A stretch of DNA of 64,000 nucleotides from Frankia nepalensis (GTDB taxonomy: Bacteria > Actinomycetota > Actinomycetes > Frankiales > Frankiaceae). The first letter of the stretch is position 1; every line of letters starts with the position of its first letter. The notes below the pieces were generated by a model. That model was not told where the DNA came from. It saw only the letters and a program-made list of their open reading frames with translations, and did no database searches. A program made the position numbers and the translations under genes. The DNA lies in assembly GCF_016786325.1 (NCBI RefSeq), contig NZ_JADWYU010000198.1:1-64000 (forward strand). Direction: 5' to 3'. This document shows positions 1 to 64,000 of this stretch, piece by piece.

Positions 1-632
1 GTCCGCCGCGGGGTGGCCCGCGGCCGTCGCCGTCGTGTGCGACGGCGGCGCTGTCCGAGTGGCTGGCGGCGCCCGAGGCCGACCCGCCGGACCCGGCGGA
101 CGCGCTGCGCGTCGCCGCGCTGCGTGCCCAGGGCGCGATCGCCACTCCCCCGCAAGGGGTTCCCGGCCCGGCGTGCACCTTCGCCGCGGCCGTGGTGAAC
201 GGTGGCTGGCTGACCGTCGGCTGGCTCGGGGACAGCCGGGTCTACCTGCTCGGGGCGGACGGCGGCGCGCTGCGGATGACCGCCGACGACACCCTCGCCG
301 CCGAGGCCGCCCGCGCGGGCCTGCTCCCCCCCGAGGCGGCGGAGACGGGTCCCGGCGCGCACACGATCACCCGCTGGCTCGGTCCGGGCAACGCCGACCC
401 CGTGCCACGGGTCGCCTCGGTGCCGCTGACCGCTCCCGGACGGGTCGTGGTCTGCACCGACGGCCTGTGGAACTACGTCTCGGCCGCGGCCGCGGTCGCC
501 GCGCGCGTCGCCGACCTGCCGACGAGAGCGAGCGCGCTCGCCGTCGCCCGCCACCTGACCTCGGTCGCGCTACGCGCCGGTGGCCGCGACAACGTGACCG
601 TCGTAGTGATGGATCTTCCCGGGAGAGCCTGA
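1..632 (+). CDS. PP2C-family Ser/Thr protein phosphatase, 5' end missing
   Basis: The reading frame is open from base 3, so the N-terminus lies outside the window; about 209 residues are visible. PP2C (PPM) enzymes are metal-dependent phosphatases that remove phosphate from Ser/Thr residues in the cytoplasm. Family motifs are seen in order: GDSRVYLL (bases 228-251), TDGLWNY (around 457-477) and RDNVTVVV close to the C-terminus, whose Asp residues normally hold the metal pair. The stop overlaps the ATG of the VWA gene (ATGA at 632), so the two are probably translationally coupled. With kinases about 2 kb downstream, it is the likely enzyme that reverses their phosphorylation; that partnership is inferred from position. 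Confidence 0.9.
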   Translation, partial: PPRGGPRPSPSCATAALSEWLAAPEADPPDPADALRVAALRAQGAIATPPQGVPGPACTFAAAVVNGGWLTVGWLGDSRVYLLGADGGALRMTADDTLAAEAARAGLLPPEAAETGPGAHTITRWLGPGNADPVPRVASVPLTAPGRVVVCTDGLWNYVSAAAAVAARVADLPTRASALAVARHLTSVALRAGGRDNVTVVVMDLPGRA

Positions 633-1915
633 TGGTTGCCTTTACCTCCGACGTCAGCCAGAACAAGTACCTGCCCGCGGGCGGCACCGAGGTGCACGCG
701 GTCGTGACGGTCACCGCGGCCGACGACCGCGGGGCGGGCACGCCGGCTGGCCCGGGCACCGGCGGGCCGGGGTCGGCCGCCGAGGTGATCCTGCTGGACT
801 GCTCGGGATCCATGTCCGGTCGCAAGATCAAGGAGGCGGCGAACGCGGCCGCCGTCGCGATCGACACGCTGCGCGACGGTGTCGCGTTCGCGGTCGTCGA
901 GGGCACCCACCGGGCCTCCATGATCTACCCGCGCGAGACCGCGCTGGCCGTGGCGTCCGCCGAGACCCGGGCGGCGGCCAGGGCGGCGGTGGGGCGGCTG
1001 CGCGCGCACGGCGGGACGTCGATCGGCGAGTGGCTGCTGCTCGCCCGGGAGCTGATGCTGGCCAGGCCGGACGCGATCCACCACACGCTCCTGCTCACCG
1101 ACGGGCAGAACGGCGAAGACGAAAACAGGTTCACCCAGGCCCTGGCCCGGTGCGAGGGGGTCTTCCAGTGCGACTGCCGCGGCGTCGGCGCGGACTGGAG
1201 CGTCGCGCAGCTGCGCCAGGTCGCCCAGAAGCTGCTCGGCTCCGTCGAGTTGCTGCGCGAGCCGGCGCAGATGGCGGCCGACTTCCAGGCCGTCATCGCC
1301 GCGGCGATGGGCCGCGAGGTGGACCGGGTGGCGCTGCGGCTGTGGGCGCCGAAGGGCGCCACGGTACGGTTCGTCCGGCAGGTGCTGCCCGAGGTCGACG
1401 ACCTGACCGCGCGCGCCACGGAGGTGAGCCCACTGGTCCGGGACTACCCGACCGGCGCCTGGGGGGCGGGGACTCGCGCCTACCACCTGTGCGTGGACGT
1501 GCCGGCCGGCCCGGTCGGCGCCGAGAAGCTGGCCGCGCGGGTGAGCCTGGTGGTCGGCGACGACGTGCTCTCGACGGCGAAGGTCCTCGCGGCGTGGACC
1601 GACGACGCGGAGCTGTCCACCCAGATGGACAAGGTGGTCGCGCACTACACCGGGCAGGCCGAGCTCGCCCGGGCGATCCAGGAGGGGCTGGAGGCGCGCC
1701 AGGAGGGCGACCTGTCCACCGCCGCGACGCGGCTCGGGATCGCCGCGCGGCTGGCCGCCGCGGCGGGTGACTCCGCGACCCTGGCCCGGCTGGACAAGGT
1801 CGTCGAGATCGAGGACGCCGCGACCGGGAAGGTGGTACTGCGCGGGGTGGTCGACAAACTCGACGAGATGGATCTCGACGCCAAGTCCACGAGGACGGTG
1901 CCAGCGCCGAAGTGA
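632..1915 (+). CDS. VWA-domain protein
   Basis: A 427-residue protein with a von Willebrand factor A domain, a metal-dependent protein-interaction module. The MIDAS motif is intact: DCSGSM begins near residue 56, a Thr lies in GGTSIGEW and the third Asp in TDGQNG. The C-terminal half is beta-rich and then helical, with no enzyme motif that I recognise. There is no signal peptide or membrane segment, so it should be cytoplasmic. The start overlaps the PP2C stop and its own stop overlaps the next gene's GTG, giving a tightly coupled PP2C-VWA-FHA unit. VWA, PP2C and kinase genes are known to travel together in bacterial phospho-signalling modules (TerY-P-like triads); a scaffold role here is inferred. 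Confidence 0.88.
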   Translation: MVAFTSDVSQNKYLPAGGTEVHAVVTVTAADDRGAGTPAGPGTGGPGSAAEVILLDCSGSMSGRKIKEAANAAAVAIDTLRDGVAFAVVEGTHRASMIYPRETALAVASAETRAAARAAVGRLRAHGGTSIGEWLLLARELMLARPDAIHHTLLLTDGQNGEDENRFTQALARCEGVFQCDCRGVGADWSVAQLRQVAQKLLGSVELLREPAQMAADFQAVIAAAMGREVDRVALRLWAPKGATVRFVRQVLPEVDDLTARATEVSPLVRDYPTGAWGAGTRAYHLCVDVPAGPVGAEKLAARVSLVVGDDVLSTAKVLAAWTDDAELSTQMDKVVAHYTGQAELARAIQEGLEARQEGDLSTAATRLGIAARLAAAAGDSATLARLDKVVEIEDAATGKVVLRGVVDKLDEMDLDAKSTRTVPAPK

Positions 1916-2670
1916 CCGTTCGCTGCCCGCACGGACACCTGTCCGGCACCGACGACTGGTGTGACACCTGTGGCGCCCCGATCGAGCCCGCCGGGCGGCG
2001 GGCCGGGCCACAGGTGCCGACCGCGCCGCTGCCGGCTGGTTCCTCGTCGTCGGCGTGGCCCGCCGCGGCGGGCGCGCCCGCGGGCGGCCCGCCACGCCCG
2101 GGCGCGCGTCCGGCGGCCGCGGGCGGCGCCGCCCGCTGCCCGCGGTGCGGGCTGTCGCGGGAGGCCAGGCAACGCTACTGCGAGGCGTGCGGCCACGACT
2201 TCGACGCCCCGCCCGCTCACGACCTGTCCGAGGACACCAGTCCTCCGGTGACGCCGGGCCCGCCGGGGCCACCCGTGCGGACGCGGTCGTGGGCGGCCGA
2301 GGTGGCGCCCGACCGCGCCTACTTCGACCGCGGCGACGACGGCTCGGCGGTCTTCCCGGCGAACGCCGCGTCGCGGCTGATCCCGCTGACCGGTGCCCGG
2401 TCCCTGATCGGCCGGCGGAGCCGGTCACTGTCCATCTCCCCGCGCATCGACCTGTCGCTGGACCCCGAGGACACCGGCGTCTCCCGCTCGCACGCCGTCC
2501 TCGACCATCCGCCTGGCGGCCCGCTCACGGTCACCGACCTCGGCTCCTCGAACGGGACCCGGCTCGGCGACGACCTGAAACTGCTGGTGAAGGGCGTGGC
2601 GGTCGAGCTGGCCGACGGCGACCGCCTCTACCTGGGTTCGTGGACGCGGATCACCTTTCACGCCCGCTGA
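1912..2670 (+). CDS. Double zinc-ribbon / FHA-domain protein
   Basis: A 252-residue protein starting at GTG 1912 inside a GTGA overlap with the VWA gene. Two Cys4 zinc-ribbon-like motifs come first: one with CPHG...CDTCG in the first 20 residues and one with CPRCG...CEACG near residue 85. A proline-rich linker follows, then a C-terminal FHA domain (about residues 163-252) with the usual phosphothreonine-binding signature: LIGRR, SRSHAVL and SSNGT. FHA domains read phosphothreonine, so this is the probable reader or effector of the kinases encoded just downstream. No membrane segment is seen. The 211 bp that follow separate it from the first kinase, so the kinases may have their own promoter. 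Confidence 0.9.
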   Translation: MTVRCPHGHLSGTDDWCDTCGAPIEPAGRRAGPQVPTAPLPAGSSSSAWPAAAGAPAGGPPRPGARPAAAGGAARCPRCGLSREARQRYCEACGHDFDAPPAHDLSEDTSPPVTPGPPGPPVRTRSWAAEVAPDRAYFDRGDDGSAVFPANAASRLIPLTGARSLIGRRSRSLSISPRIDLSLDPEDTGVSRSHAVLDHPPGGPLTVTDLGSSNGTRLGDDLKLLVKGVAVELADGDRLYLGSWTRITFHAR

Positions 2671-2881
2671 CCGCCGGGCGGGCGCCGTTCCACGACGAGA
2701 CGGAAACGGCGCGATGGTTGCCGCGCATCCCCCGGTTTGCCGCTCCTTGCGGTGTCAGGTTGCGGACAACGAATGGTTAGTCGCGCTTCGCTACCATGTG
2801 CGCGCATACGCGAATGACGCCCGAGGATGACCACACACGGCGGAAGCGGGCGGTTGAGCTACGCAACCGGGAGGTCTGGCT

Positions 2882-5308
2882 GTGCCGGTCGTCGACCGAG
2901 AGCGGATAGCCGCGGCGCTGCCCGGCCTCGTGCTCGGCCGGGAGCTGGGCTCGGGCGCCCACGGCCTGGTGCTGGCGGCGACCCAGCGGGAGCCGGAGCG
3001 AGACGTCGCGGTGAAGGTCATCGACCTCGGCCCGGCCCAGGAGACGACGGCGCCACCAACCGACGAGGCCGCCCTGCCCGCGCTGACGGCACTCGACCAT
3101 CCCCACCTGTGCCGGACGCACGCGGTCCTCACCGTCGACCGGATACTCCTGCTCGTCACCGAGCTGCTGCCCGGCGGGTCCCTCGGGCGACAGGACCTCG
3201 GCCCACCGGCGGGATGCGCGGTCGCGCTGGCCGTCGCGGACGGGCTGGCGCACGCCCACGCGGCCGGGATACTGCACGGCGGCCTCACGCCGGCGAACGT
3301 GCTGTTCACCGCGGGCGGGCGGCCGAAACTGACCGACCTCGGCGTCGCCGGGCTCGTCGCGGACGGCTCGTGGAGCGGCTCATCGAGCGGCTCGTCGAGC
3401 GACGGCCAGATCGTCGGCGCGCCCCAGTACCTGGCCCCGGAGCAGATCACGGGCGCCCCGCTCGGCCCGCCGACCGACCTGTACGCGCTCGCCGCCGTCC
3501 TCTACGAGCTGCTCGCCGGCGCCCCCCTGTTCGGGGCGGGGCTGACGGCCCAGGACCTGGTCCGCCACCACTGCGAGGTCGTCCCGCCGCCACCGCCGGG
3601 TGTTCCGGCGCCGGTGGCCGACACGCTGGCCCGGGCGCTGGCCAAGCAGCCGGCCGACCGTCACCAGACCGCCGCCGAGTTCGCCCTCGACCTCGCCGAC
3701 GCCGCCCGCCGCGGCTACGGGCCCGGGTGGCTCGAGGCGGCCGGGATCCCGGTCCAGGTCTCCGACGACGTGCGCGCCCGCGCCACCCAGGCCGTCGACC
3801 CCGAACCCGGCACCCCCCTGCCCGTCGGCCCCGGGCCGGTCGGCCTCCCGCCCGAGGACGCCGGTGGTGGGCCGTTCGACGCCGACTCCACCCTGCGCCT
3901 TCCCCCCGGTGGCACGCTCCTCCCGCTGCCCGTCCGCTCCGCGGCGCCGGCCGAGCCCTCCCTCGTCCCGACGGACGCGACCGCGATCCAGACCCGCTCG
4001 CTGGGTCCCCGACCAGCGGACGGGACCGGCACCGCCACCCCATCCGGCGACGCGCCCGCCCCCGCTGGCGCCGCGCCCGGCGGCGGGCGCGGCGGGCGCT
4101 CGCGAGCCTGGCGGATCGCGGTGCCGGTGGCCGTGGCGGTGGCCATCCTCGCCGCCGCGGCGGCCGTCGTCCTGCCCAGGGCTCTCGGTTCGGACGACGA
4201 GCCGGCGTCCCCGCAGGCGGCCCGCCGGCCGGCCGGCCCCACCGCGCCCCCGACGGTGGTGCCGACGTCCGGGCCGCTGTCCTCGCAGGCTCCCCCGGCC
4301 TACCCCCTCGCCCCGCTCGCCGGAACCGGGGAGGCCGGATTCTCCGGTGATGGCGGTCCCGCGACGGCGGCGGCCCTGAACCAGCCCATCGGCCCCGCGA
4401 TCGACGTCTTCGGGAACCTCTATGTCGCGGACTTCGGCAACAACAGGGTCCGCCGGATCAGCCTGGACGGCACGATCACGACGATCGCCGGCACCGGAGA
4501 GGCCGGCTTCTCGGGTGACGGCGGACCGGCGACGCAGGCCCAGCTGAACCAGCCGGCGGGCGTCGCGATCGGCCCCTTGGGCGAGCTCTACATCGTCGAC
4601 ACGTTCAACATGCGCGTCCGCCAGGTCAGCCCAGCCGGGATCATCACGACCGTCGCCGGCTCGGGCGAGCGCCCGTGGGACCCTGATCACGACGGCGGGC
4701 CCGCGACGGCCGCCTCGATGTGGTACCCGGCCGGGATCGCGGTCGACCCGGTCGGCAACGTCTTCGTCGCGGACATGGGCAATGACCTCATCCGCCGGAT
4801 CAGCGTCGACGGGATCATCACGACGGTCGCCGGCCGGTTCGGCGAGGGAGAATGGGGCGACGGCGGGCCCGCGAACGAGGCGATGGTCAGCAGCCCGTTC
4901 AGCGTGGCCTGCGACCGCGTCGGGCGGGTCTACATCGCGGACTCGTTCAATCACAAGGTCCGTCGGATCAACCTCGACGGCACGATCGAGACGATCGCCG
5001 GCACCGGCTTTCCCGGCTACTCGGGCGACGGCGGACCGGCCATCGCGGCGACGCTGCGCAACCCGCGCGGGGTCGCGGTGGACGCCGTCGGCAACGTCTA
5101 CATCACCGACGGGGACAACCACCGGATCCGCAGGATCGACCTCGGGGGGAACATCGCCACCATCGCGGGCACGGCCGATCCCGGCGAGGCGGGCGTGTCC
5201 GAGGCCGCGTTCCTTCCGGACGGCCCGGTCGTGGCGAACAACGTCGGCGGCATCTTCGCCACCGACCGCCAGCACAACCAGATCATTCTCATCAACGCGT
5301 TGGGCTAG
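2882..5308 (+). CDS. Membrane receptor with Ser/Thr kinase-like domain (probable pseudokinase) and NHL sensor
   Basis: An 808-residue protein; GTG 2882 is preceded by GGGAGG seven bases upstream. The kinase-like domain spans about residues 15-280 with a glycine loop (GSGAHG) and the ATP-binding Lys45 in VAVKV. The catalytic loop, normally HRDxKPxN, reads HGGLTPAN (residues 132-139): the catalytic Asp is Gly134 and the following Lys is Thr136. DFG is DLG. This predicts little or no phosphotransfer. A membrane segment lies near residues 410-435. The C-terminal part (from about 475) holds six NHL-type repeats with AGTG...GDGGPA and RRI..DG.ITT signatures, expected to form an extracytoplasmic beta-propeller. 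It is the first of three similar receptors and may regulate the two active ones. Confidence 0.9.
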   Translation: MPVVDRERIAAALPGLVLGRELGSGAHGLVLAATQREPERDVAVKVIDLGPAQETTAPPTDEAALPALTALDHPHLCRTHAVLTVDRILLLVTELLPGGSLGRQDLGPPAGCAVALAVADGLAHAHAAGILHGGLTPANVLFTAGGRPKLTDLGVAGLVADGSWSGSSSGSSSDGQIVGAPQYLAPEQITGAPLGPPTDLYALAAVLYELLAGAPLFGAGLTAQDLVRHHCEVVPPPPPGVPAPVADTLARALAKQPADRHQTAAEFALDLADAARRGYGPGWLEAAGIPVQVSDDVRARATQAVDPEPGTPLPVGPGPVGLPPEDAGGGPFDADSTLRLPPGGTLLPLPVRSAAPAEPSLVPTDATAIQTRSLGPRPADGTGTATPSGDAPAPAGAAPGGGRGGRSRAWRIAVPVAVAVAILAAAAAVVLPRALGSDDEPASPQAARRPAGPTAPPTVVPTSGPLSSQAPPAYPLAPLAGTGEAGFSGDGGPATAAALNQPIGPAIDVFGNLYVADFGNNRVRRISLDGTITTIAGTGEAGFSGDGGPATQAQLNQPAGVAIGPLGELYIVDTFNMRVRQVSPAGIITTVAGSGERPWDPDHDGGPATAASMWYPAGIAVDPVGNVFVADMGNDLIRRISVDGIITTVAGRFGEGEWGDGGPANEAMVSSPFSVACDRVGRVYIADSFNHKVRRINLDGTIETIAGTGFPGYSGDGGPAIAATLRNPRGVAVDAVGNVYITDGDNHRIRRIDLGGNIATIAGTADPGEAGVSEAAFLPDGPVVANNVGGIFATDRQHNQIILINALG

Positions 5309-5383
5309 CGGACACGGCGACGAGACGATCGACGGTGAGCGAAGGGGCCAGTCGGATGGCCACGCGACAGGAGGGACCACGCG

Positions 5384-7720
5384 GTGGCGGTCGTTGACCG
5401 GGCACGGGTGGGCGCGGCACTGCCGGGCTACACGCTCGGCGCCGAGCTGGGGGCCGGCGCCTTCGGCCTCGTGCTCGGCGCCCACCACCAGGACCTGGAC
5501 CGCCAGGTAGCCGTCAAGGTGCTCGTCAACACCGCGCCCCAGGCGGTGGCCGAGTTCCGCGCGGAGGCACGGCTGCTGGCGCGGCTCGACCATCCGCACA
5601 TCGTCCGCACCTATGACTACGTGGCCCGCGGCGACCTGTGCCTGCTCGTCATGGAGCTCCTCGCCGGCCCAACGCTCGCCAGGCGCCGGCCGCGTCCCGA
5701 GGCCTCCTGCGCCATCGTGCTGGCGCTGGCCGACGCGCTAGCGCACGCGCACGCCCACGGCGTGCTGCACCGCGACATCAAGCCGGCCAACGTCCTGTTC
5801 ACCGAGACGGGGCAGCCCAAGCTCGCCGACTTCGGCATCTCCAAGATCGTCGAAGGCTCCGCCTCCACGGCCAGCCGGGTCGTCGGCACCCCGAGGTACA
5901 TGGCCCCGGAGCAGATCACCGGCGGCCGGCTCAGCCCCGCCACCGACCTCTACGCGCTCGCCGCCGTCCTCTACGAGCTGCTCTCGGGCAGCCCGCTCGT
6001 CCCGCGCCGGGTGCCGCTGCCGGTGCTGCTCTACCACCACCTCGAGGTCGTCCCCCCACCCCCGCCGGGAGTGCCGGAACCGCTCGCCGACGTGGTGACG
6101 CGCAGCCTGGCCAAGCGGCCGGAGGACCGGCACCCCGACGCCCGCGCGTTCGCCGCCGACCTTGCGCGCGCCGCGACCAAGGTCTTCGGCCGCGGCTGGC
6201 TCGACCGGTCCGGCATCCCTGCCCGGATCTCCGAGGACGTCCGCGCCCTCACCACCAGCCGGCTCGCCCGGCTGGGTGGCCCTGACGGGACGGGGGACGG
6301 CCGGCGGGGGCGCCGCCCGCTGGCCTGGGCGGGCGTGGGCGCGACGGCGGCGCTCCTGGCCGGCACGCTCGCGGTCGGCGGCGCCGTCGGCGGCGGTATC
6401 AGCTGGGCCGCGTGGGGGGAGCGGCCGGAGCCGACGCCCACTCCCACCACGCCCCCGCCCGCCTGGCAGCCGACCACGCTCCAACTCGGGATGATCACCA
6501 GGGTGTTCGCCGCCGACGAGGGCTACGCCGGGGACGACGGGCCGGTCGACCTCGCCTCGTTCGACCTGCTGAGCGGCTTCGAGCTGGACCCGAAGCGCGG
6601 CCACCTGTACATCGCGGACACCTACAACGAGCGAGTCCGCCGCGTCGACCGGAACGGGATCGTCACGACGGTGGCCGGCAACGGGGTCAAGGGATTCGCC
6701 GGCGACGCCGGCCCCGCGACCAAGGCCCAGCTCAGCTGGCCCTGGGACGTCGCCGTGGCCGACGACGGCACGCTCTACATCGTGGACATCGAGAACAACA
6801 GGGTCCGGCGAATCGACACCCGCGGCGTCATCACCACGGTCGCGGGCACCGGAGACGCCGGGGGGAACTACAACGGGCCTGTCGGCGAGGACGGGCTGAC
6901 CTTCTCCGGCGACGGCGTGCCCGCGACGCAGGCGCACCTGAACGAGCCCAACAGCGTCGTCTTCGACGGGTACGGGAATCTCTACCTGGCGGACGGGTTC
7001 CACAACCGGATCCGCCGGATCGACACCAAAGGCGTCATCACGACGGTCGCGGGCACCGGAGTCGAGGGCTTCGCCGGCGACGGTGGACCCGCGACCAGGG
7101 CGTTCCTCGACTATCCCTCCGACCTGACGATCGGTCCCGACGGCAGTCTCTACTTCATCGACGAGGGCAACGTCAGGATTCGGCGGGTCACTCCCCAGGG
7201 CGTGATCACCACGATCGCCGGCAACGGGTCGAGGGAGTACTCCGGCGACGACGGGCCCGCCACCACGGCCGGGTTGGGCTCGTCCGGAACCATCGAGATA
7301 GACGCCGCCGGCACGATCTACCTCGCCGGCGAGAGCCGGATCCGCCGCATCGACACCCAAGGCATGATCACCACCATCGCGGGCACGGGAGAATCCGGCG
7401 ACAGCGGCGACGGCGGTCCCGCGAAGGAAGCCGAAATCGGCTTCGTGGTGGGACTCGCGCTCGACGACCAGGGGATCCTCTACGTCCTCACGAGCGACGG
7501 CCGGCTTCGCGCGATCCGCGTCGCCGAGCCGCCCTGCCTGGCGCCGCCCTGCCCGTCGCCGACCGCCTCGCGACCGGCGGCGAGCCCGACGGGAAGCCCT
7601 CGCCCGCCGGCGAGCCCGTCCGGGACGCCCCTTCCATCGATGACGTCTCCCCCGGTGACGTCGCCACCGGAGACGACGGCCGAGCCGCCAGCCACGGCCC
7701 CGGTCGCGACCGGCTCCTGA
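5384..7720 (+). CDS. Membrane Ser/Thr protein kinase with NHL-repeat sensor (copy 2)
   Basis: A 778-residue receptor kinase. GTG 5384 has AGGAGGGA seven bases upstream. The kinase core is intact: GAGAFG loop, VAVKV lysine near residue 44, HRDIKPAN with catalytic Asp131, DFGISK near 149 and a VGTPRYMAPEQ activation/P+1 segment. One membrane helix follows near residues 313-343. The C-terminal half has six NHL-like repeats (YIAD..N.RVRRVD...TTVAG), predicted to be a beta-propeller outside the membrane, then a Pro/Thr/Ser-rich tail. NHL in place of the more usual PASTA repeats suggests recognition of a protein or glycan rather than muropeptide; the ligand is unknown. It lies 75 bp after the pseudokinase and 9 bp before the third kinase. 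Confidence 0.93.
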   Translation: MAVVDRARVGAALPGYTLGAELGAGAFGLVLGAHHQDLDRQVAVKVLVNTAPQAVAEFRAEARLLARLDHPHIVRTYDYVARGDLCLLVMELLAGPTLARRRPRPEASCAIVLALADALAHAHAHGVLHRDIKPANVLFTETGQPKLADFGISKIVEGSASTASRVVGTPRYMAPEQITGGRLSPATDLYALAAVLYELLSGSPLVPRRVPLPVLLYHHLEVVPPPPPGVPEPLADVVTRSLAKRPEDRHPDARAFAADLARAATKVFGRGWLDRSGIPARISEDVRALTTSRLARLGGPDGTGDGRRGRRPLAWAGVGATAALLAGTLAVGGAVGGGISWAAWGERPEPTPTPTTPPPAWQPTTLQLGMITRVFAADEGYAGDDGPVDLASFDLLSGFELDPKRGHLYIADTYNERVRRVDRNGIVTTVAGNGVKGFAGDAGPATKAQLSWPWDVAVADDGTLYIVDIENNRVRRIDTRGVITTVAGTGDAGGNYNGPVGEDGLTFSGDGVPATQAHLNEPNSVVFDGYGNLYLADGFHNRIRRIDTKGVITTVAGTGVEGFAGDGGPATRAFLDYPSDLTIGPDGSLYFIDEGNVRIRRVTPQGVITTIAGNGSREYSGDDGPATTAGLGSSGTIEIDAAGTIYLAGESRIRRIDTQGMITTIAGTGESGDSGDGGPAKEAEIGFVVGLALDDQGILYVLTSDGRLRAIRVAEPPCLAPPCPSPTASRPAASPTGSPRPPASPSGTPLPSMTSPPVTSPPETTAEPPATAPVATGS

Positions 7721-7729
7721 GGACCCGAC

Positions 7730-10063
7730 ATGCCTGCCATCGACCGCGCGCGGGTGGCCGCCGCGCTGCCCCGCTACCGGCTGGGCGAGCAGCTCGGCGC
7801 GGGCTCGTTCGGGCTGGTCGTCGCCGGCCACCACCTGGACCTCGACCGCGCGGTGGCGGTGAAGGTCCTGCCCATCGAGGCGCCGGCGGCGGGGGGCGCG
7901 GCGCTCGCCGCCGACTTCCGGGCCGAGGCCCAGATCCTCAGCCGGCTCGACCATCCGCACATCGTCCGGATCTACGACTTCGTCAGCCAGGACGACCTGT
8001 GCCTCATCGTCATGGAGCTCCTCGCCGGCGGCACCCTCTCCCAGCACCGGCTGCCCACCGAGGCGGCCTGCGCCGTCGGTCTCGCCATGGCCGACGCGCT
8101 CGCCCACGCGCACGACCACGGCGCGCTGCACCGCGACGTCAAGCCCGACAACATCCTGTTCACCGCCACCGGCCAGCCCAAGCTCACCGACTTCGGCATC
8201 GGGAAGATCTTCGAGGAGTCCTCCGGCACGACCAGCCACCTGGCCGGCACGCCCCGGTACATGGCCCCCGAACAGATCGAGGGCCGCGTCAGCCGGGCCG
8301 CCGACCAGTACGCGCTCGGCGTCGTCCTCTACGAGCTGCTCGCCGGCCGGCCGCCGTTCGACCCGGCCCTTCCGGTGCCCGAGCTGCTCCGCCACCACCG
8401 CGAGGTCATGCCGCCCACGCCCACCGGGGTGCCCGCGCCCATCGCCGACGCCGTGATGACCGCGCTCGCGAAGGCGCCGGCGGACCGGCACCCGGACGCC
8501 GCCGCGTTCGGGCACGCGCTCGCCGCCGCGGCCGCGGCGGCGTACGGGCCGGACTGGCTCTCGATGACGGGCCTGATCGTGCGGCCACAGCGACCCAGGA
8601 CCGACGATCCGGCCGCGGCGCCCACCTCGGGGAGGCATGTCTTCAGGCCGGCCACCGCGCGTCCTGAACCGGCGCCGTGGACCTCCCAGCCGAGAACCGA
8701 CGCGGTCACGGACCGGTACCTCCCGCCCGACGACCCGACCCGGGCCGGGCCCCGGACACCGGCCGAGATCGCCGCCGCCGATCCGGCGACCGAACGCCCC
8801 GCCGACACGGGCGCCGCCACGGGCGACACCCGTAGGCCCGCCGTGGCGGACCGGCCGGGCGACGACACCCACCCGTTCGCCGACGCCCAGGTCGCTCGCC
8901 GGTGGTTCGCCCCGGACCGGCCCCTGGGCCGCGCCGTCCTCGCCGCCGCCGCGGCTCTGGTCGCGCTGGCCCTGGCCGTCACGGGCGTCGTGCTGGCCAC
9001 GCGCGACAGCGCAGACGGCGAGCCCATCGCCACCGGCGGCCCGGGCCCCGCGGGCCCGAGCCAGTCCGCTCGCCTCGGCCAGGTCGTCCTTCCCACGTAC
9101 TTCACGGCGTGGGCGCTCGGGCCCCGCGGGGAGCTCTACATCGCCAACAGCTCGAGTCCTATGGTCCTGGTCCGAGCCCCGGACGGAACGGGGACCGTCC
9201 TGGCCGGCACCGGCATCGAGGGAATCAGCGGAGACGGTGGCCCGGCGAAGGAGGCCAGGCTGTCCCGTCCGGCGGCCGTGGGCGTGGACAGCACCGGAAA
9301 CGTCTACATCCTGGACACGGGCAACAACCGGATCCGCCGCGTCGACCCCGCCGGGACCATCACGCGCTTCGCGGGCGGCGGCTCCGGCCAGCCGGACCAG
9401 GCCGGCCCGGTCCCGGCGACGTCGGTCCGGCTTGACTCCCTGTCCGACGACATCGCCGTGGACCGGAACGGCGACGTCTACTTCGCGGACCCGTCAACGG
9501 TCTACCGCGTGGACAGCGCGGGCCTGCTCACCCGGGTCGCCCGGATCGGCGACGAACCCACATCCGCGCCCACACCCGGCTCCGAGGATCCCGACGCGGG
9601 CCTGCCGCCGCTCGTCTCCGGTCTTCTCGGGGCGCTCGCCGTGCGGAACGGCCGGCTGTACGCGGTGGACTCCAAGACCAACGTGGTCCGCATGCTCGAC
9701 CAGGGGACGGTCACCACCGTCGCCGGCGCCGGACGGGAGGGAATCTCCGGCGACGTCGGCCTGGCGACCGAGGCCGACCTCAATCTGTCCTCCTCCGGAG
9801 GGACGATCGCCCTCGACGACCAGGGCAACCTCTATATCGCCGAAAGCAGCGCCTACCGGGTGCGTCGAGTCTCTCCCGACGGGTTCATCACGACGGTCGC
9901 GGGCAACGGACGCTCCGGCCCGTCCAACGAGGGCCGCCTCGCCGCCGGGCAGTCGCTCTACGCCGCCGACAAGGTCGCGGTGGCCGCTGGCGGCGCGCTC
10001 TACATCGACGGTGGCATCGACATCCTCGTGGTCAGCCCCGAGGGCATCCTCACCAAGCTCTGA
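7730..10063 (+). CDS. Membrane Ser/Thr protein kinase with NHL-repeat sensor (copy 3)
   Basis: A 777-residue receptor kinase that begins at ATG nine bases after the preceding stop, so it is co-transcribed with copy 2. The catalytic set is complete: GAGSFG, VAVKV, HRDVKPDN (Asp136), DFGIGK and GTPRYMAPEQ. A Pro/Ala-rich juxtamembrane stretch of over 100 residues leads to a membrane helix near 402-425. The sensor is again NHL-like (YILDTGNNRIRRVDP, TTVAGAGREG) but more divergent than in copies 1 and 2, with a longer loop rich in Pro and Asp. The kinase domain closely resembles copy 2, which points to local duplication followed by sensor divergence. It converges on the TetR gene with only 16 bp between the stops. 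Confidence 0.93.
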   Translation: MPAIDRARVAAALPRYRLGEQLGAGSFGLVVAGHHLDLDRAVAVKVLPIEAPAAGGAALAADFRAEAQILSRLDHPHIVRIYDFVSQDDLCLIVMELLAGGTLSQHRLPTEAACAVGLAMADALAHAHDHGALHRDVKPDNILFTATGQPKLTDFGIGKIFEESSGTTSHLAGTPRYMAPEQIEGRVSRAADQYALGVVLYELLAGRPPFDPALPVPELLRHHREVMPPTPTGVPAPIADAVMTALAKAPADRHPDAAAFGHALAAAAAAAYGPDWLSMTGLIVRPQRPRTDDPAAAPTSGRHVFRPATARPEPAPWTSQPRTDAVTDRYLPPDDPTRAGPRTPAEIAAADPATERPADTGAATGDTRRPAVADRPGDDTHPFADAQVARRWFAPDRPLGRAVLAAAAALVALALAVTGVVLATRDSADGEPIATGGPGPAGPSQSARLGQVVLPTYFTAWALGPRGELYIANSSSPMVLVRAPDGTGTVLAGTGIEGISGDGGPAKEARLSRPAAVGVDSTGNVYILDTGNNRIRRVDPAGTITRFAGGGSGQPDQAGPVPATSVRLDSLSDDIAVDRNGDVYFADPSTVYRVDSAGLLTRVARIGDEPTSAPTPGSEDPDAGLPPLVSGLLGALAVRNGRLYAVDSKTNVVRMLDQGTVTTVAGAGREGISGDVGLATEADLNLSSSGGTIALDDQGNLYIAESSAYRVRRVSPDGFITTVAGNGRSGPSNEGRLAAGQSLYAADKVAVAAGGALYIDGGIDILVVSPEGILTKL

Positions 10064-10079
10064 TCCGTGCTCTGATCCG

Positions 10080-10733
10080 TCAGCCGCGCGGGGGCGCCTC
10101 AGGGTCGCGGCGAAACGCCCAGAGGGTCAGCGACGTGAGATGGTCGACGATCACCTCGGGCGGGGTGAGGTCGGCGATCAGATGCATGAGGACCGCGCCG
10201 CGCAGCGTGTTGAGGGTCAGGCCGACGTCGATCTCGTCGCGCGCCTCGCCCCGCGCCACCGCCGCGTCGACGAGCGCGCCGAGCGAGCGGCGCAGCGGCC
10301 CGAGCAGCCCGTCCTCCAGATTGGTCAGCTCGGCACTCGGGACGGCGTCGGCCATCAGCCCCAGGACGCCGGCCCGGACCTCCGGCCGGCAGGCGTAGTC
10401 GACCATGGCGCTCAGCAGGCGGCGCAGGTCGGCGGCCAGCGGCCCCTCGTAGGCGGTCGGCCAGTCCGCGGCGGCCGGCGCGGTGAACAGGGCCTCCGCG
10501 ACCAGGGCCGGCCGGTCCGGCCACCAGCGGTGAACGAGCTGACGGGTGACCCCGGCCCGTTCGGCGACGTCGGAGAACGTCAGCGCCGTGTACCCCCCGC
10601 GCGCGAGCAGGTCACGGGTGGCGGCGAGCACGGCGGCGTGCCGGCGGGTGTCGCGCGGCCGCCCCGGCCCCGCCTGCTCTCCTCGCGGGTGGGGGCGCCC
10701 GGCGGCCAGCGCGTCGCCCTCCGCCATGGTCAC
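10080..10733 (-). CDS. TetR-family transcriptional regulator
   Basis: A 217-residue regulator. The N-terminal helix-turn-helix is clear (about residues 33-75: AATRDLLARGGYTALTFSDV, then AERAGVTRQLVHRWWPDRPAL), followed by an all-helical ligand-binding domain ending in a WAFRRD tail. GTG 10733 is used because an AGG lies eight bases upstream; an in-frame ATG six bases later is an alternative. It is on the same strand as, and 79 bp downstream of, the sulfotransferase gene, so the two could be co-transcribed or the regulator could have its own promoter in that gap, which holds the small palindrome TCATATGA. The ligand and targets are unknown; nearest-neighbour control is an inference. Confidence 0.9.
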   Translation of the reverse strand: MTMAEGDALAAGRPHPRGEQAGPGRPRDTRRHAAVLAATRDLLARGGYTALTFSDVAERAGVTRQLVHRWWPDRPALVAEALFTAPAAADWPTAYEGPLAADLRRLLSAMVDYACRPEVRAGVLGLMADAVPSAELTNLEDGLLGPLRRSLGALVDAAVARGEARDEIDVGLTLNTLRGAVLMHLIADLTPPEVIVDHLTSLTLWAFRRDPEAPPRG

Positions 10734-10812
10734 GAGGCAAACCTAGTCAACAACTCCGGTCGTCATATGAGTGAACCTCGCCCGAGGGCGTCCAGCCGGG
10801 CGGCCGGCGCCG

Positions 10813-12000
10813 TCAGCGCACCTCCTCGGGGACCGCGAAGTGCTCGCTGTAGCGGGCGGTGCGGTCGCGGACGGCGGCCAGGTCGAGGCCGGTGTCGGCG
10901 AACGTGTAGTCGTGCCCGCCCCACTTCTCGCGGGCGTTGTCGCGCAGGAACGCGGCCATCCGGCCCTCGGCCTCGTCGGTGAGCTCCCAGCCGAACCGGT
11001 CGTAGATCGACCGGGCGGCGGCCAGCGGGTCGGCCATCAGGTCGCGGAACAGCACGTCGGCCACCTGGGCGGGCCTGACCGTGCCGTCGAGGCGGGCCTG
11101 CGCGGTGCGCTCGAGGCCGTCGAGGATCAGCTCGGCGAACTCCGGCCCCAGCTCGGCGAACCGGACGTCGTCGCTGTAGAGCCGGCGCAGGTGGGAGAGC
11201 ATGCTGGCGGTCGAGGCGATCACCCGTGCCGGGTCGCGGTGCGTCTGCACGAGCAGCGCGTCCGGGTACTCCGCGACGAGCTGCGGCAGCGTCCACACGT
11301 GCGCCGGCGACTTGACAAGCCAGCGGGTCCCGGGATGCTCGCTCTGCAGCAGCTCCAGGTAGCGGCGGTGCCAGACGTAGGCGGCGGCGTGGTGACCGTC
11401 GCGTACCGCGTCGTGCAGCACCCAGTCCAGGTAGCCCGGGACGCGATACTGCGTCGGGAAGATCACGCTGACGAACGAGCCGCCGGTGATGCGGGAGCAC
11501 TCCTGGGCGAGCCGGGCGCCGAGTTGGTGCACGGCGCGGAACTCGGGGATGAAGGTGTCGACGAGCTCGAAGGTCGCGTCGACCTCGGCGATGCGCGGGT
11601 CCGTCAGGTAGGTCTCGGTCCGGGGCGGCGGCAGCGGGAGGTCGACCTCCCAGGTCAGCGGCGCCCGGTGGGCGGCGTCCTGCGCGAGGACGTCGTGCAG
11701 CATGGTCGTGCCGGTCCTGGCCTGCCCGATGATGACGACCGGCGGGGTGACGTCCCGGTCGCGGATCTCGGGATGCGCCCGGTGGTGCTCGACGATCCGT
11801 AATCGCGTCGCCAGGTAGTTCGCCAGCTCGCCGGCCACGATGCCCCGGCCGAGCTCGGACAGCCGGGCCTCGTCGTTCAGGCTGGCGAGCAGCCGCGCGA
11901 ACGCCTCGCGCCAGCCGTCGCCGCCGAAGAGCCCGTCGTCCCCGAAGTCCGCCAGCCCGGTGGCCTCACGCGCCCCCGCGAGCAGATCGTCGACCTTCAC
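10813..12000 (-). CDS. Sulfotransferase family protein (PAPS-dependent)
   Basis: About 395 residues. Sulfotransferases move sulfate from PAPS to hydroxyl or amino groups of small molecules or glycans in the cytoplasm. The 5'-phosphosulfate-binding loop is present as VVIIGQARTGTTMLHDVL, and the 3'-phosphate region as LLVQTHRDPARVIAS. GTG 12000 is preferred because GGGAGG sits six bases upstream. The longer frame to 12084 would begin at TTG inside what looks like the promoter (TTGACA), which argues against it. The gene is divergent from the erm leader region, so two promoters share about 180 bp. The acceptor cannot be predicted; the protein resembles the broad actinobacterial family often annotated simply as sulfotransferase. 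Confidence 0.87.
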   Translation of the reverse strand: MKVDDLLAGAREATGLADFGDDGLFGGDGWREAFARLLASLNDEARLSELGRGIVAGELANYLATRLRIVEHHRAHPEIRDRDVTPPVVIIGQARTGTTMLHDVLAQDAAHRAPLTWEVDLPLPPPRTETYLTDPRIAEVDATFELVDTFIPEFRAVHQLGARLAQECSRITGGSFVSVIFPTQYRVPGYLDWVLHDAVRDGHHAAAYVWHRRYLELLQSEHPGTRWLVKSPAHVWTLPQLVAEYPDALLVQTHRDPARVIASTASMLSHLRRLYSDDVRFAELGPEFAELILDGLERTAQARLDGTVRPAQVADVLFRDLMADPLAAARSIYDRFGWELTDEAEGRMAAFLRDNAREKWGGHDYTFADTGLDLAAVRDRTARYSEHFAVPEEVR

Positions 12001-12054
12001 GCCCGACCTCCCGGTCTCCGCCGCGAGACGCCGATGTGACGCGCGGCACACCGG

Positions 12055-12084
12055 ATTAACATCCACACTGTCGCGTAATGTCAA
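12055..12084 (-). promoter_or_regulatory. Candidate sigma-70-type promoter of the sulfotransferase gene
   Basis: Read on the minus strand, a perfect TTGACA (12084-12079) is followed after 18 bases by GTTAAT, four of six matches to TATAAT. A start of transcription near 12048 would give a leader of about 48 bases before the GTG at 12000. The spacer contains an imperfect inverted repeat (ACACTGTCGCGTAATGT) that could be an operator, but the arms match poorly. Confidence 0.5.
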
Positions 12085-12177
12085 GAGCCTTGATCACGAG
12101 CGTGCGCGGCGTTCGTCCTGGGGCCGGCGGCGCCGTGGCGGGCCAGCGCCGTCTCCTGGGGCCGCTGGACCGGGCGG

Positions 12178-12214
12178 AAAATCAGGCGACCAGGTGGGGA
12201 CGGCAGGCTAGAGT
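12178..12214 (+). promoter_or_regulatory. Candidate erm promoter with WhiB7-like AT-rich upstream element
   Basis: TAGAGT (12209-12214) is a good -10 hexamer. The -35 position seventeen bases upstream (GCGACC, 12186-12191) is poor, but AAAATC (12178-12183) lies about three bases further upstream and stands out in very GC-rich DNA. WhiB7-activated promoters of actinobacterial drug-resistance genes are known for a short AT-rich element 3-5 bp upstream of a weak -35. Transcription would begin near 12221, right at the ATG of the leader peptide. This is a pattern match only. Confidence 0.42.
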
Positions 12215-12221
12215 GCGGCCC

Positions 12222-12284
12222 ATGGGAACGCTGGTGATGTGCGGCCGCGGGCCGCTGTTCTACGTGCGGGACCGCCGCGCCTGA
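12222..12284 (+). CDS. Leader peptide of the erm gene, 20 residues
   Basis: A short ORF from ATG 12222 to TGA 12284, starting MGTLVMCGRG and ending FYVRDRRA. It sits 119 bases upstream of the Erm-type methyltransferase in the same direction. Many erm genes are controlled by ribosome stalling on a leader peptide when a macrolide is bound. The C-terminal RDR fits the known +X+ (Arg/Lys-X-Arg/Lys) macrolide arrest motif. If the promoter at 12178-12214 is right, the transcript begins at or one base before the ATG, so the peptide would be translated leaderless, which actinobacteria do well. The stop codon lies in the loop of a strong hairpin. No Shine-Dalgarno sequence precedes it. Translation is predicted, not proven. 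Confidence 0.55.
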   Translation: MGTLVMCGRGPLFYVRDRRA

Positions 12285-12397
12285 GGGCGCGCTCTCGCTG
12301 ACCTACCGATCGCGCCCGCTCCTCCGGATGCTGTTCGCACCCGGACGCGGCTCCCATCACCGCCCTTCCGGGTGCTCCTCTCCTTGGCGACTGGAGC
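12276..12397 (+). promoter_or_regulatory. Attenuator-like leader folds of erm
   Basis: Three hairpin options lie between the leader peptide and erm. (a) 12276-12281 pairs with 12286-12291 (CGCGCC/GGCGCG) around a UGAG loop holding the leader stop codon. (b) GCACCCGG 12337-12344 pairs with CCGGGTGC 12368-12375. (c) GCTCC 12374-12378 pairs with GGAGC 12393-12397, which contains the erm Shine-Dalgarno GGAG. Folds (b) and (c) overlap at 12374-12375 and so compete: one exposes and the other hides the ribosome site, as in translational attenuation. Confidence 0.5.
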
Positions 12398-12403
12398 GCT
12401 CCC

Positions 12404-13237
12404 GTGCGATCTCGTTCCCTTCACGGTGGCCGGCATGAGCTTGGCCAGAACTTCCTGCGTGACCGCCGGACGATCGACCGGATCGTCGGTCTCGTCCGCG
12501 CGACCGACGGGCCGATCCTGGAGATCGGCGCCGGCGACGGCGCGCTCACCCGAGGGCTCGCGGCCCTCGGGCGGGACGTGCTCGCCGTCGACCTCGACGA
12601 GCGCCGGGTAGACGGCCTGCGCCGGCGCCTGCCGTCGGTGACCGTCCGCCAGGCCGACGCGCTGCGCGTGCGGCTCGACCGCCCGGTGATCGTCGGCAAC
12701 ATCCCGTTCCACCTCACCACCCCGATCCTGCGCCGCTCGCTCGCCGCGGACGGATGGCGCGAGGCGATCTTCCTGACCCAGTGGGAGGTGGCCCGCAAGC
12801 GGGCGGGTGTCGGCGGGCGCACGATGATGACGGCGCAGACGGCGCCGTGGTTCGACTTCGCGCTGCACGGACGGGTGGCCGCGGGCGCGTTCATCCCGAG
12901 GCCCAGCGTCGACGCCGGCATCCTCGCGATCAGCCGTCGAGCCACACCGCTGGTCGCCCCCGCCGACCGGCGGGCCTACGAACGGTTCGTCCACGCGGTG
13001 TTCACCGGCCCCGGCCGCGGGATCGGACAGATCCTCGCCCTGGCCACGCCCGGCCCGAGACCATCGCGCCGAGCCGCGCTGGCTGCCGCGGCGCTGGATC
13101 CCACCGCCCTGCCCCGTGACCTCACTCCTGGGCAGTGGGCGACGCTCTGGCACCTGCTCGGCCGTCCCGTGAACGACCAGGCGACGTCCCCGCCGGGCGG
13201 GCGGCCGGCGTCCCAGCCGCGCGGGAACCGGCGGTGA
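12404..13237 (+). CDS. erm: Erm-family 23S rRNA (adenine-N6)-methyltransferase
   Basis: A 277-residue enzyme predicted to methylate A2058 of 23S rRNA with S-adenosylmethionine, giving resistance to macrolides, lincosamides and streptogramin B. The N-terminal RHELGQNFLRD is the hallmark of Erm rather than KsgA. It is followed by the SAM-binding motif ILEIGAGDGALTRGL, an acidic ribose-binding VDLDE and the catalytic NIPFHLTTP. GTG 12404 has GGAG seven bases upstream. The C-terminal domain is of usual length, with a Pro/Gly/Arg-rich tail. The neighbours are not antibiotic biosynthesis genes, so this looks like a stand-alone intrinsic resistance gene under leader control. Mono- versus dimethylation cannot be told from sequence. 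Confidence 0.9.
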   Translation: MRSRSLHGGRHELGQNFLRDRRTIDRIVGLVRATDGPILEIGAGDGALTRGLAALGRDVLAVDLDERRVDGLRRRLPSVTVRQADALRVRLDRPVIVGNIPFHLTTPILRRSLAADGWREAIFLTQWEVARKRAGVGGRTMMTAQTAPWFDFALHGRVAAGAFIPRPSVDAGILAISRRATPLVAPADRRAYERFVHAVFTGPGRGIGQILALATPGPRPSRRAALAAAALDPTALPRDLTPGQWATLWHLLGRPVNDQATSPPGGRPASQPRGNRR

Positions 13238-13272
13238 CCTGCCTGTCTCCGCGCCGGGCCCTCGCCGCGGGC

Positions 13273-14619
13273 CTACTCGCCAGCGCCCGGCCCGCCGCCC
13301 GTTCGGCCGTACCGGTCGGCGATCCGCGCGGCTGTCGCCAGCGCCGTCCGCCCAGCCTCGACGTCGCCGCTGTCGACGAGCACCTGTCCGTCGGTCCGGA
13401 CGCAGTCGACCACCAGGGCCGCCACCTCCGGGTGGACGGACGCGAACGGCATCAGCCGCTCGGCCACCGCCACCATCCACCGCCCGAGGTCCACCGCGAA
13501 CACCAGGTCGCCGTCCGCGCGGGCCTGCCGGCAGCAGGCCAGCAAGGCCGTCGCCCAGTGCGGGCCGTAGTCCCCGAACTGGTAGCGCATCCCGAGCGTC
13601 TGGGCCTCGGAGGCGACGAGGAACAGGTGGTGCGCGTCGACGACCAGCCGCGCCGCCGCGGCGGGCTGGCCGGCGAACCGGCGCGCGAGCCCGGTGAGCT
13701 CGACGGCGTGCGCGGCCGCGACCGCCGCGGTCTCTGGCCTGTCCGCCCGGTCGCCGGGAAGCAGGACGGGATCTGCTTCGTCCCTCGGCCGCCGGACGAA
13801 CCGTCTCGCGGCGGTGACGTCCGCCCCCTCGCGCTCGGCGGCGTCGAGCGCCGCGGTGAGCGTGAGCGTCAGGTCGGGCGGGCTGTCCGAGGCCAATCGG
13901 TCGCCGAGCAGCGTCGGCATCCTCGCGGGCAGGGGGCCGCCGGCGATCTCGACCAGCACCTGCTCGACCGCGGCTGCGCCCTCGTGCTCGCCCTGGGCGG
14001 CGAGGACGCAGCGCATGACGTCCGACGCCCACAGGAAATAGGCGAACGTGCCGTCCGTGGGGACGGACAGCCGGGGTCCGCGCCTCGTCAGGGCCAGGTT
14101 CACCGCGCGCTTCGCGCAGGCGAGCGCGAGCCCCGGGTCGCCGCATGCCGCCTGGACCTGCGCGGCGACGCCGAGCGTCCGCACGGCCTCGGCGGGCACC
14201 ATCGGGTGGGACCGGTACTGCCGGAACGCCGCGCGCAGGTCCTCGAGGGCGGACAGCCGCGCGCCGCGGTGGGCGTGCCCCAGCGCGCGGCGGGCACGAA
14301 CGTCGGCGACCCAGTCGTCGCGGGCGGGAAAGGACGCGGCCGGCAGGCTCTCGTATGCCTTCTCGGCTTCGCCCAGCACGGCGACGGCCTCGGCGCGCCG
14401 CCCAGCGCCCGCCAGCTTCGCCCCGAGGGTGTAGGCGGTGGCGCCGAACATCCGGGCATGCTCGTGCACGTCCGGCTCTCGTTCCCGCAACTGGCGGACG
14501 AGGTCCAGCGCGCGCAGGCTCAGCCGCGACGCCTCGTCGAACCTGCCCGCCGCCTCGTGGCCGTCGGCCTTTCGCACGAGGGCCTGGGCCTGTGCCATGA
14601 GGTTCCTCGTGGATTCCAC
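13273..14619 (-). CDS. Uncharacterised TPR-like helical protein
   Basis: A 448-residue, almost wholly helical protein rich in Ala and Arg. Tetratricopeptide-like helix pairs are visible in the N-terminal third (GHEAAGRFDEASRLSLRAL, then ...AVAVLGEAEKAYESL) and again at the C-terminus (LVDSGDVEAGRTALATAARI). There is no DNA-binding, ATPase or membrane segment, so a cytoplasmic scaffold is likely. GTG 14619 has GGGAGG seven bases upstream. The gene converges on erm with 35 bp between the stops and is about 190 bp from the next gene. I do not recognise a named family; similar solitary TPR proteins often occur beside regulators in actinomycetes. Confidence 0.75.
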   Translation of the reverse strand: MESTRNLMAQAQALVRKADGHEAAGRFDEASRLSLRALDLVRQLREREPDVHEHARMFGATAYTLGAKLAGAGRRAEAVAVLGEAEKAYESLPAASFPARDDWVADVRARRALGHAHRGARLSALEDLRAAFRQYRSHPMVPAEAVRTLGVAAQVQAACGDPGLALACAKRAVNLALTRRGPRLSVPTDGTFAYFLWASDVMRCVLAAQGEHEGAAAVEQVLVEIAGGPLPARMPTLLGDRLASDSPPDLTLTLTAALDAAEREGADVTAARRFVRRPRDEADPVLLPGDRADRPETAAVAAAHAVELTGLARRFAGQPAAAARLVVDAHHLFLVASEAQTLGMRYQFGDYGPHWATALLACCRQARADGDLVFAVDLGRWMVAVAERLMPFASVHPEVAALVVDCVRTDGQVLVDSGDVEAGRTALATAARIADRYGRTGGGPGAGE

Positions 14620-14806
14620 TCCGCGGCCTCCCAGGCAGCGCGTTTCGACGACAACATAGTCGGACGAATCGCTTCATGCCGCGCCTGCCGGAAAAGGGAT
14701 CGCGCTGTCGAACGCGCGACTCCGCCGCCCCCTTGACGTACTCCCGCGGCCTTCCCGCGGCGCCCGGCACCGAGCGCCGCTGGTCACGGCGACGCGCGCC
14801 GGCTGG

Positions 14807-16147
14807 TCAGAACTGACGTAGCCAGTGGCGGAGGCGCTCGAGCCGACCATGCGGCCGCGGCGGCGGAAGTATCCGGCGCAGTTCCTCGTCGGTGGCCGGT
14901 CGGGCGGTCAGCGTGGCCTGCCGCAGCAGTTCCTTGGCGACCTGCGGCCCGCCCAGCACCCGCACGTTCACGTCGCCGCGCCGTATCACGTACCCGTGGG
15001 TGTCCTCGTCGCGGACGTAGGTGAGGCCCGCGTCCCGCGGGGTGCATTCGGTGGTGCGGAAGCAGATGTCCTCGCCGGCCGCGTAGCTCACATACAGCGT
15101 GATGGCGACGCTCCGCGCTCCGTTCCCGGCGCGGTCAGCCGGGGTGTAGGTCACGCCCGGCGAGGGGCCGGTCACCTGCCCGACGTATCCGGGGACCTGC
15201 GCCGCGTAGTGGGCGCCGGCCTCCACCTGCGCGCCGACCAGTTCGTCGGCGCCGGCCGGGTGCAGGCTCGACGCGGCGGCCCGCAGCAGGTCGTGGTCGA
15301 CCGCGGGGGTTCCGACGACCGTCACGAACCGGTCGTCGATCGGCACCTGGTAGCCGTGCGCGACCTCGTTGTGCCGATAGACGAGGCCGTCCTCCTCGAC
15401 CGTGCACGCGCCCCAGGTCAGGCGCGAGTCGTACGCGGTCGGCTGCCCGCACATCTGCTCGCCCAGGACGTCCCGGGGGTAGGCGGTGATCGTGATGAAC
15501 AGGTCGGGCGGGACCAGGCCGGGATCCTCGGGACCGAAGCTCCCGCCGCCCAGCCGGTCGCCGTAGTCACGGCCACCGACGGGCAGGTAGCCGGGAATGG
15601 CGACCACGTAGGAGGTCTCCCGGTAGATGCCCGCGGTGACCAGCCGCGCGTCGAGCTCATCGGAGGGCTCCTGGCGCAGCACCACCACGCCCGCGGCGAC
15701 CAGCGCCACGCTCAGCGTGAGCGCGCCGACGCTGAACGGCCACCCGCGCAGCAGCAGCAGCCCGGCGACCAGGGCGAAGGGCACTCCGCCCAGAAGGGCC
15801 GCCAGCAGCGGGTCGCGGCTCACTCCGAGCCCGGCGACGTCGGTCACGGCCCACCCCAGCACCCACCCGGCCGTCCCCACACCCGCGACCAGCAGCGCCC
15901 ATAACGCTCGGCGACCACCGGTCCCGCCCAGGACCGACGCCGCCCGCGTAGCCGTGATCACCATGAGAAAGCCAGCCAACGCGGCCAGGAAACCCAGCAG
16001 GCCAACGCCCAGACCCAGCGCGCCTCCGGCGAACGCCGCGGCCACGATGGCCGTCCAGGCCAGCGGCGGCGCCAACGCCCCCACCACCCAGACCAAACCG
16101 AGGTGAACCGCGACGATCACCGGCCTCGACGCCCTCAACTCGCCCAC
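14807..16147 (-). CDS. Membrane protein with extracytoplasmic C-terminal domain, unknown function
   Basis: About 446 residues. Roughly six hydrophobic segments fill residues 8-165 (for example LGLGVGLLGFLAALAGFLMV and VGALTLSVALVAAGVVVL). The remaining 280 residues look soluble and probably extracytoplasmic, with two related halves: each has a xxPGY motif (VAIPGYLPVGG, AQVPGYVGQV) and a T.TAYPRDVLG or ITLYVSYA strand followed by Cys residues. The repeated ...C...T(W/P)xxxxxxxxxGLxYxxxExxHGY pattern suggests a duplicated domain. The start is uncertain: GTG 16147 has GAGG too close, and a GTG about 11 codons on is possible. I do not know the family. Confidence 0.75.
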   Translation of the reverse strand: MGELRASRPVIVAVHLGLVWVVGALAPPLAWTAIVAAAFAGGALGLGVGLLGFLAALAGFLMVITATRAASVLGGTGGRRALWALLVAGVGTAGWVLGWAVTDVAGLGVSRDPLLAALLGGVPFALVAGLLLLRGWPFSVGALTLSVALVAAGVVVLRQEPSDELDARLVTAGIYRETSYVVAIPGYLPVGGRDYGDRLGGGSFGPEDPGLVPPDLFITITAYPRDVLGEQMCGQPTAYDSRLTWGACTVEEDGLVYRHNEVAHGYQVPIDDRFVTVVGTPAVDHDLLRAAASSLHPAGADELVGAQVEAGAHYAAQVPGYVGQVTGPSPGVTYTPADRAGNGARSVAITLYVSYAAGEDICFRTTECTPRDAGLTYVRDEDTHGYVIRRGDVNVRVLGGPQVAKELLRQATLTARPATDEELRRILPPPRPHGRLERLRHWLRQF

Positions 16148-16482
16148 ACCTCAAGGATGCTCGACCGGGCACCGCCGCCGAGAACCACCGCCCCGCCGAA
16201 CAGCGCGGTGCGCCACTCGGACCAGTCCCGGGGCGGACGACCGTGAGATCAGCCCGAGCCGGCCGGACGTCCTCGCCTCGTTCCTCGCCGGTCGCGCCTG
16301 GGCAACCAGACAGGGATCAACACGCTGACGACCGACCAGGGCCGCGGGGCGGTGGGACCGCTGGCGAACAGCCGATGTCAGGCGTTGGTCGGATTAGGCA
16401 TCCCAAGGCGGTGATGGGGCATGCTTGCGGCAATACCGCGGTAGGAAGGATGCACGCGGCCGCGCAGGGAGGAATCTCGGAA
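16148..16482. other. Intergenic region between divergent genes
   Basis: This 335-bp stretch separates the minus-strand membrane protein from the DUF2252 gene. An open frame runs through it toward DUF2252 from 16243, but its translation is Arg/Pro/Gly-rich and unlike the family, and a better start exists at 16483. An AT-richer patch near 16425-16445 (GCAATACCGCGGTAGGAAGG) may carry the promoter; no convincing -35/-10 pair was found. Confidence 0.5.
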
Positions 16483-17793
16483 GTGACGTCCGACAGCACC
16501 GCCGACCGGTCAGAGGTCATCGGAGAGGTATTCGACGCGGCGTTCGGCGAGCTCATGGCCGCCGAGCCAGCCGCCTTCCGGCGCAAGTTCCGCAAGATGG
16601 CGGCCTCGCCGTTCGCGTTCTATCGCGGGTCGGCGGCATTGTTCTACAACGATGTACATGCACTGGACGACCCGTTCCTGAACGAACGGACGAGCCGGGT
16701 CTGGATCCACGGCGATCTGCACGCGGAGAACTTCGGCACCTACATGAGCAGCGACGGCCGGCTCGTGTTCAACGTCAACGACTTCGACGAGGCCTACGTG
16801 GGGCCGTTCACCTGGGACCTGCGCCGCCTCGTCGCGAGCCTCGCGCTGCTCGGCCGGGCCAAGGCGCTGTCGGACGCGTTCATCACGACGCTCGTCGAGG
16901 CCTGCGTCCGGGCCTACCTGGACAAGATCCGCCTGCTGACCGGCGAGGTGTCCGCCGCGAGCCTGCTGACGCTGGACACGACGACCGGTGTGGTGCACGC
17001 CTTCCTGCAGAAGGCCCGGCGCGCGACCCGGGTGGAGCTGCTCGACGAGCTGACCGTGCTCGAGAGCCACGACCGCCGGTTCGCGCGGATCGACGGGGCG
17101 AGCCTGGTCGACGACGAGACCCGGGGCGGCGTCCTCGAGGCCTTCGAGCGCTACCTCGACACGCTGCCGCCCGCGCGGCGGGACCGCCCGGTCTCGCTGA
17201 CCGTCAAGGACGTCGTGCTTCGCCGCGGCGTCGGCATCGGCAGCGCGGGCCTGCCCTCCTACAGCCTCCTGCTGGAGGGCATGACCGAGGCGCTCGACAA
17301 CGACGTCGTCCTCTACATGAAGCAGGCCCAGGTGCCGGCGGTCGGCCGGTTCATCGACGACGAGCGGATCCGCGGCTACTTCCGCCATCAGGGGCACCGC
17401 ACGGCGGTCTCCCAGCGCGCCCTGCAGGCGCACGCCGACATCTGGGTCGGCCACACCGAGCTCGCCGGCGTCGGCCAGTTCGTCGCCGAGGTGTCGCCGT
17501 ACGCCCAGGACCTCGACTGGTCCGAGGTCGACGAGCCGGACGAGATGCTCGCGCTGGTCGAGGACCTCGGCCGCTCCACCGCGCGCATGCACGCCGTCGC
17601 CGACGACGAGAGCGAGCTCGACCTGGTGAGCTTCTCCACCGAGGAGGCCATCCACGAGGCGATCGCCGCGGACGAGAAGGGCTTCGTCGAGGGACTCGTC
17701 GACTTCGCCCACGGCTACGGCGCCCGGGTCCACCACGACCACCAGCTCTTCGTCGACCTGTTCCGCAACGGCCAGATCATCCCCATGGACTGA
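16483..17793 (+). CDS. DUF2252 family protein
   Basis: A 436-residue protein. DUF2252 proteins are uncharacterised but share features with the kinase/aminoglycoside-phosphotransferase fold. Here a catalytic-loop-like WIHGDLHAENFG (about residues 74-85) is followed by FNVNDFDEAY (about 96-105), comparable to HGDxHxxN and the metal-binding DxD of that fold. Small-molecule phosphotransfer is therefore possible but not established. GTG 16483 is chosen because AGGGAGGA lies nine bases upstream; an in-frame ATG at 16450 with an adjacent AGGAAGG is the alternative. A 46-bp near copy of the segment at 16666-16711 survives as a relic at 27691-27736, so paralogues have existed in this genome. Confidence 0.9.
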   Translation: MTSDSTADRSEVIGEVFDAAFGELMAAEPAAFRRKFRKMAASPFAFYRGSAALFYNDVHALDDPFLNERTSRVWIHGDLHAENFGTYMSSDGRLVFNVNDFDEAYVGPFTWDLRRLVASLALLGRAKALSDAFITTLVEACVRAYLDKIRLLTGEVSAASLLTLDTTTGVVHAFLQKARRATRVELLDELTVLESHDRRFARIDGASLVDDETRGGVLEAFERYLDTLPPARRDRPVSLTVKDVVLRRGVGIGSAGLPSYSLLLEGMTEALDNDVVLYMKQAQVPAVGRFIDDERIRGYFRHQGHRTAVSQRALQAHADIWVGHTELAGVGQFVAEVSPYAQDLDWSEVDEPDEMLALVEDLGRSTARMHAVADDESELDLVSFSTEEAIHEAIAADEKGFVEGLVDFAHGYGARVHHDHQLFVDLFRNGQIIPMD

Positions 17794-17849
17794 CGTGGCT
17801 GGCTGGCGCCACCCACCCGCGGGCGAGCGAACATCGTCGACGGCGGGGC

Positions 17850-18248
17850 TCAGTGGTCGACGCCAGAGATCCCGGGCCAGCCCTGGGACGAGAAATCGAA
17901 GTAGACGCCATCGGGCGTCCGCATCTTCGTCTCCCAGGTGACACCAGCATGTTCGGCTACGGGGTCCACGAGTATCTCGACTCCGAGGCTCTTCGCTCGC
18001 TGGACCGCGGAGTCCATGTCGGGAACCACGAATCCGACGTGGTTGAGACCCTCGGGCTTGCCGTTGACATGGTCAGGGTCGACCTTGATGAGCGCGAGGC
18101 TGACCGTGCCGTCACTCAGATAAATAGCGCCCAACTTGTCGATGTCGCCACCGCGGCCCACCTCCTCCATCTCAAACAGAGCGGAGTAGAACTTCGAAGC
18201 CGAGTGCAGATCGTCGCACTTGATCGCGACGTGTCGAAGCTTGGCCAT
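17850..18248 (-). CDS. VOC-superfamily protein (glyoxalase/epimerase-like)
   Basis: A 132-residue single-polypeptide member of the vicinal oxygen chelate superfamily, which includes glyoxalase I, methylmalonyl-CoA epimerase, extradiol dioxygenases and resistance proteins. Two beta-alpha-beta-beta-beta modules are visible: RHVAIKCDDLHSASKFYSAL at the start and GLNHVGFVVPDMDSAVQRAK from about residue 67. His7 and the His of NHVGF fit metal ligands; the usual C-terminal Glu position reads VYFDF. ATG 18248 has GGAG eight bases upstream. The codons are visibly less GC-rich than the neighbours, suggesting a different history. The substrate cannot be assigned; the adjacent SDR gene is on the same strand 92 bp away. 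Confidence 0.88.
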   Translation of the reverse strand: MAKLRHVAIKCDDLHSASKFYSALFEMEEVGRGGDIDKLGAIYLSDGTVSLALIKVDPDHVNGKPEGLNHVGFVVPDMDSAVQRAKSLGVEILVDPVAEHAGVTWETKMRTPDGVYFDFSSQGWPGISGVDH

Positions 18249-18339
18249 CTTGAATCTCCAATCTGGGCGCGTTCCCGAACAACCGCCCTTTTATGCAAGC
18301 TAGCAGGCCCACTAGGCAGGATCGACGGTCAGGTGGCAG

Positions 18340-19164
18340 TCACGGCCATTCGCCGTTCTCGATAAGCCGCTCATAGCGCCGCTGTCGGCGTTGGGCGTCC
18401 CGCATCAGCCTCGGCACCGCGGGCGCGGAGAGACGCGGGAAGAGATCCACGAAGCGCATCATCGGACCCCGTCGGCGCGGCACGATCGTCACCGGGCGGG
18501 GGCGCTCGGTGAGGCGGCCGACCACGCGGCCGATCGCGTCGGCGGTGAGCAGTGGAGCGGTGAAGGAGGCCGCGGCTTCGGGGTCGTCGACGCGGTTTCC
18601 CACCAGCGGGGTCCAGACGCCGCTCGGGCAGACCGCGCAGATGTCGATGCCGCGGTGGCCGCCGCGGCGCAGGTCGAAGTGCGTGCTGAGCGTGAAGGCC
18701 ATCGCGGCGTGCTTGCTCGCCGCGTAGACCGCCTGTCCGGGCGTCGCCACGATCCCCGCGAGCGAGACCACGTTGATCACTTGACCCCGCCCCGCCGGGA
18801 CCATGTGGGCCAGCGCGGCGATGGTGCCGTTGATCGTCCCGGTCGCGTTGACGGCGAGGACGCGTTCGTTGCTGGCGTCGTCGACCTCCCAGGCGTATCC
18901 CGCGGCAAGCACGCCCGCGTTGTTGACCCACAAATCGACGTGACCGTGCTCGGCGACGATCTCGTCGGCGAGCGCGCGGCTGGCGAGCGCGTCGGTGACG
19001 TCGAGTACCGCCGCGCGGCACCCGGAGCCGAGGCCCTCGACCACCGGTTTGGCGATGCCGAGTTCGAGATCGGTCGCCCAGACCGCGAAGCCGCGTCGGT
19101 CCAGCTCTGCCGTGATGGCCCGTCCGAGCCCACCGCCCGCCCCGGTGACGACCGCGGTCTTCAT
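18340..19164 (-). CDS. Short-chain dehydrogenase/reductase
   Basis: A 274-residue classical SDR that interconverts alcohols and ketones with NAD(P)H. The Rossmann glycine motif is TGAGGGLG (residues 7-14), followed by DVTD, NNAG, the catalytic Ser in VVSLAG and YAASK (Tyr-X-X-X-Lys). The Asp after beta-2 (ATDLE) favours NAD(H). The C-terminal 70 residues are basic and longer than in the smallest SDRs (RRRGPMMRFVDLFPRL), as in SDRs annotated for fatty-acyl or steroid substrates. The ATG overlaps the stop of the DUF4190 gene upstream (ATGA), so the pair is co-translated. Substrate unknown. Confidence 0.92.
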   Translation of the reverse strand: MKTAVVTGAGGGLGRAITAELDRRGFAVWATDLELGIAKPVVEGLGSGCRAAVLDVTDALASRALADEIVAEHGHVDLWVNNAGVLAAGYAWEVDDASNERVLAVNATGTINGTIAALAHMVPAGRGQVINVVSLAGIVATPGQAVYAASKHAAMAFTLSTHFDLRRGGHRGIDICAVCPSGVWTPLVGNRVDDPEAAASFTAPLLTADAIGRVVGRLTERPRPVTIVPRRRGPMMRFVDLFPRLSAPAVPRLMRDAQRRQRRYERLIENGEWP

Positions 19165-19427
19165 CAGCTGCCTCCGGCGGCGGCGATGGAGATCCAGATG
19201 ATCATTCCGGTGACGATGAGCACGACGCTGATGACGATGCCGGCGATCGCGAGCCTGTTGGCCATGCCCGCCCTACGGCTTTGGAGCAGCGCGATGATTC
19301 CGAAGATCAACGCCAACACCGGCACGAAGAACGACAGGACGAACGACCAGATGCCGAACGCCCTTCCCGGGCTGTCATGTACGGATCGAGCCTTCTCAGC
19401 CGCTTCGGAAACGATGGTCTGTTTCAT
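19164..19427 (-). CDS. Small DUF4190-type membrane protein
   Basis: An 87-residue protein with two hydrophobic segments joined by a short basic loop: GIWSFVLSFFVPVLALIFGI and LAIAGIVISVVLIVTGMIIW, with QSRRAGMANR between. This is the DUF4190 layout, a small inner-membrane protein of unknown role. ATG 19427 is preferred to the longer frame (19496) because AAGGGA sits about seven bases upstream and the extra 23 residues are unlike the family. It is translationally coupled to the SDR that follows, which may hint at a membrane-associated oxidoreductase, but that is speculation. Confidence 0.8.
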   Translation of the reverse strand: MKQTIVSEAAEKARSVHDSPGRAFGIWSFVLSFFVPVLALIFGIIALLQSRRAGMANRLAIAGIVISVVLIVTGMIIWISIAAAGGS

Positions 19428-19969
19428 GTCTCGTCCCTTCTCGCCAGTCGCCTCGAAGGGAAAGCTAGGTTGGTCCAGTGGATGCCTTGTTGACAACGAG
19501 TGGACGCCGTCACGGGCACCGGTTGATTGCCTTCAGCGGCTCCTCGGCTCGGTGGGCACACAGCTGCGCCTCGCAAAGCAGTCGGCGACCGAAGTGGCCC
19601 TCCTCGCGACGAGCGCCGACGAAGAGCGCCGGACTGCCGCGCGACGCCCACGCACTTCCCGACGCGATGGCGATAGGCGTACCGCTAGCCTCGAGCTTTC
19701 ATGCCGATGACCGTCGGTGGGCACGCCGAAGATAGAAAGTGCTCCTGAGCTGGAAGGATCGGGCTTGCCGAGGAACTGATCCATCCGAACCAAGGAGCAC
19801 CCTCATAGGGCGGAGCGCCGGTGCCTACCCATCCGTCCGCGTGGACGCCGCGGAACGCGGTGTCCTGTCGGCCGCGCGCAGGGTGCCGCTGACCGAGATG
19901 GTCCGGGCGTCTGGCCTGGGCCGGGGGTTGTCCGTCGAGTTGTCGCCGTGGCGGTCGCCGCCGGCGGCG
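19428..19969. other. Long intergenic region, no clear gene
   Basis: These 542 bp hold several short open frames on both strands, none with a good ribosome site or recognisable product. The longest (19533-19793, minus) is Arg/Ser-rich and not convincing. The region contains the inverted repeat described at 19739-19800 and has a slightly lower GC content than its surroundings, so it may be the scar of a mobile element or a decayed gene. The promoter of the DUF4190-SDR pair should be in the first 100 bases. Confidence 0.45.
19739..19800. repeat. 8-bp inverted repeat, possible insertion-sequence end relic
   Basis: GTGCTCCT (19739-19746) and AGGAGCAC (19793-19800) are perfect inverted repeats enclosing 46 bases. 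No transposase is present. The segment looks like the end of a lost mobile element but could equally be a regulatory hairpin. Confidence 0.3.
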
Positions 19970-20785
19970 TCAGCCGCGCGGCCGCCGGGCGAGCTGGCGT
20001 GACTGGGCCACCAGGCGGTCGGCGCTGTCCCAGACCTCGCAGTCCTCCTCGAACATGCCGCCCGCCAGGTAGCGGGTGGTGTGCGTGACCCGCAGCCAGC
20101 CAGGCGCCGGGGCGGCACGCACGTGCGCGGTCAGCTCCAGGGTGGGCGCCCAGCCGGGAATGCCGATGTCGAACGTCACCGGCGGCAGCGCGTCCACGAC
20201 CTGGAGCAGCGAGACCGGGTCCGGCTCCCGCCCGTCCACCAGGCGGTACCACGCGGACAGCAGCCCCCGCCCGCTCGGCGCCCCCGTCGCCCAGCCGACG
20301 TGGTCGGGGTGGAGGAGCAGGTCGAACCGGCCCAGCATCGGCACGATCTCGAGCAGCTCCGGCGGGCCCATGGAGGCTGGCACGCACTTCTCGGTCGGCG
20401 GCAGGTCAGGGGGCACCGCCGTGACCCTCTCGGCCTCCTCGCCGGGGGCCAGGGATCCGGCGGTGACCAGCGCGGTCAGCCGCAGCTGCCCCTCCTGCTC
20501 GACGTCGACGGCGACCGTGCCGAGCGAGCGGCCCTCGCGGCGCACCCGCGCCGTCACGACGGCCGGACCGGGCGCCGCCGGCGACACGTAGTGCGCCGAC
20601 ACGGCGATCGGGTTGGCCTTCCCGTCGAGCACCGCGCCCGCCGCTTTCCCCGCGAGCGCCAGCAGCAGGCCGCCGTTGATCCCGCCGCCGACCACCCACC
20701 CGGGCACCAGCTCGGCCCCGAAGGAACCGGAGCCCAGCGGCTCCAGGGCAAGGTGCAGGTCGAGCTCAAAGGCGGGCACACTCAC
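19970..20785 (-). CDS. Acyl-CoA thioesterase-like protein (double hot-dog)
   Basis: A 271-residue protein of the TesB-like thioesterase group, which hydrolyses acyl-CoA to free acid and CoA. The first hot-dog unit begins PGWVVGGGINGGLLLALAGKAA with the long central helix, followed by the strand PIAVSAHYVSPAAPGPAVV. The second ends with RYLAGGMFEEDCEVWDSADRL followed by VAQSRQLA, the typical C-terminal strand-turn of the family. Length and the two-unit layout fit a cytoplasmic double hot-dog. It stands alone: 120 bp from the MFS gene on the same strand and over 500 bp from the next. The acyl preference is unknown. Confidence 0.85.
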   Translation of the reverse strand: MSVPAFELDLHLALEPLGSGSFGAELVPGWVVGGGINGGLLLALAGKAAGAVLDGKANPIAVSAHYVSPAAPGPAVVTARVRREGRSLGTVAVDVEQEGQLRLTALVTAGSLAPGEEAERVTAVPPDLPPTEKCVPASMGPPELLEIVPMLGRFDLLLHPDHVGWATGAPSGRGLLSAWYRLVDGREPDPVSLLQVVDALPPVTFDIGIPGWAPTLELTAHVRAAPAPGWLRVTHTTRYLAGGMFEEDCEVWDSADRLVAQSRQLARRPRG

Positions 20786-20904
20786 CGCTTCACCGTAGAC
20801 CGCGCCACCGCCGCGCCGGCGACCAGACGGGGCCAGGCCTGCTTCCCGCGGCTATGCGGGCCCGACGGGCCGGACGGCCGATAGATGAGGACCGGGGTTC
20901 GCTG

Positions 20905-22200
20905 TCATGCCAGGTCAGGACGGGTCCCCGGCCGGAGCTGTGGTTGAGCCGAACCGCTCAGGCGGAGACCGGGAACGGGAGCGGGCCCGCCGTGGGCGAT
21001 GGTCACGACGTACAGCAGCAGGCCAGCGGCGGTGAGCACGAAGCCGGCCCAGACTGTCGACAGGGTTCCCCAGCCCGCGCCGAGGGCGACCGCCCCGCCG
21101 ACCGCGCCGAGGGAGTTGGCCAGGTTGAGCGCCGCCAGGTTGAGCGCCCCCATCAGGGTCGGGGCGTCCGGCGCGAAGCCGGTCAGCCGGACCTGGATGG
21201 TGGGGATCGCGAACATCATGGTCGCGCCGACGCCGAACAGGCAGGGCAGCAGGATCGCCAGGTCGTCGCCGGCCACCCCGATGAGCACCAGGAGCGCGAG
21301 GACACCGCTGTAGCCCCAGATCAGACCGCGGTTCTCGTGCCGGTCGGCGACGCGTCCGCCGAGGTGGTTGCCGACCGCCATGCCGAGGCCGAAGACGGCG
21401 AGCGCGATCGGGATGAGCGAGGCGTCCCGCCGCGCCGCGTCGGTGACGAACGGGCCGATGAACGTGTAGACGGCGAAGATGCTGGAGATGCCGAGCGCCG
21501 CGGCGGTCACCATCAGCCAGACGTTGAGCCGACGCAGGCCACCCAGCTCGTTCGTGATGGAGGTGCCGCGCAGGTCGTCGGTGCGCGGCAGCCAGGTCAC
21601 CAGAGCGGCGCCGGCGAGCAGCCCGACGGCGACCACGGTCCAGTACATGACGCGCCAGCCCGCGTTCTGGCCGATGAAGGTGCCAAGCGGCGACCCGGCG
21701 ATGGTGGCGACGGTGAGTCCTCCCATCACGGTGGCGAACGCCTTGCCGCCCTTACCCGGGCCGTACACATACGTGGCGACGACGGCCCCGGCGCCGAAGA
21801 ACGCGCCCTGCACGCTGCCGGCGACGAACCGGAAGAGGACGAGCAGCGCGATGTTCGGGGCCAGCGCGGACAGCCCGTTGCCGACCAGGAAGAGCACGAT
21901 CAGGCCGAGCAGCAGAGTGCGCCGGTTGACCCGGGCGGCGAGCAGGGTGATCGCCGGAGAGCCGATCACCACGCCGAAGGCGTACGCCGTGATGGCATAC
22001 GTCGCGACCGGAATCGACACGTCCAGGTCGGACGCGAACAGCTGGATGATGCCGTTGCTGCCGAACTCGCCGGTGCCGATTGCGAAGGTGCCCAACGCGA
22101 GCGCGAACAACGTCATCCTCGGATTGCGGACAGGCGACTTCCCGAAGGTGTGCCGCTCCTCCTCGGCGGCGCACTGGCCTTCATAGGCACGCTGATGCAT
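20905..22200 (-). CDS. MFS transporter, DHA1-type
   Basis: A 431-residue permease with twelve predicted membrane helices. The loop 2-3 motif is present as ARVNRRTLLLG and motif C-like glycines occur in helix 5 (GGLTVATIAGSPLGTFIG), as in the 12-helix drug/metabolite:proton antiporters (AraJ/PbuE-like). ATG 22200 is used: an AGG lies eight bases upstream and the longer frame would overlap the hydrolase gene. It starts 10 bp after the stop of the exported hydrolase, so the two form an operon. Export of a small hydrophobic compound is the usual role. A diverged copy of its 21086-21150 segment survives as a relic at 27739-27804. Confidence 0.9.
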   Translation of the reverse strand: MHQRAYEGQCAAEEERHTFGKSPVRNPRMTLFALALGTFAIGTGEFGSNGIIQLFASDLDVSIPVATYAITAYAFGVVIGSPAITLLAARVNRRTLLLGLIVLFLVGNGLSALAPNIALLVLFRFVAGSVQGAFFGAGAVVATYVYGPGKGGKAFATVMGGLTVATIAGSPLGTFIGQNAGWRVMYWTVVAVGLLAGAALVTWLPRTDDLRGTSITNELGGLRRLNVWLMVTAAALGISSIFAVYTFIGPFVTDAARRDASLIPIALAVFGLGMAVGNHLGGRVADRHENRGLIWGYSGVLALLVLIGVAGDDLAILLPCLFGVGATMMFAIPTIQVRLTGFAPDAPTLMGALNLAALNLANSLGAVGGAVALGAGWGTLSTVWAGFVLTAAGLLLYVVTIAHGGPAPVPGLRLSGSAQPQLRPGTRPDLA

Positions 22201-22210
22201 CGTCGCAACC

Positions 22211-23005
22211 TCAGCCCGCGGCGCGCTTGATGAGCTCAACCGCCACAGCGGGCTGCGCGATCATCGCGACGTGCGACGCCGCGACCTCGACGGTGTGCGC
22301 CCTGGCCCGCCGCGCCATGAACCGCTGTGCCGCGGCAGGAAGCACGTTGTCGTTGCGGGCGACGAGGTACCAGGAAGGAATGGTCCTCCAGGCCGGGGCG
22401 CCGGACGGCTCCTGCAGGGTGCGCACGTCGCTCGGCCGCTGGCTGGCCCACATCAGGTCGGTGGTCGCCCTCGGCACGTCGCCGGCGAACACGTCCCGGA
22501 AGACCTCCTTCTTGATGTATCCGTCGACGCCCCCGCCGTAGGGGCGGAAATCCAGTGCCGTCTCGTTGAGCCTGCTCCCGAGGTAGGCCGTCTGCAGGCC
22601 CAGCAGCGTCTCCCCCTGGTCGGGTACGAACGCCGCCACGTAGACCAGCGCCTTCACGTTCGCGTTTCCGGTCGCGGCGTTCGTGACGAGGATCCCGCCG
22701 TAGGAATGCGCGGCGAGGACGAGCGGGCCGCCCAGGGTGGCGAGGATGCTGGCCAGGTACGCGGAGTCGGACGCCACGCCGCGCAGCGGGTTCGCCGGCG
22801 CGATGACCGGGTAGCCGTCGCGGAGGAGCCGGGCGGCGACGTCGTTCCAGCCGGAGGCGTCGGCGAACGCGCCGTGCACGAGGACCACGGTTGGTTTCGG
22901 CCCGTGGCCGGGCGGGGTGTGCGCCTGCGCGGCGGGTGCTCCGAGCACGGCGCCGGTCGCGACCACGGTGGATCCGGCGAGCAGCGTGCGGCGAGTTGTC
23001 TCCAT
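22211..23005 (-). CDS. Exported alpha/beta hydrolase (Tat signal)
   Basis: 264 residues. The N-terminus is a twin-arginine signal (METTRRTLLAGSTVV...) ending in an AQA site near residue 28, so the folded enzyme should be exported. The hydrolase core follows: oxyanion strand VVLVHGAFADASGW, nucleophile elbow AHSYGG, and catalytic His in ASHVAMIAQP near the C-terminus. The set matches the small esterase/salicylate esterase-like family. A cytoplasmic paralogue lies at 33744-34442 with the same VLVHGAFADAS start. It is the first gene of an operon with the MFS transporter, which suggests processing and export of one class of compound. Substrate unknown. Confidence 0.9.
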   Translation of the reverse strand: METTRRTLLAGSTVVATGAVLGAPAAQAHTPPGHGPKPTVVLVHGAFADASGWNDVAARLLRDGYPVIAPANPLRGVASDSAYLASILATLGGPLVLAAHSYGGILVTNAATGNANVKALVYVAAFVPDQGETLLGLQTAYLGSRLNETALDFRPYGGGVDGYIKKEVFRDVFAGDVPRATTDLMWASQRPSDVRTLQEPSGAPAWRTIPSWYLVARNDNVLPAAAQRFMARRARAHTVEVAASHVAMIAQPAVAVELIKRAAG

Positions 23006-23409
23006 CGGTTGGCCCCTTCAGCGCGGGACCCGCGACATCTGTCTGCCGCGGACCCGCGTGTCTGTCGTTCTCGGTGACGGTCAGGGGTCAGCCTGAAGCC
23101 CGGTGCTTGACGGGCGGTGGACGACGCCGGCCGCACCACGGCGGCGGGTCCACAAAGATTCCACTCGCCGTCAACTGCGCCGGCCTAGCTTGAGGCAGTG
23201 AAGCCACACGAAAGCGAGGCCGCCAGGATGCGGAGTCCGCGGATCCGCATTCTCTGGTAGGTCCTCGTCGATCTCACCCAGGCCGTGCTGTGGGCGGCCT
23301 CGGCGACCGTGGTGTGGCGATCCGCCGACGTGGCCGCGGGCAGTCCTCGGCCCGCGGGACCTGAAATCCAGCCTTCTCCGCCGGCTACGACGCGCCTGAG
23401 GATGCCGCC
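23006..23409. other. Intergenic region between divergent genes, with a possible 20-codon ORF
   Basis: About 400 bp between the exported hydrolase and the symporter. A GTG-initiated 20-codon ORF at 23198-23260 (GTG AAG CCA CAC ... CTC TGG TAG) has a GAGG three bases before its start and would read VKPHESEAAR...; it could be a leader peptide or chance. Otherwise I see no hairpin with a T-run and no clear promoter hexamers. Confidence 0.4.
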
Positions 23410-24372
23410 ATGAATCCCGTAATCCTGGACAGCCTGCCTTTCGCCCTCGGCGTCGTCATGCTCGGCCTGGGCCTCGGCCTGACCGTGGAGGACTTCCGGC
23501 GGGTCGGCCAGCATCCGAAGGCGGTCGCGGTCGCGCTGCTCTGCCAGGTCGTGCTGCTGCCGGCGATCTGCTTCGGCCTGGTGCTCGCCTTCCGGCTCCC
23601 ACCGGAGCTGGCGATCGGGCTGATGCTGGTCGCGGCGTCGCCGGGCGGGCCGACAGCCAACCTGTACAGCCACCTGTTCGGCGGGAACGTCGCGCTGAAC
23701 GTCACGCTCACCGCGACCAACTCGGTGCTGGTGGTGGTCACCCTGCCTGTCGTGGTGAACCTCTCGGCGGAGTACTTCCTGGCCGACGGCGCCGCGATCG
23801 GGCTGCAGTTCGGCAAGATGCTGCAGGTCTTCACCATCGTGCTCGTGCCGGTCGCGGTCGGGATGCTCCTGCGCGCGCGGGCGCCGGAGGTGGCGCGGCG
23901 GCTCAACCGTCCCGTCCAGGTGCTGTCGGTCGTGGTCCTCCTCGCCGTCGTCGCCGTCGTGCTGGTCGGGCAGCGGGCGAACCTCGCCGACTATTTCCTC
24001 TCGGTCGGGCTGGCCGTGCTGGCTTTCAACATCGTGAGCATGCTGGTCGGCTACGGAGTGCCGCGCCTGGTCGACATCGACCGCCCCGCCGCCGTCGCGG
24101 CCGGGTTCGAGATCGGCATCCACAACACGGCGATCGCCGTCACGGTCGCGCTGAGCCCCGCGCTGCTGGACAACGCCGAGATGGCCATCCCCGGCGTGGT
24201 GTACGGCATCGTCATGCACTTCACCGCGACCGCGTTCGGCTGGTCGACCACCCGCCGGTCAGCGCGGCCGGCCCGGCTGTCAGCCAGACCGGCCGCGGCC
24301 GGCGTCACTGTTCCCGAGCAGCGCGGTCAGAGCTCGGCGAGGAACCTCTCGGCGCGGTGGGCGAAGAGGTAG
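23410..24372 (+). CDS. Bile acid:sodium symporter (BASS) family transporter
   Basis: 320 residues with about ten hydrophobic segments. The start LPFALGVVMLGLGLGLTVED, the central AASPGGPTANLYSHLFGGNVALN and the late EIGIHNTAIAVTVALSP are signatures of the BASS fold, where they form the crossover region that binds sodium and substrate. Members carry bile acids, pyruvate, pantoate or other organic anions with sodium across the cell membrane. The last 15 residues are coded over the end of the convergent SARP gene (46-bp overlap) and are Arg/Ser-rich, so the C-terminus may be an extension. Substrate unknown. Confidence 0.9.
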   Translation: MNPVILDSLPFALGVVMLGLGLGLTVEDFRRVGQHPKAVAVALLCQVVLLPAICFGLVLAFRLPPELAIGLMLVAASPGGPTANLYSHLFGGNVALNVTLTATNSVLVVVTLPVVVNLSAEYFLADGAAIGLQFGKMLQVFTIVLVPVAVGMLLRARAPEVARRLNRPVQVLSVVVLLAVVAVVLVGQRANLADYFLSVGLAVLAFNIVSMLVGYGVPRLVDIDRPAAVAAGFEIGIHNTAIAVTVALSPALLDNAEMAIPGVVYGIVMHFTATAFGWSTTRRSARPARLSARPAAAGVTVPEQRGQSSARNLSARWAKR

Positions 24373-27300
24373 GACTCGCGTTCGCCGGACAGCTCGCGCG
24401 CGCTTTCGGCGGCGGCTCGCACCACGTCCACGGACTCGCCGCGGGCGTGGCGCAGGCGCGCCCGCAGCAGCAGGACGAGTCCTTCGGCGTAGCGTTGGCC
24501 GTAGGCCCGCAGGGCCCGGTCCGCCTGGTCGAGGGCGCCGCCCGCCTCGTCCGGCCTGCCGGCGGCCAGCCACATGTCCGCGATCAGTGCGTGGTGGTAC
24601 GCGACACCCCACCGCGGCGGGTCGATCAGTGTCCCGGCCAGGAGCTGCTGGGCCTGCGCGGTGATGCCGGCCGGGTCGTCGCCGGTGACGGCACGGGCCC
24701 AGTACCAGATCAGCCGGATGTAGTGCTCCTGCTCGATGGCGGAGTGGCCGGTACCCACCGTCGTCCACCGCTCGATCGTGCGCAGCACCCCGCCGGCGTC
24801 GCCGGCCATCGAGGCGATGATGGTGGTGTAGTACGCCCAGGCCGCGACCGCGTAGGGGTCGTCGGGGCCGTTCCACTTGTCGACCAGGGCCCTCGCCTTC
24901 TCGACGTCACCGTGGAGCGCGGTCACGACGGCCAGCCAGCCCGGCCACTCACCCGAGACGTCGCGCCGGATAGAGGTCTCGCTGTACGACGAGACGACCC
25001 CCTCGAGGAGGGCGAGGTCGTTCGCGCTGAAGCACCGGTATGCCTCGCCGATGTTCCCGCTGTCCCACTGGTGCAGGCCCCAGGCCTGCCGGCCGTACAC
25101 CTGGACGACCGGATCCGAGGACGCCTCCCCCTGCTCGGACAGCCGGCGGACCAGGCGTTCGCGGTCCCACTCCAGAAAGGCGTAGGCCCCGAACAGGCGG
25201 GCGAACAGGAGGCCCGCGGCCTCGACCTCCCGGCCGAGCTGGCGCGCCAGGTGTTCCGCGCGCTCCAGCAGATCGAACGTCGTGCCGCCGAATCCGGCCT
25301 GCCGGCGCGGGGCGATCGCGAGCAGCGAGAGGGCGGAAAGCTCCAGTTCCGGGAGCCCGGCGGTTCGCGCGATCTGGGCGGCCAGTTCGAGGTGTCGATC
25401 GGCGGCCGCGAACGCGAGCTTGGTCGTGGCGCGCCGGCCGGCGCGCTTCAGCGCCTCCGCGGTGCGGACCGGGTCGGCGAGCGGGCCGGCCGCCCGCAGG
25501 TGGTAGGCGAGGCGCTCGGTGATCGACTCATCGTCGGCCTGGCTTTCCTCGAGTGCGTCCGCGACGCGCAGATGCAGCCGGATAGCCTGCTGATGCGCCG
25601 TTGTCTCGGTGACCGACTCGCGGACGAGGTCGTGCGCGAAACGCCACGAGAACGGGTCTTCGGGCCCCGATTCGAGCAGGCCGAGTCCGCGCAGCGGTTC
25701 GAGGCGTTCGAGGCAGTCCGCGACGTCGACGCGCGCGGCGCGGGCGAGCAGGGCGAGGTCGAGGTCACGGCCGATGAGCGCCGCGACCCGCAGCAGGTCG
25801 CGGCCGCCGTCGTCGAGGCCCGCCATCCGGTCGCGGACGACGTCGCGCACCGTGGACGGCACCCCGGCGCGGGCCGACGCGTCGCCGCCACCGAGCGCGC
25901 CACGGTCGACGAGGAGCCGGGACAGTTCGCGGACGAAGAACGGATTGCCCGCGGTACGAACGTGGATGCTGCTGGCGACGTCCGCGCCGGGCTCGTGGCC
26001 GGTCTCGCGACGGACGAGTTCGGCCACGTCGGTCAGGTTGAGCGGGCCGAGCCGGATCCTGCGATGGCTGGCCAGCCGGCTCGCGGCGGCCAGTACCCGC
26101 GACAGGTCGGAGCCGGGCCTGGGTGCGCGGTCGCGCAGCGCGCCGACGACCGCGGTACCGGCGGGTAGCCGGCCCGTGAGGTGGCCGAACAGCTGGAGCG
26201 AGGCGGCATCGGCCCATTGGAGGTCGTCCATGACGAGCAGCAGTGGCCGTTCCGCGCAGGCCTGGCCAATGACGGTGACGACCTGCTCGAACAACCGGAA
26301 CTGGGCGCGGCCACCGGAGGCCGGCGGCTCGGCGTCATCGTGTCGAGATTCGAGGAGACTGCCGAGTTCGCTGGCCAGCCACTTCTCACGCGCCGAGGCG
26401 GGCAGGCTGTCGAGGATGGCCGACAGCGCCTGCTCCCACGGCCACATCGAGGGTGTGCCATCGCCTTCCAGACAGGAGGCCCAGGCGACGAGCGCGCCGC
26501 GCCCGTCCGCTACGGCGGCGGCCTGCTCCAGCAGGCGCGTCTTGCCCACCCCCGGTTCGCCTTCGACGATGACGAGGCCGGTGCCGCCGGCGAGCGCCTC
26601 CTCGATGGCCTGCCGCAGCACGCCGAGTTCCTCGCCCCGGCCGACCAGCCCGGCTGCCCGCCTCGCCGGTACGCGTTCCCCCTCGCTGCGCGCGCTCGCT
26701 CCCTCGGCCGGCGTCGGGGTCTGCGTCAGCACCCGCAGGTGCGCGGCCCGCAGCGCCGGGCCGGGGTCGATGCCGAGCTCCTCGGCGAGGCGGTCGCGGA
26801 CCGCGTGAAACGCCGACAGCGCCTCCGCCTGCCGTCCCGCGGCGCCGAGGGCGGTGACGAGGCTGGCCTGTACGGGTTCGTGGAACAGTGCCATCGACGC
26901 GGCCAGCCGCAGCGGCGGGATAACCCGCGCCGGTTGGCGTAACGCCACGGCCAGCTCGGCCGCCGCCGCGCAGGCGGCATGGAACTCGTCGTCGAGGGCG
27001 GTCAGGACCCCAGGCGCGGTCGATCCGTGGAAGACTCCGTCCCCCGCGTGGCCCTGCCAGAGGCCGAGCGCTTCGACGTAGTGGTCGAGCGCCCCTTCGC
27101 GGGCCTGCTCGGCGAGAGCCGCCTGTGCCGCTTTCACGAGTTCCCGGAACGTGACAAGGTCCAGCATGCCGGGGCCGGCGACGAACACGTACCCGTTGCC
27201 GCGGCGGTGCAGATATGCACCAGCCTCCCGGGCGGGCAGCTCGGGTTCGAGCAGCCGTCGCAATACCCCGATGTACTTGTGGATGACGTTGAGCGCGCTG

Positions 27301-27530
27301 GCCGGGACGTCATCGGCCCAGATCAGGTCGATCAATTCGCTGGTGCTCACCGGGCGGCCCGCGCGGGCCAGGAGCAGCGCCAACAGCTGCGCCTGCTGGC
27401 GGGGGCCGGCATCCAGTTCGGCGCCGTCGCGCCACAGCCGCAACGGACCGAGGACCTGTAGACGCAGCGAACCGGCGCCGGCCGGCGGATCTCCGCCATC
27501 GGGACGAACGGGATGGGCTCGGCCAGCCAT
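24327..27530 (-). CDS. SARP/BTAD-type regulator with AAA ATPase and TPR domains (copy 1)
   Basis: About 1067 residues. Domain order: OmpR-like winged helix (LRLQVLGPLRLWRDGAELD to LRRLLEP), BTAD domain (to about residue 255), AAA/NACHT-like ATPase with Walker A GEPGVGKT near residue 325 and Walker B LLLVMDDLQWAD, then a long helical TPR-like region. This is the large AfsR-type layout, an activator of secondary metabolism or other dedicated genes. ATG 27530 is preferred to 27554 because GGGAG lies nine bases upstream. No metabolite cluster is adjacent. It closely matches copy 2 along its length, so the two arose by duplication. The 3' end overlaps the symporter gene tail-to-tail. Confidence 0.92.
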   Translation of the reverse strand: MAGRAHPVRPDGGDPPAGAGSLRLQVLGPLRLWRDGAELDAGPRQQAQLLALLLARAGRPVSTSELIDLIWADDVPASALNVIHKYIGVLRRLLEPELPAREAGAYLHRRGNGYVFVAGPGMLDLVTFRELVKAAQAALAEQAREGALDHYVEALGLWQGHAGDGVFHGSTAPGVLTALDDEFHAACAAAAELAVALRQPARVIPPLRLAASMALFHEPVQASLVTALGAAGRQAEALSAFHAVRDRLAEELGIDPGPALRAAHLRVLTQTPTPAEGASARSEGERVPARRAAGLVGRGEELGVLRQAIEEALAGGTGLVIVEGEPGVGKTRLLEQAAAVADGRGALVAWASCLEGDGTPSMWPWEQALSAILDSLPASAREKWLASELGSLLESRHDDAEPPASGGRAQFRLFEQVVTVIGQACAERPLLLVMDDLQWADAASLQLFGHLTGRLPAGTAVVGALRDRAPRPGSDLSRVLAAASRLASHRRIRLGPLNLTDVAELVRRETGHEPGADVASSIHVRTAGNPFFVRELSRLLVDRGALGGGDASARAGVPSTVRDVVRDRMAGLDDGGRDLLRVAALIGRDLDLALLARAARVDVADCLERLEPLRGLGLLESGPEDPFSWRFAHDLVRESVTETTAHQQAIRLHLRVADALEESQADDESITERLAYHLRAAGPLADPVRTAEALKRAGRRATTKLAFAAADRHLELAAQIARTAGLPELELSALSLLAIAPRRQAGFGGTTFDLLERAEHLARQLGREVEAAGLLFARLFGAYAFLEWDRERLVRRLSEQGEASSDPVVQVYGRQAWGLHQWDSGNIGEAYRCFSANDLALLEGVVSSYSETSIRRDVSGEWPGWLAVVTALHGDVEKARALVDKWNGPDDPYAVAAWAYYTTIIASMAGDAGGVLRTIERWTTVGTGHSAIEQEHYIRLIWYWARAVTGDDPAGITAQAQQLLAGTLIDPPRWGVAYHHALIADMWLAAGRPDEAGGALDQADRALRAYGQRYAEGLVLLLRARLRHARGESVDVVRAAAESARELSGERESYLFAHRAERFLAEL

Positions 27531-27690
27531 GTCTGTCGACTCCCGGATGGACATGACAGCGTCGTCTGCCTGCGATCTCTACGGACCACAGCGTGCGCCG
27601 AGTTTAGCCGAGCTGGCGCCGGCCTGTCGTGACGGAGGTGCGGCCCGCCCGGGCGGTGGCCCAGGCCCCGGTCAAGATCGAGAAGCATGC

Positions 27691-27736
27691 GACAACCCGT
27701 TCCTGAACCAACGGACGAGCCCGGTCTGGTGCCACG
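27691..27736 (+). pseudogene. Relic of a DUF2252 gene (46 bp)
   Basis: This segment matches 41 of 46 bases of the intact DUF2252 gene at 16666-16711 and translates as DNPFLNQRTSPVWCHE against DDPFLNERTSRVWIHG. It has no start, no flanking DUF2252 sequence, and lies in the SARP intergenic gap. It is a dead fragment of a paralogue rather than a gene. Confidence 0.7.
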
Positions 27737-27738
27737 AG

Positions 27739-27804
27739 GCGACGGCGCCGCCGATCGCGCCGAGGGAGTCGGCCAGGTCGAGCGCGGCCAGGCCGAAGGC
27801 GCCC
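27739..27804 (-). pseudogene. Relic of an MFS transporter C-terminal region (about 66 bp)
   Basis: On the minus strand this reads GAFGLAALDLADSLGAIGGA, matching the intact MFS gene's GALNLAALNLANSLGAVGGA; the DNA is about 83% identical to 21086-21150. It abuts the DUF2252 relic directly but in opposite coding direction, so at least two decayed paralogues were spliced together here. Confidence 0.6.
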
Positions 27805-27815
27805 GGCCGCGGCGG

Positions 27816-30800
27816 TCAGCGGTGGGGCGGCGTCTGGGCCAGGCCGGCCAGCAGTTCCGCGGCGCGGTCGGCGAACAGGTGGGCCTCGCGCTCGACGGAC
27901 AGCGCGCGAGCCCGCTCGGCCGCGGCACGTACGGCCGCGGTGGGCTCGCCGCGGGCCAGCAGGAGCCGCGCGCGCAGCAGGAGTACGTGGCCTTCGGCGT
28001 ACCGCTCGCCGTAGGTGCCGAGGAGCTCCTCCGCCCGGTCGAGGGCGGCGCCGGCCTCGACCGGCATCCCGGCCGCCAGCCGCATCTCGGCGAGCAGTCC
28101 GTACCAGGACGCCAGGCACGAGCGGGGTGGGTCGAGCAGGCTCGCGTCGATGAGCTCCTGGGCCGCCGCCGCGGCGCCAGCCGGGTCCTCGCCGGTCATG
28201 GCCCGCGCCCACCACCGCGCGAGCCGCGGGTAGCTGCCGAGGAATCCATAGGAGAACTCCGGGTCCACCGCGATCCCCCGTTCCGCCGCGCGCAGCGCCC
28301 AGGCCGGGTCGCCGGCCAGCGCCGCCACCGTGACGGCGAAGGCCGACCAGACCGTCACCGCGTAGGGGTCGTCGCCCGCCGCGGCCTCCAGCCGGTCGAG
28401 CAGCGCCCGCGCCCCGTCGACGTCGCCGTGCAGCGCGGTGTTCAGCGCGAGCATCACGGGTGAGAGCAGCTGCAGGTCGTGCCGGAGCGGTTCCTCGTCG
28501 CGCTCGGCCAGGCGCATGGCCGAGTGGGACTGGCTCAGGTACCGGAACGCCTCGCCGATGTTGCCCACGCCCCACTGATGGAAGCCCCACGCGTGCCGGC
28601 CATACGCGCGTATGACCGGGTCGGCGGACGCTTCGCCCTGCTCGAGCAGCCGGCACGCCAGCGGGCCCGACCGGTCGAGCTGGATGCCCTGGGAGTACGC
28701 GACCCAGCGGGAGAAGAGGAAGTCGGCGGCTTCCCGTTCCCGGCCGAGGCCACGCGCCAGGTGCTCGGCGCGCTCCAGCAGGTCGGTCGCGGAGCCGACA
28801 TACCCGGACCGCATCCCGACGACCGCGGTGAGCAGCGACACGGCGGACAGCTCCAGCTCCGCCAGGCCCGCCGTCCGCGCCACCCGCGCGGCCGACTCCA
28901 GCTGCCGCGAGGCGGCCTCGAACGCGGACTTCGCCGCGGCCCGACGGCCGGCGCGGACCAGCGCGGCCGCGGTCCTGGCCGGGTCCGCGAGGGGACCGGC
29001 GGCCCACAGGTGGTGGGCGAGACGCTCGGCGACGGCCTCGCCGTCCACGACGGAACGCTCCAGGGCGTCCGCGACGCGCAGGTGCAGCCGGGTCGCGCGG
29101 GGCGGCGGCGTCGTCTCGACGACCGACTCGCGGACCAGGTCGTGCGCGAAGCGGAACGAGAACGGGTCCCCGGGCTGGGGTTCGAGCAGGCCGAGCGCCT
29201 CCAGGGGCTCGAGAAGGTCGACGCAGGTCCGCGCGTCGAGGCCGGCCACGCCCGCGAGCAGGCCGAGGTCGACGTCCCGGCCGATGAGCGCGGCGATCTG
29301 CGCCAGGCCTCGGGTGTCGTCGTCGAGGCCGGCCATCCGGTCGCGGACGACGTCGCGAACGGTGACCGGCACACCGGCCCGCGCCGCGGCCTGCTCGGTG
29401 AGAGCCCCGCCCTCGGCCAGGAAACGGGCGAGCTCCCGGACGAAAAAGGGGTTGCCGGCGGTGCGGGCGTGAATGCCCCGGGCGACGGCGGGGCCGGGGG
29501 GCTGGCCAGTCTCGCGGTGGACGAGCTCGGCCACCTCGGCCGGGTCCAACGGTCCGAGCCGGATCCTGCGGTGCCGGGAAAGCCGGCTCGCCGCGGCGAG
29601 CATCCGCGCGAGCTCGGAAGCGGGGGCGGGTGCCCGGTCGCGGAGCGCGCCGATGATCACGGTGCCGCCCGGCATCCGCGCCGCCAGGTGGCTGAACATC
29701 CGCAGTGAGGCGACGTCGGCCCACTGGAGGTCGTCGACGACGAGCACCACCGGCCGACGCACGCAGGCCTGGCCGACGAGCGCGACGGCCCGCTCGAACA
29801 GCCGGAACTGGGCGCCGGCGTCCGGCAGCGCCGACGCCGCGACGAGGTCGCGGGGCTCCACGAGGCGACCGAGCTCGCCGGCGCGCCACTCCTGGCGCGC
29901 CGCGGCGGGCAGGCTGTCGAGGATCACGGCGACCGCCCGCACCCACGGCCACATCGACGGCATCCCGCCCCCGTCGAGGCAGTGGCCCCAGACGACGAGC
30001 GCGCCAAGCCGGCCCGCGTCGGCGCCGGCCTCCTCCAGCAGCCGGGTCTTGCCCGCCCCCGGCTCGCCCTCGACCAGAACGAGCGCCGCGCCGCCGGCGA
30101 AGGCCGACGCCACGGCGTGCCGCAGCACCTTGAGCTCCTCGGCCCGGCCGATCAGCCGGTCGGCGAGCGGTGTCTCGACGGCGGGTGCCCTCGGCCGCCC
30201 GGGCGGCGTTTCCTCGGCGCGGCCGGCGGGCGCGGCCGGCTCGGTCGGCCGCGGAAAGGGGGGCGAACGGCGCGCCGTCCCGTCCGGCCCGCCCGCGTCG
30301 GCGCCGGCCGACGCCGACGAGGGCGGAGGCTGGCTCAGGATCCGCAGGTGCGCGGCCCGCAGGACGGGGCCGGGATCGACGCCGAGCTCCTCGGCGAGCC
30401 GGGCTCGGACCGTCCCGAACACCGCCAGCGCTTCCGCCTGCCGCCCGACGGCGGCCAGGGACGCGAGGAGACTCGCCTGCACGGCCTCGTTCAACGGCGC
30501 CATCGCCGCGGCCAGGCGCAAGGGCGCAAGCACCCGCTCGGCCTGCCCCCTCATCACCGCGAGCTCGGCCGCCGTCACGCACGCGCCGAAGAACTCCTCG
30601 TTCAGCGCGGCGAAGAGGGACACCGCGGTCGACCCGTGGGGCAGCCCGTCGCCCGCGGGACCGTGCCAGAGCTCCAGTGCCCGCGCGTAGCGGTCGAACG
30701 CCGCGTCGAGCCGCTGCTCCGCGAGGCGCGTCCCGGCCTCGTCGACGAGCTCCCGGAAGCTGACGACGTCCAGCATCCCCGGGCTGGACGCGAACAGGTA

Positions 30801-31091
30801 TCCGCTGCCGCGCCGTTGCAGGTAGGAACCGGTTTCGCGGGCCGGCAGCGCGGGTTCCAGCAGGCGCCGCAGCGTGCCTATGTACTTCTGGAGGATATTG
30901 AGCGCCGAGGCTGGGACGTCATCGCCCCAGATCAGATCGATGAGCTCGCTCATGCTGATCGGCCGGCCCGCGCGGACGAGGAGCAAAGCGAGCAGGTACG
31001 CCTGCTGCCGGGGCCCGGCGTCCAGTTCGACGCCGTCCCGCCAGATCCGCAACGGACCGAGAATCCGAAGACGGAGCTGACCATGGCGCAC
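27816..31091 (-). CDS. SARP/BTAD-type regulator with AAA ATPase and TPR domains (copy 2)
   Basis: 1091 residues. Winged helix (LRLRILGPLRIWRDGVELD), BTAD domain (RELVDEAGTRLAEQRLD to PVLRAAHLRIL), a 60-residue Pro/Ala-rich linker, then the ATPase with GEPGAGKT near residue 342 and VLVVDDLQWADVAS, and a C-terminal TPR-like half. GTG 31091 is preceded by AGGG about seven bases upstream. The very similar order and motifs to copy 1 (for example GDDVPASALN and GMPSMWPW) show a tandem duplication. Between them they should control different or overlapping target sets through ATP- and TPR-dependent signals; neither has an obvious target operon nearby except perhaps the MMPL gene. Confidence 0.92.
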   Translation of the reverse strand: MRHGQLRLRILGPLRIWRDGVELDAGPRQQAYLLALLLVRAGRPISMSELIDLIWGDDVPASALNILQKYIGTLRRLLEPALPARETGSYLQRRGSGYLFASSPGMLDVVSFRELVDEAGTRLAEQRLDAAFDRYARALELWHGPAGDGLPHGSTAVSLFAALNEEFFGACVTAAELAVMRGQAERVLAPLRLAAAMAPLNEAVQASLLASLAAVGRQAEALAVFGTVRARLAEELGVDPGPVLRAAHLRILSQPPPSSASAGADAGGPDGTARRSPPFPRPTEPAAPAGRAEETPPGRPRAPAVETPLADRLIGRAEELKVLRHAVASAFAGGAALVLVEGEPGAGKTRLLEEAGADAGRLGALVVWGHCLDGGGMPSMWPWVRAVAVILDSLPAAARQEWRAGELGRLVEPRDLVAASALPDAGAQFRLFERAVALVGQACVRRPVVLVVDDLQWADVASLRMFSHLAARMPGGTVIIGALRDRAPAPASELARMLAAASRLSRHRRIRLGPLDPAEVAELVHRETGQPPGPAVARGIHARTAGNPFFVRELARFLAEGGALTEQAAARAGVPVTVRDVVRDRMAGLDDDTRGLAQIAALIGRDVDLGLLAGVAGLDARTCVDLLEPLEALGLLEPQPGDPFSFRFAHDLVRESVVETTPPPRATRLHLRVADALERSVVDGEAVAERLAHHLWAAGPLADPARTAAALVRAGRRAAAKSAFEAASRQLESAARVARTAGLAELELSAVSLLTAVVGMRSGYVGSATDLLERAEHLARGLGREREAADFLFSRWVAYSQGIQLDRSGPLACRLLEQGEASADPVIRAYGRHAWGFHQWGVGNIGEAFRYLSQSHSAMRLAERDEEPLRHDLQLLSPVMLALNTALHGDVDGARALLDRLEAAAGDDPYAVTVWSAFAVTVAALAGDPAWALRAAERGIAVDPEFSYGFLGSYPRLARWWARAMTGEDPAGAAAAAQELIDASLLDPPRSCLASWYGLLAEMRLAAGMPVEAGAALDRAEELLGTYGERYAEGHVLLLRARLLLARGEPTAAVRAAAERARALSVEREAHLFADRAAELLAGLAQTPPHR

Positions 31092-31206
31092 GCGGGAACC
31101 CTATATCCGGCAACAAATCCGGACACGGTTTCGCCGCTGATAGGTGATGTGGTGGTCAGTGGCCGGACGACGCGAGTGCGGCTCGCCAGCGGCCAGCGCC
31201 GACGTG

Positions 31207-31264
31207 GCCCGGCTCAGGCCGACGCGGCCCAGCCCGGCCTGGGCCGCGTCGGCCTGAGCCGGGC
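31207..31264 (-). terminator. Perfect 26-bp hairpin after the MMPL gene
   Basis: 31207-31232 pairs without mismatch with 31239-31264 around a six-base loop. It lies 15 bp beyond the MMPL stop on that gene's transcript. There is no T-run, as is common for actinobacterial terminators. It would also protect the SARP promoter from read-through. Confidence 0.65.
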
Positions 31265-31278
31265 TGGGCGACGGTCGA

Positions 31279-33459
31279 TCAGTTGGGCTGTGCCTGAGCG
31301 GGCGCGGGGCGAAGATCGGACACGGTCAGGGACGGGTCCTCCGGCTCGTGCAGGCCGTGGCGGGTGTAGAAGCGCCGCAGCGGCGCCGGCGCCCACCAGT
31401 TCGCGTTCCCGAGCAGGCGCATCGTGGCCGGCACGAGCAGCGCGCGGACGATCGTCGCGTCGACCAGCACGGCGATGAGCATCGCGACGCCGATCAGCTT
31501 GATGAACGTGATGCCCGAGACCGAGAACAGCCCGATCACGACCAGGATGAGGACCGCGGCGCTGGTGATGATCCGGCCGCTGCGCTGCAGGCCGATCGCG
31601 ACCGCCGTGGTGTTGTCGCCGGTGCGGTCGTATGCCTCGCGGATCCGGGACATCAGGAAGACCTCGTAGTCCGTCGACAGACCGAACACGATCGCGAGGA
31701 CGAGGATCGGCTGGGTGGCCTCCAGCGTCCCGGTGGGGGTGAAGTCCAGCAGGCCGGACAGGTGGCCGTCCTGGAAGATCAGGACCAGCGCGCCGAACGA
31801 GGCGCCGAGCGACAGGACGTTCATCACGATCGCCTTGATCGGCAGCACGACGGAGCCGAAGGCGAAGAACAGCAGGATGAACGTCGCGCCGACGATGATC
31901 AGTGCCATCCAGGGCAGCAGACTGGCGGTCGTGTGGAGCTGGTCGGCCAGTTCCGCGGTGAAGCCACCCACCAGCACCTCGCCGCCGGCCGGTGCCGCAA
32001 CGTCCCGGACCCGGCTCACCAGGTCCCGCGCCTGGCCGGCGATGGGGTCGCCGTCGTAGTTGACGGTGACCCGGGCGACCTCGCCGGCCTGCGCGGTGAC
32101 CGCGGCCGCGGTCACCCCGTCGACGCCGGCGACCGCGGCGACGTACCGGTCCAGCCCTCCCTGGTCGGGCGAGGTCACGATCGCCTCGATCGGCAGCTGG
32201 CTGTTCTGGACGAACTCGCGGTCGGAGACCTCGGAGACCACCCGGCTCTCGGTGCCCTCGGGAAGAACCCTGGGGTCCACGCCGCCGAACTCGACGCGCA
32301 GGAACGGCGACCCGGCGAGCAGCAGCACCGCGAGCACGCCGACCGCGTAGATGATCGGTCGCCGCATGATGCTGTGCGCGAGGCGGTACCAGAAGCCGCT
32401 CTCGACCTCGCCCGCCGGGTCGGCCGGCCGGCGGCGCGGCCACGGCACGGCGAGCGCGTCCACCCGCCTGCCGAGCACGCCGAGCACGGCGGGCAGCACG
32501 GTCAGCGCCGAGACCATCGCGACGAGCACGGCCGCCAGGCCGCCGAAGCCCATCGAGCGCAGGAACGTCATCGGGAAGATCAGCAGCCCGGCCAGCGACA
32601 CCGCGACGGTGACGCCGGAGACCGCGACGGTGTGGCCGGCGGTGGCCATGGTGCGCGCGACCGCTTCCTCGACGTCGCGCCCGCGGGCGATCTCCTCCCG
32701 GAATCGGCTGACCATGAACAGGCCGTAGTCGATCGCCAGGCCCAGCCCGAGGATCGTCACGAGGTTGACCGAGAAGACCGAGACGTCGGTCAGGTAGCTC
32801 AGCACCCGCAGCGCGGTGAACGCGCCGAGGATGGCCAGACCGCCGATCATGAGCGGCAGGCTCGCCGCGGCCACACCCCCGAAGACGAACACGAGCAGGA
32901 CCAGCAGGACGGGGATGGAGAGCATCTCGGCGCGGGCGATGTCCGCCGCCACCCGCTCGCCGATGTCGCGGCTGACCGCGGTGATGCCGCCCAGCTGCGT
33001 CTGGAGGCCGGGAGCGGCGAGCTCGTCCTCTATCTCCTTCAGCGCGTCGACGCGTTCTCCCTCCTCGCCGGCGAGCGTCAGCACCGCGTAGGTGGAGCGT
33101 CGGTCATGGCTGACCAGGGCGGGGCTGTTGTTCGTGCCCCAGTAGGTGATCGTCCTGGTCACCACGTCGTCGGGGAGCGCGTCCAGCGTCTCGGTCACCG
33201 CCCGCTCGTACGCCGGGTCGTCGACCGTCCGGTCCGGGCTGCGGTAGAGCACGACCAGGTCGTTCCCGGTCCGGCCGAGCGCCTCCTCGGCGCGCTCGAG
33301 CGCGCGGGAGCTCTCGCTGCCCGGGTCGTCGAACCCGCTGGTGGTCAACGCGCCGAACACCTGCGTGCCCCAGACGCCGCCGAACACGAAGAACGCGCCG
33401 GCAAGGCCGATCACCCACCACCGGCGACGGAACACCGTCCGCCCCAGCCGCTCGAACAT
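31279..33459 (-). CDS. MMPL/RND-family membrane exporter
   Basis: 726 residues with about twelve membrane helices in two repeats, each opening with a large external loop, as in MMPL and SecDF/RND transporters. Signatures include the GLGLAIDYGLFMVSRFREE motif in the first half and its mate FGLSTDYEVFLMSRIREAYD in the second, with the buried Asp-Tyr pairs used in proton coupling. Relatives export lipids, siderophores or drugs across the membrane. ATG 33459 has AGGGG about seven bases upstream. The length is typical for the short actinobacterial MMPLs without a C-terminal cytoplasmic domain. Cargo unknown; it stands alone between a SARP gene and a hydrolase. Confidence 0.93.
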   Translation of the reverse strand: MFERLGRTVFRRRWWVIGLAGAFFVFGGVWGTQVFGALTTSGFDDPGSESSRALERAEEALGRTGNDLVVLYRSPDRTVDDPAYERAVTETLDALPDDVVTRTITYWGTNNSPALVSHDRRSTYAVLTLAGEEGERVDALKEIEDELAAPGLQTQLGGITAVSRDIGERVAADIARAEMLSIPVLLVLLVFVFGGVAAASLPLMIGGLAILGAFTALRVLSYLTDVSVFSVNLVTILGLGLAIDYGLFMVSRFREEIARGRDVEEAVARTMATAGHTVAVSGVTVAVSLAGLLIFPMTFLRSMGFGGLAAVLVAMVSALTVLPAVLGVLGRRVDALAVPWPRRRPADPAGEVESGFWYRLAHSIMRRPIIYAVGVLAVLLLAGSPFLRVEFGGVDPRVLPEGTESRVVSEVSDREFVQNSQLPIEAIVTSPDQGGLDRYVAAVAGVDGVTAAAVTAQAGEVARVTVNYDGDPIAGQARDLVSRVRDVAAPAGGEVLVGGFTAELADQLHTTASLLPWMALIIVGATFILLFFAFGSVVLPIKAIVMNVLSLGASFGALVLIFQDGHLSGLLDFTPTGTLEATQPILVLAIVFGLSTDYEVFLMSRIREAYDRTGDNTTAVAIGLQRSGRIITSAAVLILVVIGLFSVSGITFIKLIGVAMLIAVLVDATIVRALLVPATMRLLGNANWWAPAPLRRFYTRHGLHEPEDPSLTVSDLRPAPAQAQPN

Positions 33460-33743
33460 CGCTGCCCCTCAGGAATTCCGCGCGACGGGTGGTCGCGATG
33501 TGGACACGGGACTTCAAGGCGAGTGAACGACGCGCCGTGCTCTGGAATACCGCCGCCTGTTCTCAGCGGTCGCGGCCCACTCGCTTCTGGCGACATTAGG
33601 GCGACGCTCTTGACGACGAGTGGATACCTGAGTGGATGCCTGGCGGAAGGCACGGCCACCCGGCACCACGGCACTACACAGATCGTCAACTCGCCGGTGG
33701 TGTAGTCGGGTCTCGTAGTTCCGACCAGGGGAGACCGAAGAGC

Positions 33744-34442
33744 ATGTCGCAGCCCACCATCGTCCTCGTCCACGGCGCCTTCGCCGACGCCTCGAGCTTC
33801 GCCAGGGTGATTCCCGAGCTGCTCGCCGACGGTCTCAAGGTTGTGGCACCGGCGGTGCCGAACCGCTCGCTCGTCGGCGACGCCGAATACCTCGGATCCG
33901 TCCTCGCGGCCATCGACGGCCCCGTCGTGCTCGTCGGCCACTCGTACGGCTGCGCGGTGGTCACCGTGGCCGGTGTCGCCGAGAACGTCAGGGCCCTGGT
34001 CTATCTCGCGGGCTTCGTCGTCGACGAGGACGAGGCCCTCGGCGAACTCCAGGGCCGCTTCCCCGACTCCGACCTGGCCCAGGCGCTCGATGCCACCCCC
34101 TTCCCGGGTGGCATCGATCTCTCGGTCGACCCCGAGAAGTTCCCGGCGGTCTTCGCCCACGACGTCGACCCGGCCCTCGCCGCCGTGCTCGCCGTGTCGC
34201 AGCGGCCGTTGTCCGCGGCGGCGTTCGGCGACAAGGCGCCCGCCGCCGCGTGGCGCACCAGGCCGGCGTGGGGCGTCGTGGCCGCCTCGGACCACACCAT
34301 CAACCCGGAGGTCCAGCGCTTCGGCTACCAGCGCGCGGGGGCCGACGTAGTCGAGGTGGACTCGTCACATCTGGTGATGCTTTCTCAGCCGGCGATCGTG
34401 GCCGACCTGATCAAGGGGGTCGTCAAGTCGGTGTCCGGGTGA
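33744..34442 (+). CDS. Alpha/beta hydrolase, small esterase-like
   Basis: 232 residues. The strand TIVLVHGAFADASSFARV, nucleophile elbow VGHSYG and late DSSHLVMLSQP (catalytic His) define an alpha/beta hydrolase of the salicylate esterase-like group. ATG 33744 is chosen (GGGGAG about ten bases upstream) over the longer frame from 33636, whose extra residues are unlike the family. It is a close cytoplasmic paralogue of the Tat-exported hydrolase at 22211-23005. It converges on the NicO gene with eight bases between the stops. The 280-bp upstream region contains a 12-bp tandem duplication (GAGTGGATACCT/GAGTGGATGCCT at 33618-33641) and a TTGACG nearby that may be part of its promoter. Confidence 0.9.
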   Translation: MSQPTIVLVHGAFADASSFARVIPELLADGLKVVAPAVPNRSLVGDAEYLGSVLAAIDGPVVLVGHSYGCAVVTVAGVAENVRALVYLAGFVVDEDEALGELQGRFPDSDLAQALDATPFPGGIDLSVDPEKFPAVFAHDVDPALAAVLAVSQRPLSAAAFGDKAPAAAWRTRPAWGVVAASDHTINPEVQRFGYQRAGADVVEVDSSHLVMLSQPAIVADLIKGVVKSVSG

Positions 34443-34450
34443 CCCGGCGA

Positions 34451-36409
34451 TCAGGCTGTCGGGGAAAGGCCGGCTCGCAGGACGAGGAAGGCGCCGACGG
34501 CGACCACCAGCAGGGCGCTCGCGACCGGGCCGACGGTGAGGGCCGCCGTCGCCAGCCGAGGCGCGACGCCGAACAGGCGACGCAGTAGCGGGCGCAGCGC
34601 GCGGTCGAGCAGATAGCCGACGCCGACGAGGGTCGCGGCCATGCCCAGGCCGTACGCGATCACGAGCAGCACGCCGAACCAGGCCCGGCCGAGCGCGGTC
34701 GCGCCGAGCAGCACCACCACCGCCGAGGGCGTCGGCACCATCCCGCCGGCGAGGCCGGTCAGCAGGAGGGCACGGGACCGGGGCGCGGCCTGGCCGGCGG
34801 CCACCAGCGGCGCGTGGCTGTGCCACCGGCCGCCGTGCCGATGGCGGTGGCCGTCGTGATCGTGCCCGTGACGATGTCCATGGTCATGTCCGTGGTCATG
34901 TCCGTGGTCATGACCGTGCCCGCGGCCATGACGCGCCTCGTCGCCGTCCCCGTGGCTGTGACCGTGACCGTGACCGTGGCTGTGCTCGTTCTCGTGCTCG
35001 TGGCTGTGCTCGTTACCGTGATCGCCGCCATGACCGTGATCGCCGCCATGACCGTGGTCGTGACCAGGGCCGTTGCCGTGACCGTGGTCGCGGTCGTGGT
35101 GATCACCCTGATCGCGATCGCGACTGTGATCATGATGGTGGTCATGGTCATGGTCATGGTCGTGATGGTGGTCGTGACCGTGATCGTGATGCGGACGGAG
35201 CAGGGCGGCGAGGCGGTAGGGCGAGTCAGCGGCGAGACGCGCGCGCAGCATGCTGACGCCGAGGCCGACCAGCAGCAGGCCGCTGGCGGCGCCGAGCCAC
35301 GGGTAGAGGCGCTCGGGCGCGAGTCCCGCCGACGCCGACAGGACGAGCGCCAGCAGGAACACCCCGATGGTGTGCGTCAGCGTGACGGCGCCGGCCATCG
35401 CGGCTAGCTGTCGGCGGGTCGCCGAGCCGCCCACGATCGTCGCGGCCATCACCGTCTTGCCGTGCCCGGGCGCGAAGGCGTGCGCCGCGCCGAGGCCGAC
35501 GGCGACGACCAGGGCAACCGCCGCGGCGCCGACCGTCAGCGCCGAGCCGGGGGCGACCAGGCTGGTGAACCGGCCGGTCAGCCCGCCCGTGCCCGGGCGG
35601 GCGGCGAGCTGGCCGTCGCCGCCCGGGCCCGCGGCGTCCGTCCCCGCGGCGTCCGAGCCCGCGGCGTCGCCCGGGACGCCAGGCAGCGGGTCCGCGGCGG
35701 CCGGGCCACCGGGGCGGGCGCGCAGCGACGCGCGGGTGACGTCGGCGCCGCCGGCGAGCGGGTCGGCCGGGTAGGCGGTGAGCAGCGCGCTCGCGGACGC
35801 CGCCGGGACGTCCGAGCTGACCAGCGTGGCGCCGTCGCCGACGGCGACGGTCTCCCGCCAGCCGGACCGGTCGGTGTAGGAGCGCAGCTCGTAGGCGACG
35901 TCCGAGCCGTCGTCGGCCACGAGCCCTGGCGTGACAGCCGTGGCGTACCTGCAGACCAGCCGCGTCGTCGCCAGGCCGCCCTGGCCCGGCGGGAAGGTGA
36001 GCGCTCCACCGGTGGCCGCGAGCGCGGCGGGCCGGCCGTCGACGGTCAGCGCCACCTCGCCGGCGACGCGGGCGCACGCCCGGTCACGCCAGGCCTCCGG
36101 CCCGGCCGCGTCGATCTCGGGGCGCAGCTGGGTCGCCGGGATCTCGGCGAAGTCCACCACCACGTCGAGGCGGACCCGGTCGGGCGCCACTCGCAGCACG
36201 CCCGCGGTGTTCACGGTGAAGCTGCCGAGCGGGTGGGCCGCGGCGACCCCGGCCGTCACGAGCAGGAACAGGCCGACGAACCCGAGGAGCACCGCGACGC
36301 GGCGCCGGCCGTGACGCCGCCGCGACGCGCCAAGCGGGTGGGACGGGCTGGGCACGGCGGGCACGGCGCGCACGGCGGGCGGCCGGGTGGCGCGGGAGCG
36401 GGCGGTCAC
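34451..36409 (-). CDS. NicO/RcnA-type nickel-cobalt transporter with signal domain and His-rich loop
   Basis: 652 residues. A basic N-terminus with a membrane segment or signal (RRRVAVLLGFVGLFLLVTAG) is followed by an external domain starting HPLGSFTVNTAG, then the transporter. The NicO motif AHAFAPGHGKTVMA with a following THTIGVFLLALVL lies in the first membrane bundle. Residues about 406-540 form a loop dominated by His, Asp and Gly, a strong metal-binding region, before a second bundle with GLAGGMVPTPSAVVVLLGA. Transport of nickel or cobalt is the family role; direction is uncertain. GTG 36409 overlaps the TPR gene's stop (GTGA), so it is coupled to it. Nickel would serve urease or hydrogenase. 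Confidence 0.88.
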   Translation of the reverse strand: MTARSRATRPPAVRAVPAVPSPSHPLGASRRRHGRRRVAVLLGFVGLFLLVTAGVAAAHPLGSFTVNTAGVLRVAPDRVRLDVVVDFAEIPATQLRPEIDAAGPEAWRDRACARVAGEVALTVDGRPAALAATGGALTFPPGQGGLATTRLVCRYATAVTPGLVADDGSDVAYELRSYTDRSGWRETVAVGDGATLVSSDVPAASASALLTAYPADPLAGGADVTRASLRARPGGPAAADPLPGVPGDAAGSDAAGTDAAGPGGDGQLAARPGTGGLTGRFTSLVAPGSALTVGAAAVALVVAVGLGAAHAFAPGHGKTVMAATIVGGSATRRQLAAMAGAVTLTHTIGVFLLALVLSASAGLAPERLYPWLGAASGLLLVGLGVSMLRARLAADSPYRLAALLRPHHDHGHDHHHDHDHDHDHHHDHSRDRDQGDHHDRDHGHGNGPGHDHGHGGDHGHGGDHGNEHSHEHENEHSHGHGHGHSHGDGDEARHGRGHGHDHGHDHGHDHGHRHGHDHDGHRHRHGGRWHSHAPLVAAGQAAPRSRALLLTGLAGGMVPTPSAVVVLLGATALGRAWFGVLLVIAYGLGMAATLVGVGYLLDRALRPLLRRLFGVAPRLATAALTVGPVASALLVVAVGAFLVLRAGLSPTA

Positions 36410-37917
36410 CGGGCACCTCCCACCGGGCGCACGGCGTCGAGCGATCCCAGCAGGTTCCGGGCGAGCGGGGCGTGCAGCGGCGAGAAGGCCGGGTCGAGCG
36501 CGAGCGCGGCCCGCAGGTTCGCGACGGCCGCGTCGGACTGGCCGAGCGCCGCCTCGATGACGCCGAGGTGGTAGCGGAACAACGCCCTCGGGGTGCCCAG
36601 CGCGACCGCCGCCCGCGCGTACTCGAGCGCCTCGGCGTCGCGGCCGAGGCGGTGCAGCGCCCAGGCCTGCGCGTCGTCGACGAACACGCCGCCGCGGCGC
36701 TGCCGGGCGTCCGTGACCGCCGCGAGCGCCGCCTCGGGATCGCCGTGGTCGGCCTCGAACAGCGCGAGCTCCACGTCGACGTCCACGCCCTGCGCGCGCA
36801 GCAGTCCCGCGGCCGACCGGGCGAGCGCGTACTGCTGGTCCGCCTCCGGCTGCCGGCCGACCGCCGCCAGCAGCTCCCCGTACTCGATGACCAGGGCCGG
36901 CTGCGGCGAGCGGCCGGTGGCGGTCCGGTAGTCGGCGAGCGCCGCGTCGACCAGTCCCTGGGCCGCGGCGACCCTGGCCCGGCCCGCGAGCAGCGCCGGG
37001 CTGGTCGGGTCGGCGACGAGCCCGCGGCGGAACGCCTCCTCGGCACCGGTCAGGTCGCCCGTGTCACGCGCCAGCTCGCCGAGGTGCAGCCAGGCGAACG
37101 CGACGTCGGCCGGCGAGGAGGCATCGGCCAGCACCCGGTTCAGCGCCTCGCGGGCCGGTTCGACCTCGCCGCGCAGCTCGAACGCGTACGACGCCCTGGC
37201 CAGCGAGGACACGTCCGGGCGCAGGTCGACCATCCGCTGGACCGCGAGCCACGCCTCCGGATAACGGCCCAGCTCGACGAGCGCGTCGGCCCGTACGCCG
37301 TGCGCGGGCGCGCTGTACTCGTTGACGGCGATCGCGGCGTCGGCGAGGCGCAGCGCCGCCGGGAAGTCGTGCCGGGCCGCGGCGAGCGCCGCCTGACCGG
37401 CCAGCGCGAGGTCGTTGCCGTCCGGGTGGATCTCCAGCGAGCGGGCGAGGGCGATCTCGGCACGCGGGTAGGCCGTCGGGTCGCCGGTGATCCGGGCCTG
37501 CTCGACGTAGGCGCCGCCGAGCGCCGCCCAGCCGGGCCAGTCCCCCGGCACCTGGCGCAGCCGCGCGGTCAGGCCGTCGATCTGCTGACCGATCCGGGTG
37601 GCCGGCGTGGGCGGCGGCTGCGCGGCCGCGGCCGAGCCGGCCGGCTGGCCGCCGCCGGTTCCCGTGCCCACGCCGAGCACGAGCGCTGCCGCCGCCGTCG
37701 CGGCCAGCACGGCGACGGTGACCAGCGCGCCCGCCGCCCGCGACCGGCGCGAGCCCGGCAGCCGCCGCCACCCGATCCGGCCATAGCGCTCGAGGGGCCT
37801 CTGGAGGCGCGAAAGAAGAGCACTCCCGCGTCTCCCCCGGCCATACCGGCCAAGGGGCCTCCGGAGACGCGAAGGAAGAACATTTTCGCGTCTCCGCTGG
37901 CCGGGTGGTCGTCCCAT
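36406..37917 (-). CDS. Membrane-anchored TPR protein
   Basis: 503 residues. ATG 37917 has AAGGGG six bases upstream. The first 55 residues are highly basic and include a 20-residue direct repeat coded by the 60-bp DNA repeat (RLRRPLGRYGR / RLQRPLERYGR). A single membrane helix follows (GALVTVAVLAATAAAALVLG), then about ten TPR helix pairs outside or at the membrane (AEIALARSLEIHPDGNDLAL, AVANLRAALALDPAFSPLHA). TPR arrays hold protein partners. It is translationally coupled to the metal transporter and divergent from DUF4331, so the three probably act together, perhaps in metal-linked envelope processes; the function is inferred only from context. Confidence 0.82.
   Translation of the reverse strand: MGRPPGQRRRENVLPSRLRRPLGRYGRGRRGSALLSRLQRPLERYGRIGWRRLPGSRRSRAAGALVTVAVLAATAAAALVLGVGTGTGGGQPAGSAAAAQPPPTPATRIGQQIDGLTARLRQVPGDWPGWAALGGAYVEQARITGDPTAYPRAEIALARSLEIHPDGNDLALAGQAALAAARHDFPAALRLADAAIAVNEYSAPAHGVRADALVELGRYPEAWLAVQRMVDLRPDVSSLARASYAFELRGEVEPAREALNRVLADASSPADVAFAWLHLGELARDTGDLTGAEEAFRRGLVADPTSPALLAGRARVAAAQGLVDAALADYRTATGRSPQPALVIEYGELLAAVGRQPEADQQYALARSAAGLLRAQGVDVDVELALFEADHGDPEAALAAVTDARQRRGGVFVDDAQAWALHRLGRDAEALEYARAAVALGTPRALFRYHLGVIEAALGQSDAAVANLRAALALDPAFSPLHAPLARNLLGSLDAVRPVGGAR
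37778..37897. repeat. Two tandem 60-bp units, each with an internal hairpin, inside the TPR gene
   Basis: Units 37778-37837 and 37838-37897 begin CGGCCATA and share AGGGGCCT, GCGAA(A/G)GAAGA and CGCGTCTCC. Unit 2 has an 11-bp perfect inverted repeat (37863-37873 with 37885-37895); unit 1 has a 9-bp version with one wobble. The period is a multiple of three, so the coding frame of the TPR protein is kept. Confidence 0.8.
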
Positions 37918-38057
37918 GGCTCGCCCCTTGACGTCCGCTGCCGCGGGCGGGCCCGGACTTCCCGGGCGGCCCGCCGGCGGTCTCCGACGGTCTGACGAGC
38001 GGGCTTCGGAGCCGGGCGTCGCGCGGACTGGTCACGAAACGGAATTGGTCGAGCGCG

Positions 38058-38085
38058 GGAGGTGTCGGCAGGGCGACACACCTCC
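38058..38085. promoter_or_regulatory. Candidate operator between TPR and DUF4331 genes
   Basis: GGAGGTGT (38058-38065) and ACACCTCC (38078-38085) are perfect inverted repeats spaced by twelve bases, in the 267-bp gap between divergent genes. The half-site spacing (20 bp centre to centre, about two turns) suits a dimeric regulator. GGAATT at 38041 followed by GTC could be an ECF-type promoter but is weak. Confidence 0.35.
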
Positions 38086-38184
38086 GCCACGCCGTCGGCA
38101 CCCATCCGCCGGGCGGTCGGCGGCGAACCCACCCGTGCCAGGGCCGGCGATGGGCCGGCCCGCGCGACACAGCGAGGTGATCTC

Positions 38185-39645
38185 GTGCATCGACACCCGG
38201 TTGTCCGCCCCGAGGCGGACGCCCCCGAGCCACGGACGCGGCCCCAGCCCCGCCGCCGGCGGCGGGGGGCCACCGCCGTCACGGCGCTGGTCCTCGGCGC
38301 CGCCGCGGCCGTGGCGGGGACCCCGCTCGCCGGGAACGCGTCCTCCCACCGGGAGGCACCGCTGATCGCGGGCGACCCGACCGTGGACAACACCGACACC
38401 TACGCGTTCGTCAGCCCGGACGCGCCGGACACGGTGACGCTGGTCGCCAACTGGTCGCCGTTCTCGGAGCCGGCCGGCGGCCCGAACTTCTTCCCGTTCG
38501 CGACCGACGCCCGCTACAACCTGCACGTCGACGCGGACGGCGACGCGAAGGCCGACCTCACCTACCGGTGGACCTTCACGTCCAACTACAAGAACCAGAA
38601 CACGTTCTTGTACAACACCAACCAGGTCACGGCGCTCGACGATCCCGACCTGAACTTCACTCAGACCTACAAGCTGGAGCTGGTCCGCGGCCTGCAGACC
38701 ACGGTGCTGGCCGACAACGTGCCGGTGGCGCCGTCGAACGTCGGTGTCGCCTCGATGCCGGACTACCCGAAGCTGCGGGCTGACGCGGTGCGTACCCTGC
38801 CCGGTGGTCTGAAGTCGTTCGCCGGCCAGGCCGACGATCCCTTCTTCCTCGATCTTCGGGTCTTCGACCTGCTCTACGGCGGCAACGCCTCCGAGATCGG
38901 GCAGGACACCCTGCGCGGGTACAACGTGAACTCGATCGTGCTGCAGGTGCCGAAGCAGGAGCTGGCACTGAACAAGGACCCGGCCCGCAACCCGGTGATC
39001 GGGGTCTGGAGCACCACCGATCGGCGCAGCCTGCGTCTCCTGCCAGGGACCGGCGGCGACGGCCAGCCGCTCAACTCCGGCGGCTGGTCGCAGGTGTCCC
39101 GACTCGGCTCACCGCTCGTCAACGAGGTGGTGCTCCCGGTCGGCCAGAAGGACCGGTTCAACAACTCCAACCCGGACCGTGACGCCCAGTTCCTGCGTTA
39201 TGTCACCAACCCGGAGCTGCCCAAGCTGATCCAGGCCATCTACAACATCCCGGCGCCCGCGGAGCCGCGCAACGACCTGGTGGCCGCCTTCCTCACCGGC
39301 GTCTCCAAGGCGAACCTCGGGGTGGACCTGAACGCGCACACCCTCAACCAGGACGCCAGGAAGGACAAGATCATCCCCTACGAGGGACTGCGGCTGAACA
39401 TGTCGATCGCGCCGACGATGACTCCGAACAGGCTCGGCGTGGTCGGCGGTGACACCGCCGGCTTCCCGAACGGCCGCCGGCTCACCGACGACGTCGTCGA
39501 CATCGAGCTGCAGGCGGTCCAGGGCGTCCTGCTGCCGAACCCGCCGCCGGCGGCGAAGGCACTGGGCGACGCGGTGGACGCGAACGACGTCCACTTCCAG
39601 CACATGTTCCCCTACGTCGCCCTGCCCACCCCCGGTTCCCGCTGA
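38185..39645 (+). CDS. Secreted DUF4331 family protein
   Basis: 486 residues. GTG 38185 is preferred because GAGG lies seven bases upstream and it directly precedes a signal peptide: an Arg-rich stretch (PRRRRRGA), hydrophobic TAVTALVLGAAAAVAGTPLA, then ASSHREAPLIAGDPTVDNTD, the start of the DUF4331 domain. The whole remainder is DUF4331 (NWSPFSEPAGGPNFFPF, YRWTFTSNYKNQNTFLYNT), a secreted beta-rich family of unknown function. Two or three regions read like a duplicated jelly-roll, but I cannot confirm that. It is divergent from the coupled TPR-NicO pair. Its conserved SHREAP start near the mature N-terminus is typical of family members. Confidence 0.9.
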   Translation: MHRHPVVRPEADAPEPRTRPQPRRRRRGATAVTALVLGAAAAVAGTPLAGNASSHREAPLIAGDPTVDNTDTYAFVSPDAPDTVTLVANWSPFSEPAGGPNFFPFATDARYNLHVDADGDAKADLTYRWTFTSNYKNQNTFLYNTNQVTALDDPDLNFTQTYKLELVRGLQTTVLADNVPVAPSNVGVASMPDYPKLRADAVRTLPGGLKSFAGQADDPFFLDLRVFDLLYGGNASEIGQDTLRGYNVNSIVLQVPKQELALNKDPARNPVIGVWSTTDRRSLRLLPGTGGDGQPLNSGGWSQVSRLGSPLVNEVVLPVGQKDRFNNSNPDRDAQFLRYVTNPELPKLIQAIYNIPAPAEPRNDLVAAFLTGVSKANLGVDLNAHTLNQDARKDKIIPYEGLRLNMSIAPTMTPNRLGVVGGDTAGFPNGRRLTDDVVDIELQAVQGVLLPNPPPAAKALGDAVDANDVHFQHMFPYVALPTPGSR

Positions 39646-39719
39646 CCGGCACCACCACATCCAGGGCGACGCGCGCCTGACCGCGTAAGCCACGGGACAA
39701 CCCGACCCACCGGGCCGGC

Positions 39720-39782
39720 GTCGTGTCTGACCGACCAGGCCGCGTCATGTCTGACCGACCAGGCCGGCGTCGTGTCTGACCC
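39720..39782. repeat. Short tandem repeat (24-25 bp, two full copies and a partial)
   Basis: GTCGTGTCTGACCGACCAGG (39720-) recurs at 39744 with one change and again partially at 39769. It lies in the 163-bp gap between the convergent DUF4331 and DUF4287 genes. No coding function is apparent. Confidence 0.8.
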
Positions 39783-39808
39783 GCCGGCGCCGACGGGCAC
39801 CGGCCCGG

Positions 39809-40042
39809 TCAGGCCCCCTCGGCGAGGGTGTCCGCGACGAGGGCGTTCGCGTGGCCGTGGCCGAGGCCGTGCTCGGTCTTGAGCCAGTTGACCAGCTCCA
39901 TGTGCCTGGTGAGGTCGCTGGCGCGGATGATCTCCTTCCACTCGGCGACGGGCCGGCCGTACTTCTTCTCGATCGACGGGAAGTAGGACGCCGGCCCCTT
40001 GACCTTCGCGGCGGCGGGGGCGCTGGTCCTCGTGGTCGTCAT
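39809..40042 (-). CDS. DUF4287 domain protein
   Basis: A 77-residue protein almost wholly made of the DUF4287 domain: GPASYFPSIEKKYGRPVAEW, then KEIIRAS, followed by HMELVNWLKTEHGLGHGHAN, then ALVADTL. The family is small, soluble, helical and of unknown function; it also occurs fused to DUF5655. ATG 40042 has AGGAG seven bases upstream. The frame extends further upstream with an ATG at 40165 (AGGAGG about ten bases before it), which would add 41 residues rich in Arg, Ser and Glu; I prefer the shorter form because the domain begins right after it. No partner gene on the same strand. Confidence 0.8.
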   Translation of the reverse strand: MTTTRTSAPAAAKVKGPASYFPSIEKKYGRPVAEWKEIIRASDLTRHMELVNWLKTEHGLGHGHANALVADTLAEGA

Positions 40043-40368
40043 CGTGATGCTCCTGCTCTCGGCTGCCCGGTCGGTCCGCGAGGCCTCGCGGCACGTCACC
40101 TCCTCAGACCGGGCCACCGCCACGGACTCATCGGTACGCGCGCGCCGCGACAGCGCCGTCGACATTCCGCCGGGTTCCTCCTCGCGAGAATGCGCGGCGG
40201 TGATGGTGTCGACCGCGTGCGGAAAATCCTTTGCGCGCCCTGTCTGATATCGGGCATTCTCGTGCTCGCACCGAACGAGCTGGCGCCAGGAAGGCGCCGG
40301 CACGATAGCCACCGCGCGGCCGTCGATACGTTCGCTGCCCGGCTCCGGCGACCACGAGGAGGTGCTTT
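40043..40368. other. Intergenic region, promoters of divergent genes
   Basis: 326 bp between the DUF4287 gene (minus) and a hypothetical gene (plus). It includes a possible N-terminal extension of the DUF4287 frame up to 40165 or beyond. The centre (40225-40275) is less GC-rich (CGTGCGGAAAATCCTTTGCG) and may hold promoters. I found no pair of hexamers that I would call. Confidence 0.45.
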
Positions 40369-41082
40369 GTGCGCAACCATGACGAGAAGGTCAGGGACAT
40401 GACGGAGTCGGTCCTGCCCTCGACCAGGCGGAAGGCGGCCCGCCAGGAGCGGCGCCGCGTCCACAAGCGCCAGCGTGCCCGCCAGCGCGACCTCCTGGTC
40501 GTCGCGCGCCGGACGGCCGGCCACGACGACCGCGACGCGGACTTCCGCGAGGGAATCCGCCGGCAGGAAATCACCCAGATGGTGTGGGGCCGGCGGGCCG
40601 CAGACAAGGTGGGGCCGCTTACCCGCTGGGCCAGCGTCCAGGTAGGGCGCGACGAAGTCCTGCGAGATGCTCCGCTCACGGAGCAGGTCGATTACTTCGC
40701 GCGGCTCGTTCCCGACAACACCATCGGCCGGCACGCCGTCCAGCACATCGAGTCCGACCTGAGGCACGCCGCCGACCGCGAGCGGTGGCTCGCCCGCCGG
40801 GCCGAGTGGAGCGCTGACCAGCGCCGCCGCCACCGCGAGCAGGTCAGCGAGGACGTGGACGGCATTCTCGCCGCCGGGTGCCACCGGGAGCTCAACGACG
40901 CGCTGCGGGCGGGCTACCGTGCCCGCGCCACCGTCGGCGAGGGCGGCGCCGTCATCCTTCCCCGGCCCAACCGGCTGCTGCTGGGCGCCCACGACGTCGA
41001 CGACTTCGCGGACGCCGTGGCCGGCTACGGGTGGATCCGCGACGTCGTGCACACGCTCCGGCTGGTCCGCGTCCCCCAGTGA
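40369..41082 (+). CDS. Hypothetical basic protein
   Basis: 237 residues; GTG 40369 has GGAGG about seven bases upstream. The N-terminal third is rich in Arg, Lys and Gln (RRKAARQERRRVHKRQRARQ), suggesting a nucleic-acid contact or coiled region. The middle is charged and helical (WLARRAEWSADQRRRHREQV). No membrane segment, signal or catalytic motif is visible. I do not recognise a family. The regular codon bias and the ribosome site support a real gene. It is followed after 125 bp by the PAP2 gene in the same direction. Confidence 0.7.
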   Translation: MRNHDEKVRDMTESVLPSTRRKAARQERRRVHKRQRARQRDLLVVARRTAGHDDRDADFREGIRRQEITQMVWGRRAADKVGPLTRWASVQVGRDEVLRDAPLTEQVDYFARLVPDNTIGRHAVQHIESDLRHAADRERWLARRAEWSADQRRRHREQVSEDVDGILAAGCHRELNDALRAGYRARATVGEGGAVILPRPNRLLLGAHDVDDFADAVAGYGWIRDVVHTLRLVRVPQ

Positions 41083-41207
41083 CATCCACGGGACGCGGAC
41101 TCCGGCCCAGCCCTGTCAGCCACCGGCGTGACGCCAAGGATCGCCGGTGGCTGACAGATCCTGGTTTCGGATGGTTGACCCGGGGCGAAAGCCGGAAGAA
41201 CAGGACG

Positions 41208-41966
41208 GTGGCGGCGACACACGGACACCCGGTCAGGATCATCGTCGTCAGGCTGGTCGTCGTGGCCGCCCTGCTCATCGGTGTCTTCACCGCGCTGGGC
41301 ACCCTGATCGCGTCCGGCCCGGCCGCGGTTCGCGACGCCGACCTCGACGTCGTCCGCTGGTTCGCCGCGCACCGTACCGGCTGGCTGCTGCGCGCGACCG
41401 CGGCGGGCACCTACCTGTCCGACACCTGGACCGTCATCGCCGCGACGGCGCTGCTCGCCGCCGCGGCCGGCTGGTGGACCAGGCGCTGGCTGCTGCCCGC
41501 CGCCGCCGTGCTGCTCACCGCCGGGGAGACGGCGATCTACGAGCTGACCGGCCTGCTGGTCGACCGGCCCCGCCCGCCGGTCCCGCGGCTCGACGTCGGC
41601 GACCCGGCGGCCGGCTACCCGTCCGGTCATGTCGCGGCCGCGGTGTGCCTGTACGGCGGAGTGGCCGTCTTCGCCCGCTGGGCCGCCGCCCGGCGGCGTG
41701 CCGCGGCCGGCGTCCCGCCCGCGCGTGGGGTCGTCGACGTCGTCGCCGCGGCGGCTGCCGCGGCGGCCGTGCTCGCCCCGCTGGTGGTCGCGTTCTGCCG
41801 GGTCTACCGGGGCATGCACCACCCCACGGACGTACTGGCCGGCGCGCTGATCGGGGCCTGCTGGCTCGCCGCGGTGGCAAGGGTGCTGCTGCGCCCCGCG
41901 CTGGCCGCCGTCGACGACCGCCGACCGAGGCCCGCCCCACCGCCGAAGGCGACGGCGATGTCCTGA
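41208..41966 (+). CDS. PAP2-family membrane phosphatase
   Basis: About 252 residues with six hydrophobic segments. The three PAP2 motifs are present: DRPRPP (K/R-x6-RP), YPSGHVAA (PSGH) and CRVYRGMHHPTDVLAG (R...H...D), giving the His nucleophile and helper residues. PAP2 enzymes remove phosphate from lipids such as phosphatidic acid or undecaprenyl pyrophosphate at the outer face of the membrane. The start is uncertain: GTG 41208 directly precedes the first helix but has only a weak AGGA close by and GGAAG about ten bases upstream; the frame is open far upstream. It is not in an obvious operon. Confidence 0.87.
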   Translation: MAATHGHPVRIIVVRLVVVAALLIGVFTALGTLIASGPAAVRDADLDVVRWFAAHRTGWLLRATAAGTYLSDTWTVIAATALLAAAAGWWTRRWLLPAAAVLLTAGETAIYELTGLLVDRPRPPVPRLDVGDPAAGYPSGHVAAAVCLYGGVAVFARWAAARRRAAAGVPPARGVVDVVAAAAAAAAVLAPLVVAFCRVYRGMHHPTDVLAGALIGACWLAAVARVLLRPALAAVDDRRPRPAPPPKATAMS

Positions 41967-42093
41967 CCGCCCGCTGATCACCGCGACCGCGCCACTCGAT
42001 GTGATCCACACCACATCGGCAACCAACCTGCCCGACCCGGCGTGACTTGAACAGGGCCGGACGAGCCGGTCGCGGCGGGAGGGAGGGCGGTCG

Positions 42094-42588
42094 ATGGCGG
42101 ACGACGCGTCGTTCGACGCCTTCTACCGGCAGAGCCGGCAGCGACTGTACGACTGCCTGTACGCGCTGACCGGCGACCCGGCCGAGGCGCAGGACGCCGC
42201 GCAGGAGGCATTTGCCCGGGCGTGGCAGCGCTGGCCGACGGTCGGCGGCTACGACGACCCGGAGGCGTGGGTGCGCACGGTGGGCCGGCGGATCGCCGTG
42301 AGCCGGTGGCGGCGCACCCGCAACCGGCTCACGGCGCAGCGGCGGCTCGGCCCGCCGGATCCGGTGCCGCCCCCGTCGGCGGCGACCACGATGATGATCT
42401 CCGCCCTCGCCCGGCTGCCGGTGGAGCAGCGAACCGCGATCGTCCTGCATCACCTGTGCGACCGGTCGGTGGCGGAGGTGGCCGCCGAGACGGGGGTACC
42501 GGTCGGGACCGTCAAGGCCCGGCTCTCCCGTGGCCGGCACGCGCTGGCCGCCCTGCTGCGCATCGAGCCGGAGGACAGCCATGTCTGA
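42094..42588 (+). CDS. ECF-type sigma factor
   Basis: 164 residues. Region 2 (DAFYRQSRQRLYDCLYALTG, then DPAEAQDAAQEAFARAWQRW) and region 4 with its helix-turn-helix (LPVEQRTAIVLHHLCDRSVA, then EVAAETGVPVGTVKARLSRG) are complete, joined by a short Pro-rich linker. This is the minimal actinobacterial SigE/SigM-like size. ATG 42094 has GGGAGGGAGGG upstream. The last eight bases overlap the next gene, a single-pass membrane protein, which is the usual arrangement for an ECF sigma and its regulator. The stimulus and regulon are unknown; autoregulation is common for such pairs. Confidence 0.93.
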   Translation: MADDASFDAFYRQSRQRLYDCLYALTGDPAEAQDAAQEAFARAWQRWPTVGGYDDPEAWVRTVGRRIAVSRWRRTRNRLTAQRRLGPPDPVPPPSAATTMMISALARLPVEQRTAIVLHHLCDRSVAEVAAETGVPVGTVKARLSRGRHALAALLRIEPEDSHV

Positions 42589-43579
42589 CCACGACCCCGG
42601 CCTGGGCCGGGAGGGCGGCGCGGCCGGCACCCCGCCGGAGCCGCTGGACGGGCTGGGCGAGGCGTTCGAAGCGCTGCGGCGGCAGCGGCCGCCCCGGCCG
42701 TTCGCCACCGCCGACGAGGTCCGCGGCCACGGCCGGCGGCTGGCCGCCCGCAGGCGGGTCGCCGTCGGGCTGGCCGCCGTCTGCCTGGTCGCCGGCGGTG
42801 GAGCGGCCGCCGGCGCGGTACTCGCGGATGCCGGGCCTGGCGAGCCCGGCGGGACGGTCACGCTGGCGGCGACCCCGCCCGGAGCGGCCACCGCGTCCGG
42901 TGCCACCACCATGCCCACGGCCACGGCGACGCCGACCGCGCCGGCCACGACCGCGCCGCGAACCACCCAGCCGGGCACGGCGCCGCCATCGGCCCTCGCG
43001 ACCACGGTGGTGCCCAGCGCCACCATGACCGTGGGTCCCGGCATGCTGCTCACCGCCGCCGACCTCGGCCCGGGCGGCTGGGCCGACGTCGCGGCCGAGC
43101 CATTCGAGGGCGGCGGGGATGCCTGGTTCTGGGCGGACGCCTGCGCCGGCTACCAGCGCTCCGACTACCCGTCCCGCCAGCGGCAGCTCGACTGGGCGGT
43201 GGTCGGCTACGCCACCGACGGTGGGGCGCGGTCCGTGCTCGAGGAGGTCGAGGCGTTCGCGCTCGGCTTCGGGGCACGCAGCCTCGCCGACGTCCGGGCG
43301 GTCGTCGCGTTCTGCGAGAACCGGCCGGCGTTCAATGCCGAGCGCACCGGCGCCGGGCCCACCACCAACACGATCATCCGGACTGGCTTCGCCGGTGACG
43401 AGTCGCTGCTCGTCCGGCAGTCGCACTTCTACTACGACGGCGCGACGCTCGCCCCCGAGCCGCGCGTCACCCTCACCGCGGTCGTGCGCGTCGGCGACCG
43501 GGTCGCGACCGTGTGGTGCGACGGCCTGGACACCGAGCAGGTGCTCGTCCTGGCTCGCCGCGCCGCCACCCGGCTGTGA
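42581..43579 (+). CDS. Single-pass membrane protein coupled to the ECF sigma factor
   Basis: 332 residues; ATG 42581 lies within the sigma gene (GGAGG six bases upstream). A short cytoplasmic part (FEALRRQRPPRPFATADEVR) leads to one membrane helix (RRVAVGLAAVCLVAGGGAAAGAVLA). Next is a Thr/Pro/Ala-rich linker and an external domain of about 170 residues beginning MLLTAADLGPGGWADV, resembling the extracellular sensor domains found on some mycobacterial kinases and lipoproteins. There is no HxxxCxxC zinc anti-sigma motif, so it would be a non-classical anti-sigma or a co-regulated target. The Cys residues CAGYQ, CENRP and CDGLD may form disulfides outside. Confidence 0.82.
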   Translation: MSDHDPGLGREGGAAGTPPEPLDGLGEAFEALRRQRPPRPFATADEVRGHGRRLAARRRVAVGLAAVCLVAGGGAAAGAVLADAGPGEPGGTVTLAATPPGAATASGATTMPTATATPTAPATTAPRTTQPGTAPPSALATTVVPSATMTVGPGMLLTAADLGPGGWADVAAEPFEGGGDAWFWADACAGYQRSDYPSRQRQLDWAVVGYATDGGARSVLEEVEAFALGFGARSLADVRAVVAFCENRPAFNAERTGAGPTTNTIIRTGFAGDESLLVRQSHFYYDGATLAPEPRVTLTAVVRVGDRVATVWCDGLDTEQVLVLARRAATRL

Positions 43580-43644
43580 CGTCGCCAGCTGTGACATCGC
43601 CAGCTGTGAGGTTGCCGGCTGTGAGGTTGCCGGCTGTGACGGCC
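43570..43644 (+). repeat. Five 15-bp tandem repeats over the stop codon
   Basis: CC(A/G)GCTGTGA followed by five more bases, repeated at 43570, 43585, 43600, 43615 and 43630. The first copy contains the stop (TGA) of the sigma-coupled membrane protein gene. The unit length keeps frame and each unit carries a TGA, so expansion would not change the protein end. Confidence 0.85.
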
Positions 43645-43746
43645 GGTGGCCCGGCGTCGCGAGGCTCGACCCGGCGCCGCCGGATCCATGTGGGTCCGGG
43701 TCGCCGCGCCCTGACGGCGCCCTGGATGCCGGCTACCGTCAGGGCC

Positions 43747-44136
43747 ATGGCGACCTGGGACGACGTGGCCCGAATCGCGTTGGCGCTGCCGGAGACGGCC
43801 GAGGGCACCTCCTACGGCCAGCGTTCCTGGAAGGTGGCGGACAAGGGCTTCGTCTGGGAGCGGCCGTTGCGCCGCGCCGACCTGGCGGCACTGGGTGACG
43901 CGGCTCCGGGCGGGCCGATCCTCGGCGCGCGGGTCGCCGACCTCGGCGTCAGGGAAGCACTCGTCGCCGACGACCCCGACGTGTACTTCACGACCCCGCA
44001 CTTCGACGGCTATCCGGCGGTGCTGGTCCAGCTCGACCGCATCAGCGTCACCGACCTGGAGGAACTGGTGGTGGAAGCCTGGCTCGCCCGCGCGCCAAAA
44101 CGGCTCGCCAGGAAGTTCCTCGCGGCCGGACACTGA
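43747..44136 (+). CDS. MmcQ/YjbR family protein
   Basis: 129 residues. The start (WDDVARIALALPETAEGTSYGQRSWKV) and the late block PHFDGYPAVLVQLDRISVTD with LEELVVEAWLARAPKRLA match the MmcQ/YjbR fold, a small beta-alpha domain with DNA-binding-like surface but no proved function. ATG 43747 is taken because the conserved start motif begins there; the frame is open upstream through the 15-bp repeats, but that part is not conserved. Upstream is TCAGGGCC, a weak ribosome site. No operon partner. Confidence 0.88.
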   Translation: MATWDDVARIALALPETAEGTSYGQRSWKVADKGFVWERPLRRADLAALGDAAPGGPILGARVADLGVREALVADDPDVYFTTPHFDGYPAVLVQLDRISVTDLEELVVEAWLARAPKRLARKFLAAGH

Positions 44137-44192
44137 CCGCGCGACAGGCGGACCGCGCCGAGGTCCGTGCCACCGACGGGACGGGGAGGCCG

Positions 44193-44450
44193 ATGGGCGC
44201 GACGTCGTGGGGGTATGGGCGGCTGTGCGCGCTCGTCTACCAGGTCGACAAGCCGATCGGGACGTCCTTCTTCGCCCTGCGGCGGTACGACGTCGACGGG
44301 TTCACCGCGCTGCTCCAGGACACCGGTTTCACGGTGACCGCCGTCCACGCCGACTACACGCGGGGGAAACCTCCCGCCGCGGACTCCCAGGTCTGGACCT
44401 TCGAGGCCACCCCGTCCGACGGTTCGCCGGGTCACGACTCCGGGAACTAA
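44193..44450 (+). pseudogene. C-terminal remnant of a class I methyltransferase-like gene
   Basis: An 85-codon frame (ATG 44193, GGGGAGG three bases upstream) whose product reads like the last 70 residues of a SAM-dependent methyltransferase: a strand-helix-strand tail (RLCALVYQVDKPIGTSFFAL, RRYDVDGFTALLQDTGFTVT, DSQVWTFEA). The SAM-binding Rossmann half is absent upstream, so it cannot be an enzyme by itself. It ends in an overlap with the convergent AbrB-family gene. It may be translated, but I read it as a truncated relic; family assignment is from pattern memory and moderately sure. Confidence 0.5.
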
Positions 44451-45538
44451 CCCCTGCGTGCCAGCACCTTGGCGAGAAGCGGGGTGCAGACGAGGACGAC
44501 CAGCAGGCGCACGACCTGCACGGCCGTCACGTAGGTCACGTCGCTGCCGCTGTCGGCCGCGGTCGCGAGCACGGCGAACAGGCCGCCCGGCGTCGTCGCC
44601 AGGTACGCGGTGAGCCCGTCGACGGGGGTGACCACGGCGAGCACCGCCCCCATCGCCGCGCTCGCGACGATCATCCCCATGATGATGGCGAAGATCGCGG
44701 GCAGCATCCTGGCGATCGAGCGCAGGCTCGCCCTGGTGAACCTCAGGCCGACCTGGACGCCGATGACCGCGTAGGCGAACCACTGCAGCGGGACCGGAAC
44801 GTCCACGGGGCCAAGCCAGCCGGCCCCCACGATCACGGACGCGACGGCCAGCGGCGCGAGCAGCGTCGACGTGGGGAACGGCAGCACCCTGGCCGCGAGC
44901 AGGCCGAGGCCCAGCGAGGCGGCGACGTAGAGCAGGCTCGGGCCCAGCCGAGCGCTCGTCACCGCCAGCGTGCCGGCGCCGAGGGCCGGGCGGAAGACGA
45001 GCGAGGCGACGAGCGGCATCGTGACGACCACGACGAAGACCCGCAGGTACTGGGCGACGGTGACGACCCGGTCGTCGGCCCCGAGGTCCCTGGCGACGGC
45101 GACCACCCCGGACGCGCCCCCGGCGATCATCGCGAAGGCGCCGGTCACCTGGGACACGTCGCGACGCATCGCCAGGACGCGGCCCGCGCCGAGACTGATC
45201 GCGACGGTTCCGAGCGTGACCGCGAGGATCGCCGGAGTGTCCCCACCCATCGAGCGAAGCGCCGGGTAGCTGACGCTGGTGCCGATCACGACCCCGAGCA
45301 GGCCCTGGCCGAGCGTCGTGAGCCAGCGTGGAACCGTGAGCTCGGCCGAGCCTCCGAGCGCGTACGCCATGCCACCCACGAGCGACCCGAACAGTACCGG
45401 GCTCGGGACGCCGGCGAACGAGAGCGGCACGCTCACGGCGAGGGTCACGGTGATGATGAGCAGAACCGCGCGTGGGGACGCGCCACCGCCGCCGGGTACG
45501 CGAGCCGCGTCGACTCGACGATGGAGGCGAAACGGCAT
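44447..45538 (-). CDS. AbrB-family membrane permease
   Basis: 363 residues with about ten membrane helices in two halves, each with a repeated gate-like motif (PSPVLFGSLVGGMAYAL in the first and LATTPGGLFAVLATA in the second). This is the AbrB duplication family, once annotated as ammonia monooxygenase-like, of unclear substrate. ATG 45538 opens after a long gap; the first 20 residues are basic and poorly conserved, so the true start could be near the first helix. The 3' end overlaps the methyltransferase remnant by four bases tail-to-tail. No operon partner. Confidence 0.85.
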   Translation of the reverse strand: MPFRLHRRVDAARVPGGGGASPRAVLLIITVTLAVSVPLSFAGVPSPVLFGSLVGGMAYALGGSAELTVPRWLTTLGQGLLGVVIGTSVSYPALRSMGGDTPAILAVTLGTVAISLGAGRVLAMRRDVSQVTGAFAMIAGGASGVVAVARDLGADDRVVTVAQYLRVFVVVVTMPLVASLVFRPALGAGTLAVTSARLGPSLLYVAASLGLGLLAARVLPFPTSTLLAPLAVASVIVGAGWLGPVDVPVPLQWFAYAVIGVQVGLRFTRASLRSIARMLPAIFAIIMGMIVASAAMGAVLAVVTPVDGLTAYLATTPGGLFAVLATAADSGSDVTYVTAVQVVRLLVVLVCTPLLAKVLARRG

Positions 45539-46078
45539 GACCAGCGCATCGTACTGGCCATGGGGGGCGCGCCCGGGTCATCCGGGCGGCAGTTCGCCTG
45601 GCCGCGCCACCGCCGCTGATGTCCGCCGGCCCGGTATCCATCCGCCGGCCTGACCATCCATCCGGCGGCCTGACCTCGCCGTCACCGCGCCGGCGAGCAT
45701 CTGTGCCCGCACGGACGCGCCCGCATTCCGACGGCCGGGGCCGGCGCCCGACGCGTGCCGGCCGTTCAGGCAGCCCGGAGCGGGAAACGGCGGCCGGCAA
45801 TGACCCGGCCCACCCGCGCATTGGCCGCGTCGGGTGAGGCATGTCCTCCACCCGACATCGACCATTACGGATTCGAATGACGGGCCCACGACACCGCCAT
45901 ATGCTGCTCGCGGTACACGGCCAGGCGACCGGGGGGAAACCACGGCTCGGTGCCGGGCGGCCCGTCTCGAACCTCGAGCGGATTTCGCGCGGCGGCTTCG
46001 GACCCGCCCACGGCGCGCCGGCGCCCGGTACGGGGTGCTCGGTTCGGCCGGTTCTCGGCCCGGGCGACGGAGGTTGCG
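45539..46078. other. Long intergenic region, no clear gene
   Basis: 540 bp between the divergent AbrB-family and acyltransferase genes. The plus frame into the acyltransferase is open from 45950 but the added residues are Arg/Pro-rich. It contains a near-perfect direct repeat, CATCCGCCGGCCTGACC and CATCCGGCGGCCTGACC (about 45640-45675), and the palindrome ATTCGAAT near 45872. Promoters for both genes should be here; none is convincing. Confidence 0.45.
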
Positions 46079-47401
46079 ATGACCGTTCAGGCGGAGCACG
46101 GCCCGAAGACCCGCCCGCTCAGCGCCATGGACCTGACAATGATGCGGTACCAGCAGAAGAAGCCGGCGACGCCCGTCGTCGGCGGCTATCTGTTACGGGT
46201 CGCCGGAGAATGCGGCGTCGACGAGCTGCGCGCCGCCGTCCTCGACCGGGTACGCCGGTTTCCCGAGCTCACCGAGCGGCTGATGTTCCCGAAGGGCGCG
46301 CGCCAGCCGGTCTGGGGTCAGGACCCCGATTTCGACGTGTCGGCCGTCGTCCGGGAGCACACCATGGCGGACGTCGACGGCGAGGCCGGCCTGCGGGCCT
46401 TCCTCGAGCGGCGGTACCGGGCCGAGCTGCCGCTCGACGCTCCGGGCTGGGAAATCTTCCTGGTGCCGAAGGTGGCCGCGGGGGAGTTCGCGGTCTTCTT
46501 CCGGTCCAGCCACGTCTGGCTCGACGGGATGGCGGCGGGCCGGGTGATGGGCATGTTGTTCGGCGCGGGCGACGCCCCCGACCGCGCCCTGTCGCCCCGC
46601 CGGGACGGGCGGCCCACGCCGCGGATCGTCCTGTCGGCGTTCCGGCACATCTGCACGTGGGCGCGGCCGTCCGGTGGCCTCGAGGCCCTGGCCGGTCCGC
46701 TCGCCGGCGACGTCCGGCTGCACTGGGCGTCGACGAGCACCGACCGGCTACGCGCCATCGGCCGCGCGTACGGCGCCACCGTCAACGACGTGTTCCTGGT
46801 GGCGCTGTCGGAGGCCTTCGAGTCCTGGACCCGCCCGGTGGGCCCGCGCCGCGGGCTGCGCGCGCTGATGCCGATCAGCGCCCGGCGGCCGGAGGAGCAG
46901 GAGCTTCTCGGCAACTTCGTCATGGGAACCCGTGTCTGGCTGCCGAGCGCGTCGGACTCGCCCTGGCGCCGTTTCGACGAGATCCGCCGGCAGACCGCCC
47001 AGTTCCGCGCCGCCAGGGCGGGGGTCGGGGAACGCTGGTGGTTCGAGCGCATCCCGACCCGCGTCACGCCGACCGTGGTGGCGCTGGGCACGGCTCCCCA
47101 GCGGGTGGCGCTGTCGGCCTCCAACCTCGGCGCGATGCGCGGGCCGCTGGTGGTCGCGGACCGCCCGGTGACCGCGGCGCTGCCGCTGCCGGTGCTCATG
47201 CCCGAGCAGCGCGTCTCCGTCGGCCTCGGCGGCCTGGCGCCGACGGCCACGCTCGGGATCGTGGCCGACCGCGGCGTCCCGGCCCTCGAGTCCCTGGCCG
47301 ATCACTGGCTGGCCTCGCTGGAGCACCTGGCGAAGGCGGCCGGGCTCACCAGCTCACCGAACGACTCCCCCCACGACCCCGTCGCCACGCCCTCTGCCTG
47401 A
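46079..47401 (+). CDS. WS/DGAT-like acyltransferase
   Basis: 440 residues related to wax ester synthase/diacylglycerol acyltransferase and the wider condensation-type acyltransferases, which transfer acyl groups from acyl-CoA. The N-terminal start PLSAMDLTMMRYQQ and the core SSHVWLDGMAAGRVMGMLFG carry the HHxxxDG active site in altered form: the first His is Ser, the second (catalytic) His remains. The late segments ATVNDVFLVALSEAF and SNLGAMRGPLVVADRPV are also typical. ATG 46079 has GGAGG six bases upstream. Length is close to the family norm (440-480). Storage-lipid or wax synthesis is the usual role, but the acceptor is unknown. Confidence 0.85.
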   Translation: MTVQAEHGPKTRPLSAMDLTMMRYQQKKPATPVVGGYLLRVAGECGVDELRAAVLDRVRRFPELTERLMFPKGARQPVWGQDPDFDVSAVVREHTMADVDGEAGLRAFLERRYRAELPLDAPGWEIFLVPKVAAGEFAVFFRSSHVWLDGMAAGRVMGMLFGAGDAPDRALSPRRDGRPTPRIVLSAFRHICTWARPSGGLEALAGPLAGDVRLHWASTSTDRLRAIGRAYGATVNDVFLVALSEAFESWTRPVGPRRGLRALMPISARRPEEQELLGNFVMGTRVWLPSASDSPWRRFDEIRRQTAQFRAARAGVGERWWFERIPTRVTPTVVALGTAPQRVALSASNLGAMRGPLVVADRPVTAALPLPVLMPEQRVSVGLGGLAPTATLGIVADRGVPALESLADHWLASLEHLAKAAGLTSSPNDSPHDPVATPSA

Positions 47402-47731
47402 AACCGGACCGCGTCTGAGACCGGCCCGAGGCCGAGGCCGGCGGCCGTCTCGGCTCAGGACCCGGCCCAACAGCCCGGTGGCCCCGCACGGGGCGCCACC
47501 AGGCCCGACCCGGCCGCCTCCCGCGGGCTCTCGCGGGGCTGGCCCGGTCCCGGCGCCCAGCATGATCGCGGTTCCTGCCCTCGGGTGGTCGTGGACGTGG
47601 CGACACCGCGACCACCGGAGGGCACAACTGGCGATCATGCGCGACGGGCTGATCTTGGCGATTGGGGCGCTAATGCCGGGAACGTCATTCGGCGGGGCGG
47701 TACGGTTTGCGCAGTTTTGAAGGGGGGTGTG
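47402..47731. other. Intergenic region with hairpins
   Basis: 330 bp between acyltransferase and GNAT genes. A GC-rich imperfect hairpin (GGTGGCCCCG with CGGGGCGCCACC, about 47480-47502) may end the acyltransferase transcript. It is followed by the 79-bp palindromic element at 47561-47639. The short AT-richer patch 47640-47720 should contain the GNAT promoter. Confidence 0.5.
47561..47639. repeat. 79-bp palindromic element
   Basis: Outer arms CATGATCGC and GCGATCATG (47561-47569, 47631-47639) enclose inner arms 47577-47591 and 47609-47623, which match at 14 of 15 positions (GCCCTCGGGTGGTCG with CGACCACCGGAGGGC). The double-arm layout is that of a mobile REP/MITE-like repeat or a large RNA hairpin. 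It is not part of a gene. Confidence 0.75.
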
Positions 47732-48544
47732 GTGAGCGATGTCCGGGCCGCGACGCCGGCCGACATGCCCGCGGTGCGGGCCGTCGCCACCGGGTTCGGG
47801 CTGCTGGACACCTGGCCGGGCCGGGCGGACTTCCTCGACCTGGAGCGGGAGGACGGCCGCCTGTGGGTGGCCGACGGGGACGAGGGCGTGGTCGGCTTCG
47901 CCGGCACGCTGAGCCGCGGCACGCTCACCCATCTCGGCGACCTGTTCGTCGACCCGCGGACGCAGTCGGCCGGGCTCGGCCGGCGCCTGCTGTCGGCCGT
48001 CCTCCCGGGAGCAGGCGCGGACGTGGTGACGTTCGCGTCGTCAGACCCGCGGGCGTTAACCCTCTACCTGCGGCACGGGCTGCGTCCCAGCCAGCCGCTG
48101 TGGTACCTGAACGGCCGCCCGAAGACGCCTCCCGCCGGCGCCGTCCGCCCGCCGCCCGTCGGCGTCGACGAGGTCGCCGGTCTGGACGCGGAGGCCAGCG
48201 GCGGTCATCGCGGCCGCCACCTCGCCTGGTATGCCGCCCAGCCAGGCGTCACTGCCTGGTCCACCCGTCACGGGTACGCGTTCACCCGCGTGCACGGCGA
48301 CGCCTGCGTCCTCGGCCCGGCCGGCGGGCGTGACCCCGATGCCTGCGTCCAGGCCGTCCTCGCCGCGGTCGGCCAGGCCGCCGACCGAGGGCTGGCCGTG
48401 TCCGTGGCCGTGTTCGGCGCCCACCCGGCGGTGCCGGCCCTCCTCGACGCGGGGCTGCGCCTCGTCGACCAGGACACCTTCATGACCAGCCGGGACGGCG
48501 CGCTGGACGTGTACCGATACGTCCCCAACCCCGATCTCGGTTAG
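47732..48544 (+). CDS. GNAT-family acetyltransferase, possibly two-domain
   Basis: 270 residues; GTG 47732 has AGGGGGG four bases upstream. The N-terminal domain has the acetyl-CoA-binding motif A: THLGDLFVDPRTQSAGLGRR followed by LLSAVL, then the AxxLYxxxGF-like DPRALTLYLRHGLRPSQPLW. The C-terminal part looks like a degenerate second GNAT fold (VAVFGAHPAVPALLDAGLRL) without the glycine motif. The N-terminal domain should transfer acetyl groups to an amine. Substrate unknown. Stands alone after a palindromic element. Confidence 0.88.
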   Translation: MSDVRAATPADMPAVRAVATGFGLLDTWPGRADFLDLEREDGRLWVADGDEGVVGFAGTLSRGTLTHLGDLFVDPRTQSAGLGRRLLSAVLPGAGADVVTFASSDPRALTLYLRHGLRPSQPLWYLNGRPKTPPAGAVRPPPVGVDEVAGLDAEASGGHRGRHLAWYAAQPGVTAWSTRHGYAFTRVHGDACVLGPAGGRDPDACVQAVLAAVGQAADRGLAVSVAVFGAHPAVPALLDAGLRLVDQDTFMTSRDGALDVYRYVPNPDLG

Positions 48545-48606
48545 TACGCCAGCTCACCGACGTGCATGTCGCGCGTCCGCCCCGCCGCCGAGGGTGGCGT
48601 TCTGGC

Positions 48607-48639
48607 GAACTCATTGCCAGTCCGAACTCATTGCCAGTC
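48607..48639. repeat. 16-bp direct repeat over the stop codon of the secreted peptide
   Basis: GAACTCATTGCCAGTC occurs at 48607-48622 and 48624-48639 with one base between. On the minus strand the right-hand copy codes for the C-terminal DWQ and contains the stop, so the left copy is 3' untranslated. Confidence 0.9.
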
Positions 48640-48831
48640 GCCGAGACCGTCCGTGTAGTCCCCATCATCGTAACCCTGGCTGTAGACGCCCGAGATGTCC
48701 TGCGTGATGGCGGCGCCGTGATTTCCTTGAGCCGTCGCGGCCGCAGCGGCTGGTACGGCCACGCCAGAAGTGGCCAGTGTCGCCGACATCGCGGCCACCA
48801 GCACGCGACGGCGCCCCGACATAGCGGCCAT
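48628..48831 (-). CDS. Small secreted peptide, 67 residues
   Basis: ATG 48831 has AGGAGGGAG about eight bases upstream, a strong site. The product has a signal peptide: MAAMSGRRRV, hydrophobic LVAAMSATLATSGVAVPAAA and an AXA-type cleavage near residues 30-34. The mature part is about 33-37 residues, without Cys, acidic and rich in Gly, Asp, Tyr and Gln (ISGVYSQGYDDGDYTDGLGD followed by WQ). It is too short for an enzyme and resembles no family that I know. A role as an exported signal, surface peptide or bacteriocin-like product is possible. No processing or modification gene lies next to it. It is preceded by a long untranslated region and a hairpin. Confidence 0.72.
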   Translation of the reverse strand: MAAMSGRRRVLVAAMSATLATSGVAVPAAAAATAQGNHGAAITQDISGVYSQGYDDGDYTDGLGDWQ

Positions 48832-49192
48832 GAGCAGCTCCCTCCTGTGACACGGGGCCCGTCCCGGCAGGACGGCCTCCCTCGAGAAGGTCGAACGGCG
48901 AGCGCGCCGCCCTTCGCCTCACGTTCACCTGGCTGGAAATTTCCGTGGAAAACGGCACCCAGGGCTGACTGAAGTCCGGTCGCCGCGACGTCGTTCTTCC
49001 CGGGAAGCCCGGCGTCAACCGGGCGTACGCTTTCTTTCGGGCACACTCGTTCTTCGAATTTTCCCTGACCAGTGCGCCCAAAAGGGCTACTGGTCAGGGA
49101 TACCCGGCGGGGCGCGGATCCGGCCGGTTCGGGTTGTACAACCCGGTATGACACGTATGCTGACGGCCCGCCGGGCTGGCGTCTCGGTCCAG
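48832..49192. other. Intergenic region: leader of the secreted peptide and a terminator hairpin
   Basis: 361 bp between the secreted-peptide gene and the crotonase gene, both on the minus strand. It holds the hairpin at 49062-49100, the palindrome GGAAATTTCC near 48945, and inverted GTCGACGCC-type stems (GGTTGACGCCGGGC around 49010). A long leader for the peptide is likely; I could not match it to a riboswitch class. Confidence 0.5.
49062..49100 (-). terminator. Hairpin after the crotonase gene
   Basis: TCCCTGACCAGT (49062-49073) pairs perfectly with ACTGGTCAGGGA (49089-49100); the loop has a further GCCC/GGGC pairing around AAAA. It lies about 90 bp past the crotonase stop on its transcript. 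There is no T-run. Confidence 0.6.
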
Positions 49193-49999
49193 TCAGCGCA
49201 GGCCGCGGGCGAAGACGGGCGCGCGGCGCTCGCCGAACGCCTTCACGGCCTCGAGGTGGTCGGCGCTGCGGAAGGTGACCGCCTCCATGGCGAGCGCCAT
49301 CTCGTAGATGCGGTCGACCCGGTCCTCGAGGTCCTTGTTCACCAGCCGCTTGGTGAAGCGGATCGCGAGCGCGGCGCCCTGGGCGAGCCGGCGGGCGGTC
49401 GCCGTCGCCTGCTCGAGGACCTCCTCGGCGGGGACGGCGTGGTTGACCAGGCCGATCCGCTCGGCCTCGGCGCCGGTCAGCAGGTCGCCGGTGAGCAGGT
49501 ACTCCTTCGCCTTGTTCGCGCCGATCAGCATCGGCCAGAGCACCACACCGCCGTCGGCGGCGACGAGGCCCGCCTGGACGTGCGGGTCGCCGATGCGCGC
49601 CGTCGCGGAGATGTAGACGATGTCGCAGAACAGCGCGAGGGTGGCGCCGAGCCCGATGGCGTCGCCGTTCACGGCCGCGATCATCGGCTGGCGGACCGCG
49701 AGGATGTTGCGGGCCATCGCCACCGCGTCGACGAACAGCTGGGAGAAGCCGTCGTCGTACCCCGCGTCGTTGTTCTCGGCCATCTGCTTGAAGTCGCCGC
49801 CGGCGCAGAACCCGCGGCCCTCGCCGGTCAGCACGACGACCTCGACCTCGCTGTCGGCCGCGATCCGCGCGTAGAGCGCGGTCAGCTCGCGGTGCATGAC
49901 GTCGTTGATGGCGTTCATGCGGTCCGGCCGCGCCAGCGTCACCAGCAGGACGCCGCCGTCGAGCTCGGTCCGAATCGTGGTGAACCCGTACCTGTCCAC
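49193..49999 (-). CDS. Enoyl-CoA hydratase/isomerase (crotonase) family protein
   Basis: 268 residues. Crotonases hydrate or isomerise enoyl-CoA thioesters in beta-oxidation-like pathways. The oxyanion-hole segments are VVVLTGEGRGFCAGGDFKQM and AAVNGDAIGLGATLALFCDI; the trimer core helices follow (GLVAADGGVVLWPMLIG). In place of the second active-site Glu of classical hydratases the equivalent loop reads AADGGV, so dehydratase, isomerase or hydrolase activity is also open. GTG 49999 has GGGG about six bases upstream. It is the left edge of the catabolic island and is oriented away from the GntR gene's coding direction only by shared strand, 120 bp downstream of it. Confidence 0.9.
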   Translation of the reverse strand: MDRYGFTTIRTELDGGVLLVTLARPDRMNAINDVMHRELTALYARIAADSEVEVVVLTGEGRGFCAGGDFKQMAENNDAGYDDGFSQLFVDAVAMARNILAVRQPMIAAVNGDAIGLGATLALFCDIVYISATARIGDPHVQAGLVAADGGVVLWPMLIGANKAKEYLLTGDLLTGAEAERIGLVNHAVPAEEVLEQATATARRLAQGAALAIRFTKRLVNKDLEDRVDRIYEMALAMEAVTFRSADHLEAVKAFGERRAPVFARGLR

Positions 50000-50118
50000 A
50001 CCAGCCCCATCCGGGCTCCGGGGCGCCGCGGCGCGGGCCCCGTGGCCCTCATCGTGTCAAGGTCTCCTGTCCAGGAAGGTGGTCGCCTATCCCGGCAAGG
50101 ACGTCTCGCGCGCCTGCC

Positions 50119-50847
50119 TCAGCCGGCGGCGGCCGCGGGCTCGTCGCGCGCGAACAGGCCGCGGCCCGCGAACAGGTCGACGACGAGGTCGCCCTGCTGG
50201 CGCATCAGGTCGGCGTAGGCGGCGGCCGTGCCCTCGGGGTCGCGGCGCTCCAGGCCGCGCAGGATCGCGGCGGTGCCGACCAGCTCGACGTCGATGGAAC
50301 CCGGGACGAGCTCGAAGAAGTTGCCCGGGATGATGCCGGACATCGCGCGCAGCAGCGGCGCGAGCCGCGGCGAGTGCGCCAGGTCGACGACGGTGGTGTG
50401 GAACTGGCGGTTGTGCCGCCACACCGCGTAGGGCCGCGGGTCGGCCAGCAGTTCCCGGCGCTGCTGGGTCAGCCGGGTGATGACCTCCGGGGTCGCCCGG
50501 CCGGCGCCGCGGCGGGCGGCGAAGCCGTAGAGCAGCCCGTACAGCTCGTAGTGGTCGCGGACGATGGTCTCGTCGATCGCGGCGATGAACGTGCCGCGGC
50601 GAGGCCGGACCGTCACCCAGCCCTCGTGCTTGAGGGTCAGCAGCGCCTCGCGCACCGGGATCCGGCTCACGCCGAGGGCCGCGGCGACGTTGTCCTGGGG
50701 CACGCGGTCGCCCGGGCGCAGCACGCCGTCGAAGACGAGCCGGCGGATGTAGAGGACGACCTGCTCGCCGGTGCTGCGCTGCGCGCCCAGCTCGTCCGGT
50801 GGCGGCAGCGCGATCTGGTCGGTGTCCCGCGCCGGTGGAGTCGTCAT
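50119..50847 (-). CDS. GntR-family regulator, FadR/FCD subgroup
   Basis: 242 residues. The winged helix-turn-helix (RRLVFDGVLRPGDRVPQDNV, AAALGVSRIPVREALLTLKH) is followed by a helical FCD-type ligand domain (HNRQFHTTVVDLA with conserved Asp/His metal ligands). Such regulators usually repress catabolic operons until a carboxylate or CoA-linked intermediate binds. ATG 50847 is preferred to the longer frame from 50913, which reads through a palindromic operator. That operator (50890-50906) is about 45 bp upstream of the start, fitting autoregulation, and related sites lie in three other promoters of the island. Confidence 0.92.
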   Translation of the reverse strand: MTTPPARDTDQIALPPPDELGAQRSTGEQVVLYIRRLVFDGVLRPGDRVPQDNVAAALGVSRIPVREALLTLKHEGWVTVRPRRGTFIAAIDETIVRDHYELYGLLYGFAARRGAGRATPEVITRLTQQRRELLADPRPYAVWRHNRQFHTTVVDLAHSPRLAPLLRAMSGIIPGNFFELVPGSIDVELVGTAAILRGLERRDPEGTAAAYADLMRQQGDLVVDLFAGRGLFARDEPAAAAG

Positions 50848-50889
50848 GCGCCGCCGTCCTCGTGTGCCGCTGCCGCGGGCGTCGCCCAC

Positions 50890-50906
50890 TTGTATCAAGA
50901 ATACAA
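50890..50906. promoter_or_regulatory. Palindromic operator upstream of the GntR gene
   Basis: TTGTAT-CAAGA-ATACAA, a perfect 6-bp inverted repeat spaced by five, in an AT-rich island. On the minus strand its core reads GTATTCTTGATAC, agreeing at 11 of 13 positions with the site at 54159-54171. It is the best candidate site for autoregulation. Confidence 0.6.
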
Positions 50907-50928
50907 AATACATGGAACGATCGAAAGC

Positions 50929-51402
50929 TCAGAAGTAGTAACGCCCGAGGTGGTCGACCACCACCGCCGGACGCTCGCCGCCGTCGATCTCGATGGTCGT
51001 CCGCATCGACACGGCGAGGCCGCCGCCGCCGAGGTCGTCGGCGGCGAGCAGCCGGGTCCGCGCGCGGATCCGCGCGCCGCACCGCACCGGCGTGACGAAC
51101 CGGACCCGGTCGCTGCCATAGTTCACCGCCATCCGGAACCCGGTCACCGCGACGATCCGCCCCACCAGGTACGGGACGAGGGACTGGATCAGCAGGCCGT
51201 GCGCGATGGTCGCCCCGAACGGTCCCGAGGCCGCCCGCGCCGGGTCGACGTGGATCCACTGGTGGTCGTTCGTGGCAGCCGCGAACGCGTCGATGCGGTC
51301 CTGGTCGATGACCAGCCACTCCCCCGGGCCGAACTCGTCCCCGACCGCCGCCCGCAGCTCGGCGGCCGATCCGAAGCTCCCCTGGATGCCCGCGGCCGGC
51401 AT
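50929..51402 (-). CDS. MaoC-family hydratase
   Basis: 157 residues with a single hot-dog domain. The hydratase-2 signature is clear: DRIDAFAAATNDHQWIHVDP followed by ARAASGPFGATIAHGLL, giving the catalytic Asp/Asn and His. It adds water to trans-2-enoyl-CoA in the (R)-specific direction. The rest (RFVTPVRCGARIRARTRL) matches. ATG 51402 is preceded by a G-run. It is upstream of GntR on the same strand with 81 bp between, which includes the operator, so they are separately controlled. It is divergent from the CoA-transferase gene. Confidence 0.92.
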   Translation of the reverse strand: MPAAGIQGSFGSAAELRAAVGDEFGPGEWLVIDQDRIDAFAAATNDHQWIHVDPARAASGPFGATIAHGLLIQSLVPYLVGRIVAVTGFRMAVNYGSDRVRFVTPVRCGARIRARTRLLAADDLGGGGLAVSMRTTIEIDGGERPAVVVDHLGRYYF

Positions 51403-51458
51403 GGTGGCCCCCCAACGTCGCGACCAGCGCCGTCAGCCCGGCGCGATGATTGTATGTT

Positions 51459-51471
51459 ATATATTTGATTC
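51459..51471. promoter_or_regulatory. Operator-like site between MaoC and CoA-transferase genes
   Basis: ATATATTTGATTC matches 10 of 13 positions of GTATGTTTGATAC (54159-54171). It is in an AT-rich island (from 51449) in the 139-bp gap between divergent genes. A second half-site GTATGTTATATAT overlaps on the left. Confidence 0.4.
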
Positions 51472-51541
51472 CTCCGGCGCGCCAGCCACCCGCGCCCGCC
51501 ACCTTGCCCGATCACCGGCACGGGACCGACGGAGAGAACCC

Positions 51542-52840
51542 ATGCGCCCTGACGACCCTGACCCCGACGGCCCTGGCCCCGTCGACGCCGGCCCCGCCGA
51601 GGCCCACCCCGCCGGCGGGCCGCTCGCCGGCGTCCGGGTGCTGGCCCTGGAACAGGTGCAGGCGGTCCCGTTCGCCACGCTGCTGCTGGCCCGCCTCGGC
51701 GCGGACGTGGTGAAGGTCGAGCCGCTCGCCGGCGAGTCGGGACGGGCCGCGCGGCCGGCCGTGACCGACGCCGCCGGGCAGCCGGCCGGGGCCACGTTCC
51801 TGCGCTACAACCTCGGCAAGCGCAGCATCGCGGTCGACCTCAAGAGCGAACGAGGGCGCGATCTCGTGCTCGACCTCGCCGGGTCGTTCGACGTCCTCGC
51901 CGAGAACCTCGGCCCCGGGCGGGCGGAGCGCCTCGGCCTCGGCTACGAGGCGGTGGCGGCCCGCAACCCGCGGCTGGTCTACCTGTCGGTCACCGGGTTC
52001 GGCGGCGGCGCGGACTCGCCGTACGCGGCCTGGCCCGCCTACGCGGCGGTGGCCGAGGCCATGTCCGGGATCTACGAGTACTCCCGGCGCCCGCACCAGC
52101 CACCCGTGATCAACCCGGTCGGCGGGCTGGGCGACATCGGCACCGGGCTGTTCGGCGTCGTCGGCGTGCTGGCCGCGCTGCGCCACCGCGACCGGACCGG
52201 GCTCGGCCAGCTCGTCGACGTGGCGATGTTCGACGCGATGGTGGCGGTCTGCGACATCGTCGCCAACTTCTGGTCGCTGGGCCTGCGCGCCGAGCCGGAC
52301 ACCGAGCGGCGGGTCCCGTACATCCTGGGCGCCTTCCGTGCCCAGGACGGCTGGTGCGTCGTCCAGGTCATCCGCGAGCACCAGTTCCCCCGGCTCGCCC
52401 GGCTCGTGGGCCACCCGGAGTGGACGTCGGACGAACGCCTCGCCACCCCCTGGGGCTGGCACGACCACTGGGCCGACGTGATCCGCCCGGCCCTGGAGGC
52501 ATGGGCCGCGGACCGGCCGATGCTGGCGGCGGCCGGCGCGCTCGCCGGCGCCGGCGTGACCGCCGCGCCGTGCTTTCGCCCCGAGGACCTGGTGGCGGAC
52601 CCGCACGTCGCCGCGCGGCGCATGCTGGTCGAGATCCCGCGCGGCGACGGCGTGGACCAGCCGGTGCTCGTCGCGGGCAACCCGATCAAGCTCTCCCGGG
52701 TGCCCGAGGAGCCGCAGAGCGCGCCGCCGACGGTCGGCCAGCACACCGCCGAACTGCTCACCGAGCTCCTGGGCCTGGACGCCGCCGCGCTGGCGCGGCT
52801 GCGCGCGGACGGCGTGATCGGCGGCGGCCCGCCGGCCTGA
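51542..52840 (+). CDS. Class III (CaiB/BaiF-type) CoA-transferase
   Basis: 432 residues. Family III transferases move CoA between carboxylic acids in the cytoplasm through an Asp thioester/anhydride. The start LAGVRVLALEQVQAVPFATL, LLARLGADVVKVEP is the family opening; then FLRYNLGKRSIAVDLKSERG, and GGLGDIGTGLFG, which holds the probable catalytic Asp. ATG 51542 has GGAGAG six bases upstream and follows directly after the AT-rich island. It may activate the island's substrate or an intermediate in place of ATP-dependent ligation. It converges on the amidohydrolase with a hairpin between them. Confidence 0.93.
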   Translation: MRPDDPDPDGPGPVDAGPAEAHPAGGPLAGVRVLALEQVQAVPFATLLLARLGADVVKVEPLAGESGRAARPAVTDAAGQPAGATFLRYNLGKRSIAVDLKSERGRDLVLDLAGSFDVLAENLGPGRAERLGLGYEAVAARNPRLVYLSVTGFGGGADSPYAAWPAYAAVAEAMSGIYEYSRRPHQPPVINPVGGLGDIGTGLFGVVGVLAALRHRDRTGLGQLVDVAMFDAMVAVCDIVANFWSLGLRAEPDTERRVPYILGAFRAQDGWCVVQVIREHQFPRLARLVGHPEWTSDERLATPWGWHDHWADVIRPALEAWAADRPMLAAAGALAGAGVTAAPCFRPEDLVADPHVAARRMLVEIPRGDGVDQPVLVAGNPIKLSRVPEEPQSAPPTVGQHTAELLTELLGLDAAALARLRADGVIGGGPPA

Positions 52841-52898
52841 GCGCGGCCGGCGGGCCACCGGCCCGAGCATGGCCCGCGGGCCGCCAGCCGCGCTCAGG
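52836..52898. terminator. Bidirectional hairpin between convergent genes
   Basis: CCTGAGCGCGGC (52836-52847) pairs perfectly with GCCGCGCTCAGG (52887-52898); the loop contains further GC pairing. The left arm overlaps the CoA-transferase stop and the right arm is eight bases from the amidohydrolase stop. It should serve both transcripts. Confidence 0.65.
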
Positions 52899-52905
52899 GG
52901 CGGAC

Positions 52906-54141
52906 TCAGGGGGCGAGCGGCAGGCCGAAGAGCCTGATCGCGTTGCCCCGGGCGATCTTGCGGATCTTCGCGTCGTCGAGATGGCCGAACTGCGCGGCGG
53001 CGGCGGCGCGGCTGCCCGGCCAGGTGCCGTCCTGGTGCGGGTAGTCGGTCTCGAACATGATGTTGTCGATGCCGACCCGGTGCAGCAGCTCGATCCCGAC
53101 GGCGTCCTTGAAGAAGCAGGCGTGGATCTGGCGGTAGTAGTACTCCGACGGCGGCCGGGGGCAGTTGAGCTGGGCGTTGCTCCAGCCGCGGTGGGTCTCC
53201 CAGACGTCGTCGAGACGGTCGAGCAGGTAGGGGATCCAGCCGATCTGGCACTCGGCGTACATCAGCAACAGGTCGGGCATCCGGTCGAGCACGCCGGAGA
53301 ACAGGAAGTCGCTCATGCTGGCGACCGAGTTGCCGAAGATGATGGTCGCCGGCACGGCGTCGGGGGCGTCCGGCGAGGCCTGCGGGGTCTTCGTGCCCGA
53401 GCCGATGTGCATGCACAGCACCGTGCCGGTCTCGGCGCACGCCCGGAAGAACGGGTCCCAGTAGCCGGTGTGGATGCTGGGCAGGCCGAGGTAGGTCGGC
53501 AGCTCGGTGAACGCGACGGCGCGCACGCCGCGGGCGGCGTTACGGCGGACCTCGGCGGCGGCGAGCTCCGCGTCCCACAGCGGCACCAGGCACAGCGGGA
53601 CCAGCCGGCCGCCGCTGGGGCCGCACCACTCGTCGACCATCCAGTCGTTGTAGGCCCGCACGCACAGCAGCGCGAGCTCGCGGTCGTGGGCGCGCAGGAA
53701 GATCTGGCCGGCGAACCGCGGGTAGTTCGGATAGCAGAGCTGGGCCTCGACCCCGTTGAGCTCGTTGTCGGCGACCCGGGCGGCCGGGTCCCAGCACCCC
53801 CGGCGCATCTCGTCGAAGGTGACGCCGGTCAGCGAGATCTCGTCGGCCGGGTAGCCGGCGGCGGCGATCAGCCGCTTCACCGAGTACCGGTGGTCCTCGT
53901 AGAACCACCAGGCGATGGGCGGGCCCTCGGTGCCCGGCTCCTCGATGTACCCGCCGCCGTCGAGCTTCGGGGTGCCGGCCGGCAGGTACTCGACCCGCGG
54001 CCCCACCTCGCGGTAGCGCGCCGGCAGCCGCGTGGTCCACAGGTCGGGCGGCTCGACGACGTGGGCGTCCACGTCGACGATCGGCGGGATGCGCGCGGCC
54101 GGGTCGGCGCGCTCGCCCGGCGCGGTTGCCTCGATGGTCAT
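52906..54141 (-). CDS. Amidohydrolase-2 family protein (ACMSD-like TIM barrel)
   Basis: 411 residues of the metal-dependent PF04909 group. It starts with the DxDxHxxEP motif (PIVDVDAHVVEPPDLW), has the mid-barrel His in TVLCMHIGSG and ends with ETDYPHQDGTWP, the metal Asp and family signature. Members are decarboxylases (ACMSD, resorcylate) or C-C hydrolases rather than true amidases, and this subgroup is frequent in actinobacterial catabolic clusters. ATG 54141 is just 18 bp from the palindromic site at 54159, so a bound regulator would block its start. The reaction in this pathway is unknown; decarboxylation or ring cleavage are candidates. Confidence 0.9.
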   Translation of the reverse strand: MTIEATAPGERADPAARIPPIVDVDAHVVEPPDLWTTRLPARYREVGPRVEYLPAGTPKLDGGGYIEEPGTEGPPIAWWFYEDHRYSVKRLIAAAGYPADEISLTGVTFDEMRRGCWDPAARVADNELNGVEAQLCYPNYPRFAGQIFLRAHDRELALLCVRAYNDWMVDEWCGPSGGRLVPLCLVPLWDAELAAAEVRRNAARGVRAVAFTELPTYLGLPSIHTGYWDPFFRACAETGTVLCMHIGSGTKTPQASPDAPDAVPATIIFGNSVASMSDFLFSGVLDRMPDLLLMYAECQIGWIPYLLDRLDDVWETHRGWSNAQLNCPRPPSEYYYRQIHACFFKDAVGIELLHRVGIDNIMFETDYPHQDGTWPGSRAAAAAQFGHLDDAKIRKIARGNAIRLFGLPLAP

Positions 54142-54157
54142 GAGCGAACCCCTAAAC

Positions 54158-54172
54158 TGTATGTTTGATACA
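54158..54172. promoter_or_regulatory. Palindromic operator between amidohydrolase and acyl-CoA synthetase
   Basis: TGTAT-GTTTG-ATACA is a perfect 5-bp inverted repeat spaced by five, in the 90-bp gap between divergent genes. Same layout as the GntR upstream site. Confidence 0.6.
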
Positions 54173-54231
54173 TGATATTTGTGTCGTCCTGAGGCCGCAA
54201 TGCCCGACGCAGACGGCCAGGGAGGTCGACC

Positions 54232-55968
54232 ATGCTGGACCGACGATTACTCGCGCCGCACGCGCTGGCCGCCTGGGCGCGGCGGTCCCCCGACGCCCCG
54301 GCCCTGGTCCAGGTGGACGGGCCGCGGCTGACCTACGCCGAGCTGCTCGCCGAGAGCTACCGCTGGGCCACCTGCCTGCGGGAGCTCGGCGTCGGCGTGG
54401 GCACGCACGTGGCGACCCTGCTCACCGACGGGTTCGACCCGCACCGGGCGATGCTCGGCCTCGCCTGGCTGCGCGCGGTCGAGGTCCCGCTCAACACGGC
54501 CTACGTCGGCGAGATGCTGCGGCACACGCTCGCCGTCTCCGAGGCGACGACACTGGTGACGACCTCCGCGCTGCTCACGCGGGTCGCCGAGGTCGCCGGC
54601 TCCCTTCCCGCGCTGACCCGGGTCCTGCTCGTCGACGAGCCGGCAGGGGCCCCCGGCGTCACCGGCCCCGGCGGGGAGGCCAGCAGCGGCGGACAGGCCG
54701 GAGGCGGCGAGGATGCCGGGGGCCGCGGGAATGGTGGGAGCCGCGGGGAGACCGGGGTTGGCGCGGAGCCCGGCGCCGCGTGGCCGGCCGGCGTCACGAT
54801 CGTCTCGCTGGGCCCGGCGCTGGCGGCGACCGAGCCGGCCACCGACTTCGCCGGCCCGGACGTGTCGGACGTGAACTGCCTGCTGTTCACCTCCGGCACC
54901 ACCGGCCCGTCCAAGGCCGTCATCACGCCGTGGGGACTCACCTACCAGATGTGGTCCTGGGTTCCAGAGGACACGCTCGCGCCCGGGGAGGCGCTGTACT
55001 CCGCCATGGCGCTGTTCCACAACTCCGGCCGGTCGGGCTTCAACTACGTGCTGGGGCGCGGCGGCTGCCTGGTGACGCGGCCGAAGTTCAGCGCCACGCA
55101 CGTCTGGGCCGACGTGCGCCGGTACGACTGCGTCGCGCTCGCTCTCGTCGGGCCGCTGACCGCGCTGCTGTTCGCCGCGCCGCCGCGTCCCGACGACGCC
55201 GACAACCCGGTCCGCGGCGTGATCCTCGGCCCGATGATCGGGCGGATGGCCGAGTTCGAGCGGCGCTTCGGGGTGCGCGTCGCGACCTGCTACGGCCAGA
55301 CCGAGGTCGGCGCGCCGCTGGCGACGGGCTGGGACCACGGCCCGTGGGAGAACACCGGCCTCCCGCGCGCCTCCTGGCCGGGCTTCGAGACCCGGATCGT
55401 CGACGACAGCGACGAACCGGTCCCCGCCGGCCAGGTGGGCGAGCTGGTCGTGCGCGCCCGCGAGCCGTGGTCGATGAGCCTCGGCTACCACGGGATGGCG
55501 GAGGCGTCGGCCGCCGCGTGGCGCAACGGCTGGTTCCACACCGGTGACGCGTTCCGCGCCGACGCCGACGGCCGGCACTACTTCGTCGACCGGCTGCGCG
55601 ACACGATCCGCCGCCGCGGCGAGAACATCTCCTCGTTCGAGGTCGAGGCGGCCGTGGCGGCGCACCCAGGGATACGCGAGTGCGCGGCGGTGGGCGTGCG
55701 CACCGAGCTCGGCGACGACGAGGTCCTCGTCGCGGTCATCGCCGCCGACCCGTCCTTCGACCCGGCGGACCTGGTGGCGTTCCTGGACGGCCGCCTGCCC
55801 GCGTTCATGGTGCCGCGCTACGTCGAGGTGGTCGACGACCTGCCCCGCACCTCGACGACCGGGCGGGTCCGCAAGAACGAGCTGCGGGCCCGCGGCCTGC
55901 CACCCACCGCCTGGGACCGGCTCGCCGCCCCCGCTACAGCGGCAGGTAGACGTTCTTCGTCCGGATGA
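54232..55968 (+). CDS. Acyl-CoA synthetase (AMP-binding family)
   Basis: 578 residues. It activates a carboxylic acid to its CoA thioester with ATP. The phosphate loop LLFTSGTTGPSKAV, the CYGQTEVG motif, WFHTGD and the C-terminal lid with catalytic Lys (TGRVRKNEL) are all present. Residues about 140-190 form a Gly/Ala/Pro-rich insertion (GGQAGGGEDAGGRGNGGSRG) which is not usual in the family. ATG 54232 is preceded by GGGAGG. The 3' end overlaps the convergent aldehyde dehydrogenase by 35 bp, so the last 11 residues are in the overlap. Substrate unknown; likely an aryl or branched acid. Confidence 0.93.
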   Translation: MLDRRLLAPHALAAWARRSPDAPALVQVDGPRLTYAELLAESYRWATCLRELGVGVGTHVATLLTDGFDPHRAMLGLAWLRAVEVPLNTAYVGEMLRHTLAVSEATTLVTTSALLTRVAEVAGSLPALTRVLLVDEPAGAPGVTGPGGEASSGGQAGGGEDAGGRGNGGSRGETGVGAEPGAAWPAGVTIVSLGPALAATEPATDFAGPDVSDVNCLLFTSGTTGPSKAVITPWGLTYQMWSWVPEDTLAPGEALYSAMALFHNSGRSGFNYVLGRGGCLVTRPKFSATHVWADVRRYDCVALALVGPLTALLFAAPPRPDDADNPVRGVILGPMIGRMAEFERRFGVRVATCYGQTEVGAPLATGWDHGPWENTGLPRASWPGFETRIVDDSDEPVPAGQVGELVVRAREPWSMSLGYHGMAEASAAAWRNGWFHTGDAFRADADGRHYFVDRLRDTIRRRGENISSFEVEAAVAAHPGIRECAAVGVRTELGDDEVLVAVIAADPSFDPADLVAFLDGRLPAFMVPRYVEVVDDLPRTSTTGRVRKNELRARGLPPTAWDRLAAPATAAGRRSSSG

Positions 55969-57427
55969 ACTCGTCCAGGCCCGCGCGGCCGCCCTCCTTG
56001 CCGAAGCCGCTGCCGCCGAAGCCGCCGAACGGGGCGCTCGCGGGGAGGGCGGCGAAGCCGTTGACCGAGACGTACCCCGCGTCCAGCGCGGCGGCGACCC
56101 GGTGCGCCCGGCGCAGGTCCGAGGTGTGGACGTAGCCGGCGAGGCCGTAGGCGGTGCCGTTGGCGAGCTCGACCGCCTCGTCCTCGTCGCGGAACGTCAG
56201 CACCGTCAGCACCGGGCCGAAGACCTCCTCCTGGGCGATCTCGGCGGCGGGGTCGACCCGGTCGAAGACGGTGGGCGCGACGAAGAACCCGCCCGCCTGG
56301 CCGCCGTCGACGGTCGGGACGTCGGCGGGGCCGCCGCCGAGCAGGAGCTCACCGGCGCCGCCCGCGCGGGCCCGCTCCAGCATGCCGAGGATGCGCGCGC
56401 GGGCGTCGGCGGACACGACCGGGCCGACGGCGGTCGCCTCGGCGAGCGGGTCACCGACCGGCAGGGCGGCGGCGGTGGCGACCGCCGTGCGCACCACCTC
56501 GTCGTGCACGGACTCGTGGACGATCAGCCGCGTCGGGAACACGCAGCCCTGCCCGGCCATCCCCATGCACACCGTGCCGGCGAACCGGCCGGCGGCCTCC
56601 AGGTCCGCGTCGGCGAAGACGAGGTTGCCCGACTTGCCGCCGAGCTCGAGCACGACCGGCTTGATCACCTCGGCGGCGCCGGCCAGGATCGCGCGGGCGG
56701 CCCGGTGGCCGCCCGTAAAACTGATCTTGTTGACGCCGGGGTGGCGGACGAGCGCCGCCCCGGCGGCCGCGTCGCCGGGCACGACGTTGACCGCGCCGGC
56801 GGGCAGCCCAGCCTCGAGCGCCAGCTCACCGAAGATCAGCGAGGAGAAGGGCGCCAGCTCCATCGGCTTGACCACCACCGTGTTGCCGGCGGCCAGCGCC
56901 GCCCCGGCCTTGCGCGCGACCGACGAGATGCCGCCGTTCCAGGTGGAGATGATCCCGATGACGCCGTAGGGCTCGGCGAGGGTGTAGTCGAACGCGTTCT
57001 CCGGGAAGATCGGGATGACCCGGCCCTCGAGCTTGTCGGCGAACCCGGCGTAGTACTCCAGGTAGTCGGCGGCGCGGCGCGGCAGCGCGGTGGCCGTCGC
57101 CGCCGGCACGGCGCACTCGAGGGTGAGCACTCCCCCGATCCGTTCGGTGTCGCGGCGCACCAGCGCCGCCAGCCGCAGCAGCGCCGAGCGCCGCTCGTCC
57201 GGGCGCAGGCCACGCCAGACGGCGAACGCGGCGCGGGCGGCGTCGACGGCGGCGGACACCTCGTCCGGCGACGCCAGCGTCACCGCGGCCTGCTCCCGCC
57301 CGGTCGCCGGGTTCACATGCGGGTGCGTCCCCCCGCTGCCGGCGGGCCGCTCGTCGCCGACGAGCAGCCGCCCGGGCGGCAGCAGCTCGGCCGCCAGCGC
57401 GGTGTGACGGGCGACGTCGACCGACAT
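55934..57427 (-). CDS. Aldehyde dehydrogenase
   Basis: 497 residues. It oxidises an aldehyde to the acid with NAD(P)+. Features: TWNGGISSVARKAG and the cofactor-binding KPMELAPFSS; the general base Glu in VVLELGGKSGN (about residue 258); the nucleophile Cys in MAGQGCVFPTR (about 293); and the late EEVFGPVL. ATG 57427 has GGAGG six bases upstream; the longer frame is unlike the family. It fits between an oxygenase or dehydrogenase step and CoA activation. It is divergent from TauD, with an AT-rich island in between. Confidence 0.94.
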   Translation of the reverse strand: MSVDVARHTALAAELLPPGRLLVGDERPAGSGGTHPHVNPATGREQAAVTLASPDEVSAAVDAARAAFAVWRGLRPDERRSALLRLAALVRRDTERIGGVLTLECAVPAATATALPRRAADYLEYYAGFADKLEGRVIPIFPENAFDYTLAEPYGVIGIISTWNGGISSVARKAGAALAAGNTVVVKPMELAPFSSLIFGELALEAGLPAGAVNVVPGDAAAGAALVRHPGVNKISFTGGHRAARAILAGAAEVIKPVVLELGGKSGNLVFADADLEAAGRFAGTVCMGMAGQGCVFPTRLIVHESVHDEVVRTAVATAAALPVGDPLAEATAVGPVVSADARARILGMLERARAGGAGELLLGGGPADVPTVDGGQAGGFFVAPTVFDRVDPAAEIAQEEVFGPVLTVLTFRDEDEAVELANGTAYGLAGYVHTSDLRRAHRVAAALDAGYVSVNGFAALPASAPFGGFGGSGFGKEGGRAGLDEFIRTKNVYLPL

Positions 57428-57553
57428 CGGCACCTCCGGAGTGACTGGCTGGACGGGCGCGCGCCGGCCGGCGGCCGGCCCAGCGGACGATGGCCGGCCT
57501 CGGGGGCGGCGGCGCCCGGCCAACCGCCCCTAGCGATCATGCTATCGGATCAT

Positions 57554-57566
57554 ATATCTAATATTC
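57554..57566. promoter_or_regulatory. Weak operator-like site upstream of TauD and ALDH
   Basis: On the minus strand it reads GAATATTAGATAT, 9 of 13 matches to GTATGTTTGATAC. It lies in the AT-rich stretch 57541-57570 within the 174-bp divergent gap. It may be a diverged site or simply promoter sequence. Confidence 0.3.
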
Positions 57567-57601
57567 ATTCACCGCGAGCGGGCACGCGAAGGGACCGACG
57601 C

Positions 57602-58399
57602 ATGATCACGACGGGGATCACCGTCCAGCGGCAGGCAGGCGCGCTGGGCGCGCTGGTCACCGGCGTCGACCTGGCGGCCGGCGTCGACGACGAGACGTTC
57701 GGCGCGATCTACCAGGCATTCCTCGACCATCACGTCATCTGCCTGCGCGGCCAGCAGGACCTGACGCCCGCCGGGCAGCTCGCCTTCGCCGCCCGCTGGG
57801 GCACGGTCTCGGTCCACCCGTACGTGCCGTCGATCGAGGGCCACCCGGGGCTGATGCGGATCTACGACCCCAACCCGGTGACCCAGACCTGGCACGCGGA
57901 CACCACGCACACCCCGCGCCCGCCGGCGCTCACCCTGCTGCTGGCCCGGGCGATCCCGCCCTACGGCGGCGACACCATGTGGTCGAACGCCCACCGGGTC
58001 TACGAGGACCTCTCCCCCGGCCTGCGCGAGACCCTGGACGGGCTGCGCGCGGTGCACCGCGGCACCGAGCTCGCGGCGTCGGCGGGGCTCGACCGCGAGG
58101 CCGTGACCACCACCCACCCGGTCGCCGCGCGCCACCCGGTCACCGGCCGGCGCGCGCTGTTCGCGAACGCCAACTACACCGTCCGCCTCGACGGCTGGAG
58201 CGAGGCCGACTCGGCCCCGCTGCTGCGCCACCTCTACGACCAGGTCGGCCGGCCCGAGTACGTCTACCGGCACAAGTGGCGGGTCGGCGACCTCGTCATC
58301 TGGGACAACCGCGCCACCCAGCACTCCGTCGTCGGCGACACCGCCGGCGCCGAGCGGACCCTGCACCGGGTCACCATCGAAGGCGACGTGCCCGCGTGA
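57602..58399 (+). CDS. TauD/TfdA-family 2-oxoglutarate-dependent dioxygenase
   Basis: 265 residues. The Fe(II) triad is visible: TWHADTTHTPRP (His97, Asp99) and RATQHSVVGD (His about 240), and the 2-oxoglutarate Arg in RTLHRVTIEG. These enzymes hydroxylate next to a sulfonate, ether or similar group and split the product, releasing an aldehyde or alcohol. ATG 57602 has AAGGGA about seven bases upstream. Its stop overlaps the Ldh2-type gene (GTGA), so the oxygenase and dehydrogenase should act in sequence. An aldehyde product could feed the divergent aldehyde dehydrogenase. Substrate unknown. Confidence 0.92.
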   Translation: MITTGITVQRQAGALGALVTGVDLAAGVDDETFGAIYQAFLDHHVICLRGQQDLTPAGQLAFAARWGTVSVHPYVPSIEGHPGLMRIYDPNPVTQTWHADTTHTPRPPALTLLLARAIPPYGGDTMWSNAHRVYEDLSPGLRETLDGLRAVHRGTELAASAGLDREAVTTTHPVAARHPVTGRRALFANANYTVRLDGWSEADSAPLLRHLYDQVGRPEYVYRHKWRVGDLVIWDNRATQHSVVGDTAGAERTLHRVTIEGDVPA

Positions 58400-59529
58400 G
58401 CGCGGGCAAGGGCACGGGCACACATATGGACACGGGCGTGGACACGGACACGGGCGCGCTCGTCGCGGCGGCGGACCTGCGCGCGGCGCTGGCCGGGATC
58501 CTCACCGGCTGGAAGGTGCCGGCCGAGCAGGCCGGCGCCGTCGCGGAGCTGCTCGTCGAGGCCGACCTGCGCGGCGTCGACTCGCACGGCGCGCACCTGA
58601 TGTCGATGTACGTCTCCCGGCTCGCCTCGGGCGACCTGTCCCCCACGACGACGGTCAGCACGGTGCACGACGACGGCACCACGGCAGTCCTCGACGGCGG
58701 CCTCGGCTTCGGGCAGCTCGCGGGGCTGGCGGCCGCCCGGCTGGCCGCCGAACGCGCCGAGCGGCACGGCGTCGCGGCCATCGCGGTCCGCGAGACCACC
58801 CACCTCGGCGCGCTTGGCGCCTACACGGCCCGGGTCGCCGAGGCGGGGCACATCTGCCTGTGCGTCCAGAACGGCCCGACGTTCGTGCCGCCGTTCGGCG
58901 GGGTGACCGCGCTGATGTCGACCAACCCGCTCTCCTACGCCGTCCCGACCGGCCGTGAGCCGACGATCGTCTACGACATCGCCACCACGGCCGTCGCCGG
59001 CAACAAGCTGCTGCTCGCGAAGAAGCGCGGCGACCCGACGATCCCGGCCGGCTGGGCGAACGACGCCCACGGCCACCCGACCACCGACACCGCGGCCGCC
59101 TCCGTGCGCCACCTGCAGTGGTTCGGCGGGCACAAGGGTTTCGGGCTGGCGCTGCTCGTCGAGCTGCTGGCCGGCGTGCTCGCCGGCAGCTCCTTCGGGA
59201 CGACCGAACGCACCGCGTCCGCCCTGCACGGCGACGCCCGCATCGCCAAGGGCGTCGTGCTCGTGGCGATCAGCCCCGAGCGGTTCACGCCCAGGGACAC
59301 GTTCACCGCGGCGGTCGACACCCTGATCCGCGAGATCCGCGGCGGCGAGCGGGCCGCCGGGGTGGACCGCATCTGGCTGCCGGGCGAGCCGGAGCACGAG
59401 CGGGCGAAGGTGCGCGCCCGCGACGGCATCCCGCTGCCGGCGGCGCTCGTCGCCGAGCTGCGCCGGCTGGCCGCCGACGTCGGGGCGGCGCCGCTACGGG
59501 TCCGCCCGGCGGGCCAGGAGGAGAGCTGA
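58396..59529 (+). CDS. Ldh2/malate dehydrogenase-type oxidoreductase
   Basis: 377 residues from GTG 58396 (in overlap with TauD); ATG 58426 is an alternative. This family (type-2 malate/lactate/sulfolactate dehydrogenases) oxidises 2-hydroxy acids with NAD(P)+. The signature start is EADLRGVDSHGAHLMSMYVS, with the catalytic His; then THLGALGAYTARVAEAGHIC and MSTNPLSYAVPTG, both cofactor-binding, and GGHKGFGLALLVELLAGVLAG. The first 20 residues are Gly/Thr/Asp-rich and not part of the fold. It probably acts on a hydroxy acid or hydroxylated product of the TauD step and is in a plus-strand operon with the acyl-CoA dehydrogenases. Confidence 0.92.
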   Translation: MSAGKGTGTHMDTGVDTDTGALVAAADLRAALAGILTGWKVPAEQAGAVAELLVEADLRGVDSHGAHLMSMYVSRLASGDLSPTTTVSTVHDDGTTAVLDGGLGFGQLAGLAAARLAAERAERHGVAAIAVRETTHLGALGAYTARVAEAGHICLCVQNGPTFVPPFGGVTALMSTNPLSYAVPTGREPTIVYDIATTAVAGNKLLLAKKRGDPTIPAGWANDAHGHPTTDTAAASVRHLQWFGGHKGFGLALLVELLAGVLAGSSFGTTERTASALHGDARIAKGVVLVAISPERFTPRDTFTAAVDTLIREIRGGERAAGVDRIWLPGEPEHERAKVRARDGIPLPAALVAELRRLAADVGAAPLRVRPAGQEES

Positions 59530-61980
59530 ATGGACCTGTCACTGGACGAGGCGTCGAGCGCGGCCCGGGAGCTGGCCCGCGCCGTACTGGCCGGGCGCCC
59601 GGGCCGCTCGGCCGCGCGCGCGGCCGAGCCGCTCGGGCACGACCCGGCGCTGTGGGGCGAGCTGTGCGCGGCCGGGTTACCCGGGCTCGCCCTGACCGCC
59701 GAGCACGGCGGCGGCGGCGCCGGCCTGCACGCCGCGACGGTGGCGGCGGTCGAGCTGGGCCGGGTACTGGCTCCGGTACCGTTCGCCGAGCACGTCGCGG
59801 CCGCGCGGCTGCTCGCCGCGGCGGCCCCTGGCCACCCGGACCTGGCGGCCGTCGTCGCGGGCGACCTGGTCGCGACGCTCGCGCCACGGGTACGCGCCAG
59901 CGCCGGCGAGCTGGTGCCGGCGGGCGCCGTCGCGGACGTGGTCCTGGCCCTGGTCGACGGCGAGCTGACCGCGGCCAGGTCCGCCCCACCCGGCGCCGCG
60001 TTACCCAACCAGGGCGACCTGCCCGTCGCCGACCGGGACCTGCGCGCGGGCATCGTGCTCGGCCGGGGGCCGGCGGCGGTGGCGGCCTTCGAGCGGGCCC
60101 GCCGCGAGTGGCTGACGCTGGTGGCGGCGTGGCTCGCCGGGCTCGCCGACGGCGCGCTCGACCTCGCGACCGGGTGGGTCAAGGAACGCGTCCAGTTCGG
60201 CGTCCCGATCGGCTCCTTCCAGGGCGTCCAGCACGGGCTCGCCGACCTGCCCGGCCTGGTCGACGGCGCGGCGCTGCTGGCGCGGGAGGCCGCGTGGTGC
60301 CAGGACACCGGGCGCCGCTCGCTCACCGGCGCCGCTGGCGGTGAGCTCGCGCTCATGGCCGCGCTGTTCGCCGCCGAGGCGGCGCGGGCCGCGGCGGGGC
60401 GGGCTGTCCAGTACCACGGCGGCCTCGGGGTCGCCGTCGAGCACGACGCGCAGCTGTTCTACCGGCGCGCCAGCGCCTACCCACCGCTCACCGGCGCCGG
60501 GCGCGACCTGCCCCGCGAGCTCGGCCGGCGCCTCGTCGACGACGCCGGCGACATGGCGGGCCCCGCCGGCGACATGGAGGTCCCCGCCGGCCCGTCGGCC
60601 GGGTCCCTGGCGGATGACGACCCGGCCGGCAGCGGCCCGCACGGCACCGACTCATCCGACGGCGACTCACCCGACGGTGGCGAGGGCTTCGGGCACCGGC
60701 CCGCCGTCGCGGCGTTCGCGGCCGAGGTGCGTGCCTTCGTCGCCGACCACCTGACCGACGAGATCCGCGACGAGATGCACCGGACCGGCACCGTCCACGT
60801 CCCCGCGCTGCACCGGGCGATGGCCGCCCGAGGCTGGCTCGCCGTCAGCGAGGAGACGAACGAGCGAAACGGGCGTCCGGCGCGGGACGAGGGCGGCGGC
60901 CAGGAGGGGGTTCCGGCGCCCGGGGCGCGGGCCGCGCGCGACGCGCGGGAACTGGCGGCGCTCTTCCGGGAGCTCGAGATCGCCGACGCGCCCTACCACG
61001 GGATGGCGACGACGATGATCGTCGCCGGGGTGCTCGAGCGCATGGCGGGCCCCGCGCTGCGGGAGAAGGCGCTGCCGAAGCTGCTCGCCGGCGAGGGGAT
61101 CGCCGTCCTCGGCTACTCGGAGCCCGGCTCGGGCTCCGACGTCGCCGCCGCCCGCACCCGGGCCGAGCCCGTCGGCGACCCGCCCACGGCCTGGCGGATC
61201 AACGGGCAGAAGATGTGGACCACGCTCGCGCACGAGGCCGCGTACTGCTTCCTGCTGGCCCGCACGGCCACCGACGTGCCCAAGCACCGCGGCCTGACGA
61301 TGTTCCTGGTACCGCTGGACACTCCGGGGATCACCATCCAGCCGATTCCCACGATCGCCGACGAGCGGCCGAACGTCGTCTTCTACGACGACGTCGTCGT
61401 TCCGGACGAGTACCGGATCGGCGACGTCAACGGCGGCTGGGCGGTGATGGCCGTCGGGCTGAGCCTGGAGCGCGGCGTCATGGGCGGCACCGCGATGATC
61501 GAGCCGCTGGTCCGCGAGGCGGCCACGTGGGCGGCGCGGCCGGACCCGGACGGGCACCGTCCCGCCGACGACCCCGCGGTCCTCACCGCGCTCGCGCGCG
61601 CCCGCGCCGACGCCGAGGTCGCCTTCCTGCTCACCGGGCGCGCCGCCTACCTGAGCGCCGTCGGCGAGTCGCCGGCCGTCGCCGGCACGATGGCGAAGCT
61701 GTTCGCGTCGACCGCCTACCAGCGGGCGGCCCGCGAGCTGCAGGACGCCGCCGGGCCCACGGGCATCCTGCACAGGTCGGCCACGGGGAGCGTTCTCGCG
61801 CCGCCGGCCGGCGGCTACCTGGAACGGGCGGCGCGGCACGCCGCCGCCGTCACCATCCAGGGCGGCACGACCGAGATCGCCCGCAACCTCGTCGCCGAGC
61901 AGCGGCTCGGGCTGCCCAAGACCCGTGGCGGCACCCGGTCGGCCGCCCCGCGTCGCGACGGCCCGGCCTCACAGGGCTGA
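59530..61980 (+). CDS. Double acyl-CoA dehydrogenase (two fused domains)
   Basis: 816 residues; ATG 59530 directly follows the preceding stop (AGGAGG about eight bases upstream). The N-terminal half (about 1-350) is a shortened acyl-CoA dehydrogenase ending VQFGVPIGSFQGVQHGLADL and VQYHGGLGVAVEHDAQLFYR, with the central beta-domain mostly missing. After a Gly/Asp-rich linker, the C-terminal half (about 390-800) is complete: GYSEPGSGSDVAAARTRAEP, INGQKMWTTLAHEAAY and TIQGGTTEIARNLVAEQRLG, with FAD motifs. Dehydrogenases of bulky substrates such as sterol side chains often work as heteromers of two unlike chains; this looks like such a pair fused. FAD-dependent alpha,beta-desaturation is the expected reaction. 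Confidence 0.9.
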   Translation: MDLSLDEASSAARELARAVLAGRPGRSAARAAEPLGHDPALWGELCAAGLPGLALTAEHGGGGAGLHAATVAAVELGRVLAPVPFAEHVAAARLLAAAAPGHPDLAAVVAGDLVATLAPRVRASAGELVPAGAVADVVLALVDGELTAARSAPPGAALPNQGDLPVADRDLRAGIVLGRGPAAVAAFERARREWLTLVAAWLAGLADGALDLATGWVKERVQFGVPIGSFQGVQHGLADLPGLVDGAALLAREAAWCQDTGRRSLTGAAGGELALMAALFAAEAARAAAGRAVQYHGGLGVAVEHDAQLFYRRASAYPPLTGAGRDLPRELGRRLVDDAGDMAGPAGDMEVPAGPSAGSLADDDPAGSGPHGTDSSDGDSPDGGEGFGHRPAVAAFAAEVRAFVADHLTDEIRDEMHRTGTVHVPALHRAMAARGWLAVSEETNERNGRPARDEGGGQEGVPAPGARAARDARELAALFRELEIADAPYHGMATTMIVAGVLERMAGPALREKALPKLLAGEGIAVLGYSEPGSGSDVAAARTRAEPVGDPPTAWRINGQKMWTTLAHEAAYCFLLARTATDVPKHRGLTMFLVPLDTPGITIQPIPTIADERPNVVFYDDVVVPDEYRIGDVNGGWAVMAVGLSLERGVMGGTAMIEPLVREAATWAARPDPDGHRPADDPAVLTALARARADAEVAFLLTGRAAYLSAVGESPAVAGTMAKLFASTAYQRAARELQDAAGPTGILHRSATGSVLAPPAGGYLERAARHAAAVTIQGGTTEIARNLVAEQRLGLPKTRGGTRSAAPRRDGPASQG

Positions 61981-61984
61981 GCCG

Positions 61985-64000
61985 ATGGGGCACCAGGTCG
62001 GTCGACACGAGGCCAGTCGAGACGAGGCCAGTCGACACGAGGTCGACGGCCACGAGGTCTGTGGGCATGGGGCCGGTCGGCACGAGGGGCCGGGGCTCGG
62101 CGCGGACGCGGAGGCGTTTCGCGCCGAGGTCTGCGCCTGGCTGACCGACGCGCTCACGCCGGCGCGTACCGCGCCGCACGCCGACCCGACCGACCGGACC
62201 GGGCTCGACGAGGACTTCGAACGGTGCCTGCAACGCGAGGCGGGCCGGCGCGGCTGGCTCGGGATCGGCCTGCCGGCCGAGCTGGGCGGCGGCGGACGGC
62301 CCGCGTCGTTCACCGCAGTCTTCCAGTACGAGGCCGCCTACCACCACGCCCCGCTCGTCGACACGGCCGTCACCCTGGCCGCGCCGCCCGTCGTCGCCTT
62401 CGGCGACCGGGAGCAGCGCGCCCGGCTGCTGCCGGCCATGCTGCGCGGCGAGATCGAGATGTGCATCGCCTACACCGAGCCCGGCGCGGGCAACGACCTC
62501 TCGTCCCTGACGAGCACCGCGCTCGCCACCGGCGACGGCGGCTACCGGCTGTCGGGGCACAAGACGCTGGTCACCGGCGGCGGCCGGGCCGACCTGTGCC
62601 TGACCGTCGCCCGCACCGACCCGACGGCGCCCGCGCGCCGCGGCGTGAGCATGTTCCTCGTCGACACCACGCTGCCCGGGGTGACGGCCGTCCCGCGGCG
62701 CACCATGGCGGGCTACGACCTGTGGGACCTGCTGTTCGACGACGTCGCGCTGCCCGCCGGAGCCCTGCTGGGCACCCGCGACGAGGGCTGGCGCCAGCTC
62801 GCCTACGCCGTCGAGCAGGAACGCACCGGCATGTTCACCCTCGGCTGGTGCCAGCGCCTGTTCGACGACGTCCGCGCGTACTGCGCGGCGCCGGCTGGGA
62901 GCGCGGTGCCGGCCGGTAGCGCGGCGCCGGCCGGTAGCGACGCGCCGGCCGGTGGCCGGGCCCCGCTGGACGACCCGCTGGTCGCCGACCGGCTCGCGGC
63001 GCTGTGGGCCGAGCTGCGCGCCGCCCGGCACGCGGCGGTCCGGCTGGTCACCGAGGAACTGGCGGGCGAGCGGTCCAGCGCTTCCGCGTCGGTCGCGAAG
63101 GTGCTGCTCACCGAGCACGCCCAGCGGCTGGCCCAGTTCGCGACCGAGGTGGCGGGGCCGGCGGGCACCATCGCCGGGACGCCGTTCGGCCCGGCCGCGC
63201 CGGGCGCGCCAGCCGGCGGGCGGTTCGCCCACGAGTACCTGTTCCGCTTCGACGGCACCGTCTCCGTCGGCACGAACGAGCTGCACCGCGACGGCATCGC
63301 CACGGCCGCGCTCGGCCTGAGCGCCCGCCCCCGGCGCGCCGAGCCCGGCCCGCCGGACCAGGCGGCGGCCCCGGCCGGTCAGGCGCCCTTGGCCACCCCG
63401 GCTGGTCCGACGCCCTTGGCCACCTCGGCCGGTCCCGCGCCCTCAGGCACTCCGGCTGGTCCGACGCCCTCAGCCGCCCCGGCCGGTCCCGCGCCCTCAA
63501 CTGCCCCGGCTGGTCAGGTGCCCTCAACCGCTCCGGCGGCTCCGGCGCTCGACCCGCTCGCCGACGCGGACCCGCGCCGCGAGGCGGTCCGCGCGCTGCT
63601 CGGCTCCTGGCGCCTGGGCCAGCTGGCCGCGGTCCAGGCCACCGCCGCGGGGTATGACCGGGCGCTCTGGTCCGCGCTGCTGGACGAGATCTGGCCACCT
63701 GCCTCGGCGCCGCCCGCCGAGCTCGTGGCCGCGACCCGGGTGGTGGCAGAGGAGCTGGGGCTCGCCCGCTGCCCGCTGCCGCTGCACGCCGGGCTCGCCC
63801 AGGCCGACGCCGCGCTGCTGGTCCTGGGTGAGCAGGGCCGGGCCCATCGCGACGCGCTGCGCCGCGGAACCACCCGCTACGCGCTGTGCGCCCACGACGC
63901 GGCCGGCGCCCCCTTCCCCGCGAACGTCTCGGTCGTGGCGCACCCCGCGCCGGACGGGCGCTGGCGCCTGTCGGGCCGGACCCGGTACGTGACCTACGCC
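61985..64000 (+). CDS. Second double acyl-CoA dehydrogenase, 3' end missing
   Basis: 672 residues are visible and the frame is open at the window edge. ATG 61985 follows the previous stop by four bases, with AGGG nine bases upstream. The first 35 residues are a His/Glu/Gly repeat (RHEASRDEASRHEV), then a complete acyl-CoA dehydrogenase: CIAYTEPGAGNDLSSLTSTA, KTLVTGGGRADLCLTVART, and GTVSVGTNELHRDGIATAAL. A long Pro/Ala-rich repeat linker follows (63368-63529), then the start of a second acyl-CoA dehydrogenase N-domain (RREAVRALLGSWRLGQLAAV), which runs off the end. So domain order is reversed against the preceding gene: full domain first. The two genes likely form one complex. Confidence 0.88.
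   Translation, partial: MGHQVGRHEASRDEASRHEVDGHEVCGHGAGRHEGPGLGADAEAFRAEVCAWLTDALTPARTAPHADPTDRTGLDEDFERCLQREAGRRGWLGIGLPAELGGGGRPASFTAVFQYEAAYHHAPLVDTAVTLAAPPVVAFGDREQRARLLPAMLRGEIEMCIAYTEPGAGNDLSSLTSTALATGDGGYRLSGHKTLVTGGGRADLCLTVARTDPTAPARRGVSMFLVDTTLPGVTAVPRRTMAGYDLWDLLFDDVALPAGALLGTRDEGWRQLAYAVEQERTGMFTLGWCQRLFDDVRAYCAAPAGSAVPAGSAAPAGSDAPAGGRAPLDDPLVADRLAALWAELRAARHAAVRLVTEELAGERSSASASVAKVLLTEHAQRLAQFATEVAGPAGTIAGTPFGPAAPGAPAGGRFAHEYLFRFDGTVSVGTNELHRDGIATAALGLSARPRRAEPGPPDQAAAPAGQAPLATPAGPTPLATSAGPAPSGTPAGPTPSAAPAGPAPSTAPAGQVPSTAPAAPALDPLADADPRREAVRALLGSWRLGQLAAVQATAAGYDRALWSALLDEIWPPASAPPAELVAATRVVAEELGLARCPLPLHAGLAQADAALLVLGEQGRAHRDALRRGTTRYALCAHDAAGAPFPANVSVVAHPAPDGRWRLSGRTRYVTYA
62889..62955 (+). 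repeat. 18-bp tandem repeats (PAGS-type) in the acyl-CoA dehydrogenase
   Basis: Three to four units centred on CCGGC(T/C)GGTAGCG code for APAGSAVPAGSAAPAGS-type sequence, inserted in the C-terminal helical domain between RAYCA and PLDDPLVADR. In frame, low-complexity. Confidence 0.8.
63368..63529 (+). repeat. Six 27-bp tandem repeats coding a Pro/Ala-rich linker
   Basis: Units of nine codons read APAGQAPLA, TPAGPTPLA, TSAGPAPSG, TPAGPTPSA, APAGPAPST and APAGQVPST. They join the two dehydrogenase domains of the partial gene. The period is a multiple of three, so copy number can change without breaking the frame. Confidence 0.88.

Follow-up and report, generated by a model that had tools for sequence, protein, structure and literature searches.

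The window analyzed here, a stretch of 64,000 nucleotides, comes from the 10.7 Mb, high-GC genome of the actinobacterium Frankia nepalensis. Its forward strand carries at 12404–13237 an erm gene, with a GTG start at 12404, for a 23S rRNA (adenine-2058-N6)-methyltransferase of 277 amino acids. The product scores 235.4 bits against the NCBIfam profile Erm23S_rRNA_broad (cut-off 212) and 7.6e-27 against Pfam RrnaAD, and its best-matching named alleles are Erm(46), Erm(55) and Erm(38). By these profile matches the gene is a genuine Erm, as the initial annotation had proposed, and methylation of A2058 with MLS resistance is its predicted activity.

A sulfotransferase gene adjoining erm is present in all seven congeners, and the neighbor on the other side (13273–14619, minus strand), a 448-aa protein with no match in Pfam or NCBIfam, in none of them. 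This distribution suggests that the erm segment was gained by this genome. Of the seven congeners, G005 alone has an erm; this divergent gene (G005:C4, L084/L127; 52% identity) has a short leader (MCAAIRLRSAR), a GAAATT box 26 nt before TACCCT, and a start codon 10 nt after this -10 element. Elsewhere in the window, three tandem large ORFs of approximately 780–816 aa (2858–10063, plus strand) resemble serine/threonine kinases that have NHL-type repeats at the C terminus. Many Erm proteins of actinobacteria serve to protect the producing organism, and other PKS loci are found elsewhere in the genome, which would fit a constitutive self-resistance gene belonging to a macrolide biosynthetic cluster. 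However, none of the 19 ketosynthase matches of the genome is on the erm contig, and the neighbors of erm are the sulfotransferase-like gene and uncharacterized ORFs. A macrolide-cluster context was rejected because the contig lacks a ketosynthase, and we regard self-resistance as very improbable.

Upstream of erm, a 20-codon ORF encoding MGTLVMCGRGPLFYVRDRRA occupies positions 12222–12284 of the same strand, with a gap of 119 nt between its end and the erm GTG. Its residues R16-D17-R18 (12267–12275), at codons -5 to -3 before the stop, form a putative arrest tripeptide of the +X+ type, with R-x-R at the matching codons in relatives. Neither Pfam nor NCBIfam searches recognized the leader peptides, and a literature search for the peptide VRDRRA gave no relevant match. 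The ORF that had been proposed as a stalling leader is present, and its peptide, which had been noted as outside the known leader types, is a new sequence type, yet its R-x-R belongs to a known motif class.

The region between the arrest codons and erm contains seven segments on the plus strand that can pair in alternative ways. Segment 1 (CGCGCC, 12276–12281), which would sit under a stalled ribosome, pairs with segment 2 (GGGCGCG, 12285–12291), immediately 3' of the leader stop; this is the stop hairpin (12276–12281 with 12286–12291). The other partner of segment 2 is segment 3 (CGCGCCC, 12311–12317). Segment 4 (TCCGGATGC, 12323–12331) pairs with segment 5 (GCACCCGGA, 12337–12345) with a conserved A x C mismatch, and segment 5 is common to hairpins 4:5 and 5:6. 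In segment 6 (12367–12378), TCCGGGTGC (12367–12375) forms 9 bp with segment 5, and the 3' part GTGCTCC (12372–12378) pairs instead with segment 7 (GGAGCGC, 12393–12399), which contains the erm Shine-Dalgarno sequence GGAG. The hairpin at the leader stop and the two downstream folds of the initial annotation were all recovered, the latter as helices 12337–12345/12367–12375 and 12372–12378/12393–12399, which match covarying or conserved helices.

Whether related erm loci conserve the peptide had been named beforehand as the test on which the leader could fail. We compared 80 related erm loci from named records (55–74% identity), with genera including Amycolatopsis, Aeromicrobium, Mumia, Gordonia, Microbacterium, Cellulomonas, Kocuria, Saccharomonospora, Nocardioides and Dietzia. 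Automatic detection found a leader in 70 of them, with conserved spacing, and one further leader (MGTLCSAPMTGCTFMIRDRQR in L022) was recognized by eye; in the remaining nine loci the leader is cut by a contig end (L012), split by an insertion (L042), shortened (five loci) or absent (two loci). The peptide is thus strongly conserved, and so is the proposed +X+ motif, since 61 of the 64 distinct leader sequences keep R-x-R at codons -5 to -3. The middle residue is D (46), P (7), E (4), L (3) or, more rarely, N or Y, and the leaders usually end with R-A-stop. At the two flanking R codons, the entropies at codon positions 1/2/3 are 0.21/0.24/1.00 and 0.33/0.24/0.63, that is, third positions vary more than first and second ones, so the amino acid is kept, as expected of a selected peptide. 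When 396 genomes across the phylum were scanned for the pattern of the leader end, it occurred twice before erm and once in an unrelated context, and hence no use of it outside erm was found.

An attenuator that senses charged tRNA-Arg through the run of Arg codons, rather than the drug, is a reading that could draw on the three Arg codons among the last five of the window leader. In Cellulomonas-type leaders, which are exceptions to R-x-R, these codons read R-P-W and include only one Arg, and XPW is listed beside +X+ among the erythromycin arrest motifs (PMC8298421). Since the macrolide arrest motif is retained and the downstream gene is a macrolide-resistance methyltransferase and not one of arginine metabolism, control by arginine supply is hardly credible.

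Several loci deviate from the common arrangement. In L043, L049, L058, L059 and L060 the leader is shortened to MGTLIFAR-stop; this group is a mobile-looking erm, near-identical in Agrococcus, Arthrobacter, Brevibacterium, Leucobacter and Actinomyces, and the attenuator model still matches the four loci tested (E from 3e-5 to 4e-4). These leaders may use a different arrest mode or may be decaying. In Brevibacterium sp. 68QC2CO (L042:1507-2950), a stretch of about 1.2 kb with IS-like ends is inserted between segments 4 and 5 and parts the intact leader MGNLICVFAATHTLAVRDRRA from its erm, which is possibly a constitutive derivative. The erm of Desertihabitans aurantiacus (L066) has no visible leader and apparently lies directly after an ABC-F-like ATPase gene.

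Covariation was analyzed in an alignment of 65 intergenic regions. Helix 5:6 is paired in 95.6% of cells, compared with 88.9% in the best of 500 shuffles, and shows 10, 18 and 26 two-sided changes at three of its pairs; helix 4:5 is likewise above shuffles, with 24, 25 and 16 such changes at three pairs, all these counts being uncorrected for shared ancestry. The A x C mismatch of helix 4:5 is kept in 50 of the 65 regions and is absent from 5:6. Segments 4, 5 and 6 thus change together, as two mutually exclusive hairpins sharing segment 5 would, and the comparative evidence for the exclusive folds 4:5 and 5:6 is real. Helix 6:7, which hides the GGAG, is paired in 98.9% of cells and is nearly invariant. 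Covariance, by which both downstream folds were to be judged, consequently supports 5:6 above shuffles, but 6:7 is too invariant to covary beyond them.

The remaining comparative results agree with this picture. RNAalifold applied to 27 other loci gave a consensus with helices 2:3, 4:5 and 6:7, and in the window helix 2:3 carries a compensatory change from C-G to G-C (12285 C->G matched by 12317 G->C). A covariance model trained on these 27 loci, with the window left out, matched positions 12267–12406 with E = 9.5e-18, the sole match in the window. An Rfam search of the locus returned nothing relevant. Single-sequence folding of the locus is unremarkable (z = -0.91), so the evidence is comparative: the leader, its spacing and the helices recur in related loci, and on these grounds the arrangement is not a product of chance.

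In equilibrium folding, both by accessibility and with constraints, the erm ribosome site was mostly closed with or without a stalled ribosome, and of the loci folded with segment 1 masked, 31 shifted towards the ON state and 27 towards OFF. The isolated helix energies in the window are -11.1 (1:2), -18.5 (3-4:5-5') and -16.9 (6:7) versus -15.7 (2:3) and -24.6 (5:6). Their sums would yield an ON/OFF shift, which we discounted because the constrained folds disagree. As the ribosome site is not opened consistently at equilibrium, the switch, if working, must rely on the order of folding during transcription.

Stalling might also act by blocking termination, Rho-dependent or intrinsic, rather than by releasing the ribosome site. 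Both layers are combined in B. subtilis tlrB (PMC6851288), and whiB7 itself has a leader with a terminator (PMC10727445). At the present locus, on the other hand, none of the intergenic hairpins has a U-run behind it, and the last helix, which is conserved, involves precisely the GGAG of the Shine-Dalgarno sequence, so we consider such transcriptional attenuation unlikely.

The promoter region, together with the start of the leader, goes beyond the initial annotation. A -10 element TAGAGT (TANNNT; 12209–12214, plus strand) is located 7 nt before the leader ATG, and a WhiB7/WblC-type box GAAAAT (GAAAWY; 12177–12182, plus strand) lies 26 nt upstream of it. The WblC promoter consensus, as given in PMC7157823, is GAAAWY, 3 bp, -35, 16–19 bp and TANNNT, and the window sequence has this pattern with a spacing consistent with 3+6+17; its -35 hexamer, GCGACC, agrees poorly with TKGMNN, which the same paper describes as less conserved. 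In the whole genome, GAAAWY-N26-TANNNT-N7-RTG occurs twice, once at the leader. Nearly all related loci have TANNNT 6–8 nt ahead of the leader start codon, and WblC-activated promoters start transcription 7–8 bp downstream of the -10 element (PMC7157823). Given these two distances, transcription is predicted to begin at or within 1 base of the A of the ATG, so that the leader mRNA would almost certainly be leaderless.

The source genome encodes a WhiB7 orthologue (G000:C199:83114-83260) with the AT-hook end KRPRGRPRK. We scored the box as a run of at least 4 A/T at the box position and counted a WhiB7 orthologue if the match reached the AT-hook. In 25 erm-bearing genomes, the box was present in 10/10 with whiB7 and in 0/15 without it (Fisher p = 3e-7, uncorrected for ancestry). 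The contrast repeats within what we take, from general taxonomy, to be groups: Mumia and Nocardioides versus Aeromicrobium, Gordonia versus Corynebacterium, and Cellulomonas/Isoptericola versus Microbacteriaceae and Kocuria. In nine of those genomes, whiB7 is itself preceded by a similar, comparably spaced box; for whiB7 of the source genome, the pattern was not found within 870 nt upstream. We infer binding of WhiB7 at the window promoter, and the erm transcript of this host, like those of other actinobacteria with WhiB7, probably comes from a WhiB7-activated promoter.

This promoter could be the real switch, with the leader ORF and the hairpins being a relic or tuning mRNA stability. Direct activation of erm(41) of M. 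abscessus by WhiB7 (PMC10727445) and of lrm in S. coelicolor by WblC (PMC7157823) would favor induction by WhiB7 only, as would the WblC-type promoter in the window and the lack of a switch in equilibrium folding. However, the leader and the covarying attenuator are equally conserved in genomes having neither a WhiB7 orthologue nor the box, and the compensatory pair maintains helix 2:3 in the window itself. We therefore find it quite improbable that the leader and hairpins play no part in induction.

The reading that we prefer, with an estimated probability of about 0.84, is that a drug-sensing leader-peptide attenuator controls erm; stalling on this peptide, the order of refolding and drug-dependent induction are predicted parts of it. 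Transcription would begin at or beside the leader ATG. Without drug, the leader would be completed, helices 1:2 and 4:5 would form, and helix 6:7 would hide the erm ribosome site (OFF). A macrolide in the exit tunnel would make the ribosome stall when Asp17 occupies the P site and Arg18 is next to enter the A site. In the tested RYR leader of B. subtilis tlrB, X is in the P site and toeprints lie 15–16 nt downstream of the P-site codon (PMC6851288); this distance, applied to RDR, would place the leading edge at about the leader stop codon, as deduced from position. Segment 1 would then be covered and segment 2 free, which would explain the constant distance of the motif to the stop. Segment 2 would pair with 3 and segment 5 with 6, releasing the erm ribosome site (ON), and Erm would methylate A2058, leading to resistance. 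In this host, the system would have two inputs, the WhiB7-activated promoter and the leader switch.

Known systems share parts of this arrangement. ErmDL (RLR-type) stalls with macrolides or ketolides at Arg-X-Arg with X in the P site, followed by mRNA refolding and erm expression (PMC8298421); its motif is that of the window leader but comprises residues 6–8 rather than 16–18 with a central Asp, and no WhiB7 layer is described for it. The tlrB (yxjB) leader MIIQFIRYR likewise has a C-terminal R-x-R, a stalled ribosome and a hairpin sequestering the Shine-Dalgarno sequence (PMC6851288), but tlrB encodes a G748 methyltransferase, responds to tylosin and not to erythromycin, and has an intrinsic terminator and its own Shine-Dalgarno sequence. 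Also erm(41) of M. abscessus and lrm of S. coelicolor are rRNA methyltransferase genes under WhiB7/WblC, as proposed for the window; the available portions of PMC10727445 and PMC7157823 describe no leader-peptide attenuator for them, whereas the window locus would stack both layers.

Among Erm alleles, the Erm(X) leader of Corynebacterium plasmid pLEW279a (MLISGTAFLRLRSNR, ending with FLRLRSNR) resembles that of the window in its +X+ motif (RLR), the related Erm downstream and the -10 element 7 nt before the start codon, and was proposed to work by erythromycin-inducible translational attenuation (PMC3350403). It differs in peptide sequence and motif position, lacks R-x-R-R-A-stop and is unmatched by the covariance model of the window relatives. 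The leaders of Erm(55) (M. chelonae pMchErm55; MGITSVAVIRIRRF, ending with VIRIRRF) and Erm(36) (Micrococcus pMEC2; MGSPSIAVTRFRRF, ending with VTRFRRF) have RIR and RFR, respectively, at codons -5 to -3, the same position as in the window, and a start codon 6–7 nt after TANNNT. They differ in having 14 residues, a terminal F and another stop-hairpin sequence, and are also unmatched by the covariance model. The Erm(50) leader, which contains GRLRN, fits the pattern as well. As an exception, in erm(46) of Prescottella equi pVAPA2287 (L110; leader MGNTNIAVTEFRRF, ending with TEFRRF) Glu replaces the first Arg of R-x-R.

Macrolide-stalled +X+ leaders (PMC8298421, PMC6851288), the proposed erm(X) leader (PMC3350403) and erm genes controlled by WhiB7 (PMC10727445, PMC7157823) are already known. 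The R-x-R-R-A-stop leader family, its leaderless start and the stacked WhiB7 layer are undescribed in the open-licence literature searched, though subscription journals may mention them. A 2024 survey of erm upstream regions concluded that universal conservation is lacking for uORFs and palindromes, which may have independent origins (PMC11264731). Within this actinobacterial Erm clade we observed the opposite: peptide, arrest codon and attenuator travel together across many genera, and relatives of the leader switch occur on plasmids of human-associated actinobacteria. The leader family is a natural mutant series at a fixed codon (RDR, RPR, RER, RLR, RPW, EFR and truncated), which makes arrest-motif rules directly testable. 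We give even odds to a two-input switch, in which WhiB7, responding to general translation stress, would make the transcript and the leaderless macrolide-sensing leader would license its translation. Gain or loss of the box with whiB7, with persistence of the leader, would then mean that these are separable modules added and removed by evolution, and the box, present or absent with the regulator, offers a clean comparative case of a general stress regulon capturing a drug-specific switch.
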